DNA of 64,000 nucleotides from Synechococcus sp. PCC 7502. GTDB taxonomy: Bacteria; Cyanobacteriota; Cyanobacteriia; Pseudanabaenales; Pseudanabaenaceae. The notes under the pieces were generated by a model. The model saw only the letters and a program-made list of their open reading frames with translations, ran no database searches and was not told the DNA's origin. Both the position numbers and the translations under genes were made by a program. Every line of letters starts with the position of its first letter. Position 1 is the stretch's first letter. Below, piece after piece: positions 1-64,000 of the stretch. The stretch covers positions 186,001 to 250,000 of the forward strand of contig NC_019702.1 in the NCBI RefSeq assembly GCF_000317085.1. Direction: 5' to 3'.

Positions 1-1512
1 GAAAATTCACCCGTAAATATATCTGAAAATTTAACTGATTTAGGAATTGAAGAAACATCGGAACCTGAATCTAGCTTTGACAATCAAGCTGATCAAATTC
101 CCGCAGCGATCGCTGAACCATCTGTTCTTCCTGTTGTAGATGAAATACATGAGGTCACTATTGATGAGATTAATAAGAGTCCAAATGACCACATAGAGAC
201 AATATCAAAAGAAATATCAGAGGAGATAAAAGAAGAGCCAGAAGTTCCAACTGCCGAAGAAGGAAATCAGTTATTAGAAGTGGATTTGGCAATAGATTTA
301 GAAATTGCTTCCGAGCCAGTTCTCGCTACAACAATTAGCCCCGCCACCATTTCCCAACTCCAAGATTTACTGGGCATAGTTACAGATAAGCAGGAAGAGG
401 TTAATGAGGTTACGGAAAATTTGAATGCACCGACGCAAGAACTGCAAAAATCTGACCTCCCAGAATCTAATGCCCAAAAAACTGATTTAAGTAATGTAAG
501 TCCAAAAAATACGGCAAATATCTTAAACTCTGGGTTAACTAACACCGATGATTTAGAGCCAATTCTCACGGCTTTTTATGACTCCTGTAAAGCGCAAAAC
601 TGGGACTTGGCAGCCGCTATAGTTAATGGCATTAATTTGGCTCACATAAAAAAAACCTCTGATCTCACTTTACTCCTAGACCTATATAATCAATTGCTAC
701 CTTTGAAATGGCAGGATGGAGCCCAAAAAGTTAGCGATCAACCCAGTCACTGGCAGATTTTATTCAATGCGGGGATGGCAGCTTTATATTTAGAAAAATT
801 CAATGATGCGGTAACTTATTTAGAAACCAGCTTAGCGATCGCTAATAGTACACTTCTAAAAATTAAAGCCTTAAATGCTCTAGGACTTGTATATCAAGCA
901 GTTGCCCAGTATCAAAGTGCAATCAAATACTTCCAACAGGCACAATCTTTAGCTCAAGAGGGATCAGAACATTACTTGCAATTACAAGCTCTAAGTAACT
1001 TAGGTAACGCCTATTATAGTTTACGTCAATATCGTACGGCGATCGCCTATTATCTGGAGTTTTTACAGTTGGCAAATGAAGAGGAAGCCAGTGAAGTCGA
1101 GTTCTCCACCATTGGTAATCTTGGCAATGCCTACTACAACTTAGGCGAATATCAAACTGCAATCGTCTATCAACAAAAATATCTGGAAATTGCCCGTGCG
1201 ATCAGTAGTTCTGAAAAAGAAGCAGGTTGTCTCGTCAGCTTAGGTTTTGCCTACTATGCTCTGGGCTTATACCAAACTGCGATCGAACACTACCAAAATG
1301 CTAAGGTGATCGCCGATCAACTGTCCTATAAACGCCTACAAGTATCAATATTTTCTGGTTTAGGTCTCAGCTATCAAGCTCTCAAAAATTCTGCCACTGC
1401 TGTTGCCTGTTTCCATAAATGCTTAGAAATTGCTCGACAACTAGGCGATCGCTCTGCCGAGGTTAAAGCTCTATATAATTTACGCAAAGCCAGCCTTACT
1501 CCAAGTCGCTAA
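1..1512 (+). CDS. TPR-repeat protein, 5' end outside the window
   Basis: The reading frame is open from base 1 to the stop at 1510-1512, so the gene begins upstream; the GTG at 280 is only an internal codon. The first 190 or so visible residues are acidic, rich in Glu/Asp/Ser/Thr and without hydrophobic stretches, so probably disordered. From about base 745 onward the protein is a run of tetratricopeptide repeats with the consensus A-LG-AYY-LG-YQ-AI-YYQ-LEIA, at least six units of 36-40 residues, of the kinesin-light-chain/LGN type. TPR arrays of this kind bind partner proteins; the partner cannot be read from the sequence. The stop overlaps the stop of the convergent downstream gene by 4 bases. 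The family assignment is firm, the function unknown. Confidence 0.85.
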   Translation, partial: ENSPVNISENLTDLGIEETSEPESSFDNQADQIPAAIAEPSVLPVVDEIHEVTIDEINKSPNDHIETISKEISEEIKEEPEVPTAEEGNQLLEVDLAIDLEIASEPVLATTISPATISQLQDLLGIVTDKQEEVNEVTENLNAPTQELQKSDLPESNAQKTDLSNVSPKNTANILNSGLTNTDDLEPILTAFYDSCKAQNWDLAAAIVNGINLAHIKKTSDLTLLLDLYNQLLPLKWQDGAQKVSDQPSHWQILFNAGMAALYLEKFNDAVTYLETSLAIANSTLLKIKALNALGLVYQAVAQYQSAIKYFQQAQSLAQEGSEHYLQLQALSNLGNAYYSLRQYRTAIAYYLEFLQLANEEEASEVEFSTIGNLGNAYYNLGEYQTAIVYQQKYLEIARAISSSEKEAGCLVSLGFAYYALGLYQTAIEHYQNAKVIADQLSYKRLQVSIFSGLGLSYQALKNSATAVACFHKCLEIARQLGDRSAEVKALYNLRKASLTPSR

Positions 1513-2627
1513 TCATCAAATCTCTGGTCATCATACTTTTGACCATCAAGTTGCTCCTTATCAAATCTCTGAGTATCAAATTGTGGAAAACCATAGGAGT
1601 TATCCTCAGTTTCTATTTTTCTTTTACGCTCAAAATGATCAAAAATAATCCGACCGACTCCTGCCAATGGTGGTGCAATCAAAGCCCCAACCACACCTAA
1701 TAATTCCGCACCCACAATAATTGACAGCAATAACTCAAAGGGATCAAGATTTAGGTATGGACCCACTAGCCAAGGTTGTAAGATCCAAGCTTCAATTTGC
1801 TGCAATAGAAAGGAAATACCAATCACTAAACCAACTTTAACAAGTCCTAAACTCCATGCGGCAATTACCATAGGAATTAGCCCTAAAATTGGTCCCACAA
1901 ATGGAATTAAATTAGCAACTGCAACTAATAAACTTAATCCTCCCGCAAATTCCACGCCCACAAATATTAAAGCTAAGTAAGTGCAGAACCCTAAAAGTGC
2001 AGATGTGCCAATTCTCCCTAGAACGTATGCTCCTAAGCAGCGATTAATAGGAGGCATGAGTACATATACTTCACTTCTAACTTTTTCTGAAAAAGGTCTT
2101 AGTACTCTGCGGGTTAACTCCTTGGAATTAATTACCATATAACCCGTAATTAACATGGTCAGTAAAATAATTCCCAACGTATTAATTAAGCCAAAGGTAA
2201 AGCCAACGGTTTGATTGGCAATTTCTCTGCCTAGATTTTGGATTTGATCAAGTACTGTACTTGATCGCAAAAACTCTTGAATTTGTTGGGCATTGACATT
2301 CAGGAAAGGAATATTCGTTACATTAATTTGTGAAACTAAATTGGGAACTTGAGTTAAAAACTGCCCTAATTCAACAATCAACTGTGGCGCAGGGGCAATA
2401 GTTAATAAAATAATTAATAGTAAGGCAGAGTAAATAACTACGACTCCTAAGCCTCTTCTAATCTTATATTTCTCCATTTGCTCTAGGAGCGGAGTAATTG
2501 CTGAGGCAAAAAATAAACTTACTAGTAATAACTGAATTGTTTGTTTTAATCGCCATACCAGATAAATTCCAAGTAAAGCGATCGCCCCACGTTGAAGATA
2601 TTTCCAGACTTCTTCCTTACTAACCAT
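1509..2627 (-). CDS. AI-2E family (PerM-like) membrane protein
   Basis: This 372-residue polytopic inner-membrane protein has the layout of the AI-2E transporter/PerM superfamily: a pair of N-terminal hydrophobic segments (residues about 15-65), a soluble middle part with amphipathic helices (about 85-150), then a cluster of hydrophobic segments with the conserved signature NLIPFVGPILG (about 235-245) and PWLVGPYLNLDP (about 285-297). Members include autoinducer-2 exporters and Na+/H+ antiporters; the substrate of this one cannot be inferred. The last 25 or so residues form an odd charged tail of repeated F/Y-D-x-Q-R-F-D units that lies outside the family domain. It is separated by about 40 bases from the upstream minus-strand PstS-like gene. 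Confidence 0.85.
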   Translation of the reverse strand: MVSKEEVWKYLQRGAIALLGIYLVWRLKQTIQLLLVSLFFASAITPLLEQMEKYKIRRGLGVVVIYSALLLIILLTIAPAPQLIVELGQFLTQVPNLVSQINVTNIPFLNVNAQQIQEFLRSSTVLDQIQNLGREIANQTVGFTFGLINTLGIILLTMLITGYMVINSKELTRRVLRPFSEKVRSEVYVLMPPINRCLGAYVLGRIGTSALLGFCTYLALIFVGVEFAGGLSLLVAVANLIPFVGPILGLIPMVIAAWSLGLVKVGLVIGISFLLQQIEAWILQPWLVGPYLNLDPFELLLSIIVGAELLGVVGALIAPPLAGVGRIIFDHFERKRKIETEDNSYGFPQFDTQRFDKEQLDGQKYDDQRFDD

Positions 2628-2666
2628 GAATTAATCACTTAAAAACGTGAGTACTACTAGTAAAAC

Positions 2667-3659
2667 TTACAAAGGGATAAACCCAACCTGTCGTACAATT
2701 TCCTGTCCAACCTGAGATAAAGCCAAATCAATAAATTCTTTTACAACTGGACTGGTCTGCTTTTTAGCCACTAATAAAACCACTCGACTAATTGGATAAA
2801 CCCCAGTTTTGACCGCATTAACATCCGTTGGAGCAACGCCATCAATCGGGACAATTCTTACTATCTCTTGATTTACAGCCTGCTGCACGGTGCTATAGCC
2901 GATCCCATTTTTGCCTAAAGCCCGTAACATTGGCGTGGTTTCATCATGGGGCAAAGTTGTAAAATCTTTACTATCTGGAGCAAAATCACCACCAAGCAAT
3001 ACCGCATCTTTAAAGAATGTTCGAGTGCCACTTTCTGTAGCCCTGTTAATAACTTTAATGGGTTGCTTAGCTCCTCCCACCTGTTCCCAGTTGGTGATAG
3101 TGCCTTGAAATATTCCGCGCAATTGATTTAAGGTCAATCCACCTTTGTAGGGGTTATCTATACCCACGACTACTGCCAAGGCATCCCGTGCCACTGGTAC
3201 CCCCAGCAACCCAGATTGAATTTCTTCAGCTTTTAGGGGACGAGAACAAGCAGCGATGTTAACAATGCCTTGCATCAGGTTTTTTAGCCCCGCATTTGTA
3301 CCATTAGGTCGACCATCGGGAACTCCAAAGGTGGAAGGAATATTTAGGTTAACCTGAGCATAAGCCAATTGTAAGCGTTTGATCAAAGCCACCATAGTCA
3401 CACTCCCGTCCATATTTAAAACCTGTGGATTCGGTAAAGATGTATCCAGTGCTGCTGTGGTTGAATTTGGGGGAGCGGGAGTCGGGTCTTTAGAAACTGG
3501 AGGAACTGGATTGACGGTGCTAGCTGGATTCGGTGTAATTACCTGCTGCAAACCATTGGGATTATTTCTGGTAAAGAACCAATAACCTCCACCTGCCAAG
3601 CCTGCGGTGATCAGAACAGTTAGCCCCAGTACTAAGCCTTCGTTTCCACTTCTTGCCAT
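2667..3659 (-). CDS. PstS-like phosphate-family substrate-binding protein, membrane anchored
   Basis: The 330-residue protein starts with a single hydrophobic segment (residues about 8-28), followed by a Pro/Thr/Ser-rich linker (about 35-70) and then a type-2 periplasmic binding domain of the PBP_like_2/PstS class. Visible signatures are the TNWEQVGG stretch after a GIFQGTITNW motif and RATESGTRTFF, the anion-loop region typical of PstS-like proteins. No phosphate permease or ATPase genes (pstCAB) flank it, so it may be a stand-alone phosphate-binding or regulatory protein rather than the feeder of a Pst transporter. The lack of a clear cleavage site suggests it stays tethered to the inner membrane. 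Domain call is strong; ligand is inferred. Confidence 0.8.
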   Translation of the reverse strand: MARSGNEGLVLGLTVLITAGLAGGGYWFFTRNNPNGLQQVITPNPASTVNPVPPVSKDPTPAPPNSTTAALDTSLPNPQVLNMDGSVTMVALIKRLQLAYAQVNLNIPSTFGVPDGRPNGTNAGLKNLMQGIVNIAACSRPLKAEEIQSGLLGVPVARDALAVVVGIDNPYKGGLTLNQLRGIFQGTITNWEQVGGAKQPIKVINRATESGTRTFFKDAVLLGGDFAPDSKDFTTLPHDETTPMLRALGKNGIGYSTVQQAVNQEIVRIVPIDGVAPTDVNAVKTGVYPISRVVLLVAKKQTSPVVKEFIDLALSQVGQEIVRQVGFIPL

Positions 3660-3745
3660 AGATAGTATTAATTTTAAGGTTATTAACTTAAAGTTGTTAG
3701 CCTAGAGAACTACTGCATATTTTAGTAGGTTAATAGGACAGTAAC

Positions 3746-4390
3746 CTAAGTTTCATTAAAAGTATCCTTTAAAACTGTGCGGGCTGCCAATTGACTACGG
3801 GTGGATGCTAAAATTTCTGCCTCTCGCCTTAGCCTCGCCGTAGTATCTTGGGTTTCCAGTAAAGCCTGTTGCTCCATACTGGCACCATGAAAATTGCTGG
3901 CAATCCAGTAGGACAATTCAATGGGGCTGCGGGGAATCTGGGGTAATTCTATTTCCTGCTCCGTTAGTTTTTGCGATAGCCGCACTACATCATCTAGTAG
4001 TTCTCGTACTTCTGTTGCTAAGAGAAATGGACTTTCATCACTGGGCTGATCCTCAATCCATTCAACTAACCCAACGCGAAATGGTTTTTCCCGAACATAC
4101 TCTAAAACTCTAAATCGCTGTTGTCCAATGGTCAGAATCTTAAATCGATCGTCTGGGAGGCGATGATACTGTAAAATTTGGGCGCAACACCCCACATTGC
4201 TAGGTTGATTAGTTTCAGGGTTCCACATAACTACGCCAAAGATGCGATCGCTCTCTAGGACTGTATTAATCATCATGCGATACCGAAATTCAAATATATG
4301 TAGCGGCAATGACTGCCCTGGGAACAATACCACTTCTGGTAAGGGAAACAAAGGCAATTCTCGGACTGAAATGGAAGAGGTTGAAGTCAT
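3746..4390 (-). CDS. LON peptidase substrate-binding domain protein
   Basis: The 214-residue protein is a free-standing version of the N-terminal substrate-binding (LAN) domain of Lon protease, with no AAA+ or peptidase part. It opens with RELPLFPLPEVVLFPGQSLP followed by HIFEFRYR, the standard start of this domain, and contains the G-V-G-C-A-IL strand characteristic of it (residues about 65-72). The C-terminal 70 residues are helical. Such stand-alone proteins are widespread in cyanobacteria; their role is not well established, and a role in protein quality control is only an inference from the domain. The methionine start at 4390 directly precedes the conserved domain. Confidence 0.85.
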   Translation of the reverse strand: MTSTSSISVRELPLFPLPEVVLFPGQSLPLHIFEFRYRMMINTVLESDRIFGVVMWNPETNQPSNVGCCAQILQYHRLPDDRFKILTIGQQRFRVLEYVREKPFRVGLVEWIEDQPSDESPFLLATEVRELLDDVVRLSQKLTEQEIELPQIPRSPIELSYWIASNFHGASMEQQALLETQDTTARLRREAEILASTRSQLAARTVLKDTFNET

Positions 4391-4484
4391 TGCGGTTGAA
4401 GCCTTAGGTGAATATACAGGAAATAGAAGTTAAATAAGCTTAATGAAACTTGACATGATGTATATAGACTAACACCTCTGATAA

Positions 4485-5924
4485 TTATTTGATTACCGCT
4501 TTACCCATGCGGGAGAGATCAAGTTTTTGGGAAAGCTCATCTTTAACTCGAGCTAAAATTGACGCTTCATCAAGACTAGACAAGATTCTACTAACTACAG
4601 CTTTAGGTCCTTGCTCGCCCCATGTGGCTCCATTCGCTAAATATTCTTTCGTAACTAAGCCGATCGCATAGCTAGAAACTCCCGCCACACTTGCCTGCAT
4701 AATGCCCACAGAAATATATAGCCCCGCCGTTAAACCACCCGTAGCAACACTAGAAACCCCAAATAAAGCTTTGAGTGATCCTAAGCCTAGGGTAGTTAAT
4801 AATTCACTGGCAGTAATCCCACCCATACCCATGGCAATTTTCTGCATCAAGGCGATCGCTCCCTGTTGATTCATCGAAATGCCATAGAGCTTAGATAATG
4901 CCAAAATCATGGACACATCAATTATGGCTGTACTAACTAGATCAATAACTGTAACTGGACTAACAGCGATCGCCACAGCCTGGGTAATTACGGCATTCCA
5001 AATAATTTTATTTGCCCGTCGATCTCGGATGGACATTTTACGCTGAATCACCTGCTCATGGACATTATCAGCAAAAATCATAGAATTTAGAGCCACTAAA
5101 GACTTACCCTCTCGATCCAAGACTTCTAGAATCTTGACCTGCAAATCTTCAATCTGGGGTTTTCCCGCTACGAGTTCGGCTTGCACAGAGCCATCATCCT
5201 GCATAATTGCCTTTGGCACTAGGGGAGAAGCTGCGGTCATCACAATTTCCTCTGGGGAAAGTAGCTGTTTCACCCGTTCATCTCGAATTTTGGTGTAAAT
5301 GGCTTGGCGATCGGCAGTGGGGTACTGATCGGTTTTATTAAATACCAATAAAATCGGCTTACTTGCCAATCTCAACTGCGATAAAGCCTCATACTCTACC
5401 TTAGTCATATCACCAGCAATGACAAACAAAATTAAATCTGCCTGTTGTGCCACTGACTTTGCTAACTGTTCCCTTGCTTCCCCATCTACTTCATCAATGC
5501 CTGGGGTATCTATTAATTCAATTCTTGCCGACCCCAGACTTTTGAGCGATACCCGTAAAATTTCCTGATTCTTAAATCCCGCAATTTTTTCCCGAGATAT
5601 TTGCCAGTTGGCACTTTGTTGCGATCGCGTTACCCCATGCACTGCCCCTGTCGCAAACACATTTTCCCCTAATAGAGCATTGAGAACTGAAGACTTACCA
5701 CGCCCCACCATCCCAAATACGGCAATTTGAATTACCATCTGTTCCAACTTTTCTAACATTTGTTGTAGTTCGGCAATCTCTGGCTCTAGCCCTTGTCTCT
5801 CTCTGGGGGTTAGGTCTAATTTTCCTACTAAATCTCGCAGGGTACGCTGAGCCTGACGGTAGTTTAACTCTGTACGAATTTGGTCGAAATCATTATAGTT
5901 AGAAGAGTTAGAATTGGTAGGCAT
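4485..5924 (-). CDS. Era/dynamin-like GTPase with DUF697-type membrane domain
   Basis: The 479-residue protein combines a small G domain with a hydrophobic C-terminal half. The GTPase motifs are visible in order: P-loop GMVGRGKSS (residues about 70-78), G3 DTPGID (about 138-143) and G4 NKTD (about 196-199). Residues about 300-440 contain several long hydrophobic helices and a Gly/Ala-rich region that resemble the DUF697 module found in cyanobacterial Era-like GTPases. The N-terminal 60 residues form a helical, likely coiled-coil stretch. It is probably a membrane-associated GTPase; a specific job such as membrane remodelling or ribosome assembly cannot be assigned. It is transcribed divergently from the Tic22-like genes. 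Confidence 0.82.
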   Translation of the reverse strand: MPTNSNSSNYNDFDQIRTELNYRQAQRTLRDLVGKLDLTPRERQGLEPEIAELQQMLEKLEQMVIQIAVFGMVGRGKSSVLNALLGENVFATGAVHGVTRSQQSANWQISREKIAGFKNQEILRVSLKSLGSARIELIDTPGIDEVDGEAREQLAKSVAQQADLILFVIAGDMTKVEYEALSQLRLASKPILLVFNKTDQYPTADRQAIYTKIRDERVKQLLSPEEIVMTAASPLVPKAIMQDDGSVQAELVAGKPQIEDLQVKILEVLDREGKSLVALNSMIFADNVHEQVIQRKMSIRDRRANKIIWNAVITQAVAIAVSPVTVIDLVSTAIIDVSMILALSKLYGISMNQQGAIALMQKIAMGMGGITASELLTTLGLGSLKALFGVSSVATGGLTAGLYISVGIMQASVAGVSSYAIGLVTKEYLANGATWGEQGPKAVVSRILSSLDEASILARVKDELSQKLDLSRMGKAVIK

Positions 5925-6113
5925 AAAATTTCTACATGAATGGAACCAGTTATATCACTCAATTGTCTATTATCTAGGTACTAGCAGCTATCCTTAAAAA
6001 CTAGCAAATCCAATTAAAAGATCATCTTAAATTTAGTGTATATTCACAGACTAGCACCCGCAAAAAATTAGTATTGCCCTCTCAATCTACTGTCACATCT
6101 AGGAGAAAAACCT

Positions 6114-6902
6114 GTGTTTAAGCCCTTCATTAATACTCTTGCTCTATCTACCATTGCGATCGCTACGCCTTTAATTATCCCCATTATTGCCCCCGCCCAT
6201 GCCTTAACCGAAGCTCAAGTTCTTGAACGTCTAAATGGCATTCCTGTATTTACTATCACTGACGATAAAGGTGCGCCATTACTTGGTTCTGCTCCTCAAA
6301 AGGGAAGTGAAAAACCACCCCAAGTCTTACTATTCTTCCTTAATCCCGATGATGCTCAAGCAACCTTAACTCAAATTCAAAAGACCAACCCAGCCGTCGG
6401 CAGCAAAGCTAGAATCGTGATCCGTTCGATGAATGATGCCTACGAAGTCATTAAAAAGAATCAGGATAAGAAAGATATTGCTTTTCAAATTGTGCCAGCC
6501 AAAGCCAGCATAGAGTCTGCTCGGACAATTCTTACTTCCCAAGGTAAACCTGCGGATAAGTTGCCAAATGTACCTGTTTTCTTTGCGATCGGCGGGAAAG
6601 ATAAAGAGCAAGGACTCCTAACCCTAGAGCAGAACGGTAAACAATTAGTCCCCTTCTTCTTTGATCAAAAAGACCTACAAAGCCTAATTGATCGAGCAAA
6701 ACAACAACAGCCTGATGTTGCTAATGCCACGAAAATTCAGGTTACTTCTTTATTTCAAGTGCTTGATTCTATGGTAGCAACTAAAGATAACAAGCCTAAC
6801 CCTGATACAGAGAGATTTACCTTTGTGCCTTCCCGTAATGCCTTCGAGTATGTGGTTAAAAATCAACCCGCTACCACTCCTGCACCTGCTACTAAAAAGT
6901 AG
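6114..6902 (+). CDS. Tic22-like family protein, copy 1
   Basis: This 262-residue protein starts at a GTG preceded by a strong AGGAGA ribosome-binding site at 6101-6106. An N-terminal signal peptide (residues 1-30, ending around AHA) sends it across the inner membrane. The mature part carries the Tic22 hallmarks: the ALTEAQVLERL start, VFTITDDKGAPLL, a VLLFFLNPDDAQ strand, and an NVPVFF strand followed by VPFFFDQKDLQ. Cyanobacterial Tic22 proteins are periplasmic or thylakoid-associated and have been linked to outer-membrane biogenesis; the chloroplast relative acts in the intermembrane space during protein import. A second copy follows 93 bases after the stop. Confidence 0.88.
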   Translation: MFKPFINTLALSTIAIATPLIIPIIAPAHALTEAQVLERLNGIPVFTITDDKGAPLLGSAPQKGSEKPPQVLLFFLNPDDAQATLTQIQKTNPAVGSKARIVIRSMNDAYEVIKKNQDKKDIAFQIVPAKASIESARTILTSQGKPADKLPNVPVFFAIGGKDKEQGLLTLEQNGKQLVPFFFDQKDLQSLIDRAKQQQPDVANATKIQVTSLFQVLDSMVATKDNKPNPDTERFTFVPSRNAFEYVVKNQPATTPAPATKK

Positions 6903-6995
6903 GCACCCTTTAGAATTTCTTGCACCACAACCCAAGAGTTCCCAATTAGCTTCTTGAAATGCGTATCATCTCATCCCTCCTCTAGGAAAAAATTT

Positions 6996-7778
6996 GTGTC
7001 TAAGTCACCATTAATTTCATCAATAATTCCATCGATATTTAGTTTAGCGATCACTTCTCCATTACTTATCACAGCAAATATAGCTCCCGCCCAAGCCTTA
7101 ACAGAAACTCAAGTCCTTGAACGTTTAAATGCTATCCCAGTATTTACTATTACTGATGATAAAGGGGCTCCACTCTTAGGTACATCCAATCAACCGGGTA
7201 AGCCTAAATCCCCCCAAGTATTATTATTTTTCCTTAATCCCACTGACGCTCAATCCACCTTGAGTCAATTCAAGCAATCAAATCCAACCGCAGGCAGTAA
7301 AGCTCGAATTGTCATCGGCTCAATGAATGATGCCTATAAAGTGATTAAAAAGAATCAAACTAACAAACAGATTGCCTTTCAAATTGTGCCAGCTAAAGCC
7401 AGTATGGACTCTGCTCGCACGATCTTAGTTTCTGAAGGAAAGCCTACTGATAAGTTACCTAATGTACCTGTTTTCTTTGCCACAGGCGGGAAAAATAAAG
7501 ATCAAGGACTGCTAACGATCGCCCAAAACGGTAAGCAAATAGTACCTTTCTTCTTTGACCAAAAAGACTTACAAACCTTAATTGATAATGCTAAAAAGCA
7601 GCAGCCTGATGTTGCTAATACTAGTAAAATTCAGGTTACATCTTTATTTCAGGTACTAGATTCAATGGTAACTACCAAAGATAAAAAGCCTAAACCAGAG
7701 ACTGAAAAATTTACCTTTATTCCTGCTCGTGCAGCCCTTGAGTACGTGGTAAAAAATCAACCCCCTTCTAAAAAGTAA
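6996..7778 (+). CDS. Tic22-like family protein, copy 2 (tandem duplicate)
   Basis: The 260-residue product is colinear with copy 1 over its whole length, with long identical stretches such as VFTITDDKGAPLL, SKARIVI-SMNDAY and KLPNVPVFFA. I place the start at the GTG at 6996 and not the in-frame TTG at 6954, because the GTGTCTAAG context and its upstream TAGGAAAAAA match the start region of copy 1 (GTGTTTAAG after AGGAGAAAAA). It has a signal peptide ending near AQA. Differences are concentrated in the signal peptide and in the Lys/Pro-rich C-terminus. The pair probably forms one transcription unit and could supply two isoforms with different partners or expression levels. Confidence 0.86.
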   Translation: MSKSPLISSIIPSIFSLAITSPLLITANIAPAQALTETQVLERLNAIPVFTITDDKGAPLLGTSNQPGKPKSPQVLLFFLNPTDAQSTLSQFKQSNPTAGSKARIVIGSMNDAYKVIKKNQTNKQIAFQIVPAKASMDSARTILVSEGKPTDKLPNVPVFFATGGKNKDQGLLTIAQNGKQIVPFFFDQKDLQTLIDNAKKQQPDVANTSKIQVTSLFQVLDSMVTTKDKKPKPETEKFTFIPARAALEYVVKNQPPSKK

Positions 7779-7807
7779 AGTAAATCACCATTAATCAAAC
7801 AAACTTA

Positions 7808-8362
7808 ATGAAGCAAGCACTTTTGCCCTTAATGCAAGGGTTTGAAGAAATTGAGGCTGTAACTATAATTGATATCCTACGGCGGGGAGATGTGCAGGTT
7901 GTCACTGCGGGTTTGGAATCGGTGATTGTAGATGGTGGTCACGGAATTACGATTATGGCAGACTCGCTATTAGAGCATGTTATCAATCAAGAGTTCGATC
8001 TCATTGTCCTAGCTGGTGGTGCGGGAACTTTTAGACTGCAAGCCGATCCCAGAATTATTCCCATGCTGCAAAAACACGCAGGTTTGGGCAAACTAACGGC
8101 AGCAATTTGTGCGGCTCCCCTAGTTTTATCGGCATCTGGATTATTAACGGAGAAAAGGGCGACATCCTATCCTGCGGTTAAAGATCAATTAGTCGTTGGC
8201 GAGTACCTAAACGATTTGGTTGTAGTAGACGGTAACATCATCACTAGTAGAGGGGCTGGAACTGCCACAGAGTTTGCTTTGCAGTTATTAGAGTTATTGC
8301 AAGGAAAAGCGATCGCCGAGGAAGTTGCTGGAAAAATAGTATTTATTAAAAAAACTGCTTAA
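7808..8362 (+). CDS. DJ-1/PfpI family protein
   Basis: This 184-residue cytosolic protein matches the DJ-1/ThiJ/PfpI class-I glutamine amidotransferase-like fold over its full length. Visible motifs are the start MQGFEEIEAVTIID-LRR, the FDLIVLAGG-GT strand, and the nucleophile elbow AAICAAPLVL with the conserved Cys at about residue 99; the acidic partner is the Glu of the FEEIE segment near residue 15. Family members act as deglycases/glyoxalases, chaperones or oxidative-stress sensors; which applies here is unknown. The gene begins 29 bases after the second Tic22-like gene and may be co-transcribed with it. Confidence 0.9.
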   Translation: MKQALLPLMQGFEEIEAVTIIDILRRGDVQVVTAGLESVIVDGGHGITIMADSLLEHVINQEFDLIVLAGGAGTFRLQADPRIIPMLQKHAGLGKLTAAICAAPLVLSASGLLTEKRATSYPAVKDQLVVGEYLNDLVVVDGNIITSRGAGTATEFALQLLELLQGKAIAEEVAGKIVFIKKTA

Positions 8363-8387
8363 AAATCTAGTTAAAAATTTAATCAGT

Positions 8388-8528
8388 TTAATCTTCGTGA
8401 TCTTCGTAGGGATCGCCCAATTCCTTACTAGGAGGACCGAACGCCGTATAAATCGACACTAGGGTTAAACAGATTAGGCTGGCTGCAACTGCTAAACCAA
8501 TTGAAAGAGCATTTTGCGAGTTTTCCAT
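8388..8528 (-). CDS. psbN: PsbN, photosystem II assembly factor
   Basis: This 46-residue ORF has an N-terminal hydrophobic membrane helix (residues about 8-28) followed by IYTAFGPPSKELGDPYEDHED, which is the highly conserved stromal tail of PsbN. PsbN is not a subunit of mature photosystem II; in plants it is needed for assembly and repair of reaction centres. The gene faces away from psbH on the opposite strand, the arrangement conserved between cyanobacteria and chloroplasts. Its identity is beyond reasonable doubt even though the gene is very short. Confidence 0.95.
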   Translation of the reverse strand: MENSQNALSIGLAVAASLICLTLVSIYTAFGPPSKELGDPYEDHED

Positions 8529-8730
8529 AGTTAGTTTTTAATATGCCTTTAATATTAATTTATATTGAGATTTCTATATTTTAGTATCATATATTGAATT
8601 AAGTCTATTTATGCTAGCAGTGATCTAATAGCAGTGCTCTATTGTTTTTACTTCACTTGAGCTTAAATGCCTAAGTCAACTTTCTTCATTTAGCTATTTT
8701 ATTCATTTAGGCACATCTATTAAATATTGA

Positions 8731-8759
8731 TTTTTGTCAACCTTTGATGAGATTATACT
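8731..8759 (+). promoter_or_regulatory. candidate psbH promoter
   Basis: TTTTTG at 8731-8736 and TATACT at 8754-8759 are spaced by 17 bases and lie about 40 bases before the psbH start. The -10 element is good and the -35 element weak. The 269-base psbN-psbH gap must hold both divergent promoters; I cannot point to the psbN one. Confidence 0.35.
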
Positions 8760-8797
8760 AAGTAATTAAAAACAAAATCTTTAGATAATTTTTAACT

Positions 8798-8992
8798 ATG
8801 GCACAACGTACTAAGCTCGGAGATATACTCAGACCACTGAATGCTGAGTATGGTAAGGTTGCAAGAGGATGGGGAACTACACCACTAATGGCAGTAGCAA
8901 TGTCGTTATTTCTTGTGTTTTTACTGATTATCCTACAGTTGTATAACTCTTCCTTGATCTTAGAAGGAGTTAATTTGAACTGGGGTGGTTAG
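8798..8992 (+). CDS. psbH: PsbH, photosystem II 10 kDa phosphoprotein homologue
   Basis: The 64-residue product is a full-length cyanobacterial PsbH: a short N-terminal cytoplasmic part ([26 protein letters not shown]), one transmembrane helix (residues about 28-48) and a lumenal tail. The long phosphorylated N-terminus of the plant protein is absent, as usual in cyanobacteria. PsbH sits near CP47 and influences QA/QB electron transfer and bicarbonate binding at the acceptor side. It is divergent from psbN and ends before a stem-loop terminator at 9007. Confidence 0.97.
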
Positions 8993-9006
8993 AAAAATAA
9001 ATAATT

Positions 9007-9045
9007 AAAGATGAGTGGTGGTAAGTGTGCTGTTCATCTTTTTTT
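9007..9045 (+). terminator. Rho-independent terminator after psbH
   Basis: AAAGATGA (9007-9014) pairs with TCATCTTT (9034-9041) and runs into a T tract to 9045. The loop is rather long (19 bases), but the position 14 bases after the psbH stop and the T tract make termination likely. Confidence 0.6.
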
Positions 9046-9150
9046 GTAGTTTTCTATTTTTATCAGTATTCTTACGAGTGATCTAGTAGCCTTAAACAAT
9101 AAGATAGCTATCTGGTCAAGTTGGGCTGAAATTAACCTTGGAGAGTGGAA

Positions 9151-9423
9151 ATGAATATTTTTGGTCTAGGATTGCCCGAAATGATTGTCATCATGGGTGT
9201 GGCTCTTCTAATATTTGGACCTAAAAAGCTGCCAGAAATCGGACGCAGCGTTGGCAAAACTATTAAAGGCTTTCAGGATGCTTCCCGTGATTTTCAAGCT
9301 GAATTTACCAAGGAGGTAGAACAATTGGAGAAAGTTCCTCCTTCTAAATCAGTAACTGAGGCATCAGTTTCATCGGCTTCATCCGTTTCAGAGTCAGAGG
9401 CAAAATCTAGTTCTGATGAGTGA
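9151..9423 (+). CDS. tatA: TatA/E-type twin-arginine translocase subunit
   Basis: The 90-residue protein has the TatA layout: a short N-terminal transmembrane helix with GLPEMIVIMGVALLIFGPKKLPEIGRS, the FGPKKLP hinge, an amphipathic helix (SVGKTIKGFQDASRDFQ), and a Ser/Glu-rich acidic tail. TatA oligomers form the passage for folded proteins carrying twin-arginine signals, such as the CmpA precursor encoded at 56178. I choose the ATG at 9151 over the in-frame GTG at 9145 because the GGAG at 9140-9143 is 7 bases from 9151 but only 1 base from 9145. Its 3' end overlaps pth by 8 bases, so translation of the two is probably coupled. No tatC lies in the window. Confidence 0.92.
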   Translation: MNIFGLGLPEMIVIMGVALLIFGPKKLPEIGRSVGKTIKGFQDASRDFQAEFTKEVEQLEKVPPSKSVTEASVSSASSVSESEAKSSSDE

Positions 9424-9994
9424 TCAGATTAGCTTAATTGTGGGATTAGGTAATCCTGGACAGGAGTACGATCACACCCGTCATAATGTGGGCTATCTAC
9501 TGGTGGACTACTTAGCAAATCTGTGGAGTATAAGCCTGATCCCCGATCGCAAGTTTAAGGGCATATATGGGGAGAAAAAACCGATCCGCTTACTTAAGCC
9601 CACAACTTATATGAACTTGTCGGGGCAGTCACTGCGGTTGTGTTGTAACTGGTATAAGCTTGATCCGCACTCAGTTTTAGTCATATATGATGACATGGAT
9701 TTACCCTTAGGCAAGCTCAGAATCAGAACCTCTGGTTCGGCAGGAGGACACAACGGAATCAAGTCGATTATTCAAGAGTTAGGAACCCAAGACTTTCCTC
9801 GCCTAAGAATTGGCATTGGTAGTGCGGAAATTGGTGGTGCCGTTAGTCATGTTTTGGGGAAATTTACAATCGCAGAAATGCAACAATTAACTGAAATTTT
9901 TAAAACTACAGAGCAGGCGATCGCCGTGATCAGAGATTCGGGAATTCCTAAGGCAATGAGCTTGTACAATGGCATCACCGTTGGTACTACCTAA
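9416..9994 (+). CDS. pth: Peptidyl-tRNA hydrolase
   Basis: The 192-residue protein matches bacterial Pth throughout. Conserved features include VGLGNPGQEYDHTRHNVGY near the N-terminus with the catalytic His in TRHN (about residue 24), the KPTTYMNLSG motif (about 61-70), YDDMDLPLGKLRIR with the catalytic Asp (about 97-110), and GGHNGIKSII (about 118-127). It releases tRNA from peptidyl-tRNAs that drop off the ribosome. The gene overlaps tatA at its start and shares one base with the ABC ATPase gene at its end, so the three are likely one operon despite unrelated roles. Confidence 0.96.
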   Translation: MSDQISLIVGLGNPGQEYDHTRHNVGYLLVDYLANLWSISLIPDRKFKGIYGEKKPIRLLKPTTYMNLSGQSLRLCCNWYKLDPHSVLVIYDDMDLPLGKLRIRTSGSAGGHNGIKSIIQELGTQDFPRLRIGIGSAEIGGAVSHVLGKFTIAEMQQLTEIFKTTEQAIAVIRDSGIPKAMSLYNGITVGTT

Positions 9995-10848
9995 TGTCAC
10001 CCGTAGCAATTCTTTTAGACCAAGTCTATAAACACTATAATCAAGTCCCCGTGGTCAATAATCTTTCCTTACAAATATTGCAGGGGGAGATGTTTGGACT
10101 ATTAGGAGCAAATGGGGCAGGAAAATCTACAACCATTAGAATGCTGACCACATTAACTCGTCCTAGCCAAGGTAGAATCAGCCTCGGAGGACTAGATGTA
10201 ATTAAACAGTCACAGCAGGTCAAAAGCCAAATCGGGGTGGTTTTGCAGCAGATTAGTGTGGATTTAGATTTAACTTTGTGGGAAAACATGGAGTATCATG
10301 GCAGGCTTCATCATCTTCCCGAAAAAGAGCGCAGGGACTCAATCCAGCGTTGTTTAGATTATGTTGATCTCAACGATCGCTCCCAAGTTTTAGTCAGAAC
10401 CCTTTCAGGTGGTATGAAACGCAGGTTGCAAATTGCGCGGGCATTACTACACCAACCCCAGATTTTATTTTTAGATGAACCCACAGTTGGACTCGATCCC
10501 CAGACCAGAAGACGACTATGGGAAATTATTAAAGACTTAAAAGAACAAGGCATGACGATATTGTTAACAACCCACTATATGGAAGAAGCAGAATTTTTAT
10601 GCGATCGCATCGGGATCATGAATAATGGCAGTCTGATCGAAATTGGTACACCCGCCGAACTAAGACAAAAGTATGGTTTAGCAGTAGTAGTAAGTCAAAA
10701 TGACCAACAAATTGCTTATAAATTCTTTGCCGATTATGATCAAGCTCACAGCTATGTGGAGGCTCAATCTGATAAAAGAGGGATTATGGTGCGTGATTCT
10801 AATTTAGAAGATATTTTTGTCGAGTTAACTGGACGTAAATTAGACTAA
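9994..10848 (+). CDS. ABC-2 type transporter ATP-binding protein (DrrA/CcmA-like)
   Basis: The 284-residue ATPase has a complete set of nucleotide-binding motifs: Walker A GANGAGKST (residues about 40-48), signature LSGGMKRR (about 138-145), Walker B ILFLDEPTVGLDP (about 158-170) and the switch His in LLTTHYMEEAE. Proteins of this subfamily (daunorubicin resistance/Nod/ABC-2) pair with separate ABC-2 membrane subunits and export drugs, lipids or polysaccharides. No membrane partner is adjacent, so the substrate is unknown. The start codon overlaps the pth stop by one base. Confidence 0.9.
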   Translation: MSPVAILLDQVYKHYNQVPVVNNLSLQILQGEMFGLLGANGAGKSTTIRMLTTLTRPSQGRISLGGLDVIKQSQQVKSQIGVVLQQISVDLDLTLWENMEYHGRLHHLPEKERRDSIQRCLDYVDLNDRSQVLVRTLSGGMKRRLQIARALLHQPQILFLDEPTVGLDPQTRRRLWEIIKDLKEQGMTILLTTHYMEEAEFLCDRIGIMNNGSLIEIGTPAELRQKYGLAVVVSQNDQQIAYKFFADYDQAHSYVEAQSDKRGIMVRDSNLEDIFVELTGRKLD

Positions 10849-10932
10849 TCCGAATTAGACGGAATTCTAAATATTTCAGACTAAAACAGGTTATTTATAT
10901 TTATTCATAAAATGCGGAGAATTGAGTAAGAA

Positions 10933-12054
10933 ATGAAAGCAATGATTTTGGCAGCAGGGAAAGGAACTAGGGTGCGACCGATTACCTATATTATGCCTAA
11001 ACCCATGATTCCCATTATGCAAAAGCCCGTGATGGAATTTTTGGTGGAATTGCTGCGTCAACATGGATTTGATCAAATTATGGTCAACGTAAGTCATTTG
11101 TCCGAAGAAATTGAGAACTACTTTCGGGATGGACAGAAATTTGATGTGCAGATGGGCTATTCCTTTGAAGGCAAGATTGTGAATGGGGAACTAGTCGGTG
11201 ATGCCCTTGGCTCAGCGGGAGGCTTAAAAAAGATTCAGGATTTCTCCCCGTTTTTTGATGATACGTTTGTAGTGCTATGCGGAGATGCGCTGATTGATCT
11301 AGACTTAAAAGCAGTAGTAGAGTGGCACAAAGCAAAAAAATCTTTGGCAACTGTAGTGATGAAAACCGTCCCCAAGGAAGAAGTATCCAGCTATGGGGTA
11401 GTAGTCACCGATGATGATGGTAGAATCCTTGACTTCCAAGAAAAACCTAGCGTTGAAGAGGCACGCAGTAACAATATTAATACTGGGATTTATATTTTTG
11501 AACCAGAGATATTTAACTATATTCCCTCTGGAGAACAATTTGATATTGGAGGGGATTTATTCCCTAAATTGGTAGAAGCTAACGCTCCTTTCTATGCGAT
11601 CGCTATGGATTTTCAGTGGGTAGATATTGGGAAAGTTCCTGACTACTGGCAAGCGATTCAAGATGTGCTAATGGGCAAGATTAATAATGTCAAAGTGCCG
11701 GGCTATGAGGTGAAACCGGGGATATTTACGGGGCTAAATGTTTGTGTGAACTGGGATAAGGTAGATATTACTGGTCCTGTATATATTGGTGCCATGACCC
11801 AAATTGAAGATGGCGTAAAGATCGTTGGACCGACCATGATTGGACCTAACTGCCATATATCAACTGGGGCAGATGTGGAGCGCAGCGTAATTTTTGAATA
11901 TTCCCGCCTTTCCGATGTGCATTTAGTTGATAAATTAGTATTCGGTCGCTATTGTGTGGATAAAACTGGTGCCACGATTGATTTACAGGCTGCTGCCCTT
12001 GATTGGCTAATTACCGATGCTCGTCATCCGAATAATGCTGTACCGCCTTTATAG
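10933..12054 (+). CDS. Sugar-nucleotide pyrophosphorylase (mannose-1-P guanylyltransferase-like)
   Basis: The 373-residue protein consists of an N-terminal nucleotidyltransferase domain and a C-terminal left-handed beta-helix. The activating motif MILAAGKGTRVRPIT with PKPMIPI (residues 4-31) binds the nucleotide and pyrophosphate, CGDALIDLDL (about 117-126) carries the metal-binding Asp, and FQEKP and NTGIYIFEP follow in the expected order. From about residue 255 hexapeptide-like repeats (GPVYIGAMTQIEDGVKIVG) form the beta-helix. It makes an NDP-sugar, GDP-mannose or a dTDP/UDP-glucose analogue, for polysaccharide or cell-wall synthesis. The exact sugar and base cannot be fixed from sequence alone. 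Confidence 0.88.
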   Translation: MKAMILAAGKGTRVRPITYIMPKPMIPIMQKPVMEFLVELLRQHGFDQIMVNVSHLSEEIENYFRDGQKFDVQMGYSFEGKIVNGELVGDALGSAGGLKKIQDFSPFFDDTFVVLCGDALIDLDLKAVVEWHKAKKSLATVVMKTVPKEEVSSYGVVVTDDDGRILDFQEKPSVEEARSNNINTGIYIFEPEIFNYIPSGEQFDIGGDLFPKLVEANAPFYAIAMDFQWVDIGKVPDYWQAIQDVLMGKINNVKVPGYEVKPGIFTGLNVCVNWDKVDITGPVYIGAMTQIEDGVKIVGPTMIGPNCHISTGADVERSVIFEYSRLSDVHLVDKLVFGRYCVDKTGATIDLQAAALDWLITDARHPNNAVPPL

Positions 12055-12118
12055 AATGCCCCTAATCCCATTTATACTGAATTAGTAAATTACTGAATTA
12101 GTAAGTTTAATTAAACCT

Positions 12119-12403
12119 ATGACTAAAGCAATTTGGAATGGCGTGGTAGTAGCAGAAAGTGATCAATGCGAATCCGTGGAAGGCAATAAATATTTTCCTG
12201 CCGATGCCATTAAATCTGAATATTTTAAAGAAAGCTCCACCCACACAACCTGTCCTTGGAAAGGCGTTGCCAGTTACTATTCCTTAGTTGTCGATGGTAA
12301 GGAAAATAAAGATGCAGCTTGGTATTATCCCGAGACTAAGGACGCTGCCAAAAATATTCGGGGCTATATTGCCTTTTGGAAAGGAGTACAGGTGACTGGC
12401 TAA
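12119..12403 (+). CDS. DUF427 family protein
   Basis: The 94-residue protein is a single DUF427 domain, with the signatures AIWNGVVVAESD near the start, TTCPWKGVASYYSLVVDG in the middle, and AWYYPETKDAA-NIRGYIAFWKGV at the end. The fold is a small beta-barrel; the biochemical function is not established. It ends immediately before the DUF1995 gene (no gap between stop and start), indicating translational coupling. Confidence 0.9.
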   Translation: MTKAIWNGVVVAESDQCESVEGNKYFPADAIKSEYFKESSTHTTCPWKGVASYYSLVVDGKENKDAAWYYPETKDAAKNIRGYIAFWKGVQVTG

Positions 12404-13105
12404 ATGATTACCATACCCGAAACCCTAGAAGAGACCACAGAGCAAGCGATCGCTGCCACCATGAGCGCAATTGCAGCAGGTTGTAAGCGAATTCAAATCG
12501 ATATGAAATTCCCCGAACTGGCACAAATGCCGATCGCCCTTGCTTTTGCGGAGGCTTTTACGAAACAATATGGTCAGGCTTGGCAGGCTCTATTTGCCGA
12601 TGCGGGGACGGCTGCCCTTGCTAAACGAGATTGGGCTAATTCCGATATTTTGCGTGAAGTGTCCATGCGGGGTGTCAATGAAGGTAGGGCGGCGGCTCGT
12701 CCAGAGTCTCAGGCATTTTTATTAATTTCGCCAACTTCAGTAGAAGTAGATGGCATTGAAAAATTACTCACTTTGATTGGCGATCGCCCGTTTGTGATGC
12801 TGAATCCTAAACTAGAAAATAGTGAAGTGGGATTAGGACTGGCTGCTCGGAGAATGCGCGATCGGTTTTTAAGCATATTTGAAATTGTCTATTACATTCA
12901 ACCCATAGAAGAAGGTGCTGTATGGCGGTGCTATCCTCAGCTTTGGCAGGTGTGGCAAGATAAAACCACAGGTATGGAACTGATCTATGAAGGGGAGGAA
13001 AGACCCGTTGGCGATGATCTAAATCGAATTATGGGTAAAGCCACAGGGAAAAAGCCATCATTAATCACCCAATTACAGCAATTTATTAATGCTCTTGCCC
13101 GATAG
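12404..13105 (+). CDS. DUF1995 domain protein
   Basis: The 233-residue soluble protein matches the DUF1995 family of cyanobacteria and plastids. Visible features are an IPETLEETTEQAIAA N-terminus, a central PTSVEVDGIEKLLTLIGDRPFVMLNPKLE segment and an FEIVYYIQPIEEGAVWR-YP strand pair. A plant member, LPA3, takes part in photosystem II assembly (CP43), so a role in photosynthetic assembly is possible, but this is an inference. The start ATG follows the DUF427 stop with no gap. Confidence 0.85.
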   Translation: MITIPETLEETTEQAIAATMSAIAAGCKRIQIDMKFPELAQMPIALAFAEAFTKQYGQAWQALFADAGTAALAKRDWANSDILREVSMRGVNEGRAAARPESQAFLLISPTSVEVDGIEKLLTLIGDRPFVMLNPKLENSEVGLGLAARRMRDRFLSIFEIVYYIQPIEEGAVWRCYPQLWQVWQDKTTGMELIYEGEERPVGDDLNRIMGKATGKKPSLITQLQQFINALAR

Positions 13106-13189
13106 ATGATCTGGAGCGATCGCAATATCCCCACTGCCAATTTGATTAGGTTAATATTATGTAATAAATAATGTTCTGGAGCATCTGCG

Positions 13190-15046
13190 GTGAAAGATAA
13201 AAACAATAATAAAAAGTGGAAAAATATTGGTTTATATGCCCTGCTGGGAATTGTGGTGATTACCCTTGGAACTGCCTTAATTGATAACCAACCTCAACCC
13301 CAAGAGCAGTGGCGTTATAGTCAACTTTTAGACGCAATTGAAAGTAAGCAAGGAGTTTCTAGGATTACCCTAAGCAGCGATCGCACCTATGCTGAAGCGA
13401 CCATCCCTGGTGGCATCAATGGCAATAAAAGAGTCAGAGTGAATCTGCCCAATGACCCAGATTTTATTAAAACTATTACTGATAATAATATTGAACTAGA
13501 TGTGGCTCCTCGCCGTAATGACGGTGCCCTTTTACAAACCTTGACTAGCTTCTTTTTACCCGTACTTTTACTAGTCGGATTATTCTTTTTATTACGCCGC
13601 GCTCAAGTGGGACCTGGTAGCCAAGCGATGAATTTTGGTAAGTCCAAAGCTAGAGTGCAGATGGAACCCCAAACCCAAGTTACCTTTAGTGATGTAGCTG
13701 GGATTGAGCAAGCAAAATTAGAATTAACTGAAGTTGTAGATTTTCTCAAAAATAGCGATCGCTTTACGGCAGTCGGTGCCAAAATCCCCAAAGGTGTACT
13801 CTTAGTAGGACCTCCCGGTACAGGTAAAACATTACTAGCTCGCGCGGTTGCCGGTGAAGCGGGTGTACCTTTCTTCTCGATCTCTGGTTCAGAATTTGTG
13901 GAAATGTTTGTTGGCGTTGGTGCCTCTAGGGTGCGTGACCTGTTTGAACAAGCTAAAACTAATGCCCCATGTATCGTATTTATTGATGAAATTGATGCCG
14001 TCGGTCGCCAGCGGGGAGCCGGACTAGGTGGTGGAAATGATGAACGTGAACAAACCCTAAATCAACTGTTAACAGAGATGGATGGCTTTGAAGGCAATAC
14101 AGGCATTATTATTATTGCTGCAACCAACCGTCCCGATGTGCTAGATTCCGCCTTACTGCGTCCTGGTAGATTCGATCGCCAAGTGGTAGTAGATCGTCCC
14201 GATTTTGCCGGTCGTTTAGAAATTCTAGGTGTCCATGCCCGTGGTAAAACCCTTGGACAAGATGTCGATCTAGAAAAAATTGCCCGTCGCACTCCCGGAT
14301 TTACAGGTGCAGATTTATCTAACCTCTTAAATGAAGCCGCAATTTTAGCTGCCCGTCGCAATCTCACGGAAATTTCCATGGATGAAATTAACGATGCCGT
14401 AGATCGGGTTTTAGTTGGACCTGAAAAGAAAGATCGAGTCATGAGTGACAAGCGCAAAAAGCTAGTGGCATATCATGAGGCGGGTCACGCCTTAGTTGGT
14501 GCCTTGATGCCCGATTATGATCCCGTCCAAAAAGTGACAATTATTCCCCGTGGTCGTGCAGGCGGACTAACTTGGTTCCTGCCCACCGAAGAAAGAATGC
14601 AAAGCCGTTCTTACCTGCAAAACCAAATGGCTGTGGCTCTGGGTGGTCGCTTAGCAGAAGAGATTATCTTTGGGGAAGAAGAAGTTACCACTGGTGCTTC
14701 CAGTGACTTGCAGCAGGTTTCCCAAATTGCCCGTCAAATGATTACTCGTTTTGGCATGAGTGAAAAACTTGGTCCAGTGGCTTTAGGTCGTGCCAACAAT
14801 AATATGTTTTTAGGTCGAGATATTGCCTCTGAGCGTGACTTTTCTGAAGAGACAGCCGCATTAATTGATCAAGAGGTAAATATATTAGTCGAAAATGCCT
14901 ATAAAACTGCTAGAAATGTCCTCATTCAAAATCGTCATATTCTCGATAGGATTGCCGAACTATTGGTAGAGCGTGAGACTATTGATGCCAGTGAGTTACA
15001 GGAAATTTTGCTAGAAAATAATGCCCAACTTGCCAGTGTGAGTTAG
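13190..15046 (+). CDS. ftsH: FtsH ATP-dependent zinc metalloprotease
   Basis: The 618-residue protease has two N-terminal transmembrane helices (residues about 10-28 and 108-128) around a small periplasmic/lumenal domain, the AAA+ domain with Walker A GPPGTGKT (about 207-214), Walker [13 protein letters not shown] (about 262-273) and the second-region-of-homology arginines in RPGRFDRQV, then the M41 peptidase with HEAGH (about 429-433). The start is a GTG at 13190. The C-terminus ([18 protein letters not shown]) and overall sequence resemble the cyanobacterial FtsH3 type, which forms heterohexamers with other FtsH copies for photosystem II repair or iron regulation; that sub-typing is tentative. 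A terminator follows at 15104. Confidence 0.96.
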
Positions 15047-15103
15047 TCGTTAGTTAACGTAAATTTCTAGAAATATTAAACCCAAAATATTAAATAACCT
15101 TGA

Positions 15104-15132
15104 GGGCTTAGAGAAAACTAAGTCCTTTTTTT
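15104..15132 (+). terminator. Rho-independent terminator after ftsH
   Basis: GGGCTTAG (15104-15111) pairs with CTAAGTCC (15118-15125) with one G-U pair and a 6-base loop, followed by seven T (15126-15132). This is a classical intrinsic terminator about 60 bases past the ftsH stop. Confidence 0.85.
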
Positions 15133-15246
15133 GCAGGTTTTAGGGAGAATGAAGTTAGGTAAAAATTAGCATTAGAAATCCATGAGATGCTAGATTAAAA
15201 ATCTAATCAAAATTCACCACTTAGATCACATCCAACTTTAACAGTC

Positions 15247-16920
15247 ATGGCAGATAACCGCAAAAGTCAAATCATTACCCAAGGTGTAGCCCGATCTCCT
15301 AACCGTGCCATGCTGCGTGCCGTGGGATTCACGGATGCTGACTTTAATAAGCCCATTGTCGGAGTTGCCAGTGCCTACAGTACGATTACCCCTTGCAATA
15401 TGGGCATAGCCCCTTTAGCAGAAAGAGCACAACAGGGAATCAGAGCCGCAGGGGGAATGCCGCAGTTATTCGGCACAATTACTATTAGCGATGGTATTTC
15501 CATGGGTACGGAAGGAATGAAGTATTCTCTGGTATCACGGGATGTAATTGCCGACTCCATTGAAACTGCTTGTACAGGTCAAAGTATGGATGGGGTTTTG
15601 GCGATCGGGGGTTGCGATAAAAATATGCCCGGAGCAATGATTGCGATGGCAAGAATGAATATACCAGCAATTTTTGTCTATGGCGGTACGATTAAACCCG
15701 GTCATTTGGATGGGGAAGATTTAACTGTAGTCAGTGCCTTTGAAGCCGTGGGACAGCATAGTGCAGGCAAAATTGATGATGCTCGGTTAATGGCAGTGGA
15801 GCAGAATGCTTGCCCAGGAGCAGGTTCTTGTGGGGGGATGTTTACGGCAAATACAATGTCATCAGCGTTTGAGGCAATGGGGATGAGCTTAATCTATTCC
15901 TCGACGATGGCTGCCGAAGATTCAGAAAAAAATGACAATGCTGAATTGGCAGGTAAAGTTCTAGTGGAGGCAATTCGCCAGCAAATTTTACCAAGGGATA
16001 TAATTACCCGCAAATCCATTGAAAATGCTATTTCTGTAGTGATGGCTGTGGGTGGTTCTACTAATGCAGTTTTGCATTTCTTGGCGATCGCTCATTCAGC
16101 AGAAGTGGAATGGACATTGGATGATTTTGAGCGGATTCGGCAGAGAGTACCAGTGCTGTGTGACCTTAAGCCCAGTGGTAAGTATGTGGCAACCGATCTA
16201 CATAAAGCGGGCGGTATTCCCCAAGTTATGAAGATATTGCTGGCAAATGGGTTATTACATGGTGATTGCTTAACAATTACAGGACAAACCGTCGCCGAAG
16301 TCCTGAAAGATATTCCAGAAGAACCATCACCCGATCAAGATGTCATCCGTCCTTGGTCTAAACCAATATATGCCCAGGGACATTTAGCAATTTTGAAAGG
16401 GAACCTAGCTACAGAAGGTAGTGTTGCCAAAATCACAGGAATCAAAAAACGGGTAATTACAGGTGCAGCTAAGGTTTTTGAGTCTGAAGAAGAATGTCTA
16501 GCAGCTATTCTTGCAGGCAAAGTGCAAGCGGGTGATGTGTTGGTAATTCGCTATGAAGGACCTAAGGGGGGACCTGGGATGCGGGAAATGTTAGCACCAA
16601 CGGCAGCAATTATTGGGGCGGGCTTAGGAGATTCTGTAGGTTTAATTACCGATGGTAGATTTTCAGGTGGTACCTTTGGTTTGGTAGTGGGTCACGTTGC
16701 CCCAGAAGCTTTTGTCGGTGGAGCGATCGCCTTGGTCAAAGAAGGAGATTCTATTACCATTGATGCCGATAACAAATTACTACAATTAAATGTAAGTGAT
16801 GAGGAATTAGCTGCTCGTCGTTCTCAGTGGCAACCACCAGCTCCACGCTATACAAGGGGAGTTTTAGCAAAATATGCCAAGTTAGTCTCGACCAGTAGTC
16901 TTGGTGCAGTTACAGATTAG
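15247..16920 (+). CDS. ilvD: Dihydroxy-acid dehydratase
   Basis: The 557-residue enzyme belongs to the IlvD/Edd family and matches IlvD of the [2Fe-2S] type. The three cluster cysteines are visible in TPCNMG (about residue 50), GGCDKNMPG (about 122) and [16 protein letters not shown] (about 190-198); the C-terminal [19 protein letters not shown] holds the catalytic Ser. It dehydrates 2,3-dihydroxy-3-methylbutanoate and its isoleucine-pathway homologue to the keto acids in valine, leucine, isoleucine and pantothenate synthesis. It stands 200 bases past ftsH and its terminator, so it should have its own promoter. Confidence 0.97.
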
Positions 16921-16960
16921 TTACTAATGTTATTGACTCTATAAAATTCTTTGTTTCCCC

Positions 16961-18157
16961 ATGCCAGACCGTCAAGCAGTTACTAATATTGTTTCCCATC
17001 TCTACGATACCTTTCCATTTCCCCCCGATCCTCTGTTGGATGAGGCTCCACCTGGTTATAACTGGCGTTGGAGTTGGCAGGGAGCTTTCGGCTTTTGTAC
17101 AAATGGATTGGCTGCGACTAAGAAACCTCGGATTTTGGATGCAGGCTGCGGTAGTGGTGTAAGTACAGAATATTTGGCACATCTTAATCCCAATGCCGAT
17201 ATTGTTGCCATTGATATTAGTGCTGGCACCTTAGAAGTCGCAAAGGAACGGTGCCGTCGCAGTTCTCCCCCTATGACAGGGCGATCGCTAACTTTTCAGC
17301 AATTAAGTCTTTACGATCTCGATCAGATTGCAGGACAGTTTGACATGATTAACTCCGTGGGTGTTCTGCATCATTTACCTGATCCGATCGCAGGAATTCA
17401 AGCGGTTGCTAATAAACTTGCCCCCGGTGGAATTTTTCATGTGTTTGTCTATGCCAAGATTGGGAGATGGGAAATTAACCTAATGCAGCAGGCGATCGCC
17501 CTCTTACAAACACAAGGACAAAAGCAAGATTTTCGGGCAGGGGTAAAACTTGGTAGAGAAGTATTCGCCGCATTACCAGATACAAATCGCCTAGTGCAAC
17601 GGGAAAAAAATCGCTGGGCTATGGAAAATACCCGTGATGAATGCTTTGCGGATATGTATTTACATCCTCAGGAAATTGATTATGAGATTGGCAGTTTATT
17701 TGAATTAATTGCAGCTTCGGGTTTAGAATTTGTCGGTTTTTCCAATCCCCATATCTGGAACCTAGAGAGATTGTTGGGATCTAATCCTGAATTACTAGCA
17801 TTGGCTCAATCCTTACCAATCATTGATCAATATCGCTTAATTGAACTCCTCGATACTGATATAGCTCACTATGAGTTCTTTTTGGCACGTCCACCGTTAG
17901 CAAAATTAGATCAATCTGATGCCAGGCTTTTAAGTTCGATTCCCCAGCACCATCCTTGCATTAATGGGTGGGAAAGTGATTGTCTGTTTGATCCCGACTA
18001 CGGCATTTGTCACCTTTCGGAATTAGAGTTTAAGTTTATGCAGCAATGTCAATATGCGCTAACTGTGTCTGAAATACTAAAAACTATGCCAGAGTTATCG
18101 CTAGAAGTAGTGCGATCGCTTCTAAATAAGAGAGTGATTCTTCTACAGCAATTTTAA
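16961..18157 (+). CDS. Class I SAM-dependent methyltransferase
   Basis: The 398-residue protein has a Rossmann methyltransferase domain at residues about 25-190, with motif I ILDAGCGSGVSTEYL, an acidic end of strand 2 in IVAIDIS, and motif post-I/IV FDMINSVGVLHHLPDP. The C-terminal 200 residues contain no motif that I recognise and include a winged-helix-like end (ALTVSEILKTMPELSLEVVRSLLNKRVI) that might be a small-molecule or protein-binding module. Full-length relatives occur in many cyanobacteria; the substrate is unknown. The gene follows ilvD by 40 bases and may be read through from it. Confidence 0.8.
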   Translation: MPDRQAVTNIVSHLYDTFPFPPDPLLDEAPPGYNWRWSWQGAFGFCTNGLAATKKPRILDAGCGSGVSTEYLAHLNPNADIVAIDISAGTLEVAKERCRRSSPPMTGRSLTFQQLSLYDLDQIAGQFDMINSVGVLHHLPDPIAGIQAVANKLAPGGIFHVFVYAKIGRWEINLMQQAIALLQTQGQKQDFRAGVKLGREVFAALPDTNRLVQREKNRWAMENTRDECFADMYLHPQEIDYEIGSLFELIAASGLEFVGFSNPHIWNLERLLGSNPELLALAQSLPIIDQYRLIELLDTDIAHYEFFLARPPLAKLDQSDARLLSSIPQHHPCINGWESDCLFDPDYGICHLSELEFKFMQQCQYALTVSEILKTMPELSLEVVRSLLNKRVILLQQF

Positions 18158-18318
18158 AGTTAATAAAGATAGAATCTCCAACCTAACTTTTTGCTATTGG
18201 TAAAAATGCTATTTAATTTAAGTGAGTGGAATCCAAACCTTGAAATATAAAGCTTTCTTATATATTTCTTAAAAAATTGCGCTATGCTAAACATGCTATT
18301 TATTTGAGAAATTTTGTT

Positions 18319-18537
18319 ATGGCAGTTGAAAAAGTTAACTCTTCTTCCAGTTTGGCTGAAGTTGTAGATCGTATCTTGGATAAAGGTATTGTGATTGATG
18401 CTTGGGTTAGAGTTTCCTTAGTTGGAATTGAGCTTTTGTCTATTGAAGCAAGAGTAGTAATTGCCTCCGTGGAAACCTATTTAAAATATGCTGAAGCTGT
18501 TGGCTTAACTGCATCTGCTGCTGTTCCTGCTGCCTAA
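18319..18537 (+). CDS. gvpA: Gas vesicle structural protein GvpA
   Basis: The 72-residue protein is the main shell protein of gas vesicles. It is nearly identical in pattern to GvpA throughout: [23 protein letters not shown], then [20 protein letters not shown], then [20 protein letters not shown] use the ATG at 18319 and not the earlier in-frame TTG at 18277 because GvpA always begins MAVEKV/MAVEKT. A single gvpA copy is present here, whereas many gas-vacuolate cyanobacteria have several in tandem. A stem-loop at 18558-18587 separates it from gvpC and probably limits read-through, so GvpA is made in large excess. Confidence 0.98.
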
Positions 18538-18557
18538 CTTCCAATCTAAACTAATTT

Positions 18558-18587
18558 GAGGCATAGTTTATAGTTAAGCTTTGCCTC
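18558..18587 (+). terminator. stem-loop between gvpA and gvpC (attenuator/RNA 3' end)
   Basis: GAGGCA (18558-18563) is complementary to TGCCTC (18582-18587) with an AT-rich 18-base interval that can pair further, followed by TTAAGTTAATTCTTTT. It sits 20 bases after the gvpA stop. Partial termination or transcript stabilisation here would give the excess of gvpA message over gvpCNJ known from other cyanobacteria; that role is inferred. Confidence 0.55.
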
Positions 18588-18667
18588 TTAAGTTAATTCT
18601 TTTAGTTCAATTTTTAGTTAATTATTTAATATTCCATAACACTTCTTAAAGCTAGGATGTAATAGAT

Positions 18668-19489
18668 ATGACTTCTCTGATGCAAGGGTTTGCCCAAGCT
18701 CGCCAATCTAGGCTCCAACAAAGAAATCAAGCCATAGATGCTCTTAATACTTGGCGAAAGCAGCGATCGCAAGAATTTCAGCAGGAAGTCAACGCTACCC
18801 ATGCCCTACTGGATCAAGTCACCAGTCAGCGCATTACATGGGAACAAAACCGACTAGCTACTGCCCGTTCCGAACAAGCCCAAAGACTTCAGGCTGTAGC
18901 GGATAGAGCTAGCGCTATTTATATAGAACTTCAGCAACTGCAAACTAGCCGACTTAAAAATGCCGACCTCGCATCACGACAAAGACTACAGGAAGTTAAT
19001 GATCGAGCCTTAGAAATCAAAAATACTCTAGCTAAACTCACAGCCGATCGCCTAGCCACAGCTTTATTTGATCGCACCCAAAGACTGCAAGCATTGCAAA
19101 CCCTAAAAAATAACACCGCCGAATTTTTACAGTTAGTTCAAAGCGATCGCCTAGCCATAGCCGCCAAGTTAAAGCAAGAACTATCCGACTATGTAACCTA
19201 CATCCATCTATCAGTATGGGGCGTGGATTATAGTAATTTAATTGCAGAGTCGAGAAGTGAATCCAATGAATCTTTTAAATCTACGGTTATAGCTGCACCT
19301 ATAACCATAAGCATTGATCAGTTTATTGAAAACTATGTCGCTGGACTAGAAGGGCATCCGACCTTGACCCAAGTTGTTAACGATCGCAATATCGTCAAAG
19401 ACCTGTTAACCACTGGAGCTAATACCCTTGGCGTTGACCCATCTGAAATTCTCAATACTTTGATCAAACTGGTTGATCTAGATAACTAA
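18668..19489 (+). CDS. gvpC: Gas vesicle protein GvpC with C-terminal extension
   Basis: The 273-residue protein starts MTSLMQGFAQARQSR and continues with four to five imperfect repeats of about 33 residues (residues about 20-190), rich in Gln, Arg, Leu and Ala, with recurring RL-A-----RAQRLQAL patterns. These are the amphipathic helices with which GvpC clamps across GvpA ribs on the outer surface of the vesicle, raising its critical pressure. After the last repeat (ending near SVWG, residue about 185) the protein continues for some 85 residues with a Ser-rich linker and a globular-looking segment (ISIDQFIENYVAGL and LTTGANTLGVDPSEILNTL) that has no repeat character. The gvpA-gvpC-gvpN order supports the identity. 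Confidence 0.88.
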   Translation: MTSLMQGFAQARQSRLQQRNQAIDALNTWRKQRSQEFQQEVNATHALLDQVTSQRITWEQNRLATARSEQAQRLQAVADRASAIYIELQQLQTSRLKNADLASRQRLQEVNDRALEIKNTLAKLTADRLATALFDRTQRLQALQTLKNNTAEFLQLVQSDRLAIAAKLKQELSDYVTYIHLSVWGVDYSNLIAESRSESNESFKSTVIAAPITISIDQFIENYVAGLEGHPTLTQVVNDRNIVKDLLTTGANTLGVDPSEILNTLIKLVDLDN

Positions 19490-19520
19490 GCTTGGTAATT
19501 AATTTTGTAATTAAATAAGA

Positions 19521-20399
19521 ATGACCACAGTCCTCCAAGCCAATCCCCGTCAGTTTGTTAGTACCGCTTTTACCAAAAAGATTGCCCAACGAGCTTTACG
19601 CTATTTACAGTCTGGCTTTGCTGTACATTTGCGCGGACCAGCAGGCACAGGAAAAACCACCCTAGCTATGCACCTAGCCAGTTTATTAGGGCGACCTATG
19701 GTATTAATCTATGGCGATGAAGACTTAAATTCTTCCCAGCTAATTGGTTCCCAGTCGGGATATACCCGCAAAAAAGTTGTAGATAATTACATTCACTCCG
19801 TACTTAAACTTGAGGATAATCTCCAGCACAATTGGGTAGATTCTCGGCTTACCCTTGCTGCCCGTGAGGGATTCACCTTAATTTATGATGAATTTAATCG
19901 ATCTCGCCCCGAAGTTAATAATGTTTTGCTTAGTGCCTTAGAAGAAAAACTGATCGTGCTTCCCCCTGATAGTCAGCAATCTGAATATGTGCGGGTTCAT
20001 CCTCAGTTTCGGGCATTATTTACTTCTAATCCAGAAGAATATGCAGGTGTTCATCCTACCCAAGATGCCTTACTTGATCGCATGATCACTATTGATATTG
20101 GTGAAGCCGATCTGGAAACAGAACAGTTGATTTTAACTACTCGCATTGGCTTGGCTCCCGAACAATCAGTCAAATTAATTAGCTTAGTTCGCAGCTATCG
20201 CCGTTATACCAACCAAACTAAATCAGCCAGCCTTAGACTATGTTTAACCATTGGCAGAATATGCTATGAACATAAAATTCCGATTAGTGGACAAAGTGAA
20301 GACTTTCGGTTGCTATGCCGTGATGTAATTTTGTCCCGTTTCGAGCATAATTCTGAATCTGCTTCCACTTTGGATCAATTATTGGATCAGCTAATTTAA
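19521..20399 (+). CDS. gvpN: Gas vesicle AAA+ ATPase GvpN
   Basis: The 292-residue protein is a MoxR-like AAA+ ATPase. It has Walker A GPAGTGKTTLA (residues about 39-49), a Walker B/acidic motif in TLIYDEFNRSRPEVNNVLL (about 115-133), and sensor-1 ALFTSNPEEYAGVH. The start MTTVLQANPRQFV is typical of cyanobacterial GvpN. GvpN is needed for gas vesicles to grow to normal size, probably by remodelling GvpA or GvpC assembly in the cytoplasm. It follows gvpC by 31 bases and precedes gvpJ by 53 bases, in one transcription unit. Confidence 0.96.
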   Translation: MTTVLQANPRQFVSTAFTKKIAQRALRYLQSGFAVHLRGPAGTGKTTLAMHLASLLGRPMVLIYGDEDLNSSQLIGSQSGYTRKKVVDNYIHSVLKLEDNLQHNWVDSRLTLAAREGFTLIYDEFNRSRPEVNNVLLSALEEKLIVLPPDSQQSEYVRVHPQFRALFTSNPEEYAGVHPTQDALLDRMITIDIGEADLETEQLILTTRIGLAPEQSVKLISLVRSYRRYTNQTKSASLRLCLTIGRICYEHKIPISGQSEDFRLLCRDVILSRFEHNSESASTLDQLLDQLI

Positions 20400-20452
20400 G
20401 CCGTTATTTAGTTTGATCTATTAATTATTTTGGTAAATTTTTAAACCTATCC

Positions 20453-20803
20453 ATGAATCAGCCCAGTTCTAAACTGAATACAAGTACCAGTGGTTCTTCC
20501 CTTGCCGACATTCTCGAACGGGTTTTAGATAAAGGCATTGTCATTGCGGGAGATATTACTGTATCCGTGGGCAGTGTTGAGCTTTTGAGTATTCGGATTC
20601 GGTTATTAATTGCCTCAGTGGATAAAGCTAGGGAAATTGGGATTAATTGGTGGGAGTCCGATCCGCATTTAAGTGGGCGATCGCAGGAATTATTAGAAAC
20701 CAATCAAAAACTTATGGAACGTATTACTGCTCTAGAAACCGAATTAAAGCAACTGCAAGCCTCTCAACCACATAATCAAGCTAATCTACCTAAAAGTCCA
20801 TAG
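20453..20803 (+). CDS. gvpJ: Gas vesicle protein GvpJ (GvpA paralogue)
   Basis: The 116-residue protein contains a GvpA-like core (SLADILERVLDKGIVIAGDITVSVGSVELLSIRIRLLIASVDKA, residues about 16-60) and then a longer charged tail with a coiled-coil-like stretch (SQELLETNQKLMERITALETELKQL). That layout is GvpJ: a minor shell or nucleation protein. It ends the gvp run in this window: gvpK, gvpF/L, gvpG, gvpV and gvpW, which usually follow, are not here. Its last 28 bases overlap the convergent ydcF-like gene. Confidence 0.93.
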   Translation: MNQPSSKLNTSTSGSSLADILERVLDKGIVIAGDITVSVGSVELLSIRIRLLIASVDKAREIGINWWESDPHLSGRSQELLETNQKLMERITALETELKQLQASQPHNQANLPKSP

Positions 20804-21516
20804 GATACTAAAGCGAAATACTCCCTAATTATTAATAAATCTTGCTCCTGTTTTGATAATCCATCATTCCCAGCAGTTGGTACTGGAATCACATCAAACC
20901 CATAATGCTGAAATGTTAATAGCGATCGCTTCATGTGCAGTGGATCGGTAACTAATAAAATTCTTTTGATACCTTGCTTACCTAGGATCAAACTGGTAAA
21001 TTCAGCATTTTCTGCGGTTGTCCGTGATCTATCTTCACCTGTAATTACTTGATCTGGGATACCTAATTCTCTCAACATAGCTTGAATTTCTAGGGCATCA
21101 TCGGTACCACTGGCAAATATGATCGGAACCATTAGCGATCGCCATAAATTTACTGCCACTTCAACTCTCGACTGACGTAAAGCCTCACCTCTACCTAAAA
21201 TCACAATGGCATCACTGGGTATAGCAGGTATAGATGGAAAGTCCATAAGTTGAGCATGGACAGCATTTAAAAACCAACTAGATGTAATTACCCAGCGCAA
21301 AATTATCAGCAAAAAAGTAATAGAAAGGATAGGAATCAGAACTAACTCTAAATTTTTTAAACCGAAATAAATCCCAAGTCCTGAAACCGTCCATACTAAT
21401 CCCAAAGTCCATGCTAATTTTGAGCCAGATAAAAAAACAGACAAAAACTTAGATATATACCTGACTAGAATCGTCCATAGCAAAGTTGGTCTGCGATCGG
21501 GCATTGGGTTTAACAT
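20776..21516 (-). CDS. YdcF family (DUF218) membrane protein
   Basis: The 246-residue protein has two hydrophobic N-terminal helices (residues about 30-50 and 55-75) and a DUF218/YdcF domain (about 90-240) with the signatures DAIVILGRGEALRQSR, FASGTDDA, EDRSRTTAENAEFT and ILLVTDPLHMKRS. Relatives include SanA and ElyC, which influence envelope integrity; the activity is uncertain. Translation may start at 21516 or four codons later at the second Met. The gene converges on gvpJ and overlaps its 3' end by 28 bases. Confidence 0.88.
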   Translation of the reverse strand: MLNPMPDRRPTLLWTILVRYISKFLSVFLSGSKLAWTLGLVWTVSGLGIYFGLKNLELVLIPILSITFLLIILRWVITSSWFLNAVHAQLMDFPSIPAIPSDAIVILGRGEALRQSRVEVAVNLWRSLMVPIIFASGTDDALEIQAMLRELGIPDQVITGEDRSRTTAENAEFTSLILGKQGIKRILLVTDPLHMKRSLLTFQHYGFDVIPVPTAGNDGLSKQEQDLLIIREYFALVSYGLLGRLA

Positions 21517-21667
21517 AAAGTCCGAGTTATTAGGCTAAAATTCTAGTACCAGCGACAATTTTTCACCTAGTTCTTTACTTAGTCTTTTTACTTAATCAAA
21601 TTAGTCTTGTCAAATAGGCTTTTAGTCTAGAAATTTATTCCGCTATTTAATCATTACCTAAGTTAGT

Positions 21668-23029
21668 ATGCACTCTGTCAAATCCGATCCCAAATATCAT
21701 ATAGTCACTTTGGGCTGCCAAATGAACAAAGCCGACTCTGAACGGATGGCGGGCATACTAGAAACCATGGGCTATAGCTCCACTGATGAGGCTGACGAAG
21801 CCGATCTGGTACTTTATAACACCTGTAGCATTCGAGATAATGCCGAACAAAAAGTTTATTCATACTTAGGTCGGCAGGCAAAACGCAAACATAAAAACCC
21901 TGACTTAACCCTAGTAGTGGCAGGTTGTGTGGCACAGCAAGAAGGAGAGGCATTACTTCGTCGTGTACCCGAACTAGATTTAGTCATGGGACCTCAGCAT
22001 GTTAATCGCTTAGATCATCTGCTAGAGCAGGTATTTAATGGTAATCAAGTCTCGGCAACTGAATCCGCCTATATCGAAGAAGACATCACCACACCCCGCC
22101 GCAATAGCTCGATCACCGCATGGGTAAACATAATTTACGGTTGTAATGAATCCTGTACTTACTGTATTGTTCCTAGAGTCAGAGGTGTAGAACAATCAAG
22201 AACTCCCGATGCCATTCTCCAAGAGGTTAACAATCTGTCACAACAGGGCTATAAGGAAATTACCCTGCTGGGACAAAATATCGATGCCTACGGTCGAGAC
22301 CTACCCCCTAGCAATTTAGGTGGTGGAGTTGGCGGCAAGATTACCCTAACGGACTTACTTTACTATATCCACGATGTTGAAGGCATTGAGCGGATTCGGT
22401 TTGCTACCAGCCATCCTCGCTATTTCAGTCCACGCCTGATCCAAGCCTGTGCCGAATTGCCTAAGGTGTGTGAACATTTTCATATTCCTTTTCAGTCGGG
22501 AGATAACGAAATCCTCAAGGCAATGGCAAGGGGTTATACCCATGAGAAATACCGCCGCATTATCGATAATATTCGAGCGATTATGCCCGATGCTTCTATT
22601 ACTGCCGATGCGATCGTGGCTTTCCCCGGTGAAACCGAGGCACAATTTGAAAATACCCTACGCTTAGTTGGAGATATTAGTTTTGATTTAGTGAATACTG
22701 CTGCCTATTCTCCCCGCCCCGGAACTCCTGCAGCTATTTGGACAAATCAACTGAGTGAAGAGATAAAAGATGATCGCCTACAAAGACTTAATCATTTAGT
22801 TAATCAAAAAGCGGCAGAGCGATCGCAGCGTTATTTAGGTAGAACTGAAGAAATCTTAATCGAAAGCATTAACCCTAAAAACCCGAACCAACTAATGGGC
22901 AGAACCAGAGGCAATCGTATTACTTTCTTAAATGAAACTTCCTCTAATTTAATCGCCCAGGTAGTAAATCTTAAAATCACAGAGGCAAGACCATTTAGTC
23001 TTACTGGTGTTTTGATAAATAAATTCTGA
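21668..23029 (+). CDS. miaB: tRNA-2-methylthio-N6-dimethylallyladenosine synthase
   Basis: The 453-residue enzyme is a full-length methylthiotransferase. The N-terminal domain carries three Cys for one iron-sulfur cluster ([32 protein letters not shown]), the radical-SAM domain the second cluster in [12 protein letters not shown] (residues about 160-170), and the end is a TRAM domain (about 385-450). The [11 protein letters not shown] motif is typical of MiaB, not RimO or MtaB. It adds a methylthio group to i6A37 of tRNAs reading UNN codons, including the tRNA-Leu(CAA) encoded at 31549. Confidence 0.96.
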
Positions 23030-23135
23030 TGTATAAGAACTTAAAAGTATAGTATAAATACTTAATAATTTATCTTTTAGTTGCCTATCGTATAAGTTTA
23101 TGGTATGTTTAATTTACAACTACTTACAAAAAAAT

Positions 23136-23798
23136 ATGAGTATGCTAAAAACTTTAAACTTAAGCAATTTTGGACTACCTATCCTAGGTACCATTGCTTC
23201 CTTGGCGATCGCTGCTCCGAGTCATGCTGTTGCTGTTACTGTTCTTTATGATTTCAACTCGAACTTCAATGCAAAAGTTACAGGTTCACCTAGACTAACT
23301 GCAAGCGCAATAACCCAAGTGGGTGAGCCAACTTCATCAGGTGGTGGTGTTGCTACATTTACCTCCGCTCAGCCTAATGATTTCTTCACGTTTACTCTTA
23401 CTCAAACTGCTCCTTCTATTAATCTTAACTTATCAACGTTTACCTTCTTTGCTCGAAGAAATGGTTCTGGTCCTACCTCGTTGTCATTATTCTCCAGTTT
23501 AGATGGTTTTACCACTGCTATCGATACAGTGACTGGCGTACCAGCGAATACTTTTCCTGGAGCTCCTCAAAGCTTTAATATTGGCGGTGCTGCTTTTGAT
23601 AACATCACAGCTCCAATTACATTTAGAGTTGTTAATAATGACGGTGCAAGTGCAGGACGGCTTGCTATTGATGACTTAACTGTTAAGGGTGCTCTTACCG
23701 TGCCTTATGAGTTTGAAACTGGGGTTGGAGTCTTGTTATTCGCTGGCTACTTCGTTGGCAAAAGATACCTAAAGAACAAGGCTGTTTTTAAGGCATAG
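23136..23798 (+). CDS. Secreted protein with PEP/PFE-CTERM-like C-terminal signal
   Basis: The 220-residue product has a signal peptide (residues about 1-31, ending near PSHAVA), a Thr/Ser/Phe-rich beta-type body with no recognised catalytic motif, and at the C-terminus VPYEFETGVGVLLFAGYFVGKRYLKNK: a Pro-aromatic-Glu motif, one hydrophobic helix and a basic tail. That three-part end resembles the PEP-CTERM/PFE-CTERM class of exosortase-type sorting signals of cyanobacteria. The frame is open from an ATG at 23100, but I start at 23136 because the extra 12 residues would precede a normal signal peptide. A terminator follows at 23822. Function unknown; surface or extracellular location is inferred. 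Confidence 0.72.
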   Translation: MSMLKTLNLSNFGLPILGTIASLAIAAPSHAVAVTVLYDFNSNFNAKVTGSPRLTASAITQVGEPTSSGGGVATFTSAQPNDFFTFTLTQTAPSINLNLSTFTFFARRNGSGPTSLSLFSSLDGFTTAIDTVTGVPANTFPGAPQSFNIGGAAFDNITAPITFRVVNNDGASAGRLAIDDLTVKGALTVPYEFETGVGVLLFAGYFVGKRYLKNKAVFKA

Positions 23799-23821
23799 TT
23801 ATAACTTATCAACTCCTAATT

Positions 23822-23851
23822 GCTCTCTAATATTCTGTTAGGGAGCTTTTT
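23822..23851 (+). terminator. Rho-independent terminator after the secreted-protein gene
   Basis: GCTCTCTAA (23822-23830) pairs with TTAGGGAGC (23838-23846) with one G-U pair and a 7-base loop, followed by five T. It lies 23 bases past the stop. The rest of the 23852-24083 gap shows no further gene that I can support. Confidence 0.88.
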
Positions 23852-24083
23852 GCTTTTGGCATAGTTTATTTTATTAAATTCATAAGCTCTGCGACCTTGA
23901 GGAAAAATCTGCAACTCATATCAAATTTAGACGTTATGATTCTGCATGCCCAAGTTTGGGATTTACAAATTTGGGATTATCTTCAATAATGGCGAACTAA
24001 ATTAATTCTTGCAATAATTCCTTTAAGTTAATGATTGTACGATTGTTTTTACATCTAACATTGCAATTGATCTGGAGAAATCT

Positions 24084-25418
24084 GTGACCCCTGCTCGGAC
24101 GATCTGCTTGGGGTTTGTGGCAGTAATACTGGCAGGAGCAATTTTACTGATGTTGCCAATTTCCACTAGTGATAGTAACTGGGGAAATTTTATTACGGCA
24201 TTATTTATGTCCACATCAGCGGTCTGCGTAACAGGCTTAGCAGTTGTTGATCCGGGGACATTTTATAACTTTACAGGGCAAGCGGTTTTACTTTTGCTTT
24301 GTCAAATTGGTGGCTTGGGCTATATGACAGCCACTACTTTTTTGTTGCTATTAATTGGACGCAAGTTTAGCTTGCGGGAAAAGGTAACTTTACAGCAATC
24401 TTTAGATATATCTGGAATTCGCAGTGGTGTTCCATTGGTAAAGTCTATTATTGTCACTACAATTTTGCTGGAAGTCATAGGCGTATTTTTAATGACCCCA
24501 GAATTTGAAAAAAGCTTTGATTTGGGGCGCAGTCTTTGGTGTGCAACTTTCCATAGTGTTAGTGCTTTTAATAATGCGGGATTTAGCCTATTTCCTAATA
24601 ATTTGATTAACTATGTCCATTCACCGATTATTAACTTTACAGTCACTGGTTTGATTATTTTAGGTGGAATTGGCTATCAAGTAATTTTGGAGGTGTACTT
24701 ATGGCTAAGGATGAAAATTAGGCGATCGCAGGATCGATTTTCCTTTAGTCTTAATTTTAAGGTGGCAACCAGTACAACAGTGGTTTTGTTACTTTTGGGG
24801 ACTTTGGGTATTTTGTTAACTGAGTTAAATAATCCTAAAACTATAGGTGAGTTTAGTGCCACAGAAAAGTTAATGGTAGCTTGGTTTCAGTCGGTCACAG
24901 CCAGAACGGCGGGATTTAATACCATAGACTATAGCGGAATGACCTTAGCGGGATTATTCGTCACAATTATTCTGATGTTTATTGGTGCTAGTCCCAGTGG
25001 TACGGGTGGCGGGATTAAAACAACGACTTTGCGAGTCTTAACTAATTGTACCCATGCCGCATTACAGGGTGAGGATGATGTTCATCTTTACAATCGTCAG
25101 ATTTCTTCGGTGCTAATTCTGAAAGCAGTCGGAGTCATAATTGGGTCAATGCTGACAGTGATGGTATCAACTACTTTATTGCTTGTGACTGAGCCTAAGA
25201 TTGATTTCGTCAAAATTCTATTTGAATCAGTATCAGCCTTTGGTACGGTTGGTCTATCAACGGGAATTACTGCTCAAGTTTCAGCGCTGGGACAGATAGT
25301 GCTAATTTTAACTATGTACACTGGAAGGGTGGGTGTTTTACTGTTAATTGGGGCAATTTTTGGAGATTCACGCCGCAAGTTGGTCAAGTATCCAGAGGAA
25401 ACTCTGTTAGTCGGATAA
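24084..25418 (+). CDS. ktrB: KtrB/TrkH-type potassium uptake membrane subunit
   Basis: The 444-residue protein is a K+-translocating subunit of the Trk/Ktr/HKT superfamily with four M1-P-M2 repeats. Selectivity-filter regions are visible as TSAVCVTGL (residues about 46-54), SAFNNAGFSL (about 159-168), TARTAGFNT (about 272-280) and SAFGTVGLST (about 380-389), each with the filter Gly. The start is a GTG with GGAG at 24074-24077, 6 bases upstream. It is followed 54 bases later by the regulatory NAD-binding subunit. Together they form a Na+-dependent K+ uptake system used in osmoadaptation; Synechocystis KtrB is the known parallel. Confidence 0.93.
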   Translation: MTPARTICLGFVAVILAGAILLMLPISTSDSNWGNFITALFMSTSAVCVTGLAVVDPGTFYNFTGQAVLLLLCQIGGLGYMTATTFLLLLIGRKFSLREKVTLQQSLDISGIRSGVPLVKSIIVTTILLEVIGVFLMTPEFEKSFDLGRSLWCATFHSVSAFNNAGFSLFPNNLINYVHSPIINFTVTGLIILGGIGYQVILEVYLWLRMKIRRSQDRFSFSLNFKVATSTTVVLLLLGTLGILLTELNNPKTIGEFSATEKLMVAWFQSVTARTAGFNTIDYSGMTLAGLFVTIILMFIGASPSGTGGGIKTTTLRVLTNCTHAALQGEDDVHLYNRQISSVLILKAVGVIIGSMLTVMVSTTLLLVTEPKIDFVKILFESVSAFGTVGLSTGITAQVSALGQIVLILTMYTGRVGVLLLIGAIFGDSRRKLVKYPEETLLVG

Positions 25419-25472
25419 AAACTTGGTAAAACCTATCTCAGCCCTCAATTAAGGGTTTAGTCATTTAAAGCT

Positions 25473-26183
25473 ATGAATTTATTTCGCAAAAAACATTTAG
25501 ATAATAGACACTTTGCGGTTTTGGGCTTAGGTAGGTTTGGGAGATCGGTTTGTAAAACTTTAATCCAAGCGGGCTACGAAGTTTTAGGGGCAGATAAAAA
25601 TGAGGATTTAGTATCACACATTATCATTGAGCAAATTCCGATCCATTGCGTGCAAGTGGATACTACGGATGCGATCGCTCTTAAGGATATGGGGATTGCT
25701 GATTTTGATACGGTAATTGTGGCGATCGGTAACTTTTTAGAAGAAAGTATTATCACTACTCTTCACGTCAAAGAAGCGGGGGTGAGAAATGTAGTGGCAA
25801 AGGCATCTTCAGAAGTGCATGGTACCTTACTAAAAAAAGTGGGGGCGGATTTAGTGGTGTATCCTGAAGCAGAAATGGGGGCAGCTTTAGCGCGATCGCT
25901 GACCCAAAAGGGTATATTAGACCGCTTAGAACTTGATAAGGATAACAGTATTGTTGAAGCATTAGTCCCAGAAGCATTTACAGGCAAGTCCATTTTAGAT
26001 TTACAACTGCGCCGTAACTATGGGGTTAATATATTGGCAATTTGTGCGAATGGACAGTACGAAGTTAACCCTAATCCAGTCAATAAACTGCAAAAAGGTG
26101 CAATGATGGTTTTGATTGGCAATAATAAAGATATTAATCGCCTGCCCTTGGATAGCGTAGTTCAGACACTAAAGCCTATGTAA
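25473..26183 (+). CDS. ktrA: KtrA/TrkA-type potassium uptake regulatory subunit
   Basis: The 236-residue cytosolic protein has an RCK/TrkA-N Rossmann domain (FAVLGLGRFGRSVCKTL, residues about 13-29, the NAD/ATP-binding glycine motif, with an acidic residue in LGADKNED) and a TrkA-C domain (about 150-230). It gates the KtrB pore in response to nucleotides. Co-location directly after ktrB supports the pairing. The apcE gene converges from the other side with a terminator between them. Confidence 0.92.
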   Translation: MNLFRKKHLDNRHFAVLGLGRFGRSVCKTLIQAGYEVLGADKNEDLVSHIIIEQIPIHCVQVDTTDAIALKDMGIADFDTVIVAIGNFLEESIITTLHVKEAGVRNVVAKASSEVHGTLLKKVGADLVVYPEAEMGAALARSLTQKGILDRLELDKDNSIVEALVPEAFTGKSILDLQLRRNYGVNILAICANGQYEVNPNPVNKLQKGAMMVLIGNNKDINRLPLDSVVQTLKPM

Positions 26184-26199
26184 ATACTTTTCAATAAAT

Positions 26200-26226
26200 A
26201 AAAAAGGATGAGTGTATTACCCATCC
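26200..26226 (-). terminator. terminator after apcE
   Basis: On the minus strand, GGATG at 26226-26222 pairs with CATCC at 26210-26206, with a further AC/GT pair across one mismatch, and is followed by six T (26205-26200). It lies about 40 bases past the apcE stop and shows that apcE ends its own transcript. Confidence 0.75.
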
Positions 26227-26265
26227 GTGATTTAGATTAAATTATTTACTTAGTACTCTTAGTAC

Positions 26266-29679
<3,414 letters not shown>

Positions 29680-29895
29680 TTACTTAGTATGTGTATATAA
29701 AAACTTAGTTAATTAATATTTGCCCATCATACAAGGGCTGTTTAATCTATAACAACAGAAAATGATACCTTTCTCTACAATTACTAATTAGATTTAATAT
29801 AAGTTTTGTAAAGTAATAATTTTTTTGGACAAGTAAGACTGAATGTAAGGTTATGTAGTAAACTGCTCTCGGGATTTTTGTGTTTGGAGTCAAAA

Positions 29896-31518
29896 GTGTC
29901 TATGTACCGTTCTCTATTCCTACTTTTAACCCTAGGTTTTTCAACTACATGGGCAACATCGGCGATCGCTCAAGTACCATTACCTCAAGTAGCTCAAATA
30001 TTAAATACAGAAAATAGCTCGACTCCGACACTTACAATTAAAGCGATTGAAGTTTCAGGTAACAGTATATTTCAAGACGAAATCCCTAAAATTACTGAAC
30101 CCTATCTCAACAAGACCCTGAATTCGGAAGAATTAAATGCGATCGCCGATGCCATTACTACTCTCTATGTCAACAACGGTTTTATCAATTCTCTAGCATT
30201 TATCCCTGTTCAAACTATTACCAATGGCACCCTTAAAATTCAAGTAGTTGAAGGCACTATTGCTGACATTAAAATTGAAGGGATAGAAAGACTGAACCCA
30301 GAATATATTCTTAGCCGAGTGCGGTTGGCAAGCCTTAGTCCCTTTAATCGTGACAGCTTAGAGGATCAACTTAAATTACTACGGATTAACCCTCTATTTC
30401 AAAACATTGAAGCTAACCTTAAACCTGGCAATAAACCGGGGCAGAGTATCTTAGTAATTATTGCTAAGGAAGCAAACCCGTTAATTACCAACTTCAGCAT
30501 TGATAACTATTCAACCACCAGTATAGGTAGCGAAAAATTTGGGCTAGGATTTACCTACTTAAACCTATTTGAAGGGATAGGCGATCAGTTTAGTGCCACC
30601 TATAATCGTAGTTTTTCAGGCGGGTTAAGCCAGTTTGACTTTAGCTATCAAATTCCCCTTAATGCTATGAATGGCACATTACAACTGCGCTATTCCCCTT
30701 CTGGTTATCGGGTTACTGACCCAGCATTTTCTGATTTAAATATTCGTGGTAACTCCGACCTTTTAGAGTTTAATTTTCGACAGCCAATTGTACGATCGCC
30801 CCGACAGGAATTTGCTTTGTCCTTGGGTTTTACCTATTTGAATGGGCAGTCCTTTGTTTTTGATAACTTACCTTTTCCCTCCATTGGTGCCGATGCTAAT
30901 GGTGCTACCCGCACTAGTGTCTTGAAATTCGGACAGGATTATTTAAGTCGTGATCCTCAAGGGGCTTGGGGTTTGCGATCGCAATTTAATTTTGGTTTAG
31001 GAATATTCAATGCCACCTCCAATCCCGATCCTATTCCTTCAGGGCAGTTCTTTAGTTGGTTATTGCAGGCTCAACGGGTGCAAGTCCTGAATGATGATAA
31101 TTTACTGGTTTTACAAGCAGACCTACAGCTAACTCCAAATAATCTTTTGCCTTCCCAGCAGTTTGTGATCGGCGGGGGACAGTCAGTACGGGGATTTCGC
31201 CAAAATGCTCGCATCGGTGATAATGGGCTCCGCATATCAGCAGAAAATCGTTTCACTGTGCAGAGAAATGCCGCAGGCGATCCAGTTTTGCAGCTAGTTC
31301 CCTTTTTTGATACAGGTGTGGTTTGGAATAATGCAGGCAACCCTAACTCCACTCCTAGTCAAAATTTTCTGGCTGGCACAGGTATTGGGGTAATTTGGGA
31401 GCCAATTAAACGTCTAACCGCCCGACTAGAATATGCTTTACCCTTAATTAATCTGAGCGATCGCAGCAATAACATCCAAGATACTGCCCTGTATTTCAGC
31501 CTTAATTATCGTCCCTAG
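29896..31518 (+). CDS. Two-partner secretion outer-membrane pore (ShlB/FhaC/HecB family)
   Basis: The 540-residue protein has a signal peptide (ending near AIAQ), two POTRA-like domains (LTIKAIEVSGNSIF and LKIQVVEGTIADIKIEGIE, residues about 40-190) and a C-terminal 16-strand barrel of the Omp85/TpsB type, with the diagnostic GGGQSVRGFR loop motif (about residues 425-435). I start at the GTG at 29896, which has GGAG at 29886-29889 six bases upstream; an in-frame ATG follows at 29902. TpsB proteins export one large exoprotein, usually encoded next door, but no such gene flanks it here. It would sit in the outer membrane. Confidence 0.88.
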   Translation: MSMYRSLFLLLTLGFSTTWATSAIAQVPLPQVAQILNTENSSTPTLTIKAIEVSGNSIFQDEIPKITEPYLNKTLNSEELNAIADAITTLYVNNGFINSLAFIPVQTITNGTLKIQVVEGTIADIKIEGIERLNPEYILSRVRLASLSPFNRDSLEDQLKLLRINPLFQNIEANLKPGNKPGQSILVIIAKEANPLITNFSIDNYSTTSIGSEKFGLGFTYLNLFEGIGDQFSATYNRSFSGGLSQFDFSYQIPLNAMNGTLQLRYSPSGYRVTDPAFSDLNIRGNSDLLEFNFRQPIVRSPRQEFALSLGFTYLNGQSFVFDNLPFPSIGADANGATRTSVLKFGQDYLSRDPQGAWGLRSQFNFGLGIFNATSNPDPIPSGQFFSWLLQAQRVQVLNDDNLLVLQADLQLTPNNLLPSQQFVIGGGQSVRGFRQNARIGDNGLRISAENRFTVQRNAAGDPVLQLVPFFDTGVVWNNAGNPNSTPSQNFLAGTGIGVIWEPIKRLTARLEYALPLINLSDRSNNIQDTALYFSLNYRP

Positions 31519-31548
31519 AGATTTATTAGAGTTACCAAGTTAAATTTA

Positions 31549-31630
31549 TGGGCAGAGAGAGGGTCGAACTCTCACGAATCTCTTCGCTAGATTTTGAGTC
31601 TAGTGCGTCTACCAATTCCGCCATCCGCCC
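31549..31630 (-). tRNA. trnL: tRNA-Leu (anticodon CAA)
   Basis: The minus strand reads GGGCGGATGGCGGAATTGG at the 5' end and TCTGCCC plus discriminator A at the 3' end; the acceptor stem forms with one G-U pair. The anticodon stem CTAGA/TCTAG holds the loop CTCAAAA, giving anticodon CAA for UUG codons. The long variable arm CGAA-GAGA-TTCG and the AGTTCGACC T-loop fit a class II leucine tRNA. The CCA end is not encoded. Length about 82 bases; no intron. Confidence 0.95.
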
Positions 31631-31817
31631 GTTTTTTACTTCCCATTTTATTTAAGAGTGAGAGACATAAAAGTACTACTCTTACATCTCTTAAAACCTA
31701 GTCTTTAACGATGGGATAGGTAGACAGTAATAATAGCAGAAAATTTCCTAAAAAAAAGCCCCCAACCATAGAGTTCGGTATGAGAGCTACTCTTAGCCTT
31801 ATATTTAGAGCAATGAT

Positions 31818-32420
31818 TTAGATTGCTGCCGCATAGTTTTGAGCCGCAAAGTCCCAGTTAACCAAGCTATCTAGGAAAGTTTGAGCATAGTCAGGACGAC
31901 GATTTTGATAATCCAAATAGTAGGCGTGTTCCCATACATCAATGGTGAGTAGAGGAATTTGTCCGTGGACTAATGGATTCTCCGCATTTGCAGTTTTAGT
32001 GATTTTCAACGTACCTTGATCAAGCACTAGCCAAGCCCAGCCACTGCCAAACTGACCAACGCCAGTTGCTTTAAAGGTTTCTTTGAATTTTTCAAAACTA
32101 CCAAAATCCTCGTCAATTTTTGCAGCTAAGGCACCTGTGGGTACTCCACCACCTTTTTCTTTAATGGAATTCCAGTAAAAAGTATGATTCCAGACTTGGG
32201 CAGCATTGTTAAAAATACCAACCTTAGCTGGATCACCATAGGTAACTTTGACAACTTCCTCTAAGGACTTGTCAGCTAATTCTGTGTCTTTAGTAAGGTT
32301 ATTGAGATTGGTTACATAGCCTGCATGATGCTTACCATAGTGAAATTCTAGGGTTTGTGCAGATATGTAAGGTTCTAGAGCTTCTTTTGCGTATGGTAAT
32401 GTAGGAAGTTCAAATGCCAT
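31818..32420 (-). CDS. sodB: Iron superoxide dismutase
   Basis: The 200-residue enzyme matches Fe-SOD throughout, starting MAFELPTLPYAKEALEPYIS. Metal ligands are visible as His27 (LEFHYGKHH), a His in QVWNHTFYW (about 78), Asp and His in DVWEHAYYLDY (about 163-167). The NNAAQVWNHTFYW segment, with Gln before the ligand His, is the iron-type arrangement; no signal peptide is present, so it is cytosolic. It disproportionates superoxide made by photosynthetic electron transport. On the minus strand a run of eight T (complement of 31750-31757) follows a G-rich stretch after the gene and could end the transcript. Confidence 0.97.
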   Translation of the reverse strand: MAFELPTLPYAKEALEPYISAQTLEFHYGKHHAGYVTNLNNLTKDTELADKSLEEVVKVTYGDPAKVGIFNNAAQVWNHTFYWNSIKEKGGGVPTGALAAKIDEDFGSFEKFKETFKATGVGQFGSGWAWLVLDQGTLKITKTANAENPLVHGQIPLLTIDVWEHAYYLDYQNRRPDYAQTFLDSLVNWDFAAQNYAAAI

Positions 32421-32654
32421 ATATTCTCCTAATTGAATATGTATTTAGTCTGAAATTGAGTTTGAATCTATATTGATTGATCTTGATCGGAAGGGTTAAG
32501 TACCAAGCACACTTTAAGTATTATTAAAGTATTGTTACTATCTAAATCATACAACTTTGCCCGTTATCTTGTAATCATAGTCGCTGTGACTAGGGACTAA
32601 CATTAGTTTCTTGATTGCTCAAATATATTCCTTAATAAATCATTATTATTCTTA

Positions 32655-33011
32655 ATGGAACAGCTATCACTGCCGACCGAAGTTCTAACAGATTATCCCA
32701 GTAAATCCTTGGGTAAGTTATACCTAGATTGGATTCCTCAACCAGGTAACTATCTGGAAATTGAGGGCAAAGCATATAAAGTTTTGGAAAGAAAGCATCG
32801 CTATCAATTAAAGCTGGGGCAGTATCGCTTATGCAGTATGGTGATCCAAGTTCAAGTTACTAATATGCCTTCGGAAACTAGCCTAGTCAATGGTTGCTGG
32901 GTAATTGGCGATGCTAGATGTAAATATAATGCCCATTCAGAATTAATGCGTTGTGCTGTTAACCCTTTGGGGACTTGTAAAGATTGTCAATTTTGGGAAA
33001 TGGCGGAATAG
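32655..33011 (+). CDS. Conserved cyanobacterial protein (DUF6464-like)
   Basis: The 118-residue soluble protein has a beta-rich centre (PGNYLEIEGKAYKVLERKHRYQ, then YRLCSMVIQVQV) and a C-terminal Cys motif: DARCKYNAHSELMRCAVNP-GTC-DC-FWE. Four to five clustered Cys suggest metal or redox chemistry. It looks like a family restricted to cyanobacteria that I associate with DUF6464; no function is established. It stands alone, divergent from sodB. Confidence 0.65.
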   Translation: MEQLSLPTEVLTDYPSKSLGKLYLDWIPQPGNYLEIEGKAYKVLERKHRYQLKLGQYRLCSMVIQVQVTNMPSETSLVNGCWVIGDARCKYNAHSELMRCAVNPLGTCKDCQFWEMAE

Positions 33012-33172
33012 TTACTCTTGTTACTCAGGGGCTATTCAGGTATTGGTCAGGTTGTACTAAGAGATACCAACTAACTTGTGTAATCTGCCATTATGATAAA
33101 GTGCTAAATACAGTCACCTAAGACAATTGGCAGACAGTTTTGCCATTACATTAACCAAATTTACCTATTTCT

Positions 33173-35278
33173 ATGACCGCCGCAATTAGCTTTTTGATGT
33201 GTCCGCCTGATCACTACGATGTTGACTATGTAATTAACCCTTGGATGGAAGGTAATATTCACCGATCTAGTCGCGATCGCGCTGTGGAACAATGGCAGGG
33301 TTTATACGCAACGATTCAAAGCCTAGCGGAGGTACATTTAATTAAACCGCAAAAGGGAGTTCCAGACTTAGTTTTTACGGCTAATGCGGGCATGATTTTA
33401 GGTAATATTGCGATCGTTAGTCGGTTTTTCCATAAAGAACGCCAAGGGGAAGAGCCATACTTTAAGGCATGGTTTGAGGAAAATGGCTACAAAGTATTTG
33501 AATTACCTCCAGAATTACCCTTTGAAGGGGCAGGAGATGCGCTTTTAGACCGTGAGGGTCGGTGGTTGTGGGCGGGATATGGCTTTAGGTCTGAGTTGGA
33601 TTCCCATCCATACTTGGCAAAGTGGCTAGATATTGAAGTACTATCCTTGCGACTGATGGATAACCGTTTCTACCATTTAGATACTTGCTTTTGTCCGCTC
33701 AGTGGGGGCTATTTACTCTACTATCCGCCTGCTTTTGATTACTACTCCAATCAAATTATTGAGATGCGGGTACCTCCCGAAAAGCGTATTGCTATTAGTG
33801 AGCCTGATGCTTTGAATTTTGCTTGTAATACGGTGAATATTGATCGCACGGTAATTATGAATAAGGCAAGTGTGGAACTCAAGCAAGTATTAGCAGCAAA
33901 AGGGTTTACGGTAGTTGAGACTCCTCTAACTGAGTTTTTAAAAGCAGGTGGTGCCGCCAAGTGCTTGACCTTACGGGTAACGGAGCCAATTATTCCCATT
34001 GCCAATGAGCATATTGCTTTGGAATCAAGAATTATTGAACTATCTGGACATCTGTTAGATTCGGGGATCGTTAATCATGCCCTTGATCTGGTTTTAGAAG
34101 GTGGCGGTAGCTTTCAAATTCTGGACTTTAAGCTGGGTATTCAAAAACAAAGCACATCTGAGGCAAAAATTCGGGTGTCTGCTCCTTCCCATCAAGTCAT
34201 GAATTCAATTATGACTCAACTGATCGATATGGGAGCGGTATTGCCAGAGCAAGAGGCTTCTAATGCTGATTTAGAGAAGGTAGTGCAAGCGGGTGTTGCT
34301 CCTGAAGATTTCTATGCTTCGACTATTTACCCAACGGAAGTTCGAGTTGATGGACATTGGATCAAGTGCCAATTTCAGCGCATGGATGGAGCGTTAGTCG
34401 TTGATCGCAGTTCGGCAATTCCTACGGTTAAATGTAAACTTTTGCGGGATTTGGAATTAGGTGAAGAAGTCGTAGTGGGAGTGGAAGGTATCCGCACCGC
34501 CCATAAAGCTGATACTAGAGAAAAAACCACTAAGGAATTTTCATTCATGGGGGCTGGAGTCTCCAGTGAACGGCGGGTAGAACTTGTAGTTGAGCAAATT
34601 GCTTGGGAGCTTAGACAGGTTAGGGATCGTGGCGGTAAGGTTGTGGTCACAGCAGGTCCAGTGGTTGTGCATACGGGCGGGGTAGCTCATCTTTCCTATT
34701 TAATTCGAGAAGGTTATGTGCAGTCTTTATTAGGGGGAAATGCGATCGCTGTCCATGATATTGAGCAGTCAATTATGGGAACCTCTCTTGGTGTTGATAT
34801 GCAACGGGGTGTGAGTGTGCGTGGTGGGCATAAGCATCATCTTAAGGTGATTAATACGATTCGTCGCTATGGCAGTATTGCTAAGGCTGTGGAAGCGGGG
34901 ATCATTAAGTCGGGGATCATGTATGAGTGCATACAAAAAGATATTCCTTTTGTATTAGCGGGTTCAATCCGTGATGATGGTCCTTTGCCAGATACAGAAA
35001 TGGATTTAATTAAGGCGCAAAGACTCTATAGCGAACAGGTCAGAGGTGCAGATATGATTTTGATGCTCTCCTCAATGCTCCATTCTATTGGCGTGGGTAA
35101 TATGACTCCTGCTGGCGTAAAAATGGTGTGTGTGGACATTAATCCAGCCGTTGTAACTAAGCTTAGCGATCGCGGCTCGGTTGAATCTGTGGGTGTTGTT
35201 ACTGATGTAGGGTTATTCCTAAGCTTATTAGTGCAGCAACTAGGAAAACTGGTGAGTCCTTTCTCAAAGGTTGATTAA
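33173..35278 (+). CDS. argZ: Bifunctional arginine dihydrolase / ornithine cyclodeaminase (ArgZ/AgrE type)
   Basis: The 701-residue protein joins a guanidine-modifying N-terminal domain (residues about 1-280) to a LOR/SDH-type middle and a TIGR00300 C-terminal region (about 380-700). The N-terminal part has FTANAGM (Asn near 71), His168 in FYHLDTCF and the nucleophile Cys264 in GGAAKCLTL, positions that agree with the catalytic residues reported for the Synechocystis enzyme. The N-terminal domain turns arginine into ornithine, CO2 and two ammonia; the C-terminal domain, as in Anabaena AgrE, converts ornithine to proline. It acts in arginine and cyanophycin nitrogen remobilisation and the ornithine-ammonia cycle. 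It stands 40 bases before anmK. Confidence 0.94.
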   Translation: MTAAISFLMCPPDHYDVDYVINPWMEGNIHRSSRDRAVEQWQGLYATIQSLAEVHLIKPQKGVPDLVFTANAGMILGNIAIVSRFFHKERQGEEPYFKAWFEENGYKVFELPPELPFEGAGDALLDREGRWLWAGYGFRSELDSHPYLAKWLDIEVLSLRLMDNRFYHLDTCFCPLSGGYLLYYPPAFDYYSNQIIEMRVPPEKRIAISEPDALNFACNTVNIDRTVIMNKASVELKQVLAAKGFTVVETPLTEFLKAGGAAKCLTLRVTEPIIPIANEHIALESRIIELSGHLLDSGIVNHALDLVLEGGGSFQILDFKLGIQKQSTSEAKIRVSAPSHQVMNSIMTQLIDMGAVLPEQEASNADLEKVVQAGVAPEDFYASTIYPTEVRVDGHWIKCQFQRMDGALVVDRSSAIPTVKCKLLRDLELGEEVVVGVEGIRTAHKADTREKTTKEFSFMGAGVSSERRVELVVEQIAWELRQVRDRGGKVVVTAGPVVVHTGGVAHLSYLIREGYVQSLLGGNAIAVHDIEQSIMGTSLGVDMQRGVSVRGGHKHHLKVINTIRRYGSIAKAVEAGIIKSGIMYECIQKDIPFVLAGSIRDDGPLPDTEMDLIKAQRLYSEQVRGADMILMLSSMLHSIGVGNMTPAGVKMVCVDINPAVVTKLSDRGSVESVGVVTDVGLFLSLLVQQLGKLVSPFSKVD

Positions 35279-35318
35279 CTAAAATTGATTAAGTGATTAA
35301 ACTTATATCTAAGCTTAT

Positions 35319-36440
35319 ATGAAAGTGATTGGCTTGATCAGTGGCACCTCTGTGGATGGTATTGATGCGGCTTTGGTAGAGATTAATCAGTCCGAGCAAT
35401 CTATTCAATCTATCAAGCTGAATTTTATTACTGGTAAAACTTTTCCCTATGATCGCCAACTTAGGGATGAGATTCTGGCAGTTTGTGCAGGGGAACCAAG
35501 ATCGATCGCCCAAATTTGTAACCTTGATGATGCGATCGCTAATGCCTTTGCTCAGGTTGCTAATCAAATCATAGACGTAACGCAAATTAAACCCGATCTA
35601 ATTGCATCCCACGGGCAAACCGTATTTCATCGTCCTCCCATAGAATCCACATTAGGTTACAGTGTGCAGCTAGGCAGAGGTGCCGTAATAGCCAAAACGA
35701 CGGGGATCATGACTGTAAGCGACTTTCGCACTGCGGATATTGAAGCGGGTGGACAGGGTGCGCCGATGGTATCTATGCTGGATCGATTATTTTTATCCCA
35801 ACAGGGTAAGCATACGGTTGTGCAGAACATTGGCGGGATCAGTAACCTTACTTACTTGCCTGCCAGCGGGGATCAAGTATTCGGCTTTGATAATGCTCCG
35901 GGTAATGTATTGATTGATATGGCAAGTTCCAAATTATTTGGGGTGGATTTTGACCGTAATGGGGAATTGGCAGCCAAAGGTAATGCCGACTTAAGCTTAA
36001 TTAAAGTTTGGTTAGCGCAGGATTTTTTCCTGATGCCACCGCCTAAATCTACAGGACGGGAGCTATTTTGTCCCAGTTACCTAGAGCAAATTTTAAGTCA
36101 GTGTAAGCATTTATCAAATCATGACATTTTGGCAACCCTAACTGAATTTACAGCGAAGGCGATTGCTCAAAGTTATCGGTTATTTTTACCAGATTTTCCC
36201 GATCGAGTTTTGATTTGTGGTGGTGGCTATAGAAATGCCTACTTAGTGAAAAGACTGAAAGCACTTTTAGCTCCAGCCCTAGTAATGAGTACGGATCAAG
36301 TTGGAATTAACTCAGACTTCAAAGAAGCGATCGCCTTTGCGGTTTTAGGTTACCTCACCTTTCATGGTCAATGTGGCAATTTACCCCAAGTTACAGGTGC
36401 TAAGGAGCCTAAGGTCTTGGGTAAGATTCATTTAGCGTAA
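35319..36440 (+). CDS. anmK: Anhydro-N-acetylmuramic acid kinase
   Basis: The 373-residue kinase has the ASKHA-fold signatures of AnmK: MKVIGLISGTSVDGIDAAL (phosphate-binding loop), LIASHGQTVFHRP (about residues 92-104), an NIGGISNLTYLP segment, FGFDNAPGNVLIDM, and ICGGGYRNAYL near the C-terminus. It opens and phosphorylates 1,6-anhydro-MurNAc to MurNAc-6-phosphate during recycling of peptidoglycan. The downstream PLPBP gene starts 20 bases later and is likely co-transcribed. Confidence 0.95.
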   Translation: MKVIGLISGTSVDGIDAALVEINQSEQSIQSIKLNFITGKTFPYDRQLRDEILAVCAGEPRSIAQICNLDDAIANAFAQVANQIIDVTQIKPDLIASHGQTVFHRPPIESTLGYSVQLGRGAVIAKTTGIMTVSDFRTADIEAGGQGAPMVSMLDRLFLSQQGKHTVVQNIGGISNLTYLPASGDQVFGFDNAPGNVLIDMASSKLFGVDFDRNGELAAKGNADLSLIKVWLAQDFFLMPPPKSTGRELFCPSYLEQILSQCKHLSNHDILATLTEFTAKAIAQSYRLFLPDFPDRVLICGGGYRNAYLVKRLKALLAPALVMSTDQVGINSDFKEAIAFAVLGYLTFHGQCGNLPQVTGAKEPKVLGKIHLA

Positions 36441-36460
36441 ATGCTAGGATAAAAGAGCTA

Positions 36461-37141
36461 TTGACCAGTCCAGAATCAGTGAACAGTTCCATTGCCGATC
36501 GCATTTTTCAGATTAAGCAGGAAATTCCTCCTCAGGTTAAATTAATAGCTGTAAGTAAGTATGCAACTGTAGAGGCAATGCGAGAGGCATACAGTGCAGG
36601 GATCAGGGATTTTGGAGAGTCTAGGGTACAAGAGGCGATCGCTAAAAAGCAGCAACTCCAAAATTTAGCAGATATTACTTGGCACATGATTGGCACTTTG
36701 CAAAGCAATAAGGCAAGACAGGCACTACTAAACTTTGATTGGATTCATGCTGTGGATCGACTAAGCTTAGCACAGCAATTAGATCGCCTAATATTAGAAA
36801 CAAATAAGCAAATTAAAATATGTCTGCAAGTCAAGCCAGCACATGATCCCCGCAAATTCGGATGGTCAGAACAGGAACTAATTGCCGATTTACCTGCCCT
36901 AGATGCCTGTCCAAATTTACAAATTATGGGATTAATGACAATTCTGCCCCAAGGATTAGATAAGTCACAGTCTCTGAATTTATTTAAGAAGGTCGCTGAT
37001 TTAAAAGCTAGATTGCAACTGGGACAATGGCAAAGTCTTAAAAATCTGCGAGAGTTATCTATGGGAATGTCAATGGATTATGATAGTGCGATCGCTTCTG
37101 GGGCAACCATGATTCGAGTAGGTAGTAAAATTTTTGGATGA
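36461..37141 (+). CDS. PLP homeostasis protein (YggS/PLPBP family)
   Basis: The 226-residue protein is a single-domain alanine-racemase-like TIM barrel. The PLP lysine lies in KLIAVSKYATVEAM (residue about 30), followed by FGESRVQEA, WHMIGTLQSNK and ELSMGMSMDYDSAI-SGATMIRVGSKIFG, all YggS hallmarks. It binds PLP and balances B6 vitamers and amino acid pools. The chosen start is a TTG at 36461 with AGGA at 36446-36449; a GTG at 36479 is an alternative. In many cyanobacteria this gene lies upstream of sepF and proC, as here. Confidence 0.93.
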   Translation: MTSPESVNSSIADRIFQIKQEIPPQVKLIAVSKYATVEAMREAYSAGIRDFGESRVQEAIAKKQQLQNLADITWHMIGTLQSNKARQALLNFDWIHAVDRLSLAQQLDRLILETNKQIKICLQVKPAHDPRKFGWSEQELIADLPALDACPNLQIMGLMTILPQGLDKSQSLNLFKKVADLKARLQLGQWQSLKNLRELSMGMSMDYDSAIASGATMIRVGSKIFG

Positions 37142-37543
37142 ATTTTCCGCTTGTACAAGAACTAAAAATAAATTAACCTTTTCTTAACCCTAAAACATGG
37201 AATATGGTTTAATGTAGCGTCAATAAATTCCTAAAGGATAGCTAATTTAAAGAAAATTTGTAGTAATAAATACAACATTAAATCAATCAAATACTGGATA
37301 TTTAACAGGCAAGAACTTATCAATAAATTTCTTAGTTACTTAGAGAAAGTTCTCCCAACTAACTAGATTTTTTGGCAGATATTAGTTAAAGTCATTGCCG
37401 TAGTATTTAGTTCGTAAATAAATTTAGAGCAGAAACCTAAAAAGTTAAGCTCTACTGGTTAATCTTCATGATTGATCTATTTATCTAAATTAAGCCAACA
37501 TTCCAACCAAAATTCAATAAAATTCATAGAGGAGCTTGTAAAG
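37142..37543. other. 402-base gap before sepF
   Basis: The stretch is AT-rich and has no ORF that I can support on either strand and no convincing terminator hairpin. It probably contains the sepF promoter and a long 5' leader. The only clear signal is the ribosome-binding site at its end (AGAGGAGC, 37528-37535). Confidence 0.5.
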
Positions 37544-38095
37544 ATGGGATTATTTGACAAATTTAAAAATATGATTGGGTTTGAAGATGCTTATGCCTAC
37601 GATTATGACAAACTAGAAACCGAAGAAAAAAGTCTAGAAGTAGAAGAAACTGTGGCAACATCTGAAGAAGTTTCTGCTCCCCCCCGTCGTAGTCGCCCAT
37701 CATTTTTTAGAGGAAGTATGGAAAATAGTAATAACGTAATTGATATGCCCGGTGCTGGTGGAACCTCTGAAGTTGTTGTTATGTATCCTCGCAAGTTTGA
37801 AGAAATGCCTGCGGCGATCCAAGCCCTGCGTGAGCGTAAGTCTATTGTTGTCAACCTGACCACTATGGAACCAGATCAGGCGCAGCGTTGTGTTGACTTT
37901 GTGGCTGGTGCCACCTATGCCATTGATGGTAAGCAAGAACGAGTCGCTGATAGTATCTTTTTCTTTGCTCCTTCCTGTGTGAATTTGACCACCCACAATA
38001 CTGTTACCGATGAAGAAGTGATACCACAACAACCTAAGGTAACTCGTGTGGCTACGCCTTCTTGGGCAACTGAGTCTGCAAGCCGTTTCGGGTAG
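37544..38095 (+). CDS. sepF: Cell division protein SepF
   Basis: The 183-residue protein starts [15 protein letters not shown], the membrane-binding amphipathic N-terminus of SepF; the ATG at 37544 has GGAG ten bases upstream, so the longer frame from 37472 is rejected. An acidic Glu-rich linker (about 20-60) leads into the SepF core (about 85-170) with [49 protein letters not shown]. SepF (Cdv2) ties FtsZ to the membrane and aligns filaments at the septum. The proC gene follows within 55 bases, the common cyanobacterial order. Confidence 0.96.
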
Positions 38096-38149
38096 GTTAG
38101 ATTAAAATTAGATATAAGCAAATTACCTGCAAACCTACAAATTAACTAG

Positions 38150-38947
38150 TTGTTAAATCAAATTGGCATTATTGGCGGTGGAGTCATGGGGGAGGCGATC
38201 GCCAGTTGCCTAATCGCTAAAAAAGTCTATAACCCCCAAAATATTTGGATTACCGAACCACAAGCTCAGCGTAGAGATTACCTTCAAACTAAGTATGGGG
38301 TTTCTGTTTCTGATCAGAGCCAAGATCAAAGTCAAAATATCGATGTTTTAATATTGGCGATTAAGCCCCAAATTTTCGCTGTCACCGCCCCAAATTTAGC
38401 CTTAAATCAGGCAAGTTTGATCATATCAATTATGGCAGGCATAGGGCTAAGTCAGTTAGAAGCGGCTTTTATTGGTAAATCTGTGATTAGGGCAATGCCA
38501 AATACTCCTGCTCAGATTGGGGTTGGCATTACAGCGATCGCTTTGGGTAAGTTAGTAGAGGCATCTCAGAAATTAGTTGCCGAAAAAATTTTTAGAGTGG
38601 TTGGGGAAGTGATCGAAGTCCCTGAATCTTTATTAGATGCGGTAACGGGTTTATCTGGCTCTGGTCCAGCCTATGTGTCTTTAATTACTGAAGCATTGGC
38701 AGATGGTGGTGTAGCGGCGGGTTTACCAAGGGCGATCGCCATGCAATTAGCAATTCAAACTGTGCTAGGAACCAGTCAAATGCTTAAAGAAACTAGTATT
38801 CATCCTGCCCAGCTTAAGGATCAAGTTACTAGTCCGGGGGGAACGACAATCGCGGGAATTAGACAATTAGAAAAATCGGGCGTGCGATCGGGCATAATTG
38901 AAGCTGTCATTGCAGCAGCACAACGTGCTAAAGAGTTAGGAAACTAG
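38150..38947 (+). CDS. proC: Pyrroline-5-carboxylate reductase
   Basis: The 265-residue enzyme has the NADP-binding N-terminus [14 protein letters not shown], a VLILAIKPQ strand, the [17 protein letters not shown] segment and the C-terminal signature [26 protein letters not shown] with [12 protein letters not shown]. It performs the last step of proline synthesis. The start appears to be a TTG at 38150, which places the glycine-rich loop at the expected distance from the N-terminus. The stop TAG overlaps the GTG start of purM by one base. Confidence 0.95.
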
Positions 38948-39996
38948 TGGATTATCGTGAGTCAGGTGTAGATATTCAAGTTGGGCGCAACTTTGTTGAA
39001 GGCATTCGTGATTTAGTGTCGCAAACTCGTCGCCCCGGCATGTTAGGGGATTTAGGCGGTTTTGGCGGTTTATTTGAATTGCCTAGCGGTTATCAGCAAC
39101 CAGTTTTAGTCTCTGGTACAGATGGAGTTGGTACTAAGCTTAAAATTGCCCAAGCCTGCGATCGCCACGATACCGTAGGTATAGACCTAGTTGCCATGTG
39201 TGTAAATGATATTTTGACCTCTGGAGCAGAGCCACTATTTTTTCTGGACTATATTGCCACAGGGAAACTCAAACCCGAACAACTAACCGAAGTGATTAAA
39301 GGGATTTCCTTGGGTTGTCAAAGTGCTGGTTGTGGCTTGCTCGGGGGGGAAACGGCAGAGATGCCCGGATTCTATGGGGCAGGTGAATATGATCTCGCTG
39401 GATTTGCCGTGGGAGTTGTGGAAAAGTCACTGTTACTTAATGGTACTCAGGTCAAAGACGGTGATGCCATTGTTGGTTTAGCCAGTAGTGGTTTACATAG
39501 TAATGGCTTTAGTTTAGTCAGAAAAATTATTGCGGATAAAGGGTTTAATTGGAGCGATCGCCCTTTCAAAAATTTAGATAAAGATGGAGATTTAGTAGAT
39601 CAAACCCTCGGAGAAATTTGCCTAACTCCCACTCAAATTTATGTTAAGCCTGTTCTTTCCGCTCTAAAATCCTCTCTGAAAATTCATGGACTAGCACATA
39701 TTACTGGTGGTGGGATTCCTGAAAATCTACCTCGATGCCTTGGGCAAGGACAGGTAATGGAAATTCTGCCCCAAAGTTGGGAAATTCCTCAGATTTTTCA
39801 GTGGTTAGCAGAACAAGGACAGGTTAATCAAGCGGATATGTTTGACACCTTTAACATGGGGATCGGCATGGCTGTGGTGATCGATCCTGACGATTTAGAA
39901 CAAACGCTAGCGCACTTTACCAGTTATGACATCAAATCATGGCACATTGGCTGGGTTAGGACATCTTTATTTCCATCTGCACCCAAATCTATCTAA
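38947..39996 (+). CDS. purM: Phosphoribosylformylglycinamidine cyclo-ligase
   Basis: The 349-residue AIR synthetase begins [18 protein letters not shown] at a GTG that overlaps the proC stop. The typical motifs are present: [14 protein letters not shown] (ATP/substrate loop, about residues 56-69), [42 protein letters not shown] and [13 protein letters not shown]. It closes the imidazole ring in purine synthesis. The overlap with proC suggests coupled translation of two otherwise unrelated biosynthetic genes. Confidence 0.97.
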
Positions 39997-40040
39997 AATA
40001 GTTTTAATTTCAACTAGGTTGGTATAGTCCGGCTTGATTC

Positions 40041-41759
40041 ATGAATAACCAAGTGCTACCACGACAATCTCATAATGCTCTAGCTGTAATCATGATTAGT
40101 GGTGCAGTTGATCTAGAACCCAGACTGCAAACAGATCGCCAATGGACTGTGAGCCTAATGGAACGTGACCTTAATTTTATGAAGGAACAATGTGCCTATT
40201 ACGAAGGACAGGTTCTACAATCTACGGAGTTGGGGGTGATTGCCAATTTTAGTAATGCCGTAGAAGCATTAAAGTGTGCATTATCCATTCAAAAAACTCT
40301 CATTACGGCAGCTAGTACTATGCAGTCCCGTGATGTACTGGGACATTCCATTGGGATTCATCAAGGGGATTTAGTTGCTGATGGGGGCAAGGTTGGTGGT
40401 AATGGAATCACGATCGCTAATCAAATTCAACTAGATGCCAATTGGGGAACGATTCATATCTCTGAAAGTATTTATCACCAAGTCAATAAGGTGATGGAGC
40501 TAATCATTAACTATGTAGGAGAACGATACCTGCAAAAAATTTATCAGGTTATTCCCAAAGGTTTTACAAGTTCACTACCAGTTATTACCCCTTCCTATGC
40601 TATTGATATTGACTCTATCCCAATTAATGATGAATTTAGTAACAAGTTTATTGAACCCGATTGGTATTTATTTGATCAAGTCGTTAATTCCTTAGAAAGC
40701 AATCATAATATTTTAGAAATCAAGCGATTACTTTTATATATTTGCCTAAATAAATGGGAAAGTGATCAACTAAAACTGGAAAAGTTAAACCTGAAGGGAT
40801 TAGTTCAAGAATTAATTGAACCACTAGCAACCCTTGCCCAATTAAAATCACTAATTGCTTTAATTACTGATGTTACTCAAACCGTTGATAGTGAGTATGG
40901 GGTAATTGGCAAAACTATTATCCAAGCAATTAATAAACTGTACGCCCGTTATCAATCCGAGCCTCAAGATATTTATGATGAGGTAATCCAGTCTTGGGAA
41001 GATGTGGACAAGGACACAACCCGAATCAAAAGACTAATATTTTATTTATGCAGGTGTGACTTACCTAGCTTTTCTACTGAAGAATTAACTCTAAAAGCTG
41101 CCATTCAAAAACTCCAAGGGCTATACCCAAGTTTGGAAACTCTCAGACCGAGGATGAAACAGGCGATCGCCGTAATTCGTAAACCCGAATACTCAGATAT
41201 TGTCGATGTGGTAATTGATGACTTGAGTGCGATTTTCCCCGCCCGCTCTTTATCTTTAAGTCCAACTTTAACCCCAACAACTGCTACGGTATCAACAAAT
41301 GCTGATTACGCTGACTTTACTCCGCTAATTGAGCCAGTTCATGCGATCAGCTTTAACCTAAATCAAAACCTAGATCAAGCAGACAAAAGTGCCATTTCTA
41401 AGACGGAAAATAAAACTGAACAATCAATTGATGCAGAGATTGCTGATCTGGAGTTATTTGATTTACGTTTGGAGATTATTAAATACCTCAGTCCCCTCCG
41501 TGCCAAAATATTGATATTTTCTGCCTTAAATAATGAAGTGGCGGAATCAACTAATGAAAGTGTCTCGGCAATTAGAACCTATGAGCTTGATGACTTACTT
41601 CGGGATTTGTTTTATGCCTTTAAAAGTTCAGAAACACTAGAAATTCAACTTAAAAATACAGCCCGACAATTTCGAGATGTGGATGAATATGAGCAGGCGG
41701 TTAGTGTAATTATGAATGCTATGCTCACTGTCTATAAAAAATTAGGAATTGGAGTTTAA
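40041..41759 (+). CDS. Degenerate class III cyclase-fold protein with three C-terminal helical repeats
   Basis: The 572-residue protein is unusual. Residues about 12-180 align by eye with the catalytic fold of adenylate/guanylate cyclases: an opening strand (ALAVIMISGAVDL), the GQVLQSTELGVIANFSNAVEALKCALSIQ helix, SIGIHQGDLV and GITIANQIQ. However, the metal-binding Asp of the first strand is replaced (ISG where cyclases have a D-(I/V)-x-G/F pattern), so catalysis is unlikely. After it come three similar helical segments near residues 227-305, 329-402 and 475-565, each opening with a hydrophobic helix (IKRLLLYIC, IKRLIFYLC, RLEIIKYLS) followed by an L-x-L--L---L pattern. The pentapeptide repeat gene starts 2 bases after its stop. 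Probably a scaffold or sensor; function unknown. Confidence 0.62.
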   Translation: MNNQVLPRQSHNALAVIMISGAVDLEPRLQTDRQWTVSLMERDLNFMKEQCAYYEGQVLQSTELGVIANFSNAVEALKCALSIQKTLITAASTMQSRDVLGHSIGIHQGDLVADGGKVGGNGITIANQIQLDANWGTIHISESIYHQVNKVMELIINYVGERYLQKIYQVIPKGFTSSLPVITPSYAIDIDSIPINDEFSNKFIEPDWYLFDQVVNSLESNHNILEIKRLLLYICLNKWESDQLKLEKLNLKGLVQELIEPLATLAQLKSLIALITDVTQTVDSEYGVIGKTIIQAINKLYARYQSEPQDIYDEVIQSWEDVDKDTTRIKRLIFYLCRCDLPSFSTEELTLKAAIQKLQGLYPSLETLRPRMKQAIAVIRKPEYSDIVDVVIDDLSAIFPARSLSLSPTLTPTTATVSTNADYADFTPLIEPVHAISFNLNQNLDQADKSAISKTENKTEQSIDAEIADLELFDLRLEIIKYLSPLRAKILIFSALNNEVAESTNESVSAIRTYELDDLLRDLFYAFKSSETLEIQLKNTARQFRDVDEYEQAVSVIMNAMLTVYKKLGIGV

Positions 41760-41761
41760 CC

Positions 41762-42751
41762 ATGAATCCTGATGAGCTACTGAAACGATATACCGCCGGT
41801 GAAGTAAACTTTGCCGAAATTAATCTGCGGGGTGCTAATTTATCTGGGGCAGACTTAATTGGGGTGAACCTATCCAAAGCTAATCTCCATAGTGCTAGTT
41901 TAGTATTTGCTTATTTGACTCGTACTAATTTGCGATCGGCAATTTTAGTGGGGGCAAAATTAGGTGGTGCCAATCTCAATCAGGCGCATCTAAGTGAATC
42001 TAATCTCAGTGATGCGGATTTGCATGGAGCAAGTTTGGCGGGTGCCACTATGGTTAATGCCAATGCCGCTTTAGCTAATTTTTTGGATGCAAATCTGATT
42101 GATGCGGATATGCGGGATATTAGTCTGCGGGGAGCCAATCTAGCTGGAGCCTGTCTGCGAGGTGCCAATTTACGCAAAGAATTAAAGCGATCAGCAAACT
42201 TGACCGGTGCCTGTTTACATAAAGCTGATTTACGGGGGGCAAACTTTACGGGGGCTGATTTATCGGGGGCAGACTTGCGATCAGCAAATTTGACTGAGGC
42301 AACTTTTACGGGAGTTAATTTATCTGGGGCTGATTTAACCAAGGCAATTATGAAGGGCTGTTTTTTAACGGAAGCGAATTTGACAGGAGCAAACTTAACA
42401 GGTGTTAATTTAACAAATGCCAAGATTGAAAGAGCTAACCTCACGGATGTGCAAATGGAAGATGCCAATCTTATGGGGGTAATTATGCCCGATACTAAGC
42501 TCACTAGGGCAAACATGGTGAATGTCAACTTAATGACGGCAAAGCTTTCTCGTAGTGATTTTAGTCGGGTTAATTTGCAACGGGCTAACTTAATTGAAGC
42601 AAATCTGACCGAGGCTTACTTGGCAAGAACAAATCTCTTTGGTGCGGATTTAACCGATGCCATCTTAACTAAAGCCGAGCTTAGTAGTGCGAATTTAGCG
42701 GGGGCAATAATGAAAGGTGCAACTATGCCCGACGGGACAATTCATAGCTAA
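41762..42751 (+). CDS. Pentapeptide repeat protein
   Basis: The 329-residue protein is made almost entirely of A(D/N)LXX pentapeptide repeats, about 55 units, from residue 15 to the end, which fold into a right-handed quadrilateral beta-helix. A short charged break (KELKRS, near residue 143) interrupts the array. The N-terminal MNPDELLKRYTAGEVNFAEI is the usual cap helix of cyanobacterial pentapeptide proteins. No signal peptide or membrane segment is seen, so it is cytosolic. Translation is likely coupled to the preceding cyclase-fold gene (2-base gap). Its function is unknown. Confidence 0.9.
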   Translation: MNPDELLKRYTAGEVNFAEINLRGANLSGADLIGVNLSKANLHSASLVFAYLTRTNLRSAILVGAKLGGANLNQAHLSESNLSDADLHGASLAGATMVNANAALANFLDANLIDADMRDISLRGANLAGACLRGANLRKELKRSANLTGACLHKADLRGANFTGADLSGADLRSANLTEATFTGVNLSGADLTKAIMKGCFLTEANLTGANLTGVNLTNAKIERANLTDVQMEDANLMGVIMPDTKLTRANMVNVNLMTAKLSRSDFSRVNLQRANLIEANLTEAYLARTNLFGADLTDAILTKAELSSANLAGAIMKGATMPDGTIHS

Positions 42752-42859
42752 CTAAAAGTCTAAATCAAAGCGATTAAGTTCAGGTTAAAATTGCAGCATA
42801 GACATTTTCTAGCTTATTAGGTTCTTTCTAATTCTTCTATTTCTTACATATCGACAGCT

Positions 42860-43726
42860 ATGACATCTCAAACTATTGCTTTTAGTAAATATCATGGACT
42901 TGGTAATGATTTTATTCTGATTGATAATTGCAGTAGTAAAGAACCCTATTTATCACCACAGTTGGCTATTAAATATTGCGATCGCCACTTTGGGATTGGC
43001 GCAGATGGCGTAATTTTTCTGTTGTCTGATGGTGCTCAAGATAGCTATAGAATGCGGATATATAACTCCGATGGCTCTGAACCTGAGATGTGTGGTAATG
43101 GCATTCGTTGCCTCGCTAAATTTATGCAGGATTTAGAGATTCCCACCATAGAGAATCAATATTTTCTGCAAACGGGAGCAGGTTTAATGGTGGTGAAGCT
43201 TAATGCCGATGGACAAGTTACCGTGGATATGGGTGAGCCGAGATTATTGGCACAGGAAATTCCCACAACTTTAGCTGATAGAGATCAAAAAGTAATTAAT
43301 CAGCCCCTAGAAATTGATGGGCAAATCTGGAATGTGACGACGGTAAGTATGGGTAATCCCCATTGTATAACCTTTGTAGCTGATGCCGATCGCATACCTT
43401 TAGCAGAACTAGGTATTAAATTTGAACATCATCCAGTATTTCCTAAACGCACGAATACGGAATTTATTGAAGTTGTCAGTTCTAGCTATATCAAAATGCG
43501 AGTATGGGAACGGGGAGCAGGGGCAACTCTAGCCTGTGGTACTGGTGCTTGTGCGTCTGTGGTGGCGGGTGTTTTAAATGGAAAATGCGATCGCGTATGT
43601 ACAGTCAATTTACCAGGTGGGGATTTGCAAATTCATTGGGATACAACCACAAATCATATTTTTATGACAGGCACAGCCGAACGAGTTTTCACTGGCACAA
43701 TTTCGGAGCAACTAAGTGTTAGCTAG
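42860..43726 (+). CDS. dapF: Diaminopimelate epimerase
   Basis: The 288-residue enzyme has both catalytic Cys in their standard settings: EMCGNGIRC (residues about 75-83) and [10 protein letters not shown] (about 222-231), plus [13 protein letters not shown] at the start and GNPHCITFV. It converts LL- to meso-diaminopimelate for lysine and peptidoglycan synthesis. Its last 11 bases overlap the start of the ComM-like gene. Confidence 0.97.
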
Positions 43727-45245
43727 GGTTTGGAGTGCTTCTATCCTTGGAATTGAGGCAGTACAAGTAGGGGTAGAAGTTGATGTGGCGGGCGGTTTAC
43801 CCACAGTTGTAGTTGTGGGCTTACCTGATACTGCCATCCAAGAATCACGGGAACGGGTCAAAGCTGCCTTAAAAAATTCTGGCTATGCCTTCCCCATGCG
43901 TAAGGTAGTGATTAATCTTACCCCTGCGGATTTAAGGAAAGAGGGACCCAGCTTTGATTTACCTATAGGGATCGGTATCCTTGCCGCTTCCGAACAGATC
44001 GATCCACAACTACTATCAGATCATTTATTCTTAGGTGAAGTTTCCCTCGATGGTAATTTGCGGGGTGTTGCGGGTGTACTTCCGATCGCTGCTTCAGCCT
44101 TAAAAATGGGTATGAAAGGCTTGATTGTCCCCCTAGAAAATGCCCAAGAAGCCGCCGTTGTCCAAGGGTTAAATGTCTATGGGTTAAGCAATTTAAGGGA
44201 AGTGGCTGACTTTTTATCCCATCCGCAAAACTATGCTCCTGTACAAAGCAATATCAGGTTTGGTGAAGATGTAGCACCCTCTGAATTTCAACTAGACTTA
44301 AAAGATGTCAAGGGACAGCAACATGCTCGCCGTGCCTTAGAGATTGCCGCCTCAGGAGGACATAATCTAGTCTTTGTTGGTCCACCGGGATCGGGGAAAA
44401 CCCTCTTGGCACGCAGATTGCCTAGTATTTTGCCACCTATGAGTTTTAAAGAAGCTTTAGAAACTACCCAAGTTTATTCTGTAGCGGGATTATTAAAAGG
44501 AAGAGGATTAGTGAGCGATCGCCCATTTAGGAGTCCCCATCATTCCGCCTCTGGTCCCGCTTTAGTTGGAGGGGGGAGTTTTCCTAAACCGGGGGAAATT
44601 TCTTTGGCTAGTAATGGTATCTTGTTCATGGATGAACTAACCGAATTTAAACGGGACGTGCTTGAGTTTCTGCGCCAGCCCTTAGAAGATGGCTTTGTGA
44701 GTATCTCTCGTACCCGTCAGTCGGTAACCTTCCCGGCGAGATTTACGCTAATCGCATCTACTAATCCCTGCGCCTGCGGTTATTACGGCGATTCTATCCA
44801 GCAATGTACCTGCACCTCTAAACAACGGGAACAATACTGGGCAAAGCTATCTGGACCTTTAATGGATCGGATTGACCTTCAAGTCATTGTCAGTCGTCTT
44901 AAGCCTGAGGAAATTACCAGTTTTAGTGAAGGTGAAAATTCGGCTTCGGTGCGATCGCGTGTGCAAAAAGCCAGATCTATCCAACAACAAAGATACAAAA
45001 ACGAACAAAATATTAACTGCAATGCCCAAATGCAAAGTCGGCATATTCGGACTTGGTGCAAACTAGATACCGCCTGTAAAAATTTAATCGAAGCGGCAAT
45101 TCGGAAATTAGGCTTATCTGCCCGTGCCAGCGATCGCATTTTGAAAGTATCTCGCACCATTGCTGACTTAGAAGCCTCGGAGTTACTCACACCCGCCCAT
45201 GTGGCTGAAGCAATCCAGTACCGTACTTTAGATCGTCTAACCTAG
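43716..45245 (+). CDS. comM: YifB/ComM family Mg-chelatase-like AAA+ ATPase
   Basis: The 509-residue protein has a Lon-protease-like N-terminal domain (residues about 1-165; [29 protein letters not shown]), an AAA+ domain with Walker A GPPGSGKT (about 222-229), Walker B GILFMDEL (about 303-310) and arginine-finger [11 protein letters not shown], and a ComM C-terminal domain (YRTLDR). A Cys cluster [14 protein letters not shown] (about 352-366) is also characteristic. ComM is a hexameric helicase promoting branch migration during natural transformation. The start is a GTG inside the end of dapF. The PilB-like ATPase that follows might also bear on DNA uptake. Confidence 0.9.
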
Positions 45246-45281
45246 ATTTTTTAATTTTAGAAATTTTACGAACCTTAGCCC

Positions 45282-46964
45282 ATGTCCTCTTCCCATCCAC
45301 TACCATCGGAGCAATCAGTTTGGAAACAACTCAGGTGCAATCACCTATTTTCCTGTGACGAAGCACTTAGGCTTTTGGTTGATCCATCGGGCAGATTAAA
45401 TATAAATGGCTTGGATGCAGAGCTAAATCATCGCTTCTTTCAGAAATTTGAAGATCGGAACTCTCTTCCTCCGGTAGTGCCTTTGCTGCTGTGGCAGAGT
45501 TGCTTTTACTTGGGCAGCCCCGTGGAAATTAGTGATGACATTCTTAAAAAAATTAGCGATCGCACCCTTACGGCTATCAAAATCATCCCGATCGCCTCCG
45601 AAAGCTATAGGGCATGGTTTCGTACCCAAAATCTCCCCGATCCCAAAAATATTACTTCCAATCGTTTAATCAATCCCTTAACAGGGGAAACTGAAGAAGT
45701 TGATATTCGTGAAGTTACCGACCTTTACCTATCCCAAGCCGCCAACCAAACTCGCCGCATTAACGCCCTAATTTCTGTGGCAATGCAGCACCGTGCCAGT
45801 GATATTCACCTTGAGCCAACGGAAGAAGGTTTGAGATTTCGCTGTCGGATTGATGGTATTTTGCGGGATATTAAAACCCTACCCCTAGAGGTCAGCCGCC
45901 GTATTATTGTTGCCCTTAAAGTGATGTGTAACATGGATATTGCCGAAAGTCGCAGACCCCAAGACGGGCGCATTGGCAGAAGCTACACCGAGGAAAATAC
46001 CGAAAGTGCCAATTTAGATATGCGCGTTAGCACCTTGCCCTGTGTTAATGGCGAAAAAGTCGTAATTAGATTATTACCAAGGCGGAATCCATTTACAGGA
46101 AATATTCAAGGTTTAGGATTTACGCCCAGAGCTTTACAAACCTATAGCACTTGGTTACAACAGCCCCAGGGGTTAATTATTATGACGGGACCCACTGGCT
46201 CAGGTAAAACTAGTACCCTTTATACCAGCCTGCAAATGATTGCCACTGAGCATGTCAATGTGGTCACAGTCGAAGACCCCGTAGAATATATCCTGCCTAA
46301 TATTACCCAAACCCAAGTACATGAGCTGGCAGGGATGACCTTTGCGGCAGGATTAAGGGCGATTTTGCGACAAGACCCTGATATTGTCATGGTGGGCGAA
46401 GTCAGAGACCCTGAAACGGCAGAAACTGTGATTAGAGCAGCTTTGACAGGACACCTAGTACTTAGTACCATGCACACCAATGATGCTGCCAGTGCCATTC
46501 CTCGCCTTAAGGACTTAGGACCAGACCCCGGCTTAATTAGTGATGCTTTGTTAGGTATAGTGGCACAGCGTCTAGTGCGTAAGGTTTGTCCCCACTGCGC
46601 TCAACCTCATATCCCTTCTGATACGGAACTCATGGCTTTAACGCTTAGTAGAAGTGATATTGGCAGCAACTGGCGTAAGGGTAAAGGCTGTGAAAAATGT
46701 TTAGGATCGGGATATTTGGGACGGGAAGCCGTGGTGGAATTATTGGATGTGAATGATCATGTACGTCGAATTATCTATGAAGGCAATATTACCCAAATGA
46801 ATCGGTATTTAAGTGAAATTGATTTTGATTCCTTTCGCCTCGCTGCCATTGATAAGGTGATTAGGGGAGTTACAACCGTTGAAGAAGTGACAAGAGTTTT
46901 ACCACGCAGCGCACTAGTACATAGGTCTGTGTTTGTACCTAGGCAAATATCTAACGCCAGTTAA
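45282..46964 (+). CDS. GspE/PilB-type secretion ATPase
   Basis: The 560-residue ATPase has the N2 domain (ASDIHLEPTEEGLRFRCRIDG, residues about 168-188), Walker A GPTGSGKTSTLY (about 305-316), the Asp box VTVEDPVEY, Walker B DIVMVGEVRDPETAE and the His box LVLSTMHTNDAA, then the tetra-Cys zinc motif CPHC...CEKCLGSGYLGR (about 440-480). These mark assembly ATPases of type IV pili or type II secretion. The N-terminal N1 part is short and diverged, so it resembles PilB2-like paralogues more than the main PilB, which cyanobacteria encode next to pilT and pilC; neither lies here. A specific role is uncertain. Confidence 0.88.
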   Translation: MSSSHPLPSEQSVWKQLRCNHLFSCDEALRLLVDPSGRLNINGLDAELNHRFFQKFEDRNSLPPVVPLLLWQSCFYLGSPVEISDDILKKISDRTLTAIKIIPIASESYRAWFRTQNLPDPKNITSNRLINPLTGETEEVDIREVTDLYLSQAANQTRRINALISVAMQHRASDIHLEPTEEGLRFRCRIDGILRDIKTLPLEVSRRIIVALKVMCNMDIAESRRPQDGRIGRSYTEENTESANLDMRVSTLPCVNGEKVVIRLLPRRNPFTGNIQGLGFTPRALQTYSTWLQQPQGLIIMTGPTGSGKTSTLYTSLQMIATEHVNVVTVEDPVEYILPNITQTQVHELAGMTFAAGLRAILRQDPDIVMVGEVRDPETAETVIRAALTGHLVLSTMHTNDAASAIPRLKDLGPDPGLISDALLGIVAQRLVRKVCPHCAQPHIPSDTELMALTLSRSDIGSNWRKGKGCEKCLGSGYLGREAVVELLDVNDHVRRIIYEGNITQMNRYLSEIDFDSFRLAAIDKVIRGVTTVEEVTRVLPRSALVHRSVFVPRQISNAS

Positions 46965-47027
46965 GAGGTACAGATTCTGGTGTAGTCTAGTATTCTCAAT
47001 ATTTCAAAAATTTATTTCACAATTTAA

Positions 47028-47774
<747 letters not shown>

Positions 47775-47781
47775 TATTCTT

Positions 47782-47821
47782 CTCTCCTTTACCCAAGATC
47801 AAACTGATTAGTAAGGGAGAG
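47782..47821. terminator. shared terminator stem between fabG and chlB
   Basis: CTCTCCTTTAC (47782-47792) pairs with GTAAGGGAGAG (47811-47821): an 11-base stem with one G-U pair and an 18-base loop, lying between the convergent ends of fabG and chlB. T tracts on either side are poor, so efficiency is uncertain, but the position suits a bidirectional terminator. Confidence 0.6.
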
Positions 47822-47827
47822 CAACCT

Positions 47828-49354
47828 TTAAGCTCCGACTGATTCCTTAGCCGCATAAAATACTTCCAAGGTAATTTCACTGACTTGGCGATCGCGGGCA
47901 AATTTCTCCGTATTCCGTTTGACCTTACCCCGTACAAACCCAGGAATTTGTTGCAGAGTTGCCTTTGCTTCTTTGCTCCAGTTCATATCAGCACCTGCGG
48001 AAATTCCTTTAGTGATAACTTCTTTGGTATCGTGACCCCCAAAAATCTCTAATAGGTGATCTTCCATGCCTAAAGTGAAGGAGTTATACACTAAATCACA
48101 CACTTGATTGGTGCCTTCGTAGCCTAAAAACGGTTTATAGCCAATGGGAAAGTTCTGAACGTGAATCGGTGCGGCAATTACACCACAGGGAATATTTAAG
48201 CGTTTACCAACATGACGTTCCATCTGGGTACCAAAAATAGCTGACGGTTCCACACGGGCGATCGCATCGCCAATCAGTCCATGATCCTCAGTAATTAAAA
48301 CTTCCTCGCAATATTCACTGACTTCTTTGCGGAACCATTCCTCATCATATTTACAATAGGTGCCAGCCCAAACCACATTAATACCCATTTCTCGTACTAA
48401 AATTTTGGTCATCGCCGCCGCATGGGTAGAGTCCCCAAACACTACAGCTTTTTTGCCTGTCAGGTTTTGACAATCAATAGAACGGGAGAACCAAGCCGCC
48501 TCGGAAACGTATAAAGTCTGCTCGTTAATGAACTCTTCGTAATCAACATCTGCTCCTTGGGCATTCAATACCTCTTGAATTTTGCGAATGCAACGGGCAG
48601 TTTCGACCACACCCATCGGCGTAATATCCACGCAGGGCGTACCAAATTCTAACTCTAAATACTTGGCAGCCATTCCCCCTAATTCACGGTAAGGGACTAA
48701 ATTAAACCAGGCTTGAGGCAATTTTTTTAAGTCATGGACTGATGCCCCTTCAGGAATAACTAGGTTGACCTCTATGCCCAAATCCGCCATTAACCGCTTT
48801 AGTTCGGTGCAGTCATGGTGATTATGAAATCCTAAGGTGGAAATACCTAAAATATTGACCGATGGTTTCGAGGTTTTAGCTGTGGGCAGTTCCCCTTTTT
48901 TGCGAGCTTTTTCAATGTAGAACTTAACAACTTGTTCTAGGGTGCGATCGCCTGCTTGGAGTTCATTAACTCGATAGTGATTTACATCCGCCAACATCAC
49001 ATCACACTTAGCACTCATCTGTGCCTGCTCGACAAAGTTATGCAAGTCCTCCTGCAAAATACTAGAGGTACAAGTCGGAGTCAGAATAATTAAATCAGGA
49101 CTACCCTCCACATCTTTACGCACAATATTATCTATAACTTTCTCCCCTGAACCCCTTGCCAGTACATGGCGATCGACCACACTAGTTGTCACAGGTGTAA
49201 AATCCCGCGATCGCTCTAGCATTGAGCGCATGACATTAAAATAATCATCTCCAATGGGGGCGTGCATAATTGCTTGGACATTCTTAAATGAAGTAGCAAC
49301 CCGTAAAGTACCAATATGGGCAGGACCTGCATACATCCAATAGGCTAGTTTCAT
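47828..49354 (-). CDS. chlB: Light-independent protochlorophyllide reductase subunit B
   Basis: The 508-residue protein is a full-length ChlB, starting [20 protein letters not shown], with the cluster-ligand Asp of this subunit and the substrate-site regions conserved ([61 protein letters not shown], and the C-terminal [17 protein letters not shown] cap). With ChlN it forms the nitrogenase-like catalytic component of DPOR, reduced by ChlL, which makes chlorophyllide in the dark. chlL and chlN are not in the window. The oxygen sensitivity of the system is shared by all homologues. Confidence 0.98.
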
Positions 49355-49471
49355 ATTTAGTGAAGATAATTTTAGTAAAGATAATTGAAAGATATATACA
49401 CACGACTTTGTATCTAATCTTTAGCCTAGTTTGCCAAGACTGGGATTGCGGCTATATTTAACTATTCTTCA

Positions 49472-49675
49472 CTAATCTCTAAAATCGTTTACGCAGAAGT
49501 ATTTCCACTTCATAAATATCTTTAGAAAAATTAATTTACAGCCAATTTTACGACCAAGGTATCCCGTACTATCCATAAAAGACTGTACAGAGATTTCTTG
49601 ATCGCCAACTAAGCTTGAAACTACGAGTTTAAGGAGTTGTTTGAGGAGTTGTTTGAGGAGTTTAAATAGAGCCAT
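49472..49675 (-). CDS. Doubtful small ORF with repeated Leu-Lys-Gln segment
   Basis: This 67-residue ORF lies in the 407-base chlB-sbpA gap. Its N-terminus MALFKLLKQLLKQLLKLVVSS comes from a 12-base direct repeat and would form an amphipathic helix; the rest shows no recognised motif. No ribosome-binding site precedes the ATG. It may be a chance frame or a gene remnant. The rest of the gap (49355-49471 and 49676-49761) shows nothing beyond AT-rich sequence that must include the sbpA and chlB promoters. Confidence 0.2.
   Translation of the reverse strand: MALFKLLKQLLKQLLKLVVSSLVGDQEISVQSFMDSTGYLGRKIGCKLIFLKIFMKWKYFCVNDFRD
49633..49668. repeat. 12-base direct repeat, two full copies and one partial
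   Basis: GGAGTTGTTTGA occurs at 49633-49644 and 49645-49656, followed by a partial copy from 49657. The unit length is a multiple of three, so any minus-strand frame stays open. It is upstream of sbpA. Confidence 0.8.
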
Positions 49676-49761
49676 AAACTATTGCAATTTAACTTTAAAT
49701 ATGAGATCGTGGAACTACGGTTTATACATATAATTACCGTTGTTTTTTAAAAATTAAATCC

Positions 49762-50871
49762 ATGACCAAATACGTCCAGCGATCGCCTTTCAGCCACACT
49801 TTTCAACAAGCTTCTAAATTTTTCCAAAATCTGTCTCGATTCAAAAAATCTCGAATTTTCGTTTCACTTTTAGCTCTTAGTCTAGCCTCAACCTTGGGAC
49901 TGAGTAATTTAATTGCGCCTCAGCCAGCAGCCAGTCAATCAACTAAGGAAATTACCCTAGTTAGCTATGCTGTAACCAAAACTGCCTATGGCAAAATTAT
50001 TCCTAAATTTGTAGAAAAGTGGAAAAAAGAAACAGGTGAAACTGTAAAAGTTAGAGAAAGCTATGGTGGATCAGGGTCTCAAGCCCGTGCAGTCGTTGAT
50101 GGCTTAGAAGCGGATGTAACTAACTTTGCCCTTGCCGTTGACACCAATAGGCTCCAAATTGCAGGATTACTAAAGGCAGGCTGGGAAAAAAGATTACCCA
50201 ATAACTCGATCGTCACAAAGTCAGCCGTAGTTCTAGCTACTAGACCCGCGAACCCTAAAAATATTAAAACATGGGCAGACCTAGCAAAACCCGGAATTAA
50301 AGTTATTACTGCTAATCCTAAAACCTCTGGTGTAGCTAGATGGAACTTCGTAGCTTTATGGGGATCGGTAACTGAAACTGGTGGAACGGAAGCGCAAGCA
50401 AAAGATTATGTAACTAAGGTCTTCAAAAATGTACCTGTTCTCCCCAAAGACGCCCGTGAAGCGACAGATGTATTTATTAAGCAAAGACAGGGTGACGTAT
50501 TACTTAACTATGAAAATGAGCTAATTTTAGCTGCGGCTGAAGGTAAGGCAAGTACTTTTGCCCTCCCTCCTGTAAATATCTCCATTGATACCCCTGTGGC
50601 AGTGGTTGATAAATATGTTGATAAGCACGGCACTCGTAAGGTTGCTGAGGCATTTGCTGCATATCTCTTTACTCCAGAAGCACAACGAGAATTCGCCAAA
50701 ACAGGCTTTAGGTCTGTAAATCCTGAAGTGGCAAAGGAATTTGCCAGCAAGTATCGCAAAATTGAGAAGCTCTATACAATTAACGAATTTGGGGGCTGGA
50801 GTGCAGCTAACTCTAAGTTCTTTACCGATGGTGCCATCTTCGACCAAATTCAAAAAGATGCTCGTAAATAG
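49762..50871 (+). CDS. sbpA: Sulfate-binding protein
   Basis: The 369-residue precursor has a long N-terminal extension and signal peptide (hydrophobic residues about 33-50, cleavage near AAS), then a type-2 periplasmic binding fold of the SBP/CysP family: SYAVTKTAYGKIIPKF, the VRESYGGSGSQARAV anion loop (about residues 95-109), DVTNFALAVDTNRL, and NYENELILAA. It delivers sulfate, possibly thiosulfate, to the CysT/CysW permease encoded just downstream. A strong terminator at 50883 separates it from the remaining genes, so it can be made in excess. Confidence 0.95.
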   Translation: MTKYVQRSPFSHTFQQASKFFQNLSRFKKSRIFVSLLALSLASTLGLSNLIAPQPAASQSTKEITLVSYAVTKTAYGKIIPKFVEKWKKETGETVKVRESYGGSGSQARAVVDGLEADVTNFALAVDTNRLQIAGLLKAGWEKRLPNNSIVTKSAVVLATRPANPKNIKTWADLAKPGIKVITANPKTSGVARWNFVALWGSVTETGGTEAQAKDYVTKVFKNVPVLPKDAREATDVFIKQRQGDVLLNYENELILAAAEGKASTFALPPVNISIDTPVAVVDKYVDKHGTRKVAEAFAAYLFTPEAQREFAKTGFRSVNPEVAKEFASKYRKIEKLYTINEFGGWSAANSKFFTDGAIFDQIQKDARK

Positions 50872-50882
50872 GGTAGTTACGT

Positions 50883-50905
50883 TGGGGTGTTGAAGCCCCA
50901 TTTTT
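50883..50905 (+). terminator. terminator/attenuator between sbpA and the NIL-domain gene
   Basis: TGGGG (50883-50887) pairs with CCCCA (50896-50900) around an 8-base loop and is followed by five T. It lies 12 bases past the sbpA stop, inside what looks like the sulfate-transport operon. Confidence 0.85.
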
Positions 50906-50966
50906 GTTAATCGGTTGGTAATCGGTCTGTATTAATGGCTTAACCCATAGTTTATGGAGAATGACA

Positions 50967-51257
50967 ATGCTAGAAGCTGATTACATTCAAGATAAAAGAA
51001 CAACCACAGCCTTTATTACTTTAAAGATTGCGGGAGATTACCATCAAGAACCAGTAATTTCTCGCTTGATTTCTGAATTTGGCTTAACGGTTAATATAAC
51101 TGCGGCAATCTTGGGAGAAAACACTAAAGACGATGGTTGGTTCAAATTAGATTTACAGGGAACCCAAGAGCAAATTCACAACGCCTTGATTTATCTCAAT
51201 GATCTGGGCTTAGAAATATGGGATGGCAAAAATAATAATATTGACGAGGGCTGGTAA
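50967..51257 (+). CDS. NIL domain protein of the sulfate transport cluster
   Basis: The 96-residue protein is a single NIL domain, an ACT-like ferredoxin fold otherwise found at the C-terminus of methionine ABC ATPases, with the pattern FITLKIAGDYHQEPVISRLISEFGLTVNITAAIL and W-KLDLQGTQEQI-NALIYL-DLGLEI. I take the ATG at 50967 because GGAG at 50956-50959 is 7 bases upstream of it and only 1 base from the ATG at 50961. A similar small gene sits in the sulfate permease operon of Synechocystis. A regulatory, amino-acid- or anion-sensing role is possible but unproven. It shares one base with cysT. Confidence 0.85.
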   Translation: MLEADYIQDKRTTTAFITLKIAGDYHQEPVISRLISEFGLTVNITAAILGENTKDDGWFKLDLQGTQEQIHNALIYLNDLGLEIWDGKNNNIDEGW

Positions 51258-52129
51258 TGAGTTCATTAACTAAAAATATAAATCAAGAGTTAAATCAAGG
51301 GAATAATGCAGGTAAGCCCAAAAAGGTTAAGTTTAAACCGCCCTACGCATGGATTGTGACATGGGTATACCTAGTAGTTATTCTTTTAATTCCAATTTCG
51401 GCTTTACTGGCAAAATCTGTTACCACAACTCCAGAGGAAATCTGGCGGATTGCCACCTCAGATGTTGCTCTCTCTGCCTACAATGTTACTTTTGTCACGG
51501 CACTCTGGGCGGGTACCATTGGCGGCATATTTGGCACTTTGGTAGCATGGGTATTAGTTCGCTATAATTTTCCTGGTAAAAAAATTATTGATGCCGCAGT
51601 AGATTTACCCTTTGCCCTCCCAACTGCTGTTGCGGGTATCAGTTTGGCTACGGTTTATAGTCCCACGGGCTGGATTGGTGCAATTTTTGAACCATTGGGC
51701 ATTAAAATTGCCTTTACCCGCATAGGGGTATTTATTGCCATGCTATTTATTGCTTTACCGTTTGTAGTTAGGACTTTACAGCCAGTTCTGCTGGAAATGG
51801 AAAAGGATATAGAAGAAGTGGCATGGTGCTTAGGTGCAACCCAATGGCAGACTTTTTATAAAGTAATTTTCCCGCCTTTAATTCCGCCAATTTTAACAGG
51901 TATAGTCCTAGGTTTCTCGCGGGCGGTAGGAGAGTTTGGTTCCATCGTCATTATTGCCTCGAATATTCCCTTTGAAGATTTAATTGCTCCTGTTTTAATC
52001 TTTCAAAGGTTAGAGGAATACGACTATGTTGGTGCCACGATTATTGGCATGGTGATGTTGATCATTTCTCTAATCTTGATTTTAATTATCAATTTCTTAC
52101 AAAAGTGGGGACAAAGGTATGGTCACTGA
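51257..52129 (+). CDS. cysT: Sulfate ABC transporter permease CysT
   Basis: The 290-residue inner-membrane protein has six predicted helices and the ABC-permease EAA loop EVAWCLGATQWQTFYKVIFPPLIPPI (residues about 188-213). The DLPFALPTAVAGISLATVYS and RAVGEFGSIVIIASNIPF segments are typical of CysT/CysU of sulfate transporters. The ATG overlaps the stop of the NIL gene by one base and its 3' end overlaps cysW by 11 bases, so all three are translationally coupled. Confidence 0.95.
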   Translation: MSSLTKNINQELNQGNNAGKPKKVKFKPPYAWIVTWVYLVVILLIPISALLAKSVTTTPEEIWRIATSDVALSAYNVTFVTALWAGTIGGIFGTLVAWVLVRYNFPGKKIIDAAVDLPFALPTAVAGISLATVYSPTGWIGAIFEPLGIKIAFTRIGVFIAMLFIALPFVVRTLQPVLLEMEKDIEEVAWCLGATQWQTFYKVIFPPLIPPILTGIVLGFSRAVGEFGSIVIIASNIPFEDLIAPVLIFQRLEEYDYVGATIIGMVMLIISLILILIINFLQKWGQRYGH

Positions 52130-52976
52130 CGCACCAAAGGCAGCAAAAATAAAGAAAAAAGGTCTTGGTACTGAATTTTGGGTTAAAACAGTTTTAATTA
52201 CAATTTCGCTTTTGTATTTGGGACTAGTTTTATTCTTTCCTGTGGCGAATGTAGTTTACGCCGCCTTTGAGAAAGGAGTAGAGCCATTTTTAGAAGCTTT
52301 AAAGATCGATGACTTTATTAGTGCGCTCCAGTTAACGGTTTTAATTGCGGGGATTGTTTTGCCTTTGAATACAGTCTTTGGTCTATGTGCCGCTTGGGTG
52401 ATTGCCCGTAATCAGTTTTGGGGGAGAACATTACTCATTAGTATTATTGATTTACCGTTTTCGATTTCACCAGTAGTTGTGGGCTTAATGATTGTCCTGC
52501 TTTACGGTAGAAATGGCTGGCTTGGTCCGTTTTTAGAGCAGAATAATCTCAAAATTATCTTTTCCACTCCGGGGATAGTAATTGCTACAATTGTTGTTAC
52601 TATGCCCTTTGTTGCCCGTGAAGTCATTCCTGTACTAGAAGAAGTGGGAACATCTGAAGAAGAGGCTGCTAGGGTTTTAGGTGCTACAGATTGGCAAATT
52701 TTCTGGCGGGTTACAATTCCGAATATTCGGTGGGGCTTACTTTATGGGCTACTGCTGACTAATGCTAGGGCGATGGGTGAATTTGGGGCAGTTTCTGTGG
52801 TGTCAGGGAACTTGGCGGGCTTAACTCAAACTTTGCCTTTATATGTGGAAGAAGCGTACAAGAACTATCAATCCCAAGAAGCATTTGCCGCATCCTTGGT
52901 TTTGGGATTGTTGGCATTGGTAACTCTAGTCTTGAAGGAAGTTTTAGAACGGAAGACGGGTAAAAAAAATACATAG
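52119..52976 (+). CDS. cysW: Sulfate ABC transporter permease CysW
   Basis: The 285-residue partner permease of CysT has the segment DLPFSISPVVVGLMIVLLYG, the EAA loop EEAARVLGATDWQIFWRVTIPNI (about residues 184-206) and RAMGEFGAVSVVSGNLAG, all CysW hallmarks. It starts inside the 3' end of cysT. The ATPase CysA expected next is not present: the following gene is a GT39 glycosyltransferase. Confidence 0.95.
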   Translation: MVTDAPKAAKIKKKGLGTEFWVKTVLITISLLYLGLVLFFPVANVVYAAFEKGVEPFLEALKIDDFISALQLTVLIAGIVLPLNTVFGLCAAWVIARNQFWGRTLLISIIDLPFSISPVVVGLMIVLLYGRNGWLGPFLEQNNLKIIFSTPGIVIATIVVTMPFVAREVIPVLEEVGTSEEEAARVLGATDWQIFWRVTIPNIRWGLLYGLLLTNARAMGEFGAVSVVSGNLAGLTQTLPLYVEEAYKNYQSQEAFAASLVLGLLALVTLVLKEVLERKTGKKNT

Positions 52977-53030
52977 AACTTGATTAATAAACTTGACTAA
53001 GCAACCATTTTCAGGGAGAGTGTAACGGCT

Positions 53031-54683
53031 TTGATCGGTACCCTCTTTTTTATTGGGCTTTTTTATTGGATTTTATTAGAGGTTTTGATGGTTAATGATA
53101 GGTTGGTGAATAAATGGGCGATCGCTATCATTATTTGGGGATTGCTAACTAGGCTAGTAATTGCAAATTTTCTACCACCTGGTTTTGACGAAGCTTATTA
53201 CTATAACTACACTCTTTATCCCAATCTTTCCTATTTTGATCATCCACCTTTAGTTGCTTTCGTTACAGGTTTTGGGGTATGGCTGACGGGAGAGGTTTCG
53301 CAGTTAACGATTCGTTTGGGGGCTTTGGTTTTATATACAGGGACTTTGATATTTATTTATCTCACTAGTGCCAAATTATTTTCCGTAAAAACTGCCACTT
53401 TAACCCTAGCGATCGCTACCTCAATTCCATTTTTTCAAGTCGGCTTCGGTACCCTAATTCTGCCCGATAGTCCGTTAATGTTTTTTTGGGCTGCTTCGAT
53501 TTATGTGGCTGCCTGTGAATTTTTTAATTCTGAGGATACATATCAACCTAGTGCCAAGTTATCAGGGTTGGGGGCATTAATTGGATTAGCATTTTTGGGT
53601 AAATATCATGCTTTACTTTTAGGCTTTGGCTTAGTTGGATTTTGTCTATTTAGTCCTATGCACCGTAGGGCTCTGGTTTCAATCTGGAGTTTATGGGGTT
53701 TATGTCTATTCCTAGCAGTAATTTCGCCCGTAGTAATTTGGAATTCTCAGCATCAATGGGTCTCGTTTTTATTCCAAAGCACCCGTGCTATTCCTGAGGT
53801 TAGCTACCGATTAGATAATTTATTAGTTACTTTTCTAGCTGGAGTAGGGTATTTGTTTCCCACCTTTGGGTTTGCGATTTGGTGGACAAATTTTAAGGTC
53901 TTGGGACAAATATTAAGTACTTCCAAGTATCGAATTTTTAACCTTAGACTCAGCCTAGATCAACAGAAACAATTATTAATTTTGGCAGTATCTTTACCTG
54001 TATTTTTAATTTTTACCCTGATGGGTGGGTATCGCCAGATTTTACCCAGTTGGCACATGCCCGGATTTTTTGGGGCGACTTTAATCTTGGGACAGCAGGC
54101 AGCGATCGCCCAAGACCGTAATCCCAAACTAGTACGAAATTGGCTATGGGGTTCGGGGGTAACGGTGATGATTATTTTAACCTTGGCTTTATCCCATGTG
54201 GCTAATGGCTTAGTCCAAAAAGGGGGGGATGGTGCGATTTTTGGAGGATTTTGGGCAGCCAAAGATGATGCCTCTACCCAGTTAATTGATGTAAAGCAAG
54301 TGCGTCAGGCATTTATCGACTCCCCCAGCCTAAAGGCAGAGTTAGCAAAGTCTAAGTACATTTTTAGTAATAACTTTTTTGTATCAGGGCAGTTGGGCAT
54401 GGCGATCGCGCCAATTACAAAGGCACCAATTACCTGCTTTGATCAAGATTTACGCGGGTTTGCCTTTTGGGAATCTACATCTCAATGGGTAGGTCAAGAC
54501 GGATTGTATATAGCTTTGGAACTATTTGAAGAACCAATTTCTAAATATGATGGCTACTTTGAGAGCATTACTCCACTGGGAGATATTCCAATTAAGCGGG
54601 GTGGGCAAATTGTGCAGATATTTCATGTCTATCGCACCACTAAACTCCTCAAGCCTTATCCACGTCCCTATGGACTAGCTTAA
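53031..54683 (+). CDS. GT39/ArnT-like membrane glycosyltransferase
   Basis: The 550-residue polytopic protein has about ten hydrophobic helices and the PMT/ArnT catalytic signature near the N-terminus: FDEAYYYNYTLYPNLSYFDHPPLVAF with the acidic residues DE and D-HPP. Enzymes of this type transfer sugars from polyprenyl-phosphate donors to lipids or proteins on the outer side of the inner membrane. Its acceptor is unknown. The C-terminal 130 residues form a soluble domain. The TTG start is tentative; an ATG at 53088 would shorten it by 19 residues, mostly a hydrophobic N-terminal segment. Confidence 0.85.
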   Translation: MIGTLFFIGLFYWILLEVLMVNDRLVNKWAIAIIIWGLLTRLVIANFLPPGFDEAYYYNYTLYPNLSYFDHPPLVAFVTGFGVWLTGEVSQLTIRLGALVLYTGTLIFIYLTSAKLFSVKTATLTLAIATSIPFFQVGFGTLILPDSPLMFFWAASIYVAACEFFNSEDTYQPSAKLSGLGALIGLAFLGKYHALLLGFGLVGFCLFSPMHRRALVSIWSLWGLCLFLAVISPVVIWNSQHQWVSFLFQSTRAIPEVSYRLDNLLVTFLAGVGYLFPTFGFAIWWTNFKVLGQILSTSKYRIFNLRLSLDQQKQLLILAVSLPVFLIFTLMGGYRQILPSWHMPGFFGATLILGQQAAIAQDRNPKLVRNWLWGSGVTVMIILTLALSHVANGLVQKGGDGAIFGGFWAAKDDASTQLIDVKQVRQAFIDSPSLKAELAKSKYIFSNNFFVSGQLGMAIAPITKAPITCFDQDLRGFAFWESTSQWVGQDGLYIALELFEEPISKYDGYFESITPLGDIPIKRGGQIVQIFHVYRTTKLLKPYPRPYGLA

Positions 54684-54809
54684 ATTTAGTTTTTGCTTTT
54701 AGATTTTTGTGGCTTTTGCATTTTTGGTGTATATAACATCCAATTACTTTCGAGTATCCTTATAGAATTATTTCAATTCTAACCTCAAATTTAACCTCGC
54801 CAATAGCGA

Positions 54810-55841
54810 ATGCAACAGAAACAATTAGTAGCGATCGCCATCTTCTTTTTGACATTACTGATATTAATGCTCCTTGCCAAACCAGCTAATATCACGCCAA
54901 TGGCTGATGCCGAGTTTACAAAAGTTCGTTTAGGCTCTCCAAAATTAATTAGTCAACGCATTAGTCCTAAAAAAATTAATTTCTTCCCATCGACAAATAA
55001 CCTTCAGGATATTTATTTTTTATCAGAACTTAACCAATCTGCCCCGACCATAGGTTGTAAAACTAAACCCCCAACTAATCCATCCCTAGCAGCAAAACTG
55101 ACTTCCACGCCAATTACCTTAGAGCGATTTCGGAGAGTAACACCCATTTCAGAAGCTATTTCTACCCAACCTCCATCAATTACCTATAGCCCTAGAGAAA
55201 TTATTGCTTTAGCAGCCGCTTCTAACTATGGCGATCGCTATCTCAAAGATGTATCAGGTAAGCCTGCTAACTACCCGCCGATTATTGTTCTCCATGAAAC
55301 AGTTGCACCTGCAAACACCGTTATTAACTACTTTCAAGCCTTTGAAACTGACGAAGATTATCAAGCTAGCTATCACACCTTAATAGCCCTAGACGGAACT
55401 ATAATTTATTTTGTCCCACCTGATAAACGCGCATTTGGGGCAGGTAATTCGGTTTTTGTGAGTCCATTGGGAAAAGAAACCGTAAAGACAAATGTTAAGT
55501 ACTCTAGTTCAGTTAATAATTTTGCCTATCATATTTCCCTTGAAACCCCTGAGGATGGTTTGGATGATGAGCTTACCCATAGGGGCTACACAAAAGCTCA
55601 GTACCAATCCTTAGGTTGGTTAGTTGCTAAAACAAATGTTTCCTTAGAACGGATTACCACCCATAGAAAAGTAGATCGATCTCATTCACGCATTGACCCC
55701 CGCAGTTTTAATTTTAAGACCTTTGAAAATTGGTTAAGTAAATTTCCTAGAACTAATGAGATTGTGATTGGCTGCCCTTTAACTAGACCTGAAGACATAA
55801 TTGATGCTGGATTACTAATGACCCAAAAAGCTTCTGAGTAA
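54810..55841 (+). CDS. N-acetylmuramoyl-L-alanine amidase (amidase_2 domain)
   Basis: The 343-residue protein has a hydrophobic N-terminal anchor or signal (residues about 5-24), a low-complexity spacer, and an amidase_2/PGRP domain (about 145-315). Likely zinc ligands are the His in IIVLHETV (about 170) and the His in ITTHRKVDRSHSRIDPR (about 288-297); YHTLIALDGTIIYFVPPD-RAFGAGNS is the conserved core. It should cleave the amide between MurNAc and the stem peptide in the periplasm. The anhMurNAc kinase at 35319 acts on a related recycling route. Confidence 0.88.
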   Translation: MQQKQLVAIAIFFLTLLILMLLAKPANITPMADAEFTKVRLGSPKLISQRISPKKINFFPSTNNLQDIYFLSELNQSAPTIGCKTKPPTNPSLAAKLTSTPITLERFRRVTPISEAISTQPPSITYSPREIIALAAASNYGDRYLKDVSGKPANYPPIIVLHETVAPANTVINYFQAFETDEDYQASYHTLIALDGTIIYFVPPDKRAFGAGNSVFVSPLGKETVKTNVKYSSSVNNFAYHISLETPEDGLDDELTHRGYTKAQYQSLGWLVAKTNVSLERITTHRKVDRSHSRIDPRSFNFKTFENWLSKFPRTNEIVIGCPLTRPEDIIDAGLLMTQKASE

Positions 55842-56177
55842 TTAAGCAACTTTAGTGATACTTCTAAACTGAAAATCACAATATATCAGCAAAAGATAAT
55901 ATAGATGTCAGTCGATGTTTATCATAAAAAGAATAGATTTTACTCTATTTGAGTTTCACTTTAAGATAGCAACAGCAAAGAATTATTTGTCATCAATTTT
56001 CAACTGCTAAGTCTTCGTAACTTAGTTTTTTATTGATAAAACTTGAAGGTGCCTAAGGAATTCTGTGTCAATTATTGAGGACGCAGACACTTCGCAAAAG
56101 GCAGCTTGGTTTTGGTTTGACTATAAAAATTAGATATTAATCCCATGTCATTTCTAAATTATTAAAGGAGATAATCT
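55842..56177 (+). promoter_or_regulatory. cmp operon upstream region
   Basis: This 336-base AT-rich gap before cmpA has no ORF that I can support. It should contain the low-CO2-induced promoter and the CmpR sites; I did not find an exact TTA-N7/8-TAA match nor an exact GTA-N8-TAC NtcA box by eye. A good ribosome-binding site, AAAGGAGA (56164-56171), precedes the cmpA ATG. Confidence 0.5.
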
Positions 56178-57530
56178 ATGTCTGATTTTAATCTTAACTC
56201 TTCACGTCGGAGATTCTTAGCTAAAGCGGGAGCAACAGCTGTAGGAGCAGTATTACTTAAAGGATGTACTGGCAATCCTCCTAGCGATACCCCCACAGCC
56301 ACTTCCCCCAATGCCGCTCCAACGGCAACAACTACTGCTACTGGACAAAAACCTGAAGTTACTAAAGTAAAGCTTGGTTATATACCAATTGTGGAAGCTG
56401 CACCTCTAATTATCGCCAAAGAGAAAGGATTTTTTGCTAAGTATGGGTTGCCGGATGTAGAACTCTCCAAACAAGCGAACTGGGGTGCTGCCAGAGACAA
56501 CGTCAAAATTGGCGCAGCAGCAGGGGGAATTGATGGTGGTCAGTGGCAAATGCCTATGCCCTACTTGATTTCCGAAGGTATTATCACAGGTAACCAAAAA
56601 GTTCCCATGTATGTTTTGCTGCAATTAAATACCCAAGGGAATGGTATTGCGATCGCTGGGAAACACAAAGGTCAAAATGTTGGACTGAAGGTAGATAAAT
56701 CATTTTTCGATAAATTGAAGTCTGGAGGAAGTAAATTTAAGGCTGCCTATACTTTCCCCAAAGCTAATCAAGAATTTTGGATTCGCTACTGGCTTGCTGC
56801 AAATGGAGTTAATCCCGATAATGAAGTTGAATTACTCACCGTACCCACCGCCCAAACTGTTGCTAATTTGAAATCGGGTACTATGGACGCTTTTAGCACA
56901 GGAGATCCTTGGTCATACCGCCTAGTAAGAGACAAAATTGGGTTTATCTCTGCGCTGACTGCGGAAATTTGGAAAGACCATCCTGAAGAGTATTTAGCAC
57001 TGCGGGCAGATTGGGTAGATAAAAATCCTATAGCGACGAAGGCAATGTTAAAGGCAGTTATGGAGGCACAACAATGGTGTGATAACTTTGATAATCGCAA
57101 AGAACTGGTGGATATTGTTTCCGTTAGAGAGTATTACAACATTCCTAAGGATGTTCTTGAACAGACCATTGTCGGCAAGTATGACATGGGTGATGGTCGG
57201 AAGATTGATGATAAAAGTTTGGCAGTTCTCTATTGGAAGGATGCAAAGGGCAATGTTTCCTACCCATACCAAAGTCATGATTTGTGGTTTTTAACTGAGA
57301 GTGTGCGTTGGGGCTTCTTACCTAAGGAAACCTTAGCCACAGCCAAAGACTTAATTAAAAAAGTTAACCGTGAAGACCTCTGGCGAGAAGCAGCAAAGGA
57401 GTTAGGTATTCCTGCAGCAGATATTCCTACTAGTACCTCCCGTGGAATTGAGGAGTTTTTCGATGGTACAAAATTTGATCCAGAAAATCCTCAAGCCTAT
57501 CTTGATGGATTGAAGATTAAGAAGGTATAA
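56178..57530 (+). CDS. cmpA: Bicarbonate-binding lipoprotein CmpA
   Basis: The 450-residue precursor has a twin-arginine signal ([11 protein letters not shown]) with a lipobox LLKGC (Cys30), so it is a Tat-exported lipoprotein, followed by a Thr/Pro/Ala linker and an NrtA/CmpA-family binding domain from about residue 65. Residues favour CmpA over nitrate-binding Nrt[50 protein letters not shown] and [12 protein letters not shown] are the CmpA versions of segments that differ in NrtA. It binds HCO3- for the BCT1 transporter of the CO2-concentrating mechanism. It heads the cmpA-porin-cmpB-cmpC-cmpD run. Confidence 0.92.
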
Positions 57531-57830
57531 AAAAAATTCTCTAGCCTTCAAGTATGAAATTGATCTAGGAATAGAAAATCATATTCCTTTGCTCAAAAAA
57601 TTAGAAGGGATGAGAAGATTTTTATCCTTTTCCCTTAATAAATTTAATTTTTCTATCAAAATTTATCCGCTTGTCTAGAATCAGGCGAATTCCTAGCAAA
57701 AGTATCTCATCTGGAAAAGTTATCCTCCTAAGCTAATTGATCTGTGAAATTTTTTCTTTCCAAATCCTATATAACTTCGATTCTAAGAATTTATAAAACG
57801 AACACCTCACTAATTTGATCAGGAATATTC
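57531..57830 (+). other. 300-base gap between cmpA and the porin gene
   Basis: No gene is seen. A weak imperfect stem (AAGGGAT about 57603-57609 with ATCCTTT about 57625-57631) could mark RNA processing or partial termination after cmpA. The length leaves room for a separate porin promoter. Confidence 0.35.
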
Positions 57831-59597
57831 ATGTTAAAAAACTATACAACCAGATTTCTCATACTAACTTCTTGTTTATCTATCGGGGTCACCTCTGCTG
57901 TGAATGCTGAAACAAGACCTGAGGTTTCAGATTCCACTCCAATTAGCTCTCAGTCATCATCGACAACTAAAAGTCCAAGTACGGTCATAACTCAAATCAA
58001 AAATGATAGCGGAAGTAAGAATATTTCCGAAAATGTTACCTCTGTTTCTCAGCTATCTGATGTTCAACCAACAGATTGGGCTTTCACCTCTTTGCAATCT
58101 CTTGTGGAAAGATATGGATGTATAGCTGGGTATCCAGATAAAACCTATCGGGGACAGAGAGCTTTGAGTAGATATGAGTTTGCGGCGGGACTGAATGCCT
58201 GTCTGGATAAGGTTAATGAATTAATCTCTTCTGGATTATCTGACAAGGTAGGTAAGGAAGATTTAGCAACTTTACGAAAACTCCAAGAGGATTTTGCGGC
58301 TGAACTTACTGCCTTGCGTGGGCGTGTCGATGCCGTGGAAAGTAAAACCGCAGAGTTAGAAGCTCAACAGTTCTCAACCACAACCAAACTGAGTGGCGAA
58401 GTAATTTTGGGTGTGGCAGGGGCAACGGGTGCGAATACTAAAACTGGGGGAACAAATACTAATATTGTTTTCAACAATCGAGTTCGTCTCAATTTATTAA
58501 CTAGTTTTACTGGTAAAGATTTATTAATTACTGGTTTGCAAGCTTATAACCTTGGTGGAGGAGCCTCTAGCCTTCAAGGTACGTTAGGATATGCAGATGG
58601 TGTAGGATTGAGTGCTAGTAATGTGCGTTTAGGTTATGAGCCTCAGTTTCCTGGAACTAATGTTAACGGACCTCTTGGTAACGTAGTAGCTGCTAATTCA
58701 GTCAATCTCTATAAGTTGCTGTATATTTTTCCAGTAGCTAGTAAGTTCACGATGTTTGCAGGCACCAGTGCCGAAGTATCCGACGCTTTTCCTGCCATCA
58801 GCCCCTTTGCCAGCGAGGGACAGGGTGCAATCTCTCGGTTTGGACAGGGATATAATGCAGCTTATCGCGTATCTGGTGGCACATCTGGCACTGGTTTAGC
58901 TTCTGCTGTTGGATTTATTTGGAATCCATCCGATCAAGTTGATTTCCGCGCTTTATATGGAAGCATCAATGCAGCACTGCCTAACGATCTGGGGGTTCCT
59001 GGAACTCCTGTCGGTGCTGGCTTCTTTGGCGGCAGTACGATTATCTCAACTCAACTTACTCTTAAACCAACTTCTAATCTTGATATCGGCATTAATTATG
59101 CGAATAGCTATCACCAGATTAATATTTTGGGCACTGGATTAGCTGCTCTTGATATTGGCTCAATAGTTGGTCCAGGTACTTCAATAATTAACCCTATCAG
59201 GCTAAATTCTGTAGGTGGAACCCTCACATGGCGAGTTACTCCCAAGATTGCTTTTAATGTATCGGGTGCTTGGATTTTTGCTAACCTCACTGGGGTAGAT
59301 GCGTCAACGACCTTTACGAGTTGGATGGCTGGATTTCACTTTAGCGATGTATTCAAAGAGGGCAACACGGCTGGGATTATCTTTGGGCAACCTTTAGCGC
59401 GCAGTTCAGTCGGAGGAAAAGCCATAATTCCCGTTGGTTTTACGGCAACACCTTATCAATTAGAAGGTTACTTTAATTTTAGATTGTCCAAAAACATCAG
59501 TATTACCCCAGGTGTGTTTTTTGTCTTTAATCCAGAGGGCATCAATAATGCTCCTACGGCAACTGTTGGGGTAGTTCGGACTACCTTCACATTCTAA
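57831..59597 (+). CDS. SLH-domain outer-membrane porin (OprB-like) in the cmp operon
   Basis: The 588-residue protein has a signal peptide (ending near VNA), a Ser/Thr-rich linker, one SLH domain (residues about 78-130; SDVQPTDWAFTSLQSLVERYGCIAGYPDKTY-G-RALSRYEFAAGL), a coiled coil (about 150-185; AELTALRGRVDAVESKTAELEAQ) and a C-terminal beta-barrel of the OprB/cyanobacterial porin type that ends in a terminal Phe (TTFTF). The SLH part holds peptidoglycan-linked polymers while the barrel forms the pore. Its place inside the cmp operon argues for bicarbonate/anion passage. Synechocystis has a related porin gene (slr0042) in its cmp operon, there between cmpB and cmpC. Confidence 0.92.
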   Translation: MLKNYTTRFLILTSCLSIGVTSAVNAETRPEVSDSTPISSQSSSTTKSPSTVITQIKNDSGSKNISENVTSVSQLSDVQPTDWAFTSLQSLVERYGCIAGYPDKTYRGQRALSRYEFAAGLNACLDKVNELISSGLSDKVGKEDLATLRKLQEDFAAELTALRGRVDAVESKTAELEAQQFSTTTKLSGEVILGVAGATGANTKTGGTNTNIVFNNRVRLNLLTSFTGKDLLITGLQAYNLGGGASSLQGTLGYADGVGLSASNVRLGYEPQFPGTNVNGPLGNVVAANSVNLYKLLYIFPVASKFTMFAGTSAEVSDAFPAISPFASEGQGAISRFGQGYNAAYRVSGGTSGTGLASAVGFIWNPSDQVDFRALYGSINAALPNDLGVPGTPVGAGFFGGSTIISTQLTLKPTSNLDIGINYANSYHQINILGTGLAALDIGSIVGPGTSIINPIRLNSVGGTLTWRVTPKIAFNVSGAWIFANLTGVDASTTFTSWMAGFHFSDVFKEGNTAGIIFGQPLARSSVGGKAIIPVGFTATPYQLEGYFNFRLSKNISITPGVFFVFNPEGINNAPTATVGVVRTTFTF

Positions 59598-59628
59598 GTC
59601 TGTTCCTTAAATAGAGTCTTTTGTACAT

Positions 59629-59665
59629 GGGGTGCAGAGGTTAGGGCTACTCCCCTATGCATCCC
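59629..59665 (+). terminator. nested stem-loop between porin and cmpB
   Basis: Outer stem GGGGTGCA (59629-59636)/TGCATCCC (59658-59665) with one G-U pair encloses an inner stem TAGGG (59642-59646)/CCCTA (59653-59657). No long T tract follows, so RNA processing, 3' stabilisation of porin mRNA or partial termination are more likely than full termination. Confidence 0.55.
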
Positions 59666-59720
59666 TTAGTCATTAAATAGGCTGTAACTAAATTCAATTA
59701 ATTCTCACAGGATAAAATCT

Positions 59721-60569
59721 ATGGCAGCAAATATTGGTAATCGTAACGGAAATCTATCTAGATCTCTGTTCAAGTTTTGGCAAAAGAATGCTCAGAATTG
59801 GGTACTTCCTATCATTGGACTTTTAGGGTTCCTATTTCTATGGCAAATTCTATCTAGCATCGGCTTAATTAAGCTACCAGGACCAATTAATATACTCTCA
59901 GAGGAATCAACTCGCAATCTACTACTCTATCCATTCTATGATAAGGGTGGAACAGATAAAGGGCTATTTTGGCAAACCTTAGCTAGTTTTGAGCGGGTAG
60001 CAAAGGGGTATTCACTAGCGGCGATCGTGGGAATTGGAACGGGCATTTTAGTTGGAACCACCCCCGTAATTGATAAGGCTCTTGATCCACTATTCCAATT
60101 TCTACGCACAGTTCCACCTTTAGCATGGGTTCCGATCGCTCTGGCTGCTCTCCGACAAAACGAACCTGCAGCATTGTTTGTGATTTTTATCACGGCGGTT
60201 TGGCCCATTCTGCTCAATACGGCTGTGGGAGTAAAACAGATACCCCAAGATTACCGTAATGTATCGCGGGTACTCAAACTATCTCGCCAGAAGTATTTTT
60301 TCAAGATTTTAATTCCCTCTGCTCTTCCCTATATTTTTACTGGACTGCGTATTTCTATTGGTCTGGCTTGGCTGGCGATTATTGCCGCAGAGATTATCAT
60401 GTCGGGGATTGTGGGGATTGGCTTCTTTATTTGGAATGCTTACACCGATGACAGAGTAGGTGAAGTGATTTTGGCTTTGGTGTACATAGGTGCTGTTGGT
60501 TTGATTCTTGACCGTACCGTTGCATGGATACAGACATTAATTGTTTCTGAAGAGCAGAAACAGTCTTAA
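59721..60569 (+). CDS. cmpB: Bicarbonate ABC transporter permease CmpB
   Basis: The 282-residue inner-membrane protein belongs to the NrtB/CmpB/SsuC family, with about six helices and an EAA-type loop (VSRVLKLSRQKYFFKILIPSALPYIFTGLRI, residues about 180-210). PLAWVPIALAALRQNEPAALFVIFITAVWPILLNT is conserved in the family. CmpB homodimerises to form the channel of BCT1 fed by CmpA. It begins 123 bases after the porin and is followed after 36 bases by cmpC. Confidence 0.93.
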   Translation: MAANIGNRNGNLSRSLFKFWQKNAQNWVLPIIGLLGFLFLWQILSSIGLIKLPGPINILSEESTRNLLLYPFYDKGGTDKGLFWQTLASFERVAKGYSLAAIVGIGTGILVGTTPVIDKALDPLFQFLRTVPPLAWVPIALAALRQNEPAALFVIFITAVWPILLNTAVGVKQIPQDYRNVSRVLKLSRQKYFFKILIPSALPYIFTGLRISIGLAWLAIIAAEIIMSGIVGIGFFIWNAYTDDRVGEVILALVYIGAVGLILDRTVAWIQTLIVSEEQKQS

Positions 60570-60605
60570 TTCAATTTATAGAAATTTATAGAAAGAGATT
60601 TTAAA

Positions 60606-62615
60606 ATGAGTAATTTTGTTACAGTTGAGCAGGTTGAAAAAGTTTTCCCCTTGGGCGGTGGGAAAGAATATATTGCCCTTAAAGGTATCGACCTTCAAAT
60701 AAAGAAAGGTGAATTTATATCCCTAATTGGTCACTCTGGCTGTGGTAAATCCACTTTGCTTAATATGATTGCAGGTTTAGATTTGCCAACAGGTGGAATT
60801 GTCATGCTGGAAGATGAGCGGGTATCTCGTCCAGGGCCCGATCGCATGGTTGTTTTTCAAAACTATTCACTGTTACCTTGGCTGACGGTGCGCCAGAATA
60901 TTGCCCTAGCAGTTGAGCAGGTATTAGGACATCTATCCCCAGATGAGCAGAAGAGCATTATTGATCACAATATCAAAATGGTGGGACTGAGCCATGCTGC
61001 GGATAAACCACCTGGACAACTTTCGGGAGGGATGAAACAACGGGTAGCGATCGCTAGAGCTTTATCTATTCGTCCTAAGTTATTACTGCTAGATGAGCCA
61101 TTTGGGGCTTTGGATGCTCTCACTAGAGGTAATCTGCAAGAGAAATTAATGGAGATTTGCGAAGAGAATCAGGTCACAGCAATTATGGTTACCCATGATG
61201 TGGATGAGGCTTTATTACTGAGCGATCGCGTAGTGATGTTAACCAATGGACCAGAATCCCATATTGGGCAAATTATGGAAGTTAATATTCCCCGCCCTCG
61301 TCACCGCTTGGAAGTTGTGAATCATCCCAGCTATTACAGTATGCGCAGTGAGATCATTTATTTTCTGAATCAGCAAAAAAAGGATAAGAAGTTTAAATCT
61401 AGAAGTAAAACGATCACTAGCCGCTATGGTTTAGAAAAAGTAAACCTTGAAATCGGGTTTGTACCTTTGACTGCCTGTGCGCCCTTGGCGATCGCTAAGG
61501 AAAAAGGATTCTTTGCTAAACATGGTTTGGATGAAGTGAACTTAGTGCGGGAACCCAGTTGGCGGGGAATTACCGACGATCTAGTCAGGGGCTATCTTGA
61601 TGCTGCCCAAGTCCCAGCAGGAATGCCTCTGTGGCTTACCCTTGGCGGTCGAGAAGGCAAACCTGTCCCCATGACCACTTCTCTTACTCTTACCCGTAAT
61701 GGCAATGGCATCACTCTAGGCAAGCAGTTTTATGATCAAGGCGTATTTTCCTTAAATGATTTTAAGCAATCTCTTTTGCAAACCCGCGATCGTGTTCATA
61801 CTTTGGGCATGGTACATCCTTCCTCTTTGCATAATCTTTTATTACGGTATTGGTTAGCTGCAGGTGGGATTCATCCCGATCACGATGTCATCCTCACAAC
61901 TATTCCCCCCGCCCAAATGGTTGCCAATCTTAAAGCTGGAAATATTGATGGGTACTGTGTGGGAGAACCTTGGAATATTCGTGCTGCCACTGAAGGCATC
62001 GGCTATACAATTGCCACGGATTTAGAAGTTTGGCTAGGACATCCGGGTAAGGTGCTAGGAGTTAGAGAAGATTGGGCATTGGCATATCCAAATACCCATC
62101 TAGCTTTAATTAAAGCCCTACTGGAAGCCTGTGAGTATTGCGCCGAGCCTGAAAATGCTGAAGAAATTCGCCAAATTCTGTGCCGTCCTGAATATGTAGA
62201 TACTGAACCTAAATATATCAATATCGGTGATCCAGACCTCTATACCTGTGCGATCGATCAGCCCCTGCGCCAATATGCCCATCATGAGTTTTATGGCACC
62301 GGCATTAATCGTCCTAGCCGTACGGAGCAACTTTGGATTATGACCCAGATGGCACGATGGGCAACGGTTCCTTTTCCCCGAAATTGGGTAGAGATATTAG
62401 AGAGAATCTGCAATGTTTCCGCTTTTAGTACAGCCGCTAGGGAACTGGGAATGCTAGAAATAGGCTACAAACGCCCACCGATTCAGCTTTTTGATGGCAC
62501 TATTTTTAATACTGATGACCCCATTGGCTATCTTAACGATCTAGAGATCAAAAGTGATATTCATATTGCTGATGTAATTCTGGATGCGCCTAAAATCTTC
62601 AAGGTAGCCTCTTAA
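60606..62615 (+). CDS. cmpC: Bicarbonate ABC transporter ATPase CmpC (ATPase fused to CmpA-like domain)
   Basis: The 669-residue protein is a fusion. Residues about 1-255 form an ABC ATPase with Walker A GHSGCGKST, signature LSGGMKQR and Walker B LLLLDEPFGALDALT; residues about 280-660 form a CmpA/NrtA-like ligand-binding domain ([26 protein letters not shown]). In NrtC, the C-terminal domain inhibits transport when substrate accumulates inside the cell, so a regulatory role for cytosolic anion (bicarbonate or nitrate) is likely here. It works with cmpD as a heterodimer of ATPases. Confidence 0.95.
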   Translation: MSNFVTVEQVEKVFPLGGGKEYIALKGIDLQIKKGEFISLIGHSGCGKSTLLNMIAGLDLPTGGIVMLEDERVSRPGPDRMVVFQNYSLLPWLTVRQNIALAVEQVLGHLSPDEQKSIIDHNIKMVGLSHAADKPPGQLSGGMKQRVAIARALSIRPKLLLLDEPFGALDALTRGNLQEKLMEICEENQVTAIMVTHDVDEALLLSDRVVMLTNGPESHIGQIMEVNIPRPRHRLEVVNHPSYYSMRSEIIYFLNQQKKDKKFKSRSKTITSRYGLEKVNLEIGFVPLTACAPLAIAKEKGFFAKHGLDEVNLVREPSWRGITDDLVRGYLDAAQVPAGMPLWLTLGGREGKPVPMTTSLTLTRNGNGITLGKQFYDQGVFSLNDFKQSLLQTRDRVHTLGMVHPSSLHNLLLRYWLAAGGIHPDHDVILTTIPPAQMVANLKAGNIDGYCVGEPWNIRAATEGIGYTIATDLEVWLGHPGKVLGVREDWALAYPNTHLALIKALLEACEYCAEPENAEEIRQILCRPEYVDTEPKYINIGDPDLYTCAIDQPLRQYAHHEFYGTGINRPSRTEQLWIMTQMARWATVPFPRNWVEILERICNVSAFSTAARELGMLEIGYKRPPIQLFDGTIFNTDDPIGYLNDLEIKSDIHIADVILDAPKIFKVAS

Positions 62616-62649
62616 ATCTATTCTTAAAATCCATAAATAATTAAAAAAT

Positions 62650-63510
62650 ATGCAAGTAATTTCCACCAATCAGACTGACATACCAGCATCTGGGAATTCC
62701 CATCCACTCCCGCCTAAGGAACCATTTTTAACAATTACGGATGTCTCCAAAATTTATCCCACCTCTCAACCAGAGGGATATACCGTCCTTAAGGATGTTA
62801 ATCTAACTGTGTATGAAGGAGAATTCATTTGTCTGATTGGACACTCAGGCTGTGGAAAATCCACCCTATTGAATATGGTTTCTGGCTTTAATAAACCCAC
62901 GCAGGGAGAAGTAAGGCTTCAAAGTAAGCGCATTACTGAGCCAGGACCAGATCGGATGATGGTATTTCAAAACTATGCCCTTCTACCTTGGTTAACAGCC
63001 TTTGAAAATATCCATTTGGGTGTAGATTCCGTTTATCCCCAGAAGTCAAAAGCCGAAAAAGAGAAAATAGTTCGAGATCACCTTGCTTTAGTTGGGTTAA
63101 GTGATGCCGCCGATAAAAAGCCCACACAAATATCGGGAGGAATGAAACAAAGAGTAGCGATCGCCCGTGCTTTAGCTATCCGTCCCCAAGTTTTAATCTT
63201 AGATGAACCCTTTGGTGCATTAGATGCTATTACTAAGGAGGAACTACAAGAAGAACTGCTCAAAATCTGGAACGATTATCGCTGCACGGTATTAATGATT
63301 ACCCATGATATTGATGAGGCTTTATTCTTGGCAGATCGATTGGTGATGATGACTAATGGTCCCGCCGCCGCCATTGGTGAAATCATCGATATTCCTTTTC
63401 CTCGTCCCCGTAACCGCACCAGAATTATGGAAAATCCTGAATATTATGAACTACGAAATTACGCCCTAGACTATCTCTATCGCCGCTTTGCCCATGATGA
63501 TACTGAGTAA
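62650..63510 (+). CDS. cmpD: Bicarbonate ABC transporter ATPase CmpD
   Basis: The 286-residue ATPase has Walker A GHSGCGKST (about residues 61-69), Q-loop VFQNYALLPW, signature ISGGMKQRVAIARAL, Walker B VLILDEPFGALDA and switch His in LMITHDIDEA. It lacks the C-terminal binding domain of CmpC. The start follows cmpC by 34 bases and completes the BCT1 operon. The final part contains PRPRNRT-IMENPEYYELRNYALDYLY as in NrtD/CmpD. Confidence 0.94.
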   Translation: MQVISTNQTDIPASGNSHPLPPKEPFLTITDVSKIYPTSQPEGYTVLKDVNLTVYEGEFICLIGHSGCGKSTLLNMVSGFNKPTQGEVRLQSKRITEPGPDRMMVFQNYALLPWLTAFENIHLGVDSVYPQKSKAEKEKIVRDHLALVGLSDAADKKPTQISGGMKQRVAIARALAIRPQVLILDEPFGALDAITKEELQEELLKIWNDYRCTVLMITHDIDEALFLADRLVMMTNGPAAAIGEIIDIPFPRPRNRTRIMENPEYYELRNYALDYLYRRFAHDDTE

Positions 63511-63535
63511 AATTAAAGGCTAGGCTGGTTTAGCC

Positions 63536-64000
63536 TTAACCAAAATTTGTATCTTGGAGTTTGGCATTACTTAAATCCGCACCATCTAAATTTGCATTAT
63601 CTAAATCCGCATTTTTTAAATTAGTCTCAATCAGCTTGGCGTTTTTCAAATTTGCCCCACGCAGAATGGCACTATCCAAACTGCTATGGGAAAAGTTTAC
63701 TCCCTGCAAGTCGGCATTTTCTAAATTTAGCCCTTGCATTCCTAGCCCTGCAAATAAGCCGTTACGTCCTTTTTTGGTAACTACTAGGTTAAGAATTTTA
63801 GGATTATTTAAATTACTAGTGCCAAGTTTTGACTCATCTAAGCCATAGGTACGATACCAAGAAACCTGATTTAGCTCTGCTTTAGAGAAATTGGCACCCT
63901 TGAGCGTGGCAAAGGTAAAGTTCGCTGCCGTTAAGTTAGCTTCTTGAAAATTGGTGCTTCTAAATGTAGTCAAGTTAATTACTAGCGATCGCAATGGTAA
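63536..64000 (-). CDS. Pentapeptide repeat protein, 5' end outside the window
   Basis: The visible 154 residues come from a frame open to the right edge, so the TTG at 63994 is not the real start. Two blocks of A(N/D)LXX repeats (about residues 15-45 and 95-150 of the visible part) are split by about 45 residues of non-repeat sequence (SWYRTYGLDESKLGTSNLNNPKILNLVVTKKGRNG). It converges on the cmp operon with a 25-base gap. Function unknown. Confidence 0.85.
   Translation of the reverse strand, partial: LPLRSLVINLTTFRSTNFQEANLTAANFTFATLKGANFSKAELNQVSWYRTYGLDESKLGTSNLNNPKILNLVVTKKGRNGLFAGLGMQGLNLENADLQGVNFSHSSLDSAILRGANLKNAKLIETNLKNADLDNANLDGADLSNAKLQDTNFG

Follow-up and report, generated by a model that had tools for sequence, protein, structure and literature searches.

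A pseudo-cyclase and its pentapeptide-repeat neighbour as a putative local form of a widespread cyanobacterial module

Two adjoining genes of Synechococcus sp. PCC 7502 appear, from sequence comparison, to be the local form of a widespread cyanobacterial module that combines an all-helical protein family, referred to here as REP/CTD, with a pentapeptide-repeat protein (PRP) whose length hardly varies (about 330 aa). We consider it probable that the REP/CTD protein serves the PRP as a dedicated partner and docks optional signalling modules, the module in the window (the whole stretch of 64,000 nucleotides that was analysed) being a structural or dimerising pseudo-cyclase. More tentatively, the pair may belong to a phylum-wide hub made of an invariant pentapeptide beta-helix and a new helical adaptor family with swappable input enzymes, the enzyme having been silenced and its fold kept in this lineage.

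PRPs are most abundant in cyanobacteria and the biochemical function of most of them is unknown (PMC8145042). Among the genomes that we sampled, the PRP orthologue never occurs without its dedicated partner, which provides a directly testable partner for this PRP, and the pairing with REP/CTD connects it with signalling modules of the cAMP and Ser/Thr-kinase types. The partnership may be undescribed so far within the open-access literature, where we found no description of the REP/CTD and PRP pair, most subscription journals lying outside the scope of that survey.

Gene layout and domain architecture

Both genes are located on one contig (G000:C3) of the 3.58 Mb genome; positions below are those of the window. 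Gene 1 (40041..41759, + strand) is an open reading frame encoding a 572-aa protein with the domain order CYC-REP-REP-CTD, an order also found in the homologues of relatives. Gene 2 (41762..42751, + strand) encodes a 329-aa PRP with an N-terminal helical cap MNPDELLKRYTAGEVNF. According to the original prediction gene 2 begins 2 bases after gene 1, and the coordinates confirm this gap: gene 1 ends with TAA at 41757-41759, exactly 2 bases (CC) follow, and the ATG of gene 2 starts at 41762. Because a putative ribosome-binding site of gene 2, GGAG (41751..41754, + strand), precedes this second ATG by 7 nt and lies inside the end of gene 1, the layout is consistent with translational coupling of the two genes. 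The flanking genes on the same strand are presumably purM, separated by a 44-bp gap, and dapF, both named from their protein sequences by recognition. Promoter and terminator predictions at the locus were at chance level only.

The N-terminal domain of gene 1, CYC (40074..40550, + strand; residues 12-170), is assigned to a degenerate class III nucleotidyl cyclase fold by sequence search, structural model and Foldseek. The helical part that had been predicted to follow this fold takes shape in the model as two REP domains, a disordered linker and the CTD, in keeping with a family organisation of one or more repeats of ~96 aa followed by a distinct C-terminal domain. REP1 (40659..40952, + strand; residues 207-304) is an all-helical repeat of ~96 aa and of the RIKKL..C.N.WEND type, and REP2 (40971..41240, + strand; residues 311-400) is a second, diverged copy scoring 46.2 bits. 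They are followed by a low-confidence and probably disordered linker (41244..41423, + strand; residues 402-461; pLDDT about 30) and by the CTD itself (41436..41756, + strand; residues 466-572), a helical domain characterized by LFDLRLEI.KY.(N/S)PLRAKIL.FS. In profile searches REP matched no Pfam family, and neither the REP nor the CTD profile found a significant sequence match in the PDB.

The CTD is the best conserved segment of gene 1. Compared to the only other genome of the same genus, identity reaches 90 % for gene 2, 75 % for the CTD, 55 % for CYC and 46-57 % for REP, neighbouring genes being 75-87 % identical in the same two-genome comparison. The conserved core of the pair appears to be the CTD together with the PRP.

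Gene 2 had been described as a nearly pure pentapeptide protein, and the Pfam Pentapeptide match indeed extends over almost its full length (E=1.3e-84). Gene 2 shows the hallmarks of a PRP, namely at least 8 contiguous A(D/N)LXX repeats and a beta-helix, the latter present in the model of an orthologue, and is an orthologue of the PRP of ~330 aa that adjoins REP/CTD genes throughout Cyanobacteria. Among NCBIfam models its best score is to HetL, where 214.1 lies below the cut-off of 260 used for HetL orthologues. It exceeds the curated cut-off of the Alr5209 family (NF052603; 174.8 against 125), a model far shorter than gene 2 (113 positions), so that this match probably reflects the repeats rather than orthology; no REP/CTD partner of an Alr5209 family PRP was found in the literature surveyed.

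Pairing and co-occurrence across Cyanobacteria

The earlier proposal of a two-protein module holds across the phylum, both in the pairing of the genes and in their co-occurrence; restriction of the pairing to a single strain, set beforehand as the outcome that would speak against it, was not what we found. In a first set of loci, 62 of the 71 non-kinase REP/CTD genes are adjoined by a PRP gene on the same strand, and in a second, named set a PRP adjoins every REP/CTD gene for which enough contig is available. The adjoining PRP mostly measures 329-336 aa and the gap ranges from -101 to 328 bp. The PRP is usually downstream; several genera belonging to the window's family have it upstream (PRP first at L079, L134, L135, L137-L140, L144, L145 and L148); adjacency has therefore outlived rearrangement. 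In one genus with reversed order, a second PRP gene of ~190 aa is found on the opposite strand, about 2.5 kb from the pair (L079:410-997, L134:771-1358, L144:754-1335, L148:1046-1618).

We then considered presence and absence in 194 genomes sampled from the phylum, with the PRP scored as present at E<=1e-50 (52 genomes) and REP matches in 57. Both are present in 52 genomes, REP only in 5, PRP only in 0 and neither in 137. The corresponding Fisher log10 p of -41 ignores shared descent and has descriptive value only. Three of the REP-only genomes (G077, G170, G208) contain just short or stop-containing REP fragments and look like cases in which both genes have decayed jointly; another (G056) carries a PRP of 307 aa next to its CTD gene (L117), and the last (G117) belongs to the same genus. 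Some genomes of genera g39, g41, g45 and g67 keep both genes and others neither, and these mixed states argue for repeated joint losses of the pair.

The absence of the PRP is specific, since genomes without REP hold up to 79 other PRP candidates and yet do not have this orthologue. The co-occurrence also exceeds mere linkage, because both genes are still present where they are not adjacent (G008, G042, G108, G139, G192, G226). Some genomes, G182 for example, have more REP/CTD genes than PRPs. Scanning one genome per species with a CTD-only alignment as query retrieved 149 CTD relatives; among the matches listed, 80 of 80 are cyanobacterial. Two further searches were negative. Among the plasmid matches to gene 1 that were listed, coverage is at most 52 % at 21-26 % identity, and most are cyclase genes of rhizobia rather than copies of the module. 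PADLOC gave no meaningful match to a defence system (13.9 bits).

The N-terminus of REP/CTD proteins is variable: most commonly there is no additional domain, and otherwise there is an adenylyl cyclase that retains the full set of six catalytic residues or a Ser/Thr kinase, the latter recognised by the HRDIKP.N motif only. Most cyclase-bearing relatives keep the cyclase intact. Since most relatives of the REP/CTD and PRP pair are without a cyclase and some have a kinase, the cyclase appears to be an optional add-on and not the essence of the module. Six of the seven kinase-type loci (L083, L097, L133, L136, L146, L149, L150) have no adjoining PRP, the exception being L133, with a PRP directly downstream. 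In genome G004 a second PRP orthologue shares a contig with the kinase.

The degenerate cyclase domain of gene 1

The class III cyclase fold attributed to gene 1 on first reading is predicted by AlphaFold2 and backed by Foldseek, and the counter-prediction of no such fold failed. At the sequence level CYC matches PDB 3mr7 (E=1.7e-10) and Ma1120 (~2e-5) with phmmer, and the Pfam Guanylate_cyc score of 12.8 bits is under the family cut-off of 21.9. Residues 12-163 are modelled with pLDDT mostly of 75-92, and Foldseek matches the modelled domain to Ma1120, Rv1900c and 3mr7, the target TM-scores being about 0.8-0.87.

Residues 12-163 thus share their fold with class III cyclases such as Ma1120, Rv1900c, 3mr7 and CyaC, which differ from gene 1 in their catalytic residues. 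Alignment to relatives places the canonical D, K, D, D, N and R at G21, Q60, L64, K117, T124 and Q128 of CYC, and 0 of 6 are kept. The loss of the metal-binding Asp of the first strand, noticed originally, corresponds to G21 and extends to the other five canonical positions, in agreement with the proposal of a pseudo-cyclase: the fold appears real and the domain is predicted to be catalytically dead. Class III cyclases act as dimers whose active sites draw residues from both partners. As sites of this kind use residues of both partners and none of the six is kept, CYC, judged by its residues, could not complete an active site in either dimer role. In the lineage of the window the module would work without cAMP synthesis.

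The further suggestion that the protein is a nucleotide-binding sensor, signalling through a PRP scaffold, fared less well and we regard it as very unlikely. Pseudo-enzymes can retain ligand binding, and the cyclase fold is kept with dN well below dS; however, both metal-binding Asp, the substrate-specifying Lys and Asp and the transition-state Asn and Arg are all replaced, leaving no canonical metal, base or transition-state contact. Furthermore, the cyclase domain is absent from most relatives of the pair, and the divergence of CYC far outpaces that of the CTD and of the PRP.

The residues seem to have been lost gradually. CYC-REP-CTD relatives tabulated from other families carry DKDDNR, with all 6 kept, and the window's family includes DRSDNR (4 kept), QRDNNR (3), GKGEVR (2) and GQLKTQ (0). 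In the tree the four CYC domains of the window's family form one clade (support 96/86), with a stem of 2.1 changes per site leading to the window's genus. Because residue loss is graded within one clade and the full set is found elsewhere, an active ancestral cyclase was probably silenced stepwise within this family. The family thus presents successive stages of cyclase inactivation, with 6, 4, 3, 2 and 0 of 6 residues kept, in which the remaining module is constant.

Stepwise loss, the accelerated stem branch to the genus and the presence of close relatives having REP/CTD without CYC (L134, L139 and others) speak for a dying relic without a role, only REP/CTD and the PRP mattering in this lineage. 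We find this quite unlikely, given that CYC is well predicted and that the two species of the genus both keep it in frame, open and intact, with a dN of 0.34 against a dS of 1.86 between them (dN/dS about 0.18, dS being near saturation). Though dS is near saturation, an open, well predicted domain with dN well below dS is not merely rotting, and CYC has probably been retained as a folded, dimerising or structural domain.

Dimerisation could also take the form of a dominant-negative subunit, the pseudo-cyclase pairing with an active cyclase and damping cAMP. Class III cyclases function as dimers and the genome has nine Guanylate_cyc matches, one of them a close paralogue that keeps all six residues, in a 1378-aa frame; yet no link ties this locus to that of gene 1, and such a role leaves the PRP partner and the CYC-less relatives unexplained, making it highly improbable in our estimation. 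The paralogue (L002:1192-3495, near 1471945 of G000:C3) lies beside response-regulator-like genes. Elsewhere in the same genome, two cyclase-like genes have N-termini resembling 2Fe-2S ferredoxins and altered catalytic positions (L034:1345-2391, L040:1324-2352). At L038 two consecutive genes (1423-2394 and 2413-3423), each with an FHA-like N-terminus and a cyclase, are apparently a tandem duplication.

Proposed complex and relation to known systems

A hint of a possible physical complex comes from a pair from a Nostoc MAG (L206), which we read through its stop codon as a single chain and modelled with AlphaFold2 using 54 alignment rows, about half of them paired. The 648-aa fusion, of which about 330 residues are PRP and 121 are disordered, reached a pTM of 0.67, a global score that is indirect with respect to the interface. 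As this exceeds the value of about 0.52 roughly estimated for undocked chains, in which only the 330-aa PRP would be well placed, the model suggests that the REP/CTD protein and the PRP of L206 may be docked.

We favour, as stated above, a REP/CTD protein that would bind the PRP physically, most likely via the CTD. It would act as an adaptor bringing an N-terminal adenylyl cyclase, a Ser/Thr kinase or nothing to the PRP beta-helix, and the variable modules would report to or act on the PRP. By analogy with HetL and HetR, the beta-helix would contact a target, and a scaffold role for the PRP is plausible.

PRP effectors such as HetL acting on HetR, and MfpA or Qnr acting on gyrase, serve as models for a different arrangement. 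In it the PRP would act as an effector, inhibiting or protecting a target, and the REP/CTD protein would be its dedicated inhibitor or releaser. The strict co-occurrence suits a controller and its effector, and HetL of Nostoc PCC 7120 (3DU1), the best PDB match of the PRP in the fused model, is likewise a cyanobacterial PRP that acts by direct contact with its partner (PMC7476756). Nevertheless, gene 2 is nearly neutral (net charge -1), unlike an acidic DNA mimic, and kinase and cyclase attachments suit an adaptor at least equally, so we judge the antagonist arrangement unlikely. HetL differs from the present case in being shorter (40 pentapeptides) than gene 2, and its partner HetR is a transcription factor, unlike gene 1 with its cyclase fold and helical part.

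The adaptor that we favour also recalls other known systems. SpkB-type cyanobacterial Ser/Thr kinases unite a kinase and C-terminal pentapeptides in one chain (PMC2176072), while here two chains are connected via the REP/CTD family and only some relatives have a kinase. Effector-adaptor systems of multicellular bacteria (EAD, TRADD-N) combine a constant helical module with variable domains that sometimes include pentapeptides (PMC7159879, PMC8195603); in contrast, REP is without a Pfam match and the partner is always the same PRP instead of a varying set. A module of co-occurring PRP and kinase has been described (PMC5862535) that may be related to the REP/CTD pair.

Acidic residues followed by TCQ[FLIV], and often then by [IF].PP, form the C-terminal tail of many plain, cyclase and kinase REP/CTD proteins, for example at L206:3542-4426 (residue 284), L129:3825-5765 and L146:4544-6901; gene 1 of the window does not carry this tail motif. 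As a candidate for a wider docking motif, D/E-rich TCQ[FLIV] was rejected: searched as a DNA pattern in 14 genomes, it retrieved mainly REP/CTD proteins and one unrelated ORF.
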